Shown here in pieces: positions 1 to 32,794 of a DNA stretch of 32,794 nt (the stretch's first letter is position 1; every line of letters begins with the position of its first letter). The position numbers and the translations under genes are program-made. The notes below the pieces were generated by a model that did no database searches, was not told the origin of the DNA, and was given only the letters and a program-made list of their open reading frames with translations. Origin of the DNA: an uncultured Bacilli bacterium. Its GTDB lineage: Bacteria; Bacillota_I; Bacilli_A; RF39; UBA660. Where the stretch lies: assembly GCA_944359085.1 (NCBI GenBank), contig CALVSQ010000013.1, forward strand, positions 1 to 32,794, given 5' to 3'.

Positions 1-57
1 GGAACTAATCAAAAAATTATTTTAATTTATTTTTAGGAATTAATCAAAAATTATTGA
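1..57. repeat. Two imperfect direct repeats at the left edge
   Basis: Two copies of a roughly 21-base AT-rich unit begin at about 1 and 36. Both start GGAA(C/T)TAATCAAAAA and end in TTATT. They lie downstream of the PemK-like gene. Only two copies are visible because the window starts here, so I cannot tell whether a longer array continues to the left. Confidence 0.45.
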
Positions 58-63
58 CATAGT

Positions 64-510
64 TTAACTATATATTTTTATAAATGTATCACGATACATA
101 TTTAATTTTTCTTGTGTAACTTCACCAACCTTAAATAATATATCACTATTTTCAATTCTATAAATATTATCTAATTTTAATATACTATCTTTTTTTAATT
201 TATTTTTGCAATCTTTAGCTAAAAATAAATTTGTATCATATTTTAATTTATCTAATTGTGAAGATATTAGTAAACAAAAATAATCCATACTAACTATATA
301 ATTATCTTCAATTATTAAAAATAAATGATTAGAACCATTTGTTCCATCACTATAATTATATTTTTTAACAAATACAATATCACCAGCATTATATTTAAAA
401 TTATAATTACTTTTTTCTTCATTTAAATATATTGAGTTATCTTCTACTATATCTATATCTTTTAATTCTTTTATCAAATTATTTTTTTTAGCTAATTCTA
501 TTATATTCAT
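64..510 (-). CDS. PemK/MazF-like protein, no adjacent antitoxin
   Basis: This is a 148-residue protein. After an N-terminal extension of about 40 residues, the rest reads like a PemK/MazF fold: a GDIVFVKK strand near residue 43, an SDGTNGSNHLFLIIED segment, an LISS strand, a KKDSILKLDNIYRI strand pair, and a closing KVGEVTQEKL helix. Family members are usually endoribonuclease toxins or inactive relatives; activity here is not shown. The ATG has a good ribosome site (GAGGTGA) and a near-consensus sigma-A promoter just upstream. No antitoxin gene precedes it, and anything downstream lies outside the window. The extension could fill the antitoxin role or mark a non-toxic housekeeping relative. 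The stop codon lies in a small ATAGTT/AACTAT hairpin. The family call rests on pattern likeness alone. Confidence 0.6.
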   Translation of the reverse strand: MNIIELAKKNNLIKELKDIDIVEDNSIYLNEEKSNYNFKYNAGDIVFVKKYNYSDGTNGSNHLFLIIEDNYIVSMDYFCLLISSQLDKLKYDTNLFLAKDCKNKLKKDSILKLDNIYRIENSDILFKVGEVTQEKLNMYRDTFIKIYS

Positions 511-527
511 AAATTCACCTCAAATTA

Positions 528-556
528 ATTGTATATTAATTATAAGTTAATGTCAA
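528..556 (-). promoter_or_regulatory. Sigma-A promoter of the PemK-like gene
   Basis: On the minus strand, TTGACA (551-556) is followed by a 17-base spacer and TACAAT (528-533). The -10 ends about 18 bases before the ATG. Five of six -10 bases and all six -35 bases match consensus, so this gene should be transcribed on its own. Confidence 0.75.
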
Positions 557-598
557 TATTTTTTTCATAATTGATTAAACTAATAAAAGGTGATTATA

Positions 599-1108
599 AT
601 GTACTATTTAAATTATTTTTTTATTTTATCATTTATTGGTCATTTAATAGAAACATTTATAATAAAAAGTAATAGCGGCATTTTATTCGGATGGTGGACT
701 CCAGTTTACGGAATTGGGACTATTATAATTTTTTTAATAAACAAATATATTACTAAATTCGATTTAAATAAAACATTAAAAGTAATATTATTGTTTATTA
801 GTTGTAGTTTTATCTTGACAATAATTGAAGCAATTGGTGGTTATTTGATTGAATTTGTTTTTGATATAACTTTTTGGAATTATACTAATTATAAATTTAA
901 TATCGGCAAATATATTGCTTTAGAAATGTCTATTATTTGGGGTTTAAGCAGTATTATCTTAATATATTACATTAAACCTCTATTAGATAAAATAATAAGT
1001 AAAATACCTAAATATTTTACTTATGCCTTAATTATATTATTTATAATTGATATTATAGCTACTTTATTTATTAAATCTAAAATAACAAATATCGCCATCT
1101 TGCATTAA
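599..1108 (+). CDS. CmpB-type (putative ABC transporter type IV) membrane protein
   Basis: This is a 169-residue integral membrane protein with about five hydrophobic segments. It matches the PF06541 pattern: an early GHLIET segment, then GWWTPVYGIGT, then FWNYTNYKFNIG followed by an IWGLSSI helix, and a late IDIIATLF helix. The family is named as a putative ABC-transporter component, but its substrate and mechanism are unknown. I chose the ATG at 599 because AAAGG lies at a proper distance; the in-frame GTG at 590 sits inside that ribosome site. The gene converges on ychF, and the two coding ends overlap by 45 bases, so the last 15 codons are also ychF coding sequence on the other strand. 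Confidence 0.82.
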   Translation: MYYLNYFFILSFIGHLIETFIIKSNSGILFGWWTPVYGIGTIIIFLINKYITKFDLNKTLKVILLFISCSFILTIIEAIGGYLIEFVFDITFWNYTNYKFNIGKYIALEMSIIWGLSSIILIYYIKPLLDKIISKIPKYFTYALIILFIIDIIATLFIKSKITNIAILH

Positions 1109-2164
1109 ATATTCTTTACCTTCTAATCTTACCTTACCTGCTTCTTTAACAGCTTTTTCATCGCCATATTTTTCTAAATCATAGTAACTAAATATTTCAG
1201 CCTTAATAAATCCTTTTTCAAAATCAGTATGAATAATACCCGCACATTCTGGAGCTTTCATACCTTTTTTAAATGTCCATGCTCTTACTTCATCAGTTCC
1301 AGCAGTAAAGAATGTTTGAAGCCCTAACAAAGAATAAGTAGCTTTAATTAATTTATTTAAACCACTTTCTTCAATTCCTAAATCATTTAAAAATGTTGTT
1401 TTTTCTTCATCATCTAAATCGCTTAACTCAGCTTCTATTTTAGCACACACTTTAATTACCTTAGCATTTTCAGCTTCAGCATATCCTTCAACTTTTATAA
1501 CATGTGGATTATTTTTATTTAATAAATCTTCTTCACTAACATTAGCCATATAAATAATTGGTTTTAAAGTTAAAAAATTAAATGGTTTTAAAATTTTTAA
1601 TTCTTCTTTATCAAATTCCATTCTTCTTAAAGGAAAATTTTTAATTAGATTTTCTTTTACTTTATTTAATAATTCAACCTCTTTAATTGTTTCCTTATCT
1701 TTAGACATAGCTGCTTTCTTACCAATTCTATTTAATCTATTTTCTACAACTTCTAAATCAGCTAATATAAGTTCTACATTAATTATTTCAATATCTCTAA
1801 TAGGATCAACAGTATTTTCTACATGAATAATATTTTTATTTTCAAAACATCTTACTACTTCTACTATTGCATCTACTTCTCTTATGTGAGATAAAAATTT
1901 ATTACCTAATCCTTCTCCTTGTGAAGCACCACTTACTAAGCCTGCTATATCAGTAAATTCAAAAGCAGTAGGTACTAAACTTTTAGGTTGATATAGATTA
2001 TTTAAAAAATCTAATCTTTTATCTGGAACTATTACTACACCAACATTTGGTTCAATAGTAGCGAATGGATAATTAGCTGCCAAAATATTTTGTTTTGTTA
2101 TTGCATTAAATAAAGTACTTTTACCAACATTAGGTAAACCTACTATTCCGGCACGTAAAGCCAT
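1064..2164 (-). CDS. ychF: YchF/OLA1-type ATPase
   Basis: This 366-residue protein is full length for the family. It shows the P-loop GLPNVGKST (residues 9-17), the switch II/G3 stretch DIAGLVSGASQGEGLG, and a specificity motif MANVSEED where other GTPases have NKxD. That change is the known mark of ATP preference in YchF. A helical insert follows the G domain, and a TGS domain ends the protein (TFFTAGTDEVRAWTFKKG onward). YchF binds ribosomes and RNA and affects stress responses. The start is ATG with GAGGTGA 6-7 bases upstream. It has its own promoter. In Bacilli it lies near parA/parB and DUF951, as here. Confidence 0.96.
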   Translation of the reverse strand: MALRAGIVGLPNVGKSTLFNAITKQNILAANYPFATIEPNVGVVIVPDKRLDFLNNLYQPKSLVPTAFEFTDIAGLVSGASQGEGLGNKFLSHIREVDAIVEVVRCFENKNIIHVENTVDPIRDIEIINVELILADLEVVENRLNRIGKKAAMSKDKETIKEVELLNKVKENLIKNFPLRRMEFDKEELKILKPFNFLTLKPIIYMANVSEEDLLNKNNPHVIKVEGYAEAENAKVIKVCAKIEAELSDLDDEEKTTFLNDLGIEESGLNKLIKATYSLLGLQTFFTAGTDEVRAWTFKKGMKAPECAGIIHTDFEKGFIKAEIFSYYDLEKYGDEKAVKEAGKVRLEGKEYLMQDGDICYFRFNK

Positions 2165-2190
2165 AAAATCACCTCATCAAATACTTATAT

Positions 2191-2219
2191 AGTATATCAT
2201 TTTATTAATTTTAAAACAA
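2191..2219 (-). promoter_or_regulatory. Sigma-A promoter of ychF
   Basis: TTGTTT (2214-2219, minus strand), a 17-base spacer and TATACT (2191-2196) lie between the toxin-like gene and ychF. The -35 is weaker than the -10. Confidence 0.6.
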
Positions 2220-2230
2220 GATATAAAAAA

Positions 2231-2605
2231 TCAATTATTTACGAATTCATTAGTAATAAAATCGTTAATTAATTGATTTTGATATTCTTGATATTTCTTT
2301 ACAAATTCTTGTTTTAACTCATCTGGTAATATTCCAAGTTTTCTTTCAAACAAATTTTTAGGTCCAGTATATATTTTTGTTGTTTTAATAACAGATTTAC
2401 GAAGTAAATTAATTTGCTTAGCAGTTTCTTCATCAATAATGACATCATATATTCCAATTGCAGCAGATGAAGAAATAATCACATAGTGAATATCAGTGTA
2501 TAATAAATTATTATTAGCATCTGTTCCAATTACTAATACTGGTCGTGCTTTATATCCATCACTATTAGGTAATTTCGCCTTATAATACCATACTTCACCA
2601 ATCAT
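2231..2605 (-). CDS. MazF/PemK-like toxin of a Panacea-linked pair
   Basis: This is a 124-residue protein. The opening GEVWYYKAKLPNSDGYKARPVLVIG is the classic MazF/PemK start, with the conserved R-P-V-L-V-I strand. It is followed by a YVIISSS strand and by LLRKSVIKTTKIYTG, the usual basic substrate-facing segment, then a GILPDELKQEF helix and a short Lys/Asn-rich tail. MazF proteins cut single-stranded RNA; this activity is inferred. It overlaps the upstream Panacea-domain gene by four bases (ATGA), so the two are translationally coupled. That is the typical toxin-antitoxin layout, antitoxin first. Confidence 0.72.
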   Translation of the reverse strand: MIGEVWYYKAKLPNSDGYKARPVLVIGTDANNNLLYTDIHYVIISSSAAIGIYDVIIDEETAKQINLLRKSVIKTTKIYTGPKNLFERKLGILPDELKQEFVKKYQEYQNQLINDFITNEFVNN

Positions 2606-3060
2606 TTATTCCATTCCTCACTATTTGGTTGTAACATAAGGCTAACAAAGTATTCTGCAATAACCTCTTTAGGAATAATTTTATTATCACGTTCATCTGG
2701 ATCTAATCCTTCTCTTGCAAACTGCCATGGAAATTGATTATGAGTTATTTCTTCTAAATATTTTGAATCATACTTACCATAATTATCTCGCACAAACTCT
2801 AGCACTTGAAGTGTTTTTTGAGAAAAATTTGGAATTTGATATTTTAAATTTATTGGATTGTAAATATATTCACGATATTTAAAATATATATTACTATTAA
2901 CAGGTCCATGAACCCAAGCTTCTAATTCTTCGTCAAATAATTCTTCATCATTAAAACAAAATGAAATACCTTGCGCAAAATATAATAATTTTTGCAATTT
3001 TAATGGGTCTGGAGAAATTTCATTTATAAACCATTTTGCAATGTTTTCAATTTTTTCCAT
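2602..3060 (-). CDS. Panacea (SocA/DUF4065)-domain antitoxin
   Basis: This 152-residue protein carries a Panacea/SocA domain almost along its whole length. Signature segments are the N-terminal IAKWFINE helix, PLKLQKLLYFAQGISF, and LEAWVHGPVNSNIYFKYREY. Panacea domains are known as antitoxin domains that neutralise many unrelated toxin folds. The partner is the overlapping MazF-like gene. Translation starts at an ATG preceded by GGGAGG, and a strong promoter lies directly upstream. A LexA-like box sits in that promoter's spacer. The protein has no visible DNA-binding extension, so repression of the operon may be done by something else. The domain call is strong; the antitoxin role is inferred from context. 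Confidence 0.82.
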   Translation of the reverse strand: MEKIENIAKWFINEISPDPLKLQKLLYFAQGISFCFNDEELFDEELEAWVHGPVNSNIYFKYREYIYNPINLKYQIPNFSQKTLQVLEFVRDNYGKYDSKYLEEITHNQFPWQFAREGLDPDERDNKIIPKEVIAEYFVSLMLQPNSEEWNK

Positions 3061-3080
3061 ATTACCTGCCTCCCTATTTC

Positions 3081-3109
3081 AATATATCATACGAACAGAT
3101 ATTTGTCAA
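3081..3109 (-). promoter_or_regulatory. Sigma-A promoter of the Panacea/MazF-like operon
   Basis: TTGACA (3104-3109, minus strand), a 17-base spacer and TATATT (3081-3086) lie about 20 bases before the antitoxin start. The spacer contains the LexA-like box. A second perfect inverted repeat (7-base arms, 3127-3145) lies upstream of the -35. Confidence 0.72.
3092..3105 (+). promoter_or_regulatory. LexA/DinR-like box in the toxin-antitoxin promoter
   Basis: The 14-mer CGAACAGATATTTG matches the Bacillus SOS box pattern CGAACRNRYGTTYG at every fixed position but one (A for G at position 10). It lies between the -35 and -10 elements, where a repressor would block RNA polymerase. Whether this species uses that LexA consensus is not known from the window. 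Confidence 0.4.
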
Positions 3110-3161
3110 TTCAAACATAATCTTTTTATTGTATATTTTACAATATTGCATATTTATTAAT

Positions 3162-3190
3162 AAAAATTCAAGTATTTTAAACTTGAATTT
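3162..3190 (-). terminator. Intrinsic terminator after the AbgT gene
   Basis: Two perfect 10-base arms (3164-3173 and 3181-3190) enclose a 7-base loop. A U run follows on the minus-strand transcript. The first arm includes the last two bases of the stop codon. Confidence 0.8.
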
Positions 3191-4688
3191 ACATAGTAGC
3201 TAAAGTATCTATTCCCAAAGGTAGTCCTGCTATATACCAAATGATTAATATCAATAACCAGAATATAATCATTGTAATAATAATTGGCCAAATTAATTTA
3301 ACAGTATTAAATAATGTAACTTTATTTTCATTTTTATTATATTTTTGAATAAATCCTAACATAACAATAAAATAAATAAATAAAGGAGTTAATATTTTAC
3401 CAACACTATCAGCTGCTTTAAATACAAATTGAGCAAAATCAGGAGTTAAATTTCCTCTCATAAATAAAGGTACTAAAATAGGTGAAATTAAAGCCCATTT
3501 TTCTAAACTTCCTGGTATTAAAATACTCATAAGTATTATAAATATAAATGAAACAACAATTAAAGGAATACCAGTAAAATCAAATAAACTAATTATAGAA
3601 ATTAAATTATTAGCGATTACTGTTCCTAAATTAGTCCAATTAATAATTCCTATTAAAATTGAAGATAAAAACATTAAAACAAACAAATATCCAATATTAT
3701 CAAATTGTTTAGTAAATGACCAACCCAATTCATGATTGTTTTTAAAATTTTTACTTACAAATCCATATACTAATCCAATAATAGACATAACCATTAAAAA
3801 TAAATACATAAATGATAAATTAAAAGGAGCATTCGCACTAAATAATTTAGCTATATATTTTGTTTGTGTATTATCTAATAAAATACCATTAGGCATTATC
3901 ATTATAAATATTGGAATAACACAAATAATTAAACTTATAATAGAAAATAATAACGCTTTATTAGATGTTTTAATATCATCTTCATATTTAGCTGTAGTAG
4001 CAACTTTCTTACTTAAAAACTTTTCTATTAAAGTTGTAATTAAAAACGTTGCAATTACACTACTAACAATCATGATATATAAGTTTGAATATAAATTAAA
4101 TTTATATGATGGGTCAACATCAATAACTGCTGCTGCTTCGGTTAATACTCCTAAAGCATAATCATTATAGTTATAAAAAATACCCGTTCCATATCCTAAA
4201 GTTATACCTAAAAAAACTGTTATAATTCCTAAAACGGGACTTTTATTAACATATTGATATAATACAGCTACTAAAGGTAATAAAATTATATAACTATAAT
4301 CACCAATTATTGATGATATAACGCTTATAAAAACAACTATAAAAGTTAAAACATTTGGTTTTAATTTTTTTAAAGGTTCAAATAAATGTTTTAATAATCC
4401 ACTTTCTTTTAAAATGCCTATCGCCATTAAAGAAAGAATCATTAATACAAAAGGTTCTAACAATGTAAAATTAGTTATAATATTACTAAATAAATATATT
4501 AAGCCTTCCTTAGAAAAAATATTTTTAACAACTATTATTGATGTTTCTAACATACCATTTTCAATAGTAGTTTGAGTTCCATCAAAATTAATAATAGCTA
4601 AAAAACTACTAGTAATTAGAGCTATTAAAATTAATATACACATAGTTATCACAGGTGACAATAATTTCGGTTGTTTTTTTTTCGACAT
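3189..4688 (-). CDS. AbgT-family transporter
   Basis: This 499-residue membrane protein has about a dozen hydrophobic segments. It matches the AbgT family (p-aminobenzoyl-glutamate transporter/MtrF) through the order SLMAIGILKESGLL, then FIVVFISVISSIIGDYSYIILLPLVAVLY, then GIITVFLGITLGYGTG followed by LGVLTEAAA. A later SILIPGSLEKWALISPILVPLFM segment corresponds to the second half of the inverted repeat. Relatives carry p-aminobenzoyl-glutamate or export sulfonamides; the substrate here is not known. It starts 10 bases after the DUF951 gene with a GGGAGG ribosome site, so it is read in the parAB-mscS-DUF951 transcript. A strong terminator follows. It is not a normal member of that cluster. 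Confidence 0.85.
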   Translation of the reverse strand: MSKKKQPKLLSPVITMCILILIALITSSFLAIINFDGTQTTIENGMLETSIIVVKNIFSKEGLIYLFSNIITNFTLLEPFVLMILSLMAIGILKESGLLKHLFEPLKKLKPNVLTFIVVFISVISSIIGDYSYIILLPLVAVLYQYVNKSPVLGIITVFLGITLGYGTGIFYNYNDYALGVLTEAAAVIDVDPSYKFNLYSNLYIMIVSSVIATFLITTLIEKFLSKKVATTAKYEDDIKTSNKALLFSIISLIICVIPIFIMIMPNGILLDNTQTKYIAKLFSANAPFNLSFMYLFLMVMSIIGLVYGFVSKNFKNNHELGWSFTKQFDNIGYLFVLMFLSSILIGIINWTNLGTVIANNLISIISLFDFTGIPLIVVSFIFIILMSILIPGSLEKWALISPILVPLFMRGNLTPDFAQFVFKAADSVGKILTPLFIYFIVMLGFIQKYNKNENKVTLFNTVKLIWPIIITMIIFWLLILIIWYIAGLPLGIDTLATM

Positions 4689-4698
4689 AAAATCCTCC

Positions 4699-4881
4699 CT
4701 ATATACTAATTATTTTCTTTAATTTTTTATTAAATTCTATTCTTGGTAACATAATTGTTCTTCCACATTTACAACATTTAATCTTTATATCGGCCCCAAC
4801 TCTTATAACTTCAAACTCATTAGTACCACAAGGATGATCTTTCTTCATTGTAACAATACTTCCTAACTTATATTCTTTCAT
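4699..4881 (-). CDS. DUF951 (YyzM-type) small protein
   Basis: This 60-residue protein fits DUF951: YKLGSIVTMKKDHPCG, NEFEVIRVGADIKIKCCKCGR, then IMLPRIEFNKKLKKI. The cysteine group CCKCG suggests a small metal-binding or redox site. The function is unknown. I chose the ATG at 4881 rather than an upstream in-frame codon because GGTGG lies 5-6 bases before it. The gene then overlaps mscS by 14 bases. DUF951 genes lie between parB/mscS and ychF in many Bacilli, and this one keeps that position. Confidence 0.9.
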   Translation of the reverse strand: MKEYKLGSIVTMKKDHPCGTNEFEVIRVGADIKIKCCKCGRTIMLPRIEFNKKLKKIISI

Positions 4882-5668
4882 TATGTACCACCAATTGATT
4901 ATAAGGTATTTCAATATTATTTTTATCTAATATTAACTTAACTTCTTTTCTTATTTTTCTTTGTGTACTATACTGTGTACCAGCTTCTACTTCTGCCGTA
5001 ATTCTAAAAGTAATAGCACTATCACCTAATTTTTCTATACCTAACACTTCAATATTACCTTTTAAATTATCTAATTTAATATTTTGACATAATTCATTTA
5101 AAACTTTTTCTACCTTATCAATATCAGAATCATAAGAAACATTGACATCAACAATAGCTAATGAATTAGCAGCTGTATGATTAATAACTTGTGTAATAGA
5201 CCCATTATTAATAATTAATATTTCACCTTCATAAGCTCTTATCCTAGTAGTTTTCATACCAATACTTATTACTTCACCTTTAAAATCATTAATAGTTACC
5301 CAATCACCAACATTATAACTATCTTCAAATATAAAAGATATACCCGCAATAAAATCTTTTAAAATATCTTGGAAAGCTAGTCCAATAACAACAGTAACAG
5401 CACCTAATGAAGCAACAATAGTACTAGTTTTAAAACCATATATTTCTAATATAATTAAAGCCGTAATTATTAAAGTTATTACCCTTAAAACATTAATAAA
5501 AAAATTCATTAAAGTAACTTGTTTTTTTTGTTTTATTTTTTTTGTTTTAACGTTAAAAACTCTTACTATAATTCTTCTTATAACTTTATAAAAAATAAAC
5601 ATTATAATAATAGTTATAATAGGTCCAATAACCTCTTTAGATAATAATACTTCTAATACCTTTTCCAT
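4868..5668 (-). CDS. Small-conductance mechanosensitive channel (MscS family)
   Basis: This 266-residue MscS-family channel has three N-terminal membrane helices. The pore helix and start of the beta domain read SLGAVTVVIGLAFQDILKDF, then FIFEDSYNVGDWVTI, and a C-terminal alpha/beta vestibule domain follows. Such channels open under membrane tension and release solutes on osmotic downshock. The ATG lies 4 bases after parB and has GAGTGATAA upstream. MscS homologues often sit next to parB in Bacilli. The length is near the minimal MscS core, without extra domains. Confidence 0.93.
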   Translation of the reverse strand: MEKVLEVLLSKEVIGPIITIIIMFIFYKVIRRIIVRVFNVKTKKIKQKKQVTLMNFFINVLRVITLIITALIILEIYGFKTSTIVASLGAVTVVIGLAFQDILKDFIAGISFIFEDSYNVGDWVTINDFKGEVISIGMKTTRIRAYEGEILIINNGSITQVINHTAANSLAIVDVNVSYDSDIDKVEKVLNELCQNIKLDNLKGNIEVLGIEKLGDSAITFRITAEVEAGTQYSTQRKIRKEVKLILDKNNIEIPYNQLVVHNERI

Positions 5669-5672
5669 TTTA

Positions 5673-6545
5673 TCACTCTTTTACATTTAAAATTTCTAAT
5701 ATTCTATTTAAATCTGCAACATTAGTAAAAGATATAATTACTTTTTTATCTTTTACTTTAATTTTAGTATCTAATTTATCTCTTAATAAATCTTCAACAT
5801 ACTTAAACTCATTATTTTCATTAATATGTTTCTTTATTTTCACTTTTCTTTCTTCATTGTTAGTAATTTCTTCAGTCTCTCTTACTGGTAACTTATTTTC
5901 TTTTATCATTCTAGCATATTCTAACATTTTATTTTCATCTTCTAATTTACTTAATACCCTAGCATGACCCATAGTTAATTCATTATTTATAATCATATTT
6001 TGAATTTCATCAGGTAATCTTAATAAACCTAAAATATTAGTAATATGACTTCTACTTTTACTAACTTTTACACTTAATTCCTCTTGCGTTAAATTTAATT
6101 TTTCAATCATTGATTTATAAGCTAAAGCCTCTTCAATAACATTTAAATTTTCTCTTTGTAAATTTTCTAATAATGCTATTTCAATCATTTGTTCTTCACT
6201 AAAATCCCTTATAATTGCAGGAATAGTAACTAAACCAGCTAATTTAGAAGCTCTAAATCTTCTTTCACCAGCAACTAAATCGTAACCTTTAATACTTTTC
6301 TTAACAATAATAGGTTGAAAAACACCATTTTTCTTAATAGATTCAGCTAATTCATTTAAAGAATCTTCCTTAAAAACCTTTCTAGGTTGATGAGGATTAG
6401 GTCTAATTTCATCTAAATTAATTTCAATTATTTCATCTTTAGGAGTAGTTTCATATATTTGTTTCTCAAAATTTTCAAAATCCAAATTTTCACTATTAAA
6501 TAATTGTTCTAAACCTCTACCTAAAGCTCTCTTTCTATTTTCCAT
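5673..6545 (-). CDS. parB: ParB/Spo0J chromosome-partition protein
   Basis: This 290-residue ParB has the N-terminal ParA-activating segment (KRALGRGLEQLF), box I (RPNPHQPRKVF), and the CTP-binding box II (GERRFRASKLAG). Next come LLENLQRENLNVIEEA and a helix-turn-helix region (LTQEELSVKVSKSRSHITNILGLLRL), then a C-terminal dimerisation domain. ParB binds parS and slides as a CTP clamp to load condensin and segregate origins; in spore formers the orthologue is Spo0J. ATG 6545 is chosen because AGGTGA is 9 bases upstream; an in-frame TTG nine bases earlier abuts that site. It overlaps parA by 11 bases. I saw no parS 16-mer in the window. Confidence 0.96.
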   Translation of the reverse strand: MENRKRALGRGLEQLFNSENLDFENFEKQIYETTPKDEIIEINLDEIRPNPHQPRKVFKEDSLNELAESIKKNGVFQPIIVKKSIKGYDLVAGERRFRASKLAGLVTIPAIIRDFSEEQMIEIALLENLQRENLNVIEEALAYKSMIEKLNLTQEELSVKVSKSRSHITNILGLLRLPDEIQNMIINNELTMGHARVLSKLEDENKMLEYARMIKENKLPVRETEEITNNEERKVKIKKHINENNEFKYVEDLLRDKLDTKIKVKDKKVIISFTNVADLNRILEILNVKE

Positions 6546-7320
6546 CGTGATCAATCACCTCTTTAGCTAAATTTAAATATGCCATAGTTCCTCTATTTTT
6601 AGGATCATATGCAAGTATTGGTTTACCATGACTAGGTGCTTCTGATATTTTAATTAATCTAGGTATAATTGTATCATATACTTTCTCTTTAAAGTATGCT
6701 TTTATTTCTTCAACAACTTCTAATCCTAAAATAGTTCTACTATCTAACATAGTTAATAATACTCCTTCAATATCCAAAGTAGGATTCAAATCCTTTTGAA
6801 TTAATAAAATAGAATGAAGTAATTGTGTAATTCCCTCTAATGCAAAAAATTCACATTGTACCGGTATAATAACACTATTAGCAGCAGCTAAAGCATTTGT
6901 AGTTAAAATACCTAAAGAAGGTGGACAATCAATAATAATATAATCAAATTTTTCCTTTGCAACATCTAAATATTTTTTCAATTGACTTGATTTATTAAAA
7001 CTATGATCAACTCTACTTCTTTCCATTAATTCAATATCTGCTCCTGCTAAATTAATTGAAGCAGGGATAATATATAAATTTTTAAATTTTGTTTTAATTA
7101 TAACTTCATCTAAACTAGCTCTATCAACTATTAAATCATAAATAGTTTTTTCATGAGAACTTTTACTTATACCCACACCTGTTGTACTATTTCCTTGACT
7201 ATCTAAATCAACTAATAATACTTTTTTTCCTAATACACCTAAAGATGCAGATAAATTTATACTGGTAGTAGTTTTTCCAACTCCACCTTTTTGATTAACT
7301 AAAGCTATAACTCTACCCAT
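6535..7320 (-). CDS. parA: ParA/Soj chromosome-partition ATPase
   Basis: This 261-residue ParA/Soj ATPase has the deviant Walker A (residues 11-17, KGGVGKT), the switch region VDLDSQGNSTTG, and a Walker B-like DYIIIDCPPSLG. Its ATP-dependent DNA binding drives ParB-origin complexes apart and, in Bacillus, modulates DnaA. ATG 7320 is preferred over the in-frame codons upstream because GGTGATG lies just before it. It is the first gene of the parA-parB-mscS-DUF951-abgT run. In most Bacilli noc or rsmG lies next to it; here a giant pilin-like gene takes that side. Confidence 0.96.
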   Translation of the reverse strand: MGRVIALVNQKGGVGKTTTSINLSASLGVLGKKVLLVDLDSQGNSTTGVGISKSSHEKTIYDLIVDRASLDEVIIKTKFKNLYIIPASINLAGADIELMERSRVDHSFNKSSQLKKYLDVAKEKFDYIIIDCPPSLGILTTNALAAANSVIIPVQCEFFALEGITQLLHSILLIQKDLNPTLDIEGVLLTMLDSRTILGLEVVEEIKAYFKEKVYDTIIPRLIKISEAPSHGKPILAYDPKNRGTMAYLNLAKEVIDHDGK

Positions 7321-7391
7321 AACATCACCATATTTCCACAAATACTATTTTATCACATTTTAATCTAATTAGGTAGAGTTTAATAACAAAA

Positions 7392-7424
7392 AAATAAAAA
7401 TGTTTTTTTAGAACATTTTTATTT
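7392..7424 (-). terminator. Intrinsic terminator after the giant pilin-like gene
   Basis: Perfect 13-base AT-rich arms (7392-7404 and 7412-7424) enclose a short loop, with more U after the stem on the minus strand. It lies about 115 bases past the pilin-like stop and before parA. Because both flanks are A/T-rich it could work in either direction. Confidence 0.65.
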
Positions 7425-7537
7425 CATTCACAATTAAATTTTTAATTATACTTTCAATATTTCAATTAGGCCATATCATATTTTAATTTGCAAAATGATT
7501 TTAATCTTTTTACATAATTTTTAGTTTATTTAGCATT

Positions 7538-9931
7538 TTAACTAAATCTATATGGATTTTGGGCTGTACCATCACCAGTTAATTGTAAATTTAACTTCAA
7601 ATATATAACTGGCCTAGTTCCATTAGCATATATATCCAAAGAACTACTTGTATAGTGAGAATAATTAATACAACGAACATATGGAGAATAATCTCTATTC
7701 ATTGTCCAATAGGAACGTATTGTTAAATAGGTATAGTTTATTGTTGGATTTTCGATTGTATTTACATCAACAAATGTTTTGGTGCTTGAAAAACTTAATT
7801 CTATATCATTTCCACTAAACATCTCTCCTATTATTGGCAATCCAACGTTAGCCGAAAGAACTTCATCATTTATATTTTTATAGTTTGTATTATCGGGATA
7901 ATCACCTATATAAAATACTTTATTTCCTGTGTATCGATAATTAGTTGATATATTATTAGCAAATTTTGTTAATTGCGTGTATATTGTATGATTGGTAGCT
8001 ATTATTGCAGAATTACCATAAATACTAGGAGTTGGAAGCATTCCATTCAATGTTACTTTAATACTATCATTATCTTTACTTACAACTCTAAATGTACACA
8101 TATTATCGCTTTCACACGCATTATCACTTCCACTATATGGTACATTGATATATTCACCAACTTGAACGTTGCTAGTACTGGTTGCTTTACTTGCTGTACG
8201 ATAACTATTTGTCAAACTTCCAGTACCACCAATTATAGTTATATCTGATATTTTTATTACTGGTCGAATGTTAAGCCCAAGTTGCGATGTTCCACTTTCT
8301 GTGTTTCCACCACTTGTAACGTATCTAACATCAGAAGAACTACTTCTATTTCCTAACCAAAAATTAATCCCCAAATCTAAATATGAATTGTCATTTCCAG
8401 CTCTTATATATTGTTGTTCATTCAATAATCCTACCTTTTGTGTTGTTGTTATTTCAGATACGTTTGTATAAATACCAACATTAAAATTACTCGTCAAAAT
8501 ATTTTTTTGTATACTAATATCTAAACTATTCCAAAAATAATCATTAAGCCAACTGTTAATGTAACTTGAATCATAAGCTGACTTACTTGTCCAAGCTGAA
8601 CTTGACGGTTGAATTACCGTTAATGGCTGTTGAGTAATTAATGTTAATGTTTTTGCTTTTGTATCAAACTCTAATACTCGCCATTGATGTCCACCATACC
8701 ATAAAAAGTTATTACTTACTTGTTCATTTGTTCCAGTATAATAATATAAATTTGGATTTGTATTATCTTTTACTAAACCAACTTTATTTCCATCATGATA
8801 TTGTTTTAATAATGTATAAATTAAATTTGTCAATGGTATTACTTCTATTTCTTTACTAGCAGTTCTAGTTAAACCATTTCCACCAGTTACAGTACATCTT
8901 AATGTTTGTATACCAATACCCAAACTATTTGTATTATTTGGATTACAGCTTATACTTCCACCACTTATTCCATAACTTACATTAAAATAATTGCTTACAG
9001 GATTACTAGTTCCTTGTTTTATTTCTACAGTTCCTTCTTTTGCTGTTATTGTAGGACTATCTTTATCTATTTTTATATTAAATGCTTCTGTTTGGCTGTT
9101 GCCTGCTAAGTCAGTTACAACTACATAAACCATTGTTCCTTTTGTATTTGATGTTATACTTTCTACACTACTTACTGTTTTATCATAACCACTTAGTGAA
9201 TCACTTCCATCACTAACTGATATATTTACATCTGACGTATACCAATTGTTTTGACCTAATGTTCCATTTATTGTAATTTCTCCAACAGTTGGTTTAGTTT
9301 TATCTATTTTTAATTCTTCGGTACAAGCCACTTCACTTTCACCAAAACTATTTACTGCTTTCGCACACACAACATTAGTTCCTTCACTCGTTAATATTTG
9401 ACTCCCATTTGATTTGTTTTCTTCTATTGTTGGTTCACATTCTGAATTACCTACGCAATAATAATATTTGCTTCCAGTACCATTTATATTTACCATAATA
9501 TTACGGTTTATCCAACCATTCTCATTTATATAATTTTTATCATAAACTAATGTCATTGTTGGCACTAGTTCTTCTGTTTGACATGATTCAACATATTTAA
9601 AATAATATTGATTTGTCGATTCGTACCAACGATACAATACACACCCTTGTAATTCTTTATCTGTTACCGGATTAATATGATCTTTCTTATTAATAAACCC
9701 TTTACTAATCAATTCAGATAATTCTAATACTTGTAATTCATTAGGATATCCCAAGTCATATTCCACACTATAACTATAAGCCGCTCTTTCAATATTTTCT
9801 ATTGTTCTTTCTAAAGCACTTTCTCTACTTTTTTGGATTGAATTATCAATAATTGGAAATGTTATTAAAGCTACAATTGCTAAAATAATTATTACGCCCA
9901 ATAATTCTATTAATGTAAAAGCCTTCTTCAT
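7538..9931 (-). CDS. Giant pilin-like protein with Ig-like region and two C-terminal modules
   Basis: This 797-residue protein starts with a type IV pilin/pseudopilin leader: KK, Ala, then FTLIELL and one hydrophobic helix, with the conserved Glu at +5. Prepilin peptidase would cut before Phe; Ala replaces the usual Gly at -1. Next come a pilin-like helix (to about 60), an Ig-like region (about 140-365, with NWYTSDVNISVSDG and VVVTDLAGNS), and two tandem modules (about 370-580 and 580-797). The module pattern is hydrophobic-W-R-V, an SYINSWLNDYFW segment, KVGLL, RPVIKI, then GTG. The last residues are GTAQNPYRF. The second pilin-like gene at 20354 has the same pair of modules. The modules recall DUF6273, but this is uncertain. 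ATG 9931 has AGGATGG upstream. No pilus-assembly genes are visible. Confidence 0.75.
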   Translation of the reverse strand: MKKAFTLIELLGVIIILAIVALITFPIIDNSIQKSRESALERTIENIERAAYSYSVEYDLGYPNELQVLELSELISKGFINKKDHINPVTDKELQGCVLYRWYESTNQYYFKYVESCQTEELVPTMTLVYDKNYINENGWINRNIMVNINGTGSKYYYCVGNSECEPTIEENKSNGSQILTSEGTNVVCAKAVNSFGESEVACTEELKIDKTKPTVGEITINGTLGQNNWYTSDVNISVSDGSDSLSGYDKTVSSVESITSNTKGTMVYVVVTDLAGNSQTEAFNIKIDKDSPTITAKEGTVEIKQGTSNPVSNYFNVSYGISGGSISCNPNNTNSLGIGIQTLRCTVTGGNGLTRTASKEIEVIPLTNLIYTLLKQYHDGNKVGLVKDNTNPNLYYYTGTNEQVSNNFLWYGGHQWRVLEFDTKAKTLTLITQQPLTVIQPSSSAWTSKSAYDSSYINSWLNDYFWNSLDISIQKNILTSNFNVGIYTNVSEITTTQKVGLLNEQQYIRAGNDNSYLDLGINFWLGNRSSSSDVRYVTSGGNTESGTSQLGLNIRPVIKISDITIIGGTGSLTNSYRTASKATSTSNVQVGEYINVPYSGSDNACESDNMCTFRVVSKDNDSIKVTLNGMLPTPSIYGNSAIIATNHTIYTQLTKFANNISTNYRYTGNKVFYIGDYPDNTNYKNINDEVLSANVGLPIIGEMFSGNDIELSFSSTKTFVDVNTIENPTINYTYLTIRSYWTMNRDYSPYVRCINYSHYTSSSLDIYANGTRPVIYLKLNLQLTGDGTAQNPYRFS

Positions 9932-9955
9932 AAGCACCATCCTATTCTCAATAGA

Positions 9956-9984
9956 ATTATACTATATATTTGATTTAAATTCAA
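9956..9984 (-). promoter_or_regulatory. Sigma-A promoter of the giant pilin-like gene
   Basis: TTGAAT (9979-9984, minus strand), a 17-base spacer and TATAAT (9956-9961). The -35 overlaps the yunB stop codon, so promoter and upstream gene are packed together. Confidence 0.7.
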
Positions 9985-10718
9985 TAGATAGGAAGTGAAA
10001 TAGAAGGCGAATTTTGTAAACCATTTAAATAATAATTAGGTACACTACCTTGAATTAATTTTAAAGCAACAGGAATAGATGTCTCAATATCAATTTTATC
10101 TGTTACAAATGGTAATATTACTTGAATAGATAAATCTAACACAACATTTACTTCAATTAAAGCATTATTAATGCCATAATCTGTAACATTAGTATTGACA
10201 TAACTTACAATATCACCAACAATACTAAATCTAACTGGTATTTTAGGTCCTACATTAGCTAAAAAAGAATTACCAAATATCACACCAGAAGGAATTTCAT
10301 AAATAATACCTTGCCTTAATTTATCAGTATTATAATCAATTAACGCATCTGTATTTAAATTTAGTAATTCTATTTTGCCTTGTTCTAAATATTTCAAATT
10401 TGTTTGAATTAAAGTAGTAGTACTAGTTAAAACTTGATTAACTATTATAGGATTAAAATCTATTGATTTAATCTCTTCATTATCTTTAGTTATTATAAAT
10501 AAATCATCAACATTTATACTTTCAAAGTTTTTACTAACCGCATCATTAATGATAATACTAGATAGTTTTCTTGCTTCCATATTCGCATAATCCAATAAAA
10601 TAGGATTAACTTTTAAATTAATAAATTTGAAAGCCAAAAATAAAGAAATAATTAATAATAAAATAATTAATATACTATTTTTTATTTTAAATTTTCTTTT
10701 TAGCCTAATTCTTTTCAT
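9981..10718 (-). CDS. yunB: YunB-type sporulation protein
   Basis: This 245-residue protein has one N-terminal membrane segment (about residues 14-33, after a basic stretch) and an extracytoplasmic remainder. It fits the YunB sporulation family: an N-terminal ANMEARKLSSIIINDAV helix, and a C-terminal ALIEVNVVLDLSIQVILPF stretch followed by VALKLIQGSVPNYYLNGL. In Bacillus, YunB is made under mother-cell control and is needed for spore formation; its biochemical role is not settled. ATG 10718 has GGTGG upstream, and the earlier in-frame TTG overlaps that site. An nrdG terminator precedes it, so it needs its own promoter; I did not find a convincing sigma-E site. Confidence 0.85.
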   Translation of the reverse strand: MKRIRLKRKFKIKNSILIILLLIISLFLAFKFINLKVNPILLDYANMEARKLSSIIINDAVSKNFESINVDDLFIITKDNEEIKSIDFNPIIVNQVLTSTTTLIQTNLKYLEQGKIELLNLNTDALIDYNTDKLRQGIIYEIPSGVIFGNSFLANVGPKIPVRFSIVGDIVSYVNTNVTDYGINNALIEVNVVLDLSIQVILPFVTDKIDIETSIPVALKLIQGSVPNYYLNGLQNSPSISLPIY

Positions 10719-10768
10719 AGTATCCACCAATATATTTTATTTTTATAATAATATTTTTATACAGATTT

Positions 10769-10798
10769 AAAAAAAATATCAGAAATTAATCTGATACT
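10769..10798 (-). terminator. Intrinsic terminator of the nrdD-nrdG operon
   Basis: Nine-base arms (10775-10783 and 10790-10798, one G-U pair) enclose a 6-base loop, followed by eight U on the minus-strand transcript. The hairpin begins directly after the nrdG stop. Confidence 0.85.
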
Positions 10799-11344
10799 TT
10801 AAATATAAACGCTAGTTTTTTTCTTTATATTATATTCTTTTTTGTCAATATATTTTGAAACTAAAATTATTTTATTTTCTTTTAAACTTTTTGGTACATC
10901 GATAACTCTTTGATTTTCTGAACCTTTAAATTTTAAATCTAAACTTCTTTGCAATAGTATAAATGGTCCATCCACTAAAATATCAATATATTTTAACAAT
11001 TCAAAATATTTATCATCTTTTAATAAATCTTCATACAAAAATCCTGTATAACACCAAACATTTAAATTTCTTTCTTTACAATGTTTAGCAATTTCTAAAC
11101 AAGCATCTACTTGATATAAAGGATCTCCACCTGATAAAGTTATTCCATCTTGACCTGATATATTATCTATCTCTTTAATTATATCTTTAACATCAACTAA
11201 ATAACCATCTTCAAATGACCATGTTTCAGGGTTATGACATCCTTTACAATGATGTCCACATCCTTGTGTCCAAATAACTGTTCTGATACCTTCTCCATCA
11301 ACTATACTATCTGATTGCAAAGGAGCTGCTAATCTAATTTTCAT
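10799..11344 (-). CDS. nrdG: Anaerobic ribonucleotide reductase activase
   Basis: This 181-residue radical-SAM protein has the iron-sulfur motif C29-x3-C33-x2-C36 (QGCGHHCKGCHNPETW), the GGDPL segment (ITLSGGDPLYQ), and WCYTGF. It cuts S-adenosylmethionine to form a radical that is passed to the glycyl residue of NrdD. Its ATG overlaps the stop of the 53-residue glycyl-domain gene by one base (TAATG), so the two are coupled. The order nrdD, glycyl domain, nrdG is a single operon ending in a strong terminator. Length is normal for the family. Confidence 0.95.
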   Translation of the reverse strand: MKIRLAAPLQSDSIVDGEGIRTVIWTQGCGHHCKGCHNPETWSFEDGYLVDVKDIIKEIDNISGQDGITLSGGDPLYQVDACLEIAKHCKERNLNVWCYTGFLYEDLLKDDKYFELLKYIDILVDGPFILLQRSLDLKFKGSENQRVIDVPKSLKENKIILVSKYIDKKEYNIKKKTSVYI

Positions 11345-11505
11345 TATAAAGCTTTATCTAAATCTTTTGTACCATGTTTAACACGATCACGTTCTTCAGC
11401 TCTTTTACCATCGTTAAATCTATCTACAGTTCCTACTAAATAACCTGTAATTCTTCTAATTCTTTCAAATTTAACGCCTTCACCAACTTTTTTTTCTTCT
11501 TTCAT
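11344..11505 (-). CDS. Stand-alone glycyl-radical domain of class III ribonucleotide reductase
   Basis: This 53-residue protein reads like the C-terminal tail of NrdD: a short charged start, then GVKFERIRRITGYLVGT, then DRFNDGKRAEERDRVKHG. Gly21, in the R-x-T-G-Y context, is the expected radical carrier. The preceding nrdD ends before this segment with a TAG, and this gene continues in the same frame four codons later. It has its own ATG with AGGAG (starting in that TAG) 9 bases upstream. It may therefore be made separately and dock on NrdD, much as YfiD/GrcA does with pyruvate formate-lyase. Alternatives are TAG readthrough, a recent nonsense mutation, or a sequencing error; the good ribosome site argues for separate translation. 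The nrdG start overlaps its stop. Confidence 0.85.
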   Translation of the reverse strand: MKEEKKVGEGVKFERIRRITGYLVGTVDRFNDGKRAEERDRVKHGTKDLDKAL

Positions 11506-11517
11506 TTCTAAATTCTC

Positions 11518-13830
11518 CTATCTTCCATAATTTGTTAATGAAACATTTTTAATTGTTTCTACACTAACACCTTCACAGTCATGTCTACCACAACCTGGGC
11601 ATACATCACCAATAACACCGGTATATCCACATACTGGGTCTCTATCTACAGGGTGATTAATAGCTCCATAACCAATACCCTCTTTATGCATTATACGAAC
11701 TATTTTTTCAAATGCTTCTAAATTATTTGTTGTATCACCATCTAATTCAACATATGTTATATGTCCTGCATTAGTTAAAGCATGATATGGTGCTTCAATA
11801 TGTATTTTTTCTGCAGCTGTAATTTTATAATAAACTGGTACATGGAATGAATTAGTATAGTATTCTCTATCAGTAACACCTTTAATTTTTCCATATATAG
11901 CCCTATCAATATTAGTAAATCTACCAGACAATCCTTCGGCAGGAGTAGCTAATAAAGTAAAGTTCAAATTATATTTACTAGCATATTCATCACATTTTTT
12001 ACGCATAAATGATATAATTTCATAACCTAATTTACGAGCTTCTTCATCTTCGCCATGATGTTTACCAATTAAAGCTTTTAAACATTCCGCTAAACCAATA
12101 AATCCAATTGATAAAGTACCATGTTTATAAATTTTTCTTAATCTATCATCTGGTTTTAATTTTTCAGAGTCTAACCATACTCCACTACCTAGCAAGAATG
12201 GGAAATTATATGGCTTTTTAGTACATTGGAAATCAAATCTTTCTAATAATTGATCCTTAACTAAATCCATTTTTTCTTCTAATTCTTTATAAAATTCTTT
12301 TATATCAGTTTTTTCATTTGTAACAATACCATGTTTAATACCTAAACGAGGCAAATTAATTGTTGTAAATGATAAATTACCACGACCTGGAGTAACTGCT
12401 TTATCTGGATCTACAACATTACCCATAACTCTAGTTCTACATCCCATATAACCAACTTCAGTTTCATAAGTTCCTTTATAATATTGTTTATTAAATGGTG
12501 CATCCATAAATGAGAAATTAGGGAATAATCTTTTAGCAGATACTTTACAAGCTAATTTAAACAAATCATAGTTTGGATCACCTGGATTAAAATTAGTTCC
12601 TTCTCTTACTTTAAATATAGAGATTGGGAATATTGGAGTTTCTCCTTTTCCTAATCCAGCATCTGTTGCTAATAAATAATTTTCAATAACCATTCTTCCT
12701 TCAGCAGATGTATCTGTACCAAAGTTAATAGATGAAAATGGTACTTGAGCTCCAGCTCTTGAATGCATTGTATTTAAATTATGAATAAACGCTTCCATAG
12801 CTTGATAAGTAATTCTATCTGTTTTAGCTAAAGCTTTATCATATGCCATACTTAATAATCTTTCAACTTCAGTTGATTCTTTAGCAAAATGATAAAAATC
12901 TTTTATATCAAATGAAATACTATCTAATTTATCAATTTCTTTAGCAATACTATTCATATTAACAAATTTACCAAAATCACTAAAATCTAATAAATCAGCA
13001 ATAGTTTGTTTAAATTGTTTTTTAAATGTATTAATAACTCCTGGAGCCATATAATAATCAAATGCTGGAATACTTTGACCACCATGTTGATCATTTTGAT
13101 TTGATTGAATAGCAATAGCAGCTAAAGCACTATAAGACATAATATCTTTTGGAGCTCTTAAATGACCATGACCTGTTGAAAACCCATTTTTAAATAATTT
13201 ATTTAAATCTATTTGCATACATGTAGTAGTTCCCATAGGATAAAAATCCATATCATGAACATGAATATCGCCACTATCGTGAGCTTCACTAAATTTATAT
13301 TTCATTAAATAAGCTTTGCAAAATTCTTTTGATACTGTACTACCATATTGTAACATTGTACCCATAGCAGTATCTCCATCAACATTTGCATTTTCTCTTT
13401 TAGCATTTTCTTCAGTTGCAGACTTTAAACCTAATCCTTCAATTGCTTTTAAAAATTTATGTAATTGTTTTTCATCAGAAAACATTTTACGTGATATATT
13501 TCTTCTTTCTCTATATTCTGAAAAACTTTCAAATACATCTTGATAACCTTTCTTTTGAAGTTCATCTTCAATCATATCTTGAATAGTTTCAATTTTAATT
13601 TTTTCTTCGTCTTTATATTCTTTCTCAATTCTTTTTAAAACACCTTCATATACTTTATTAACATCTTTAGTTGTATATTTAAGCTCTTCTCCTGTTTCTT
13701 CATCATATTCATTAACACTATCAAAACCTTTTTTAATAGCTAAAGCAACTTTAGAACCATTAAAATCAACTTTTTTACCATTTCTTTTAACAACCTGCAA
13801 AGTCGCTAATTTTTCTTCAACATCTAACAT
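11518..13830 (-). CDS. nrdD: Class III (anaerobic) ribonucleotide reductase lacking its glycyl segment
   Basis: This 770-residue protein has an N-terminal ATP-cone (VVKRNGKKVDFNGSKVALAI, about residues 12-105). The catalytic barrel follows (HDSGDIHVHDMDFYPMGTTTC and SNQNDQHGGQSIPAFDYY), then a C-terminal zinc site (DPVCGYTGVIGDVCPGCGRHDC). It reduces ribonucleoside triphosphates to dNTPs without oxygen. The chain stops at TNYGR, soon after the zinc site, so it has no glycyl loop. The missing R-x-T-G-Y tail is encoded next door in the same frame after a TAG. ATG 13830 has AGAGGT upstream; the longer in-frame extension crosses the promoter. It should be active only with the neighbouring 53-residue protein or after readthrough. 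Confidence 0.93.
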   Translation of the reverse strand: MLDVEEKLATLQVVKRNGKKVDFNGSKVALAIKKGFDSVNEYDEETGEELKYTTKDVNKVYEGVLKRIEKEYKDEEKIKIETIQDMIEDELQKKGYQDVFESFSEYRERRNISRKMFSDEKQLHKFLKAIEGLGLKSATEENAKRENANVDGDTAMGTMLQYGSTVSKEFCKAYLMKYKFSEAHDSGDIHVHDMDFYPMGTTTCMQIDLNKLFKNGFSTGHGHLRAPKDIMSYSALAAIAIQSNQNDQHGGQSIPAFDYYMAPGVINTFKKQFKQTIADLLDFSDFGKFVNMNSIAKEIDKLDSISFDIKDFYHFAKESTEVERLLSMAYDKALAKTDRITYQAMEAFIHNLNTMHSRAGAQVPFSSINFGTDTSAEGRMVIENYLLATDAGLGKGETPIFPISIFKVREGTNFNPGDPNYDLFKLACKVSAKRLFPNFSFMDAPFNKQYYKGTYETEVGYMGCRTRVMGNVVDPDKAVTPGRGNLSFTTINLPRLGIKHGIVTNEKTDIKEFYKELEEKMDLVKDQLLERFDFQCTKKPYNFPFLLGSGVWLDSEKLKPDDRLRKIYKHGTLSIGFIGLAECLKALIGKHHGEDEEARKLGYEIISFMRKKCDEYASKYNLNFTLLATPAEGLSGRFTNIDRAIYGKIKGVTDREYYTNSFHVPVYYKITAAEKIHIEAPYHALTNAGHITYVELDGDTTNNLEAFEKIVRIMHKEGIGYGAINHPVDRDPVCGYTGVIGDVCPGCGRHDCEGVSVETIKNVSLTNYGR

Positions 13831-13855
13831 ATTTTGACCTCTACTTTCTGAAATA

Positions 13856-13884
13856 ATTATAAACTTATAGATAGTAAAAGTCAA
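13856..13884 (-). promoter_or_regulatory. Sigma-A promoter of nrdD
   Basis: TTGACT (13879-13884, minus strand), a 17-base spacer and TATAAT (13856-13861), about 26 bases before the nrdD start. I found no clear NrdR box around it. Confidence 0.75.
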
Positions 13885-14187
13885 TGAATTTTATGAATTT
13901 TTCAAAAAAATAAAATCACTAAAAATTTACTTTTTAAAAACTTCCTTTATTTTAAATATTTAAAAAAAGAAATTAATTTTTAGATAATAAAATTAATTTT
14001 TTAAGCATTATTCTCTTATTTATAATGCAAAAACAAAAATATTAATTTGTTATTAATTTTACATTTTTACAAAAAAAATGTCATTTTTAAAAAATTAAAA
14101 ATTTCTAATTTCTATTTTTTTGTAATTTTTACCAATTACAAACATACTATCTTTACTAAGTTATAAATAATTATAATATAATATATT
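13885..14187. other. Long AT-rich intergenic region between divergent genes
   Basis: This is the longest gene-free stretch in the window. It holds AT-rich repeats: a duplicated AAAATTAATTTTT unit near 13970-14005, and an 8-base stem (14061-14068 with 14074-14081). TATAAT-like sites (14172 and 14177) lie just before the plus-strand gene. I see no ORF, no RNA gene and no clear binding site. Some repeats may be chance in such AT-rich DNA. Confidence 0.5.
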
Positions 14188-14556
14188 ATGAAAGAGCAAA
14201 TAAAAATTATAGATGCACAATTTATTGTTTCGTTCGGATTTATTTTAACAACTATAATTTCAATTATAATTAATTATGACGTTAAACAAAAATTACTAAA
14301 TAAAAAAAGAATATTTAATGATAATCAAAAAAAATATGTTAATTTAATAAATAGAATTGTTTTTACACTAGTAGTAATATATAGTTTATATATAAGTTAT
14401 TTACAATATGAAATTAAAAAAGAATCAAATCCTGATCCTTATATTCATCAAATATATGCCAATTTGTTAAATGTTATAGCTGCCTTAATTTTTCTATATA
14501 TCATTTATGAAAATTGGAATGAAGAGGGTTTAAATAATACACAAAATCTTATCTAG
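14188..14556 (+). CDS. Unrecognised small membrane protein
   Basis: This 122-residue protein is not recognised. It has three hydrophobic helices (about 10-28, 53-70 and 88-104), a Lys/Asn-rich loop between the first two, and a polar tail. No ribosome site precedes the ATG. TATAAT boxes 6-16 bases upstream suggest a leaderless or near-leaderless transcript. It is one of only three plus-strand genes here, and its end overlaps the convergent membrane gene by 4 bases. Hydrophobicity pattern and an ordinary composition support it as a real gene, but no function can be given. Confidence 0.6.
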   Translation: MKEQIKIIDAQFIVSFGFILTTIISIIINYDVKQKLLNKKRIFNDNQKKYVNLINRIVFTLVVIYSLYISYLQYEIKKESNPDPYIHQIYANLLNVIAALIFLYIIYENWNEEGLNNTQNLI

Positions 14557-15422
14557 TTTTTGTAACTATTAATAATTATTCTATTTATAATAATATAAAA
14601 CAAAATTAAAAATACTCCAGAAAAACTTATTAGTACGCCTAGTTTAAACCAAATTGTTAACAATATCGTTATAAGTGGTGAAATTAAAATTTTCATATTT
14701 GTTATTTGTGAAACAATAACATCATTAATTAAATTGTTCATGCATCCTAATATAACAAAAATAATACCACTAATAAAAAAACATATACCCAAATATTTTA
14801 TTGGCTTATAAAACGAAAAAGTTAAAATATTTAATAATAATATACAACTAAAAGCTAATAAATATAATATCCAAATATCAAAATTTAAAAATTTTTGAAT
14901 ATAAGATATTGGTAAATTTCCTACCATCTCCTGTCTATCAGGAATAATATTAGTTAATTTATGACAATATTCTAATACATTCTTTTTTAATTCTTCTTCT
15001 TCCATCATAATATTTAAATGTTCATCTAAAGAAATCATAGATAATTCAATCATTTTATTAATAGTATCACCAGATAATTGAGGCTTATACCCTCCATTTA
15101 CTAAATAATAAATAGTTTTATTAAAGAAATCACCCAAAACAATATTTATTTCTTCACTTTTTAAAATATCAAGAATAATTTTTTCTGGAATATTACATTC
15201 AATAGCTAAATTATATATTTTTTCTTTTAAACTTATACCACTTTCATCTAAATTAAATATGATATTAGAATCCATATTTAGTATATCAGCATTTTCAATA
15301 TAGTTAGATAAATTTTCACGATTTATCAAACTTCTTCCTGAATAAAATAAAATTATTAGCAGAATTAATAAAAATAAAATTAATATACAAAAATAAGTTA
15401 TAAACTTATTAATTAATTTCAT
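14553..15422 (-). CDS. Unrecognised membrane protein downstream of spo0A
   Basis: This 289-residue protein is not recognised. One N-terminal membrane helix (about 8-30) is followed by an outside or inside polar domain of about 150 residues rich in Glu, Asn and Ile. Four closely spaced membrane helices form the C-terminal third. ATG 15422 has AGGTGG directly upstream; the longer reading frame begins before that site. It lies 59 bases after spo0A on the same strand with only a weak hairpin between, so it may be co-transcribed. The layout recalls sensor-like or secretion-associated membrane proteins, but nothing more specific is visible. Confidence 0.65.
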   Translation of the reverse strand: MKLINKFITYFCILILFLLILLIILFYSGRSLINRENLSNYIENADILNMDSNIIFNLDESGISLKEKIYNLAIECNIPEKIILDILKSEEINIVLGDFFNKTIYYLVNGGYKPQLSGDTINKMIELSMISLDEHLNIMMEEEELKKNVLEYCHKLTNIIPDRQEMVGNLPISYIQKFLNFDIWILYLLAFSCILLLNILTFSFYKPIKYLGICFFISGIIFVILGCMNNLINDVIVSQITNMKILISPLITILLTIWFKLGVLISFSGVFLILFYIIINRIIINSYKN

Positions 15423-15481
15423 AATACCACCTATTATAAATATATCACATATATTTTTTTTAATCAACTTAAAAAGTTGAC

Positions 15482-16240
15482 TTATACGCCAACTTTATGA
15501 AAATCTAATCTTAATTTATCTGCTATTGTAACTATAAACTCAGAGTTAGTAGGTTTAGCTCTATCAATATCTACACTATGACCAAATATCTTTTCCATCA
15601 AATCTATGTCCCCTCTATTCCAACTAACTTCAACAGCATGTCTAATTGATCTTTCTACCCTTGAAACAGTAGTATTATATTTATTAGCTAATTCAGGATA
15701 TAATTCTTTAGTAATACCACCAATCATATTTGGATCTTCAAATAACATATTTACTGCATCCCTTAAAAATTGATAACCTTTAATGTGTGAAGGAATACCT
15801 AAATCATGTAATAACTTACTAATAGAAACTTGTAAATTACTATTGTAAAAGTCAATACTTTTATCACTTTTCTTTTTAAATGCATCATATATTTTCTTTT
15901 CTAAATCTTCCAAATCAAAGGGTTTCAAAACAAAATAATTAACATCATATTCTGCAACCTCTCTTATTGCCTCACTTGCGTTATAACTAGTTTCAACTAT
16001 AACTTTTTTGTCAATATTATTATTTTTCATTTCTTCTAAAACATATAATCCATCTTTTTTAGGCATAATTAAATCTAACAAAATTATATCAAATTCATCA
16101 GTTTTATTCTTAATTATTTCCATACCTTCTAAGCCATTATAAGCTTCTAAAACCACTTTTACTTCTTCATTATTTTTAAAATATTCTTTTACAGCATCAA
16201 TCAATTTAACATTATCATCAATCATTAATATTTTTATCAT
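15482..16240 (-). CDS. spo0A: Spo0A, master regulator of sporulation
   Basis: This 252-residue response regulator has a receiver domain with the acidic pair D8/D9, phospho-acceptor D56 (IILLDLIMP) and the conserved Lys in VLKPFD. Its Spo0A-specific DNA-binding domain is recognisable by LLHDLGIPSHIKGYQFLRDA, then YNTTVSRVERSIRHAVEVSW and RAKPTNSEFI. Phosphorylated Spo0A binds 0A boxes and switches on entry into sporulation. The ribosome site is AAGGAG, 8 bases before ATG. A perfect 0A box lies 84 bases upstream, so it may control its own promoter. A TATAAT -10 is visible near 16273-16282 without a good -35, as expected for an activated promoter. Confidence 0.97.
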   Translation of the reverse strand: MIKILMIDDNVKLIDAVKEYFKNNEEVKVVLEAYNGLEGMEIIKNKTDEFDIILLDLIMPKKDGLYVLEEMKNNNIDKKVIVETSYNASEAIREVAEYDVNYFVLKPFDLEDLEKKIYDAFKKKSDKSIDFYNSNLQVSISKLLHDLGIPSHIKGYQFLRDAVNMLFEDPNMIGGITKELYPELANKYNTTVSRVERSIRHAVEVSWNRGDIDLMEKIFGHSVDIDRAKPTNSEFIVTIADKLRLDFHKVGV

Positions 16241-16308
16241 ATTTCTTCTCCTTCTAAAGTACTGCTGTATTTATATTATATACTAGTGGTTAAAATATTT
16301 CTAGAGTA

Positions 16309-16324
16309 AAAATTAGCTAATTTT
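16309..16324. promoter_or_regulatory. Perfect 16-base palindrome next to the 0A box
   Basis: AAAATTAGCTAATTTT is a perfect palindrome upstream of spo0A and abuts the 0A box. It could be an operator or part of RNA folding after tpiA; the binder is unknown. Confidence 0.4.
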
Positions 16325-16330
16325 GTCGAA
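16324..16330 (+). promoter_or_regulatory. 0A box upstream of spo0A
   Basis: TGTCGAA is the Spo0A core site. It lies 84 bases upstream of the spo0A start and shares bases with the U run of the tpiA terminator. A one-mismatch copy (TGTCGAC) sits at 16348-16354 in the tpiA 3' end. About three such 7-mers are expected in the window by chance, so position is the main support. Confidence 0.5.
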
Positions 16331-16357
16331 AAAAAATCATCGAAGACTGTCGACGAT
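16329..16357 (-). terminator. Intrinsic terminator of the pgk-tpiA operon
   Basis: Eight-base arms (16336-16343 and 16350-16357, one G-U pair) enclose a 6-base loop, with eight U on the minus-strand transcript. The stem is tpiA coding sequence and includes the TGA stop. Confidence 0.85.
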
Positions 16358-17011
16358 TTCTTTTAGATACTTGTAATCCGTAGAAGCCTTACCAATTAAA
16401 AATCCTGCTATATTATCTATTTGTTTTAATGTATTGATATTATTTTTATCAACACTACCACCATATAATATTTTAGCATTTCCTTTAAAATTAGTTTGGA
16501 TAATCGTTTGAATAAAGTTAATTGTATCCTCTATTTGCAAATTAGTAGGTGTAACACCTGTACCAATACACCAAATAGGTTCATAAGCTATTATAACATT
16601 ATCTAAATTGGTAACACCCTTTAAATCGTTTAATAATTGATACTGTAATTTACTTTTTAAATCTTCACCTTTGTTTTCACCAACACATAAAATAACTTTC
16701 AAATTATTTTCTAAAGATTTTAATATTTTTTTATTTATTTCGTCATCGGTTTCTTTATTTCTTCTTTCACTATGGCCTATCAAAGCATATTTAATACCAA
16801 ATTCTTTTGCTTGTAAAGCGCATATATCACCTGTATGAGCTCCTAAATCATGACAAGAAATATCTTGTATCCCTATTTCATATTTATGATTTAAAAAATA
16901 AGGAATATATAAAGAAGTAGGACATACAATAACATCATCTGGGATATTATCTTTGTATTCTATAATATCTTTATATGTCATATAAGTTTTTAAATTACCT
17001 ACTACTATCAT
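16337..17011 (-). CDS. tpiA: Triosephosphate isomerase
   Basis: This 224-residue protein is slightly short for a bacterial TIM (about 250). The catalytic residues are present: Asn and Lys in VVGNLKTY, His in IGHSERR, and Glu in AYEPIWCIGTG. The phosphate-binding loop is ILYGGSV. It interconverts dihydroxyacetone phosphate and glyceraldehyde 3-phosphate. The start motif is GNLK rather than the common GNWK, an unusual but tolerated change. ATG 17011 is chosen because GGTGG precedes it; the in-frame GTG overlaps that site. It overlaps the glycosyltransferase gene by 17 bases and ends the pgk operon, its stop lying in the terminator stem. Confidence 0.93.
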   Translation of the reverse strand: MIVVGNLKTYMTYKDIIEYKDNIPDDVIVCPTSLYIPYFLNHKYEIGIQDISCHDLGAHTGDICALQAKEFGIKYALIGHSERRNKETDDEINKKILKSLENNLKVILCVGENKGEDLKSKLQYQLLNDLKGVTNLDNVIIAYEPIWCIGTGVTPTNLQIEDTINFIQTIIQTNFKGNAKILYGGSVDKNNINTLKQIDNIAGFLIGKASTDYKYLKEIVDSLR

Positions 17012-18194
17012 TTTTACCACCTTTAAATAATCTTCTAAATAAACGTTTTCTTCCTTTTTTTATAGCCATTTTATATATTTTCAATACATTAGTAGCAAAA
17101 ACTTTATTAGAAAATTTTAAACTACTTTCATATGCATTAATTGATAACCTAGCTAATTTGTTTTTATTATCAATCAAACCATTTATATAACTAATATATT
17201 CTTTATTGTTATTAAACAAATAACCATTATAATCATTTTTAATAGGCTCAATAAAACTTTCATCATTTATTGCTACAACAGGAAGTGAAGCAGCCAATGC
17301 TTCAATAACAGTTAATCCTTGTGTTTCTGTTTTTGATGCTGTTACAAATATATCACCTAACTTATAATATAAACCAATATCTTTTAAAGCAACTTTACCT
17401 GTAAAAATTACTTTATTATTTAATTTTAATTTCTTAACTAATTTTTCCAAATTAGTTCTTTCTGGTCCATCACCTATGATTAACAATTTAGCATTTATCT
17501 TTTTATGATTTTCAATTAAAAAATCAACACTTTTTTCTAGTCCTAATCTTCCTACAAAAATTAACACCTTTTCATCATTAATCTTTAAAGACTTTTTCAA
17601 CTTATTAATTTTATCTAAACTATAATTCTTACTATACTTTTCTATTTCTATTCCTGTTGGTATTATGTGAACATTTCTTTTTACTTTATATTTTTCTTTA
17701 AACAAATCATATGTTTTTTTTGTAGGAACAATTAATTCCGTTGCTGTAGAATCACAATAAAACAAAGTTAAATATTCAACTAATTTTTTACTTGTTTTCT
17801 TAAAATATCCTTTAGTTATGTAATGAATATAATCTTCATACATTGTATGATAAGTATGAACTAGAGGAATGTCTAATTGTTTGGAAATAATTCTAGCAAA
17901 AGTACCAATTCCAAATTCAGTTTGACTATGGATAACATCTAAATTCCAACTTTTGATTGTTTTAATAGCAAAAGCTGGATAAACACTAGTTAATCTATAA
18001 TCAAATATTCCAATAGGAACACCTGGTATTCTTAAAACATTCTCATCATATTTATATTTTAAACCTCGAGGATTAACCGTTACAATATAAACCTTATGGC
18101 CATTTTTTTCTAATCCTTTTCTTAACATTTCAATACTAGTTGATACCCCATTAATTTGTGGTATATAAGTATCCGAAAAAATTCCAATTCGCAT
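16995..18194 (-). CDS. GT4 glycosyltransferase, probable diacylglycerol glucosyltransferase
   Basis: This 399-residue retaining glycosyltransferase of the GT-B fold, family GT4, begins with RIGIFSDTYIPQINGVSTSI, typical of lipid glycosyltransferases of the alpha-monoglucosyl-diacylglycerol synthase type. Middle segments include HTYHTMYEDYIHY and a donor-site region with FVGRLGLEKSVDFLI, and the E-x7-E motif lies in TASKTETQGLTVIEALAASLPV. It probably adds a sugar from UDP-glucose to diacylglycerol at the inner membrane face, giving membrane glycolipid or a lipoteichoic acid anchor. The acceptor is inferred by family likeness. Its ATG overlaps the stop of the UPF0104-type gene by one base. Confidence 0.88.
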   Translation of the reverse strand: MRIGIFSDTYIPQINGVSTSIEMLRKGLEKNGHKVYIVTVNPRGLKYKYDENVLRIPGVPIGIFDYRLTSVYPAFAIKTIKSWNLDVIHSQTEFGIGTFARIISKQLDIPLVHTYHTMYEDYIHYITKGYFKKTSKKLVEYLTLFYCDSTATELIVPTKKTYDLFKEKYKVKRNVHIIPTGIEIEKYSKNYSLDKINKLKKSLKINDEKVLIFVGRLGLEKSVDFLIENHKKINAKLLIIGDGPERTNLEKLVKKLKLNNKVIFTGKVALKDIGLYYKLGDIFVTASKTETQGLTVIEALAASLPVVAINDESFIEPIKNDYNGYLFNNNKEYISYINGLIDNKNKLARLSINAYESSLKFSNKVFATNVLKIYKMAIKKGRKRLFRRLFKGGKNDSSR

Positions 18195-19192
18195 TATTTC
18201 ACCTTATTCTTAACATTAAATATTACAGCACCAACTATCATTGGTAAATAATATGTAATAAATCTCCACATTATCATTAAAGAACTTAATAAAGGTTGGT
18301 TAACATAAATACCAAACATCAAAATAAATAAATATTCTTGGCCTCCAATTCCTCCTGGTAAAGGAACATAAGAACTTATAATTGATATGAAAGATACTAA
18401 AACAATTGCAATCATTCCATCAAAACTAACATAATTATCAAAGCTAAATAAAATAGTTAAAGGAACTACATATAAACATAATAAAGCTAAACAATTTATC
18501 AAAATCAATTTGATAAATCTTTTTTTATCTTTTAATAAAATTTTAGAATTATAATTAAAATTATCAATAGTATTATGTAATTTATTTAATATTTCTTTAT
18601 TTTTAATTATTCTTAAAAATGTCAATAATTTAACAATATATTTAGTTATTAATTTATCAATTTTATTACTATGAGATATTAAAAATAAAAGAAAAATTAC
18701 TAATATATTTAAACCAAATCCTAATATTAAAAATGTTAAAATAATACCTTCAAACTTATATATGTCAAATATTTCATTAACTATAATTGCTAAAAAACCA
18801 ACTACAATTAAAGCAATTTGATGAATAATAGATTCTTGAACAATAACATTGGTTCCATCACTTAAAGATAATTTATTCTTTTTCAAAGTATAAACTTGAA
18901 ATGGTTGTCCACCAGTTGAAAAAGGCGTAATTGCATTAAAGAAAAAAGTCATAAGTTGTAAATCAAAAGTTTTTTTCATATCAAACTTTTTAAATTTATT
19001 AATGATATCATTGGTTACAACTGATTTTAAAAACGTATAACTTAAAACAAATAAATAGCCTATAAACAACCATCTAATATCAGAATTTAATAATAGTTCA
19101 ATTATTTCATCATAATTATCTTTTAAAGAAAAATACAAAACTATTAAAGTAAATATAATTATTAATATAATATTTATAAATTTCTTTTTCAT
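18194..19192 (-). CDS. UPF0104/LPG-synthase-type membrane protein
   Basis: This 332-residue integral membrane protein has about eight helices. It fits the UPF0104 (lysylphosphatidylglycerol synthase transmembrane, AglD/YbhN) family, with the features FFFNAITPFSTGGQPFQVYTLKK and SYVPLPGGIGGQEYLFILMFG. Relatives are flippase-like parts of lipid-modifying systems. It lacks the soluble aminoacyltransferase domain of full MprF. Placed next to the GT4 enzyme, it may flip or handle the glycolipid; that is inference. The ATG overlaps the pgk stop by four bases. Confidence 0.88.
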   Translation of the reverse strand: MKKKFINIILIIIFTLIVLYFSLKDNYDEIIELLLNSDIRWLFIGYLFVLSYTFLKSVVTNDIINKFKKFDMKKTFDLQLMTFFFNAITPFSTGGQPFQVYTLKKNKLSLSDGTNVIVQESIIHQIALIVVGFLAIIVNEIFDIYKFEGIILTFLILGFGLNILVIFLLFLISHSNKIDKLITKYIVKLLTFLRIIKNKEILNKLHNTIDNFNYNSKILLKDKKRFIKLILINCLALLCLYVVPLTILFSFDNYVSFDGMIAIVLVSFISIISSYVPLPGGIGGQEYLFILMFGIYVNQPLLSSLMIMWRFITYYLPMIVGAVIFNVKNKVK

Positions 19193-20340
19193 TTGATTAC
19201 ATCAATACCAGGTAAAACTTTTCCTTCTAATAATTCTAAACTAGCTCCTCCACCTGTTGAAATATGAGTAAATGCATCTTCATAGCCAAAGTTTTTAACA
19301 GCACTAGCAGTATCTCCACCACCAGCTATCTTAATAGCATCAATATTTTTTAATATTTCACAAATACCTTTAGTACCATTACTATATTTTTCTTCTTCAA
19401 ACATACCAACAGGTCCATTCCAAATAATAGTTTTACTATTATCCAAATATTGTTTAAATAATTTTACTGTTTTACTTCCAATATCTAATCCTTTTTCTTC
19501 CATTGTAATATCAGTTATAAAACATTCTTTTTGATCTGTTACAACATCAATAGGTAAAATTATTTTATTTTCATTTTCTTTTAATATTTTTTTACAAAAA
19601 TCAATACTTTCACTATCTAATAAGGAACTACCAATTTCAATTCCTTCAGCTTTTAAGAAAGTAAAAGCCATTCCACCACCAATTAAAATATAATCAGCTT
19701 TTTTTACAATATTTTCAATAACACCTATTTTATCGCTTACCTTAGCACCACCTAATATAACTGTAAAAGGTTTTTGTGGATTATTTATAGCAGGTAACAA
19801 ATTATCTAATTCTTTTTGAATTAAAAATCCTATACCACTAGGTAAATTACTTGCAATGCCAACATTTGAAGCATGTGCTCTATGAGCAGTACCGAATGCA
19901 TCATTAATATATATATCACCTAAAGAAGCCCAATATTTACCTAACTCTTCATTATTTTTACTTTCTTTTTTATCTGGTAAATCTTCAAATCTGGTATTTT
20001 CCATTAACAATACATCACTAGGTTGCAAATTATTAATTTTTTCTTCTAATTCTTCACCTCTAGTATTAGGCACGAATGTGACTTCTTTATTTAATAATTC
20101 ACTTAATCTAACACTAACAGGTTTTAAAGTATTTTTTAATTTATCATTTTCTTCTTTAATTCTTCCCAAATGACTCATTAAAATAACTTTAGCATTATTA
20201 TCAATAGCATATTTAATTGTTTTTAAACTTTCTTTTATTCTTGTATCATCTGTTATAATACCATCTTTAATTGGTACATTAAAATCTACTCTTATTATAA
20301 CTTTCTTATTATTTAAATCAAAATCTTTTATTGTTTTCAT
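19189..20340 (-). CDS. pgk: Phosphoglycerate kinase
   Basis: This 383-residue Pgk is near normal length. Motifs are VIIRVDFNVPIKDG, VILMSHLGR, NDAFGTAHRAHAS, LGGAKVSDKIGVI, and the nucleotide loop KIAGGGDTASAVKNFG with HISTGGGASLELLEGK. It makes ATP from 1,3-bisphosphoglycerate. ATG 20340 has AAAGG upstream; the longer frame starts inside the preceding gene. It ends in TGA, which overlaps the next ATG. The gene is 13 bases downstream of the pilin-like gene, without a terminator, so it is read from that gene's promoter. gap, the usual upstream partner, is separated by the ATPase, the gap fragment and the pilin-like gene. Confidence 0.96.
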   Translation of the reverse strand: MKTIKDFDLNNKKVIIRVDFNVPIKDGIITDDTRIKESLKTIKYAIDNNAKVILMSHLGRIKEENDKLKNTLKPVSVRLSELLNKEVTFVPNTRGEELEEKINNLQPSDVLLMENTRFEDLPDKKESKNNEELGKYWASLGDIYINDAFGTAHRAHASNVGIASNLPSGIGFLIQKELDNLLPAINNPQKPFTVILGGAKVSDKIGVIENIVKKADYILIGGGMAFTFLKAEGIEIGSSLLDSESIDFCKKILKENENKIILPIDVVTDQKECFITDITMEEKGLDIGSKTVKLFKQYLDNSKTIIWNGPVGMFEEEKYSNGTKGICEILKNIDAIKIAGGGDTASAVKNFGYEDAFTHISTGGGASLELLEGKVLPGIDVIK

Positions 20341-20353
20341 ATTATTTACCTTT

Positions 20354-22063
20354 CTATATTTGATATGGATTGCTAAACGTTCCAGTTCCACTAATTATTT
20401 CAACATCGGATTTAATTACTATAACTGGGCGAAGAGAATATACTTCATCAACATCTCTATTATAATTTAAATTTGCACCAGCATTCACAATGAACGACGA
20501 AAAATCATTATTAAATTTTGTTATTGTCCAAAATACTTTGCCATTGTTTCCATCACTTTTTGTTGTAAAATTTTTTGTCAATATGCTCGTGCTTTGTCCT
20601 GATAACATTTCTCCTACTCGTATTAATCCTACTGTTGCTTGTATAGTTTTTGTTGGCGTTAGCTCATCTAAAGAAATTTTATAGCTATTATAAAAATCAA
20701 AATTATTTTGATACCAAGTATAATTTGTTACTAACTTATTTCTGTCTTCAGTTTTACTGCTTGATACTAACCATTCTAATACATCACCATTTAACTTTTG
20801 ACCAATTCCAGTTGTTGTCGAAAATACATTACTATTTGATTCATTATATTTCATTTCAAATACATTTCCATCTTCATTATAATAATCATCTAATATCAGT
20901 TTTGTATTTCCATTACTATCTTTATCTACTACACGATATTTTTTACCTGAAAACAAAACATATTCACCACTTGTAGCTTTTTCATTTAGTTTTCCTGATA
21001 CTTCTATATTTTTATCTTCATTTAAAATATATGGTCCATCTTCATCGCTCCAATTTTCACCTATATTTCCTGTTCCTGAAGTGACAATTATTTCAAAATA
21101 TATATTAATAACAGGGCGTAGTCCACTTGCAATATGACTGTCAGTATAGTTGCCACTTGCAATCGCATACCATAAAGATGAACTACTATATGGTGTCATA
21201 AAATATTGAGATGTTTTTATATTTAAATAAGAATTTATACCACCTGCAAGATTATATTCATCTAATGATATCAATCCAACTTTTGAATCCTTCGTTAACA
21301 AATCATTTGAACATGTTGTTCTTGAACTATTTGCATCAGTAGTGGTATCACTACACCATGTTTGCTCACTTATTATTTCATTGTCTTTTAGTCTTGGATA
21401 AAAATAACTAGTTAACCAATCTTTAATATAGCTATCATCCCAATTTTCAGCGGTATTTTCTGCTCCCCATGGTATTGCTGTTACATTTTCATCAGTGATC
21501 ATTCTTACTGTCATATCACTATTTATTCCCATAATTCGCCATAAAAATCCTGAATACCAAACATAATTATTATCTGGATCACCTTTTAAATAGCATCCAC
21601 CCATATAACTATAATTATTATCACCTGGATTTTTACATCCATTTTCTCCTACTTCTAAATAAGGAAAATTATTTATTACAACATCATAAATTGTTTGAGC
21701 TACTATCAATTCATAACTAAAAGTACCATCTTCTTTTTTTGTAACTTTAACAGCATCTTTACTATTAAAAGCTAAATCATTATTAGGATTAATAGTATCT
21801 ATACTCAAATAATTATTACTGATTAAATCAGTAATATAAACATATTCAACAGCACCTATATCATCTAAACTTGAATATTCATCATAATTAGCCATAATAT
21901 AATTTTCTGCTGCCATATAAATACTATTTAAAGCATCTTGTTTTTTCTTTTCTTCACTATTTTTTATCGTCCCATTTATGGCTGGTAAAATAATTAATAA
22001 TATAGAAGCCATTATAACTATAATAGCCATTAATTCTACCAAAGTAAATGCATTCTTCTTCAT
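20354..22063 (-). CDS. Second pilin-like protein with two C-terminal modules
   Basis: This 569-residue protein begins like a pseudopilin: MKKN, Ala, FTLVELM and one hydrophobic helix, then a pilin-type helix to about residue 65. It lacks the Ig-like region of the larger protein. Two modules follow (about 110-345 and 350-569). The first has YVWYSGFLWRIMG, DDSYIKDWLTSYFYPRL, KVGLISLDEY and LRPVINIYF followed by SGTGNI. The second has GEYVLFSGKKYRVV, VGLIRVGEMLSGQ and LRPVIVI, ending SGTGTFSNPYQI. These line up segment by segment with the protein at 7538. The module resembles DUF6273 but this is uncertain. It has its own promoter and GGTGATAAT ribosome site, and leads into pgk after 13 bases. 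Confidence 0.75.
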   Translation of the reverse strand: MKKNAFTLVELMAIIVIMASILLIILPAINGTIKNSEEKKKQDALNSIYMAAENYIMANYDEYSSLDDIGAVEYVYITDLISNNYLSIDTINPNNDLAFNSKDAVKVTKKEDGTFSYELIVAQTIYDVVINNFPYLEVGENGCKNPGDNNYSYMGGCYLKGDPDNNYVWYSGFLWRIMGINSDMTVRMITDENVTAIPWGAENTAENWDDSYIKDWLTSYFYPRLKDNEIISEQTWCSDTTTDANSSRTTCSNDLLTKDSKVGLISLDEYNLAGGINSYLNIKTSQYFMTPYSSSSLWYAIASGNYTDSHIASGLRPVINIYFEIIVTSGTGNIGENWSDEDGPYILNEDKNIEVSGKLNEKATSGEYVLFSGKKYRVVDKDSNGNTKLILDDYYNEDGNVFEMKYNESNSNVFSTTTGIGQKLNGDVLEWLVSSSKTEDRNKLVTNYTWYQNNFDFYNSYKISLDELTPTKTIQATVGLIRVGEMLSGQSTSILTKNFTTKSDGNNGKVFWTITKFNNDFSSFIVNAGANLNYNRDVDEVYSLRPVIVIKSDVEIISGTGTFSNPYQI

Positions 22064-22078
22064 ATTATCACCACTTTA

Positions 22079-22107
22079 ATTATAAAATATTTTAACAATT
22101 TAAGCAA
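22079..22107 (-). promoter_or_regulatory. Sigma-A promoter of the pilin-pgk-tpiA operon
   Basis: TTGCTT (22102-22107, minus strand), a 17-base spacer and TATAAT (22079-22084). A short palindrome (TTACAA, 2 bases, TTGTAA; 22125-22138) lies upstream of it. This appears to be the main promoter for pgk and tpiA. Confidence 0.7.
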
Positions 22108-22154
22108 TATAATAGTGTAAACAATTACAAAATTGTAACCATTATTATTATAAA

Positions 22155-22178
22155 CAAAAAAAGTCAAATTATTGACTT
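22155..22178 (-). terminator. Intrinsic terminator after the gap fragment
   Basis: Seven-base arms AAGTCAA (22161-22167) and TTGACTT (22172-22178) with a 4-base loop holding the stop codon of the fragment, followed by a U run on the minus strand. It differs in sequence from the terminator of the intact gap. Confidence 0.75.
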
Positions 22179-22497
22179 AATTCGTTTAAATACTTAGCTG
22201 TTCTAACCATTTGATTAGAATAACCCATTTCATTGTCATACCAAGCAACAACTTTTACTAATTGTTTACCATCAACTTCTAATACATCAGTTAATAAACC
22301 ATCAACTAATGCCCCACAAGATGAACCAATTATATCACTTGATACTACTGGATCAAATGTGAAAGTCAAAGTTTCATTGCAACTATTCATTAAAGCATTA
22401 TTTATTTCTTCAACTGTTACATTTTTATTTAATTCTAAAGTCAAATCAACTACTGAATCAATATGCGTTGTTACATATTAAACACTACCATCTAATT
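22169..22497 (-). pseudogene. Broken duplicate of the gap 3' end
   Basis: This stretch is a copy of the last third of gap. Seventy-nine consecutive codons (NVTVEEINN to RTAKYL) encode exactly the same residues as the intact gene. The DNA differs at 11 bases there, all synonymous. Upstream, toward 22497, the likeness continues (LDGS, then a TAA stop, then DSVVDLTLE) but is decayed, about one base in three changed. The C-terminal residues differ (NELSQ against DSLK). There is no start with a ribosome site and no catalytic cysteine region, so this should not give enzyme. The synonymous pattern says both copies were under selection until recently. Confidence 0.9.
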
Positions 22498-22510
22498 AAT
22501 TATAACTAAA

Positions 22511-23698
22511 TTAAAATTCCTCTTTATTCAAAAAATCAACTAAATTTAAATGTATTATCCCATTTTTACTATAATCTAATTTATCTAAGGTAATTAAATA
22601 TTTAGGATAATTATCTTTTATTTCATCAAAAGCTGATAATTCTCTTTCATAGGTGTTTTCATCAGAAACAGTCAGTGATACTTGAATATATTTTATTTTG
22701 TTTGCTTTCATTGCAACAAAATCTATTTCACCTTTTTTTGTTTTACCTATACAAACATCATAACCAAATGTTAACAATTGGTTATATACTATATTTTCAA
22801 TAGCATAAGATTTATTAATAAAAGATTTACTATTTTTTATTTGAGCCAAACCTAAATCAGTTAAATAATATTTGTTTAATGTTTTTAAAATTGCTTTGCC
22901 ATGAATATCATAACGATATATTTTTTGAATTAAAAAACATTTGCATAAAGCATCTAAGTAAGAATATAAAGTAGAATTTGATATTTCTCTTCCTTCATTT
23001 TTCAAATATTGAATTATATTAGTACTAGAAAATTCCCTTCCTATAGTATCTATTATATATTGCAAAATCAAATTAAATAAATTAATATCTTGTAATTTCA
23101 ATCTTTCAACAATATCTCTTAATATAATTGAATCATAAACGTTATACAAATAATTTTTAATACTTTCTTCGTCATTAAATTCAAATCGATTAGGTAATCC
23201 TCCCCATTTTAAATAGTCTTCTAACACTTCCTCGCTCGTATTTAACAATTGAGTTACTTCTTTATAACACAACGGTTTTATTTTAAAAGTTACATATCTT
23301 CCTGATAATACTGTTGATAATTCACTAGCTAATAATTTACTATTAGAGCCGGTTATAAATATACTAACATTAGAAGAAGCACGTAAAGAGTTAATAACTT
23401 TTTCAAATTGAGATACATTTTGAACCTCATCAAAAAATAAATAATAAATCTTATCATCTTTTATTATATCCTTTATAAATTTATTTAATTTTTTATAATC
23501 CAATAATTCTTCATATTCAATATATTCAAAATTTATATATACAATATGATTTTCAGAAATATTTGTATTTTTTAATTCTTCGATAATTTGTTTTAATAAA
23601 ACGGATTTACCACACCTTCTTATTCCAACTAATATTTTAACCAAATCACTATTATAAAAAGGTCTTATTCTTCTTAGATATATTTCTCTTTTCAACAA
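22511..23698 (-). CDS. AAA ATPase with DUF4143 C-terminal domain
   Basis: This 395-residue protein belongs to the AAA_14/DUF4143 family. Walker A is GIRRCGKSVLL (from about residue 25), Walker B is YYLFFDEVQNV, and sensor 1 is FITGSNSKLL. A winged-helix-like region follows, then DUF4143 with a nuclease-like KKGEIDFVAMKANKIKYIQV. The canonical second acid-x-Lys of that nuclease fold is not evident here (IQVS). Such ATPases are common in mobile or accessory DNA; their role is unknown. The start is TTG, with AGGTGA 8 bases before it. The gene has a strong promoter and two palindromes. It sits exactly between intact gap and the broken gap copy, which suggests it arrived by insertion. Confidence 0.88.
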   Translation of the reverse strand: MLKREIYLRRIRPFYNSDLVKILVGIRRCGKSVLLKQIIEELKNTNISENHIVYINFEYIEYEELLDYKKLNKFIKDIIKDDKIYYLFFDEVQNVSQFEKVINSLRASSNVSIFITGSNSKLLASELSTVLSGRYVTFKIKPLCYKEVTQLLNTSEEVLEDYLKWGGLPNRFEFNDEESIKNYLYNVYDSIILRDIVERLKLQDINLFNLILQYIIDTIGREFSSTNIIQYLKNEGREISNSTLYSYLDALCKCFLIQKIYRYDIHGKAILKTLNKYYLTDLGLAQIKNSKSFINKSYAIENIVYNQLLTFGYDVCIGKTKKGEIDFVAMKANKIKYIQVSLTVSDENTYERELSAFDEIKDNYPKYLITLDKLDYSKNGIIHLNLVDFLNKEEF

Positions 23699-23715
23699 TT
23701 TTCATCACCTGTTTC

Positions 23716-23744
23716 ATTGTACATCAATTTATTAATTTTGTCAA
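23716..23744 (-). promoter_or_regulatory. Strong sigma-A promoter of the ATPase gene
   Basis: TTGACA (23739-23744, minus strand), a 17-base spacer and TACAAT (23716-23721). The -35 abuts the first palindrome. Confidence 0.8.
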
Positions 23745-23768
23745 GTTATTACACTTTAATGTAATAAC
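23745..23768. promoter_or_regulatory. Palindrome 1 upstream of the ATPase promoter
   Basis: Nine-base perfect arms GTTATTACA (23745-23753) and TGTAATAAC (23760-23768) flank a 6-base centre. It adjoins the -35. Its core closely matches palindrome 2, and the centres are 40 bases apart, which fits four helical turns. Confidence 0.55.
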
Positions 23769-23788
23769 TATTAATTTATACAATTTTA

Positions 23789-23804
23789 TTACATTAAAAT
23801 GTAA
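23789..23804. promoter_or_regulatory. Palindrome 2 upstream of the ATPase promoter
   Basis: TTACATTAAAATGTAA has perfect 7-base arms. It lies between the gap terminator and the ATPase promoter and shares the TTACA/TGTAA half sites of palindrome 1. It could be a second operator or, less likely, an element end. Confidence 0.5.
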
Positions 23805-23829
23805 AAAAGATAGTTATTTTAAACTATCT
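23803..23829 (-). terminator. Intrinsic terminator of gap
   Basis: Eight-base arms (23808-23815 and 23822-23829), a 6-base loop, then six U on the minus-strand transcript. The gap stop codon spans the second arm and loop of the hairpin. Confidence 0.85.
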
Positions 23830-24818
23830 AAATACTTAGCTGTTCTAACCATTTGATTAGAATAACCCATTTCATTATCATACCAAGCAACAACTTTTAC
23901 TAATTGTTTGCCATCTACTTCTAATACATCAGTTAATAATCCATCTACTAATGCACCACATGAAGAACCAATTATATCACTTGATACTACTGGATCAAAT
24001 GTGAATGTTAAAGTTTCATTACAACTATTCATTAAAGCATTATTTATTTCTTCAACTGTTACATTTCTACTTAATTCTAAAGTTAAATCAACTACTGAAC
24101 CAGTTGGAGTAGGTACACGTAAAGCACTGCCATCTAATTTACCTTTTAAAGATGGAATTACTAATCCTAGAGCAGAAGCAGCTCCAGTACTAGATGGAAT
24201 AATATTCATAGCGCCAGCTCTACCACGACGTGCTTTAATACCTTTTTTATGAGCTACATCTAATATAACTTGATCGTTAGTATAAGCATGAACTGTAGTC
24301 ATATAGCCTTTAACAATACCAAATTTATCATTAATTACATTTGCTACTGGAGCCAAGCAGTTAGTTGTACAAGAAGCTGCTGAAATAATTTTTTCTGTTC
24401 CATCTAATGTTTCATGATTTACATTATAAACTATTGTTTTCATATCACCTTTACCAGGAGCAGAAATAATTACATGTTTAGCACCTGCTTCAATATGTTT
24501 ATAGGCATCTTCATACTTAACAAATTTACCAGTACATTCAAATACTTGGTCTATTCCTAATTCACCCCAAGGTAAATTTGCAGGATCTGTTTCTTTAAAT
24601 ATTTTAATTTTTCTTCCAGATACAATAATATTATTTTCATCAAAATCTATTTCATCTAATTTATAATTTCTATGATTACTATCATATTTTAATAAATAAG
24701 CAAGTTGTTCAGCATCAGTTAAATCATTGATTGCTACAACCTCAATATTAGGATCTTCCTCCATAATTCTAAATACTAATCTTCCAATTCTTCCAAAACC
24801 ATTAATTGCTACTTTCAT
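23814..24818 (-). CDS. gap: Glyceraldehyde-3-phosphate dehydrogenase
   Basis: This 334-residue enzyme is full length. It has the NAD-binding start VAINGFGRIGRLVFR, the aspartate of the adenosine site (INDLTD), and catalytic Cys150 in SAASCTTNCLAP. The catalytic His lies in MTTVHAYTNDQ, and PSSTGAA and WYDNEMGYSNQMV complete the signature. It oxidises glyceraldehyde 3-phosphate and makes 1,3-bisphosphoglycerate for Pgk. ATG 24818 has GGGTGATAA upstream; the longer frame runs into the preceding gene. It lies 16 bases after the TGS-kinase gene, so both are read from the promoter at 26521. Its last third is duplicated at 22169, so this 3' end may itself be the newcomer. Confidence 0.97.
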   Translation of the reverse strand: MKVAINGFGRIGRLVFRIMEEDPNIEVVAINDLTDAEQLAYLLKYDSNHRNYKLDEIDFDENNIIVSGRKIKIFKETDPANLPWGELGIDQVFECTGKFVKYEDAYKHIEAGAKHVIISAPGKGDMKTIVYNVNHETLDGTEKIISAASCTTNCLAPVANVINDKFGIVKGYMTTVHAYTNDQVILDVAHKKGIKARRGRAGAMNIIPSSTGAASALGLVIPSLKGKLDGSALRVPTPTGSVVDLTLELSRNVTVEEINNALMNSCNETLTFTFDPVVSSDIIGSSCGALVDGLLTDVLEVDGKQLVKVVAWYDNEMGYSNQMVRTAKYLDSLK

Positions 24819-24834
24819 TATTATCACCCTTTCT

Positions 24835-26496
24835 TTAATGGAAACAACTTCCACCAATAAATTCTCTTAAAACTGATTCTTTTGGAACATCATCCGATGG
24901 AATTGGTAAAAAATTCCTTAAAAAATTAATTAATCTTATTGCTTCCGGATACACTTCATCATCTTCATTAACTGAAAATAATAAAGGTTCAGCATAAGTT
25001 TTTAATACACCTAATTCATATATCAAAGCGGAATTAATAATTATATCGGCTTTGTTCTGATATGGGAAAACATATTCTTCTTCACCTTCTAATATATTTT
25101 TCCAATTTCTCAATGTATCTGCAGCATTCCATCCACGATACTTATTGTCTCTTATTATTCTTCTTAATCTTCTTGTATCAGATGTATGAATTCGATTATG
25201 ATTATCAATATTTAATTGCGTTAATGGACTAATATATATTTTAAATTTATTTGCATCATCAATCGCTAAAGTCAATTCTGGATTTAATGCATGTAATCCT
25301 TCAATTATAACAATATCATTTTCTCCTAATTGTAATGTTCTTCCTTTATATTCTCTTTCTCCTAAAACGAAATTATATTCAGGAATCATTACCTTTTCAC
25401 CTGCTAATAATTTTAATAAATGTTTATTAAATAAATCAGTATCTACAGCTTTTAATGATTCAAAATCATAATCACCATTTGCTTTTTTAGGTGTATCAAT
25501 ACGATTTAAGAAATAATCATCAGTTGAAATACTATGTGTTTTAAATCCTCTAGCTTTTAAATATACTTCTAATTTTCTAGCAGTAGTAGTTTTACCACTT
25601 GAAGAAGGACCAGCTAATAAAACAATTTTAACTTTATTTTTCTTATTATAAATAATATCAGCAGTTTTAGCTAATTGGCTATTATAATTAGCTTCAGCCA
25701 ATTGAATAACATCATTATATTTACCTAATGATACTATTTTATTTAAATCAGCAGCATTTGATATTCCTAATGTTTTTCCTAAATTAGTATAATCTAAGAA
25801 TGCATCAAACATCATCTTATGATGAGAATAATCTTCTGTATATTTAGGATTATTAATAGATGGATAACTTAAAACAAAGCTATTATCTTTAATATAAGTC
25901 AATTTAAATTCATCTAACACTCTTGTACTATAAGGCATTTCACTAAAAAAATAGTCATAATATTCATCTAACCGATATAAATTAATATAAGTATTACTTA
26001 TATATTTAAATACATCTACCTTATCAAATTGTTTTTTCTTTTTAAAGAAATTCATTGCATCTTTTCTAGAAACACTTAGCTTAATAAAATTATAATCTTG
26101 TTTAACTAATTCTTCCATTTTAGATTCAATCTGTTTAATTATATCTTTATTAATTTCTTTATTAACAATTTCACAATAAACACCTTTATCGATTGAATGT
26201 TGAATAATAACTTCTGCATCATTACCTAACACTTTTTTTATAGCTACAATCATCAAAAAATGTACACCATGAGAATATACAGTATGACCAAAAGTAGAAC
26301 TTCGATCATAAAAATCAACTGAACATTTTTTAGTTATATTGTAAGCTAATTCTTCAATAACATTATCAACCTTAGCTATCAAAATTGGATAATTATATCT
26401 ACTTTGAAAACTATGTGCTATTTCTGATAATGGAGTATTTTCAGGATATTCTTTAATTAATCCCTCTTTATACTCTACTCTAACCATTTTATCCAT
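24835..26496 (-). CDS. Nucleoside (uridine) kinase-like protein with TGS and ThrRS-like N-terminal domains
   Basis: This 553-residue protein has three parts: a TGS domain (about 4-64), a threonyl-tRNA-synthetase-like second domain (about 65-230, with TFGHTVYSHGVHFLM), and a uridine kinase/phosphoribulokinase-type domain (about 285-500). The kinase P-loop is AGPSSSGKTTTARKL; HSISTDDYFLNR and IVIEGLHALNPEL follow. Proteins with this order are called nucleoside kinases and probably phosphorylate uridine or another nucleoside; the role of the synthetase-like part is unknown. ATG 26496 has AAAGGA upstream at 9 bases. It is the first gene of the transcript that continues into gap. Confidence 0.88.
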   Translation of the reverse strand: MDKMVRVEYKEGLIKEYPENTPLSEIAHSFQSRYNYPILIAKVDNVIEELAYNITKKCSVDFYDRSSTFGHTVYSHGVHFLMIVAIKKVLGNDAEVIIQHSIDKGVYCEIVNKEINKDIIKQIESKMEELVKQDYNFIKLSVSRKDAMNFFKKKKQFDKVDVFKYISNTYINLYRLDEYYDYFFSEMPYSTRVLDEFKLTYIKDNSFVLSYPSINNPKYTEDYSHHKMMFDAFLDYTNLGKTLGISNAADLNKIVSLGKYNDVIQLAEANYNSQLAKTADIIYNKKNKVKIVLLAGPSSSGKTTTARKLEVYLKARGFKTHSISTDDYFLNRIDTPKKANGDYDFESLKAVDTDLFNKHLLKLLAGEKVMIPEYNFVLGEREYKGRTLQLGENDIVIIEGLHALNPELTLAIDDANKFKIYISPLTQLNIDNHNRIHTSDTRRLRRIIRDNKYRGWNAADTLRNWKNILEGEEEYVFPYQNKADIIINSALIYELGVLKTYAEPLLFSVNEDDEVYPEAIRLINFLRNFLPIPSDDVPKESVLREFIGGSCFH

Positions 26497-26520
26497 AATA
26501 TCATTCCTTTATTCTTATTA

Positions 26521-26549
26521 ATTATATCAAAAAAAAAATATTTTGTCAT
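26521..26549 (-). promoter_or_regulatory. Sigma-A promoter of the kinase-gap operon
   Basis: ATGACA (26544-26549, minus strand), a 17-base spacer made mostly of T, and TATAAT (26521-26526), about 25 bases before the start. Confidence 0.7.
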
Positions 26550-26608
26550 TTTTTTTATTGAATAAATTTTGACTTTACAAACTATTATATTAAATAGGAG
26601 ATGATTTT

Positions 26609-27175
26609 ATGCTTATACCAACAATTATTGAAAAAAGTAGTAACGGAGAAAAAGCTTACGATATTTATTCTAGATTATTAAAAGATAGAATAATTATTTT
26701 AACTGGAGAAATTGATGATAGTACCGCTAATATTGTAGTTGCACAATTATTATATTTAGATAGTATAAATAATAATGATATTAGTTTATACATAAATAGC
26801 CCAGGGGGAAGTATTACCGCTGGGATGGCTATTTATGACACTATGAATTTTATAAAAAGTGATGTATCAACTATTTGTTTGGGAATGGCTGCATCAATGG
26901 GAGCATTCTTGTTATCGAGTGGAACTAAAGGAAAAAGATATTGTTTGCCTAATAGCGAAGTCATGATACATCAACCTTTAGGAGGAGCAAGTGGGCAAGC
27001 AACCGAAATTAAAATAGCAGCAGAACACATTTTAAAAATAAAAGAAAAATTAAATAAAATTTTAGCTTCTAACACTAATAAAGATATCAAAACTATCGAA
27101 GTTGACACAGAAAGAGATAACTATTTATCTAGTGAAGAAGCATTACAATATGGTCTAATTGACCAAATATTATAG
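26609..27175 (+). CDS. clpP: ClpP protease subunit
   Basis: This 188-residue serine protease has the catalytic triad in place: Ser96 (GMAASMGA), His121 (VMIHQPLGG) and Asp170 (DTERDNYLS). It also shows [20 protein letters not shown]. It forms the proteolytic chamber used by ClpX or ClpC to degrade proteins; no Clp ATPase is in the window. The ribosome site is AGGAGATGA. A TTGACT lies upstream, but a matching -10 is not clear, and I saw no complete CtsR operator. The stop codon starts the 5' arm of a hairpin shared with the convergent SASP gene. Confidence 0.96.
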
Positions 27176-27199
27176 AGAAGATTATCCTTCTCTATTTGT
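27172..27199. terminator. Shared terminator between clpP and a SASP gene
   Basis: Nine-base arms (27172-27180 and 27187-27195) with a 6-base loop. A U-rich run follows on the plus strand, so it works mainly for clpP. The clpP stop is in the first arm and the stop of the convergent SASP gene is in the loop. Confidence 0.75.
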
Positions 27200-27373
27200 T
27201 TTACAATAATATTGTTCACCTAATTCGACTAACCTTTTAGTCATTTCTCCACCAACAGTGCCGTTTAATCTAGAAGTTTGATCAGCACCTAAGGTAATAC
27301 CTAACTCTCTAGCAATTTCATATTTTAAATTTTCTAGAGATTTTTTACTACCTGGAACTACTAATTTATTCAT
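27182..27373 (-). CDS. Alpha/beta-type small acid-soluble spore protein
   Basis: This 63-residue SASP has both conserved regions: the KYEIARELGITLG segment, which includes the GPR protease site, and the DNA-binding DQTSRLNGTVGGEMTKRLVELGEQ. These proteins coat spore DNA, switch it toward an A-like form, and protect it from UV and heat. The ribosome site is AAGGTGG. A CATAATA sequence (27395-27401) at the right distance fits the sigma-F/G -10 pattern. It is the second of two adjacent SASP genes, each with its own signals. Confidence 0.95.
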   Translation of the reverse strand: MNKLVVPGSKKSLENLKYEIARELGITLGADQTSRLNGTVGGEMTKRLVELGEQYYCKTNREG

Positions 27374-27394
27374 TTTATCACCACCTTACATTAT

Positions 27395-27401
27395 TATTAT
27401 G
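27395..27401 (-). promoter_or_regulatory. Candidate forespore (sigma-F/G) -10 of the first SASP gene
   Basis: CATAATA (minus strand) fits CATNNTA and lies 22 bases upstream of the ATG. A convincing -35 was not found. Confidence 0.4.
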
Positions 27402-27428
27402 GATGATATATTTAATAAAATAAGTGGT

Positions 27429-27458
27429 AAAAAAAACTAGATAGCAAATTGCTATCTA
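27429..27458 (-). terminator. Intrinsic terminator of the second SASP gene
   Basis: Nearly perfect 10-base arms (27438-27447 and 27449-27458), of which about 8 pairs can form around a small loop, followed by a run of eight U on the minus strand. Confidence 0.8.
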
Positions 27459-27464
27459 TTTTAA

Positions 27465-27668
27465 TTATTTAGCTTGGTAACCACCTAAGTTTTGTTGTCC
27501 CATTTGAACTAATCTCTTAGTGATTTCTCCACCTACTGAACCATTAGCACGGCTTGTAGCATCTGGTCCTAAGTTAACACCAAATTCGCTAGCTATTTCA
27601 TATTTCATTTTATCGATAGCTTGTTTAGCTCCTGGTACTACTAATTTACCTGTAGATTTGTTATTCAT
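27465..27668 (-). CDS. Alpha/beta-type small acid-soluble spore protein
   Basis: This 67-residue SASP has the segments [13 protein letters not shown] and [28 protein letters not shown]. It is closely related to its neighbour at 27182, so the pair arose by duplication or is kept for dosage. ATG 27668 has GGAGGTGAG directly upstream; an in-frame GTG lies within that site. A CATGATA sequence (27691-27697) at the same distance as in the neighbour fits a sigma-F/G promoter. In Bacillus, sspA lies next to thiI as here. Confidence 0.95.
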
Positions 27669-27690
27669 TATTCTCACCTCCGTACATTAA

Positions 27691-27697
27691 TATCATG
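27691..27697 (-). promoter_or_regulatory. Candidate forespore (sigma-F/G) -10 of the second SASP gene
   Basis: CATGATA (minus strand) fits CATNNTA and lies 23 bases upstream of the ATG. A TAATA 17 bases further up could serve as a poor -35. Confidence 0.45.
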
Positions 27698-27733
27698 CAC
27701 GGAATATTTCAAAATATTACTGGAAAAAAATGG

Positions 27734-28876
27734 TTATAATAAATCTTTAAAATCTTTATTAAAATTAGTTATTACTTCTATATTATTTATACATTCATCA
27801 ATTAATTCTTGATAATTAAATTTTTCATATTCTAAACATTTTTCTAATTTTGGATTAATAACAGGATGTTTAGGAACAAATATCGTACAACAATCTTCAA
27901 AAGGTAAAATACTTGTTTCATATGTTCCAATTTTCTTTGCAATTTCGATTATTTCTAATTTATCTAAACATGCAACAGGTCTAATTACTGGAAAATTGGT
28001 TACACTATTAATAACATTAATACTAGTTAATGTTTGACTAGCAACTTGACCAATGCTTTCTCCATTAATTAATACTTTATATTTATTAGATATATTAGTA
28101 GCAATTCGATACATCATTCTTCTTAAAATAGTAATATTATATTCACTAGGAACATTTTTATATATTGCTTCTTGTAATTTAGTAAATGGTACGACTAGTA
28201 AATTAATATTACCAGAATATTGATTTAAAATATTAGCCAATTCAATAACTTTATTTTTAGCTTCAATACTAGTATGTGGTGGTGAATCAAAATATAAACA
28301 ATCAATATCAATTCCTCTTTTTAAAGCTAAATAACCAGCTACTGGTGAATCAATTCCACCAGATAACATTAATATACCTTTACCTTGAATACCAACAGGA
28401 TATCCACCACTACCTTTTATTTCATTAGTATAAATATATGTATCTTCTCTTATTTCTATGTGAACTACTATATCAGGATTGTGAACATCTACATTACAAT
28501 CAAAATTTTTCAAAACTAAACCACCAATTATATTATTAAAATCCATTGATTTAATTTGAAAATTTTTATTAGCTCGTTTAGTTTCAACTTTAAATGTTTT
28601 AAAATTTTCATTTTTTAAAACTTCTAAAACTCCATTTTTGATATCTTCAATATTAGTATTTACTTTATAAGCAACTACTATTCCTTGTAAACCAAATACT
28701 TTTTTTAATTTGTTAATAGTTTCATCAAAATTATTAGGAATAATATACATACGATCTCTTTTTTTAATAATTTTGCCATCAACTTTTATGTTATCACTTA
28801 ATTTATTAATAAATTGATTTCTGTTTCCTTTTTTTGTTGTTAATTCACCATATTTAATTAATATTAATTTTTCCAT
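27734..28876 (-). CDS. thiI: tRNA 4-thiouridine synthase ThiI
   Basis: This 380-residue protein has an N-terminal ferredoxin-like and THUMP region (to about 165), followed by the PP-loop GKGILMLSGGIDSPVAGYL. The later LINGESIGQVASQTLTSI and the Cys pair in FEDCCTIFVPKHP complete the synthase domain. There is no rhodanese domain, as is normal in Bacilli. It thiolates U8 in tRNA and can take part in thiazole synthesis. Sulfur normally comes from a cysteine desulfurase encoded next door, which is absent here. ATG 28876 has GGTGATTTTG upstream, ahead of the other in-frame codons. Confidence 0.95.
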   Translation of the reverse strand: MEKLILIKYGELTTKKGNRNQFINKLSDNIKVDGKIIKKRDRMYIIPNNFDETINKLKKVFGLQGIVVAYKVNTNIEDIKNGVLEVLKNENFKTFKVETKRANKNFQIKSMDFNNIIGGLVLKNFDCNVDVHNPDIVVHIEIREDTYIYTNEIKGSGGYPVGIQGKGILMLSGGIDSPVAGYLALKRGIDIDCLYFDSPPHTSIEAKNKVIELANILNQYSGNINLLVVPFTKLQEAIYKNVPSEYNITILRRMMYRIATNISNKYKVLINGESIGQVASQTLTSINVINSVTNFPVIRPVACLDKLEIIEIAKKIGTYETSILPFEDCCTIFVPKHPVINPKLEKCLEYEKFNYQELIDECINNIEVITNFNKDFKDLL

Positions 28877-28892
28877 CAAAATCACCAAATAT

Positions 28893-28921
28893 ATTATATA
28901 TTATTAATTTTTTTTAAGCAA
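28893..28921 (-). promoter_or_regulatory. Sigma-A promoter of thiI
   Basis: TTGCTT (28916-28921, minus strand), a 17-base spacer and TATAAT (28893-28898), directly after the preceding terminator. Confidence 0.6.
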
Positions 28922-28922
28922 G

Positions 28923-28946
28923 AAAAAAGACTATTTTCTATAGTCT
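28923..28946 (-). terminator. Intrinsic terminator of the unknown gene before thiI
   Basis: Seven-base arms (28928-28934 and 28940-28946) with a 5-base loop and a U run. The TAG stop lies in the second arm. Confidence 0.8.
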
Positions 28947-29536
28947 AAAATCATTATTTTATCTCTATTCATTGTTTTTTCTTTTATATCAACATTATCA
29001 ATATTAATAATTAATTTTAAAACTCTTTTTAATTTTCGATAATATTCAATAACCCTTTTTGTATATAATGAATCTTTATTTCCACAATATCCAATTGTAA
29101 AATTACTAATTGAAGCATTTCTAGCTAAATAAATTAATTGATTATCATATATACCATCTACTATTAAATGTCCTTCTAAAGAACCGTTAAAAGGTTTAGC
29201 AAAGCAACCTTCACCAGCTTGCGCTACTATTATTTTTTTATTTACTTTTAAATTTTTTATACTGCTAATACTTTCATCTTCTGATAATTCAATTACTTTT
29301 TCATCTGGTAATAAATAACCATTGTTGATTAAAAATTCACCAAAAAGTTCTCTTAAACGTTTATATTCTTCTAACCATTTTTTAAATTCATTTTCTTTTA
29401 ATTCTATTTTACCAGAATTAATTTTTTCAAATAAATCATTTTGAAAAGATATTTCTCTAAAATTAACAGAACTATCATATGTGCCATTTTCATAGGCTGA
29501 TTCCAATAAATATCTTTTAATTAAATTTTCTGTCAT
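28931..29536 (-). CDS. Unrecognised soluble protein between ezrA and thiI
   Basis: This 201-residue protein is not recognised. It has no signal peptide or membrane segment. The N-terminal half is helical and charged (ENEFKKWLEEYKRLRELFGEFL). The C-terminal half has alternating strands with AQAGEGCFAKPFNGSLEGHLIVDG and ISNFTIGYCGNKDSLY, which may form a small beta sandwich or ligand site. Two Cys are in those segments. It is the sole gene of its transcript: consensus promoter before it and terminator after it. In other Bacilli a cysteine desulfurase gene lies at this place. ATG 29536 has GGAGG directly upstream. Confidence 0.75.
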   Translation of the reverse strand: MTENLIKRYLLESAYENGTYDSSVNFREISFQNDLFEKINSGKIELKENEFKKWLEEYKRLRELFGEFLINNGYLLPDEKVIELSEDESISSIKNLKVNKKIIVAQAGEGCFAKPFNGSLEGHLIVDGIYDNQLIYLARNASISNFTIGYCGNKDSLYTKRVIEYYRKLKRVLKLIINIDNVDIKEKTMNRDKIMILDYRK

Positions 29537-29580
29537 TTTTCCTCCGTTCAAATATTTATAAAACCAAACGTGCGAATATG

Positions 29581-29609
29581 ATTTTACCACTTATTATATA
29601 GTATGTCAA
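29581..29609 (-). promoter_or_regulatory. Sigma-A promoter of the unknown gene before thiI
   Basis: TTGACA (29604-29609, minus strand), a 17-base spacer and TAAAAT (29581-29586). Confidence 0.7.
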
Positions 29610-29612
29610 ATT

Positions 29613-29638
29613 AAAAAAGAATAGACTTTTGTCTATTC
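29613..29638 (-). terminator. Intrinsic terminator of ezrA
   Basis: Perfect 8-base arms (29619-29626 and 29631-29638) around a TTTT loop (plus strand), then six U on the minus strand. The ezrA TAG stop lies in the first arm. Confidence 0.85.
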
Positions 29639-31336
29639 ATAAAATTTTAGCAATTTATTATATATTCCAGGTTCAATTTTATTTAAGGAATTAATTGTTA
29701 TTTCTAATGATTTTTGATATTCTCCTTTATAAAATAATAACTCTGAATACATTAAATTTTTATTTACTTCATCAGTAACTCTATATCTGTTACCATAAAC
29801 AATAGCATTTTCAGCAAAAACAGCTATTTTTAATAATTCTTTAGTCCCAGTATATAGCTTTAAAACTAAATCTCTTGCCGTATCAACTCTAGTATTTAAT
29901 ACACTAATTGTAATAGGTTTCTTTTCTAATTCTTTGATTATTTCCTTAATTGCAAGTGAAGCTTCATCTAATTGTGTATAATAATATTGTGGTATAACTG
30001 GAAAATTAAATTCTTTAATTTTATTTTTTGATTCTCTTAAAATTTGTTTAATTTCCTCTAATTGTTGTCTCGCTCTTAATTCATCTTCCTTCATACTACC
30101 TAAAGCATCTAATGAATTGTCTAATTTATCTTGAATATTATTTAATCTTAAAGATAGAGTTTCTATTTCTTTTATCAATTTTGAATATGCAAAAGTGTGA
30201 TTTCCGGTATGCGTTTTTAAAACATCATAATCATTATTTAAAATATTTAGTTCTTCTTTAACTTGATTTAATAAATTTAAATCTTCTTCTGACAAATTAT
30301 AAACATTTTTTATATCATTAATTTGACTAAAAATATCATCTACTAAACTATTTATTTTAGAAATTTTAGAAACAAATGTATCTACTAATTCATCATAAAT
30401 GTGTCTATCATTTTTTTCTTTTTCAAAGTCATTAAATAATGAGTCAAAATATTCTACTAATACTTTCAATTCAAACAAGCTATCTTCCAGATTTAATACT
30501 CTTGTTCTATCCATGATATCACTTAATTTCTTATTTGCTTCAGTTATATTATAGTCAACATTTAAATAATCTAAAGGATAACCTTCTTTAATCATGTCTT
30601 GATATATTTGAGATATCTCTGTAATTTTTTTAGGAATTACACTAGTTGCCATTAAAACAATAGATGGTACTTCATCAATAACAATTTGCATATGTTTTAA
30701 CATTTCATCAATGGATTTTATTATCTTAGTTACTTCATTATAGTCATTATTTTCCATACTTTGTTCAAAAGCTTCAAAACGTTTTGATATATTTTCAAAT
30801 TGTAATAAGACTGAATTAGCTATTTCACCAAATTCAGACTTCGTACTATTAAACTTATCATATAATTCACGATAAATAGATTTAAATTTTATAATTATTG
30901 CTCTATTTCTTTCTTCACTAGAAGTTATTTCCTTTATTTCATCTAATAACATTTCTGTATTAGTCCTTACTTTATATATTTCCATCTCTAATTTAGCAAT
31001 TTTAAATAATGTTGTTTTATAATCCTGTTGCTTTAAAGAATAATCTGCTTCCAAAATCATATCGGTGATTTTTGGTATCTGAATACTTCTAATATCTTTA
31101 AATCTATTTTCCCAATCATTTAAATTTGCATCTAATTTGTCATTTTTTAAAAAAGTTTTAATCTTAGATATTTCTAAATTAATAGGTGTACTATCAATAA
31201 CATTTTTTTCTACTTCTAATTTATCTAAAATGTTTTTATATTTTTTATTCCTATTGTTTTGAAGTAAATTTAAAAATATTACAACAATAATAACGGTAAC
31301 AACATAAATACCAACTGCAATTAATGTTAAATTCAT
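29633..31336 (-). CDS. ezrA: Septation ring regulator EzrA
   Basis: This 567-residue protein has one N-terminal membrane helix (about 4-25), then a long rod of helical, spectrin-like repeats rich in Glu, Lys, Asn and Leu. This is the EzrA topology and size (family about 560-570). It contains the typical C-terminal ELLKIAVFAENAIVYGNRYR patch. EzrA is membrane-bound and binds FtsZ, keeping rings at mid-cell. The ribosome site is AGAGGTGG. It is 43 bases downstream of the unknown gene at 31380 and likely shares its promoter. Synteny with thiI and SASP genes matches Bacillus. Confidence 0.93.
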   Translation of the reverse strand: MNLTLIAVGIYVVTVIIVVIFLNLLQNNRNKKYKNILDKLEVEKNVIDSTPINLEISKIKTFLKNDKLDANLNDWENRFKDIRSIQIPKITDMILEADYSLKQQDYKTTLFKIAKLEMEIYKVRTNTEMLLDEIKEITSSEERNRAIIIKFKSIYRELYDKFNSTKSEFGEIANSVLLQFENISKRFEAFEQSMENNDYNEVTKIIKSIDEMLKHMQIVIDEVPSIVLMATSVIPKKITEISQIYQDMIKEGYPLDYLNVDYNITEANKKLSDIMDRTRVLNLEDSLFELKVLVEYFDSLFNDFEKEKNDRHIYDELVDTFVSKISKINSLVDDIFSQINDIKNVYNLSEEDLNLLNQVKEELNILNNDYDVLKTHTGNHTFAYSKLIKEIETLSLRLNNIQDKLDNSLDALGSMKEDELRARQQLEEIKQILRESKNKIKEFNFPVIPQYYYTQLDEASLAIKEIIKELEKKPITISVLNTRVDTARDLVLKLYTGTKELLKIAVFAENAIVYGNRYRVTDEVNKNLMYSELLFYKGEYQKSLEITINSLNKIEPGIYNKLLKFYE

Positions 31337-31379
31337 TCTACCACCTCTCTATTATAATTCTATCACATTTTTTTACAAA

Positions 31380-32630
31380 TTACGACATAATCATCAAAAT
31401 TAATAAAATTAAATACATTCCTGATATTAGTCCTACAATAAAACTTAATAAAAGAGTATCAATAAAAGCTGCTTTTGATTTAGTAAATACCTTTACCTTA
31501 GGTTTTTCTAATTGTTGTTGGTTTTCATTAGAACTTATATTTTTTTTCCGATTATTTAATTTATTTATATATTCAGCAGTTAATTCGTAATTGTTTAATA
31601 AATAATCTATTTGTTCAACTGATAAATCATATAAATATCTATCAATAAAAACATTAATATTGACATCATTAAATTTATTAGTCATTAAATATTGTGTGAC
31701 TATTTCTTCATTATATGGTGGATAATTAATTTCAGTCGATAAAGTACTATTATTATCAATTGTAGTTCCGTTATTATTTTCATTATGAGTTATTTCCTTA
31801 ACTTCACTAACCTCTACACTATTTTCTTGTTGTTTTGCAGTTAAAACTTTGTCATTTTGTTCATCATAATATATACCAGTTTGAGCATTTCCAATTATAT
31901 CTTTATCAGCTTGATTATCATATTTTTGCATAGCCATAGATGATAATAATTGATTAGAATGAGTCTTTTCCATTTCATCAGCTTCATTTAACTCAATTGA
32001 TGTTTTTTGATATTCATTCATATCCTCTGCTATATTTAGTGCGCTTTCTTTACCATCATCTTGTTTAAAATATTCTGATTCATTTTGTTTTGCTTTAAAT
32101 TGTTCCACAAAATTTCTATTATCAACATTATCATCCATTATCTTTACTTTACCATTTTGATCTCTATATTTTATATAATCTTTACCATCAATTTTAAAAC
32201 TAGTTATTCCCTCTAAATTTAAAGGGGCATCTTTCATTGTTTCATCAAAATAAGATAGTAAACTAGTTATGGTTTTTAAGACAACATCATCTTTAAAATC
32301 TAATTCTTTAATATTATTTAATAACTCTGGATGTGTATTAATATATTTATTTAAATCAACTATATCTCTTTTTAAATCTTCTTTACTTTGATATTTATCA
32401 TTTCTAATATCACTTTTAATTGCTTCTACTATATAATCCATTAAAACAATTTCTACTTTAGTAGCTTCTTTTATTTCAAATTTTAAATCTAATTTTAAAT
32501 TTATTTTGCTTAAATCTAAATATATTATATCTTCATCATTTTGTAAAATCAAAAATGATCCATTATTTAATTTTATAAAACCTATGGTTTCAAATTCCTT
32601 ACCTTTATATATTACTTTATTTGGTAGCAT
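31380..32630 (-). CDS. Unrecognised protein with C-terminal membrane anchor, upstream of ezrA
   Basis: This 416-residue protein is not recognised. The N-terminal 50 residues look like a small beta domain (KVIYKGKEFETIGFIKLNNG, then a DDEDIIYLD-like strand). A helical stretch follows, then about 150 polar, low-complexity residues rich in Asn, Glu and Gln. The last 35 residues hold one long or two short membrane helices (FIDTLLLSFIVGLISGMYLI). It would be a cytoplasmic, tail-anchored protein. ATG 32630 has GGGTGAT upstream. ezrA follows in the same transcript, which hints at a division role. A 0A box and a 12-base direct repeat lie in its promoter. Confidence 0.7.
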   Translation of the reverse strand: MLPNKVIYKGKEFETIGFIKLNNGSFLILQNDEDIIYLDLSKINLKLDLKFEIKEATKVEIVLMDYIVEAIKSDIRNDKYQSKEDLKRDIVDLNKYINTHPELLNNIKELDFKDDVVLKTITSLLSYFDETMKDAPLNLEGITSFKIDGKDYIKYRDQNGKVKIMDDNVDNRNFVEQFKAKQNESEYFKQDDGKESALNIAEDMNEYQKTSIELNEADEMEKTHSNQLLSSMAMQKYDNQADKDIIGNAQTGIYYDEQNDKVLTAKQQENSVEVSEVKEITHNENNNGTTIDNNSTLSTEINYPPYNEEIVTQYLMTNKFNDVNINVFIDRYLYDLSVEQIDYLLNNYELTAEYINKLNNRKKNISSNENQQQLEKPKVKVFTKSKAAFIDTLLLSFIVGLISGMYLILLILMIMS

Positions 32631-32646
32631 ACTATCACCCAATCTT

Positions 32647-32652
32647 ATTGTA
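32647..32652 (-). promoter_or_regulatory. Candidate -10 of the ezrA operon
   Basis: TACAAT on the minus strand, 16 bases before the start. No good -35 lies 17 bases away; the 0A box and repeats lie there instead. Confidence 0.5.
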
Positions 32653-32680
32653 ACACATTTTCGACAAAGTAACACATTTT
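32650..32680. repeat. 12-base direct repeat around a 0A box
   Basis: GTAACACATTTT occurs twice (32650-32661 and 32669-32680), 7 bases apart, a 19-base period. TCTTATTG flanks the pair on both sides (32643-32650 and 32681-32688). The 0A core TTCGACA (32660-32666) joins the two copies. The arrangement suggests an operator array or local duplication in the promoter of the ezrA operon. Confidence 0.6.
32660..32666 (-). promoter_or_regulatory. 0A box in the promoter of the ezrA operon
   Basis: TGTCGAA on the minus strand, 30 bases upstream of the gene start and between the -10 and the place of a -35. Chance matches are expected at about three per window, so this rests on position. Confidence 0.45.
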
Positions 32681-32794
32681 TCTTATTGATTTATGTAAAC
32701 TAAAGTGATATTATTTAATTAGGTGACTAACTATTAAAAGTCAATAGGAATTTAAAACTTTTAAAAAAAAGTCGCAAAATGGGAAAAAATCCAC

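Follow-up and report, generated by a model that had tools for sequence, protein, structure and literature searches.

The protein encoded beside the PGK gene in this DNA probably belongs to a family of lectin-headed type IV pilin adhesins, which is diversified by the exchange of heads and, in some members, by DGRs; the two family members found here have unwritten heads, likely retired from DGR control. The DNA analysed (hereafter the window) is a stretch of 32,794 nucleotides, contig C13 of a MAG of 1.13 Mb that is 68% complete. Judging from sequence, the host appears to be a small-genome gut bacterium of the Bacilli/Mycoplasmatota, in or near the genus Candidatus Faecisoma, and head-sequence similarity links it to MAGs of uncultured Bacilli, Tenericutes and Candidatus Faecisoma merdavium. 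Two family members and two anchor genes lie in the window:

20354..22063, reverse strand: P0001, 569 aa, a type IV pilin-like protein whose class A1 head is a double DUF6273, identified from its ORF, BLASTP against P0002 and N_methyl
7538..9940, reverse strand: P0002, the second family member, with a pilin stem, an Ig-like region and a double DUF6273 head (class A2), 800 aa
19189..20340, reverse strand: PGK, the 3' anchor of the P0001 locus in same-genus genomes
23814..24857, reverse strand: GAPDH, the 5' anchor of the same locus

The sequence-only reading had proposed that P0001 and P0002 align segment by segment, and BLASTP bears this out. Residues 165-568 of P0001 align with residues 410-798 of P0002 over 432 columns (27% identity, E=6e-20), which takes in both head modules, while the likeness of the leaders is a separate alignment (residues 1-96, E=1e-05); the resemblance is thus not confined to the leader. 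All of the motifs it had quoted are there: the W-R strand, SYI..WL..YF, KVGL[LI], RPVI twice, VG..GEM(L/F)SG and the closing GTxxxNPYxx. Its description of the two genes as unlinked is fair, as they sit on one contig about 10 kb apart with housekeeping genes between them. The “same design” is nevertheless a distant one, because head classes A1 and A2 are only ~28–30% identical. The Ig-like region is an extra in the longer protein (P0002, approximately residues 130-395), to which a Pfam scan gave no significant name. Against PF19789 (DUF6273, cut-off 23.5 bits), P0002 scores 31.5 bits and P0001, scanned alone, scores 13.5 and falls below the cut-off, with relatives C30_11865 and C6_1849 at 28.8 and 41.8 bits, respectively.

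The P0001 ORF starts with ATG, and the PGK start codon comes directly after it, 13 nt away. Upstream, at window positions 22175-22495 and 22511-23698, the intact GAPDH is followed by an inserted ATPase gene (AAA_14/DUF4143) and then by a second copy of the 3' third of GAPDH. This arrangement also occurs in three related genomes (G013, G014 and G009, ATPase 93–95% identical) and is absent from G007, G008, G010, G011 and other genomes, a distribution that suggests a shared insertion.

P0001 begins with a prepilin leader, i.e., a short basic start, a cleavage site and FTLxE followed by a hydrophobic helix:

21701..22063, reverse strand: P0001 pilin stem, residues 1-121, with leader MKKNAFTLVEL and a long N-terminal helix, supported by the AlphaFold model and the PGK-locus orthologues

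N_methyl (PF07963) scores 22.9 bits on P0001 in the genome scan (cut-off 21.2) and 16.1 bits on the whole protein alone. The first AlphaFold model places the stem helix at residues 8-58 (local pLDDT 53-86). A sequence search of whole P0001 against solved structures returned a pilin match at the leader only, plus chance cathepsin matches, and PHROGs matched the window proteins only at the leader. The genome encodes a prepilin peptidase (PF01478 at C5, 9.5e-17) and pilus assembly ATPases (PF00437 at C37, 6.7e-125, and at C31), and this machinery together with the leader makes P0001 a putative surface-displayed pilus protein. Small headless pilins also occur in this genome: two lie in tandem at C4 (L021:2404-3299), 3' of a tRNA synthetase gene, and their stems resemble those of head-bearing pilins, making them candidates for the major pilin.

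The P0001 head comprises two modules:

21059..21646, reverse strand: head module 1, residues 140-335, DUF6273 / C-type-lectin fold, by AlphaFold model and alignment
20357..21058, reverse strand: head module 2, residues 336-569, DUF6273-like / C-type-lectin fold, by alignment

With an input of five sequences, AlphaFold gave no usable head model (head pLDDT 38). With 47 aligned head sequences, it gave a model of residues 140-569 (m5933cbb1ee9f) with pLDDT 91.1 and pTM 0.92, and in that model the P0001 head is predicted to have the C-type-lectin fold of DUF6273. The closest solved structure, and the only strong one among the matches listed (E=2e-6), is 9qa6, the N-terminal region of a Thomasclavelia ramosa IgA peptidase: its residues 32-302, the DUF6273 region of that gut enzyme, align with model positions 217-430 (module 2) at Z 16.4 and an rmsd of 2.7 over 185 residues. 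The likeness stops at the domain, as the T. ramosa protein is a secreted peptidase with no pilin leader and P0001 has no peptidase domain. Further alignments were to the Legionella Lcl C-terminal domain (Z 8.4), the Bacteroides fimbrial protein 4eps (model positions 1-182, module 1, Z 6.5) and several C-type lectins (Z ~5-6). In the viral library BFVD, phage DUF6273 proteins came out on top, with named DUF6273 phage models at E<1e-3. In phages, published work describes DUF6273 as a DGR target that resembles C-type lectins (PMC10743442, PMC11792537).

The sequence-only reading had also suggested that this organism has a family of surface proteins, and a genome-wide count supports it: 26 ORFs carry an N-methylation pilin leader, approximately 20 of these have large heads, and there are 19 DUF6273 matches. 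By alignment, the large heads fall mainly into three kinds, namely A1 (double DUF6273, like P0001), A2 (double DUF6273, like P0002) and B, another head to which Pfam gave no name. Pilin leaders number 9-32 per genome in seventeen same-genus and seven same-family genomes and 0-6 in other families of the class. Some members depart from the common plan. At C39, a pilin with an A2-type head is broken and has an in-frame TAG (L020, approximately 2500-3820); it adjoins a single-DUF6273 pilin (C39:4633-5739), the two having a common stem. In a more distant uncultured Bacilli MAG, a DUF6273-type head sits on an apparent signal-peptide protein that has no pilin leader (L098).

Different species carry different heads at the P0001 locus. 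PGK is 83–97% identical over most same-genus genomes (74% in G015), and the stem 5' of it is conserved between related species and kept throughout the genus. The head, however, is A1 in this genome and in G005, A2 in G013, G014, G009, G007, G002, G003, G008 and G006 (G001 and G016 being only partly visible), LamG in G012 (PF13385, 5e-20) and absent from G010 and G011, where the protein is 123-125 aa long. In G005, a frame break separates the stem from the A1 head, and most of one module has been lost. A nucleotide comparison with G013 locates the change: identity of ~0.8-0.96 over the flank and stem gives way to ~0.45 over the head and then to 0.87-0.99 over PGK. Heads also vary over near-constant stems within this genome, where the stems of C30 (A1), C7 (A2) and C12 (A2) are 93–100% identical. 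The C30 gene, which lies 216 nt from a contig end, has the same type of head as P0001 on a different stem.

DGRs act on other members of the family. The cassette at C32 is a complete DGR: adjoining a B-head pilin are a template, MutS_I (2.4e-10), bAvd (4.9e-18) and an RT (RVT_1, 1.6e-16) with a DGR-type SQ motif (IPIGNYTSQ). Over 149 positions, the template differs from its target at 10, every one of them a template adenine (Fisher p=5.8e-7). A second template, SSNAWNVNNNGNANNNDVSNTNGVRA, lies just 3' of C17_19615, an A1 gene, and both modules of that gene match it, with adenine/other mismatches of 15/7 and 16/8. For C4_14000, a pattern search for a template matched only the gene's own two variable regions (VRs). 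Another RT in this genome (C42, L039, 318 aa), which adjoins a small helix-turn-helix gene, was considered as a DGR and set aside as retron-like on account of its QGAPTS motif.

A1 pilins in other genomes of this genus adjoin complete DGR cassettes. For example, L059 has the order pilin, hairpin, template, MutS_I (8.3e-6), bAvd-like (2.1e-8, 35.1 bits, below the cut-off of 40) and RT (2.4e-15), and L056, L063 and L066 likewise have a pilin head target beside an RT and template. In three genomes, a single template could be compared with both VRs of a head, giving adenine/other mismatches of 10/0 and 15/1 (G002), 13/2 and 13/0 (G007), and 13/1 and 16/1 (G010). As one template matches both modules and almost all mismatches are at adenines, one template appears to write both lectin domains of a head.

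Written heads can be recognised by several marks. Their VRs have a GC3 of ~0.5-0.73 against ~0.15 elsewhere in the gene, they mostly read RAVI instead of RPVI, and VR1 is usually like VR2. GC3 strongly separates the two tags, and with them written from unwritten heads (p=1e-10). Most written heads also have a hairpin, CACCTTGCC-N-GGCAAGGTG, approximately 40 nt 3' of the stop codon. An exact search of 40 related genomes found it in this genome and in 15 of them, each belonging to the genus, which has 17 among the 40; no genome outside the genus had it, nor did a reversed control. It follows a written head in 22 of 22 distinct copies with a readable upstream gene and has an adjacent template in about half. 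At the PGK locus, the heads of G013, G003 and G005 are written and have the exact hairpin, which unwritten alleles lack.

The corresponding segments of the two window proteins are as follows:

21113..21193, reverse strand: P0001 module 1 segment matching the DGR variable region of relatives, approximately residues 291-317 (...LRPVI), GC3 0.23, RPVI
20426..20509, reverse strand: P0001 module 2 segment matching the DGR variable region of relatives, approximately residues 519-546, GC3 0.19, RPVI
8261..8344, reverse strand: P0002 module 1 segment corresponding to VR1
7610..7693, reverse strand: P0002 module 2 segment corresponding to VR2

P0002 is unwritten, with RPVI and GC3 values of 0.19 and 0.12. 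Neither protein has a GC3 peak, RAVI or a hairpin after its stop codon, and the identity between VR1 and VR2 of P0001 is 0.46. No template for either was found in the 1.09 of 1.13 Mb scanned; as the MAG is 68% complete, a template or RT acting on them could be missing from it. On this evidence (low GC3, RPVI, no hairpin and no template), we dropped P0001 as an active DGR target. The suggestion in the sequence-only reading that heads may be variable therefore holds family-wide and in two ways, as whole-head exchange on conserved stems and as DGR hypermutation in other members, but for the window proteins themselves it finds neither a DGR mark nor a recovered template.

The absence of GC3 peak, RAVI, hairpin and template would also suit a history in which the window proteins are ordinary pilins with fixed lectin heads and no DGR ever targeted them, with written heads recruited later from the same DUF6273 stock. 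Two deep rows outside the main clade (L092 and L100) are likewise unwritten, which is also compatible with an unwritten ancestor. We nevertheless consider this history rather unlikely. In a head tree built without the variable regions, written heads are interleaved with unwritten ones, with at least four state changes forced by well-supported branches, and P0001 groups with C30_11865 inside a mixed written/unwritten clade. Decayed-looking versions of the hairpin remain 3' of C12_1762 and C4_14000. End branches are longer in unwritten heads (median 0.34 vs 0.10, p=3e-8), and this, together with the interleaved states, is why the data favour retirement of the window heads from DGR control.

Two further explanations concern the modules and the exchange pattern. 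DUF6273 is a Pfam domain of unknown function and its best solved match sits in a peptidase, so the modules might be enzymes or structural repeats of a surface protein whose leader serves only for membrane anchoring or secretion. This is improbable given that the fold matches C-type lectins and bacterial adhesins (Lcl and the fimbrial 4eps) and that DGRs write the very segment which, in phage DUF6273 targets, is a surface-exposed variable region (PMC10743442). The pattern of head exchange might instead be a binning or assembly error between paralogues with near-identical stems, since some paralogue stems are as alike as those given above and some genes are close to contig ends. Misassembly is possible for some intra-genome mosaics, i.e., those near contig ends or in near-identical repeats, and it could account for a single one of these, but not for the cross-species pattern at the PGK locus. 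The GAPDH-stem-PGK locus differs in its head among a dozen separately assembled species, its stems are locus-specific and not repeated, and both sides of the head match the orthologous locus, making error a very remote explanation for the pattern as a whole.

Our preferred reading remains a lectin-headed pilin family with exchangeable heads. P0001 would be a type IV pilin-like subunit, in all likelihood one of the minor pilins displayed at the tip, with a stem that enters the pilus via the prepilin leader and a head, two tandem DUF6273 domains of C-type-lectin fold, that would act as an adhesin by binding a ligand. Whole heads (~1.3 kb) would be swapped by recombination at the stem/head junction, such that a locus keeps its stem and changes its head between species. 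In some heads, DGR RTs would use one template to rewrite both lectin domains at their ligand-binding ends, while the two window heads are not rewritten and most likely are retired, with fixed specificity. A more speculative extension, which we think improbable as it stands, is that the head, stop codon and hairpin travel together, with DGR homing, or recombination that it provokes, transplanting heads between pilin loci.

Cassette exchange is known in the pilin variation of other bacteria. Parts of the system described here also have precedents among DGRs. Phage tentaclins and small DUF6273 DGR targets (PMC10743442) and Faecalibacterium prophage targets (PMC11792537) have in common with the pilin heads the DUF6273 C-type-lectin fold and the rewriting, by a DGR, of a variable region located at the domain's C-terminal end. 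Those targets are phage receptor-binding or decoration proteins, however, whereas the pilins described here are cellular proteins with a type IV stem and, in each such head, a pair of DUF6273 domains and a pair of variable regions; their genes are many and scattered, and some members are unwritten. Several VRs in a single target ORF have been reported for 31 of 271 multi-VR DGRs (PMC6642488); in the pilin heads, the two VRs are at the homologous ends of two tandem lectin domains.

Among pilus proteins, type V tip pilins of Bacteroides are described as diversified by DGRs (Macadangdang et al. 2024, as cited in PMC12632263). As far as that citation goes, they resemble our family in being pilus proteins of gut bacteria with a DGR-diversified binding end, but they are lipoproteins of another pilus class, whereas our pilins begin with a type IV prepilin leader, and their heads are mobile and of a different family. 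In the Treponema denticola DGR (PMC4891356), one RT and template serve several dispersed targets and there are leftover targets without core parts, as in our family. According to the passages of that paper available to us, its targets are lipoproteins without a type IV pilin stem, and those passages describe no exchange of stems and heads. The main text of the global DGR survey mentions neither pilins nor DUF6273, and in the open-access papers searched we found no DGRs with prepilins or in Mollicutes, which is weak evidence. DUF6273 lectins and DGR-diversified pilus tips were therefore already known separately, and what is new is that the stems are type IV pilins, that a head holds two targets and that heads are exchanged.

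For those working with metagenomes, the combination of GC3 peak, RAVI tag and hairpin is a ready marker for sorting active from retired DGR targets. The family would be an adhesin-variation system that joins cassette exchange with DGR hypermutation in a reduced-genome gut bacterium with approximately 20 head-bearing pilin genes. If hairpin-linked head transplant proved true, the system would be a combinatorial one that exchanges modules, hypermutates chosen targets and keeps retired, fixed heads in reserve.
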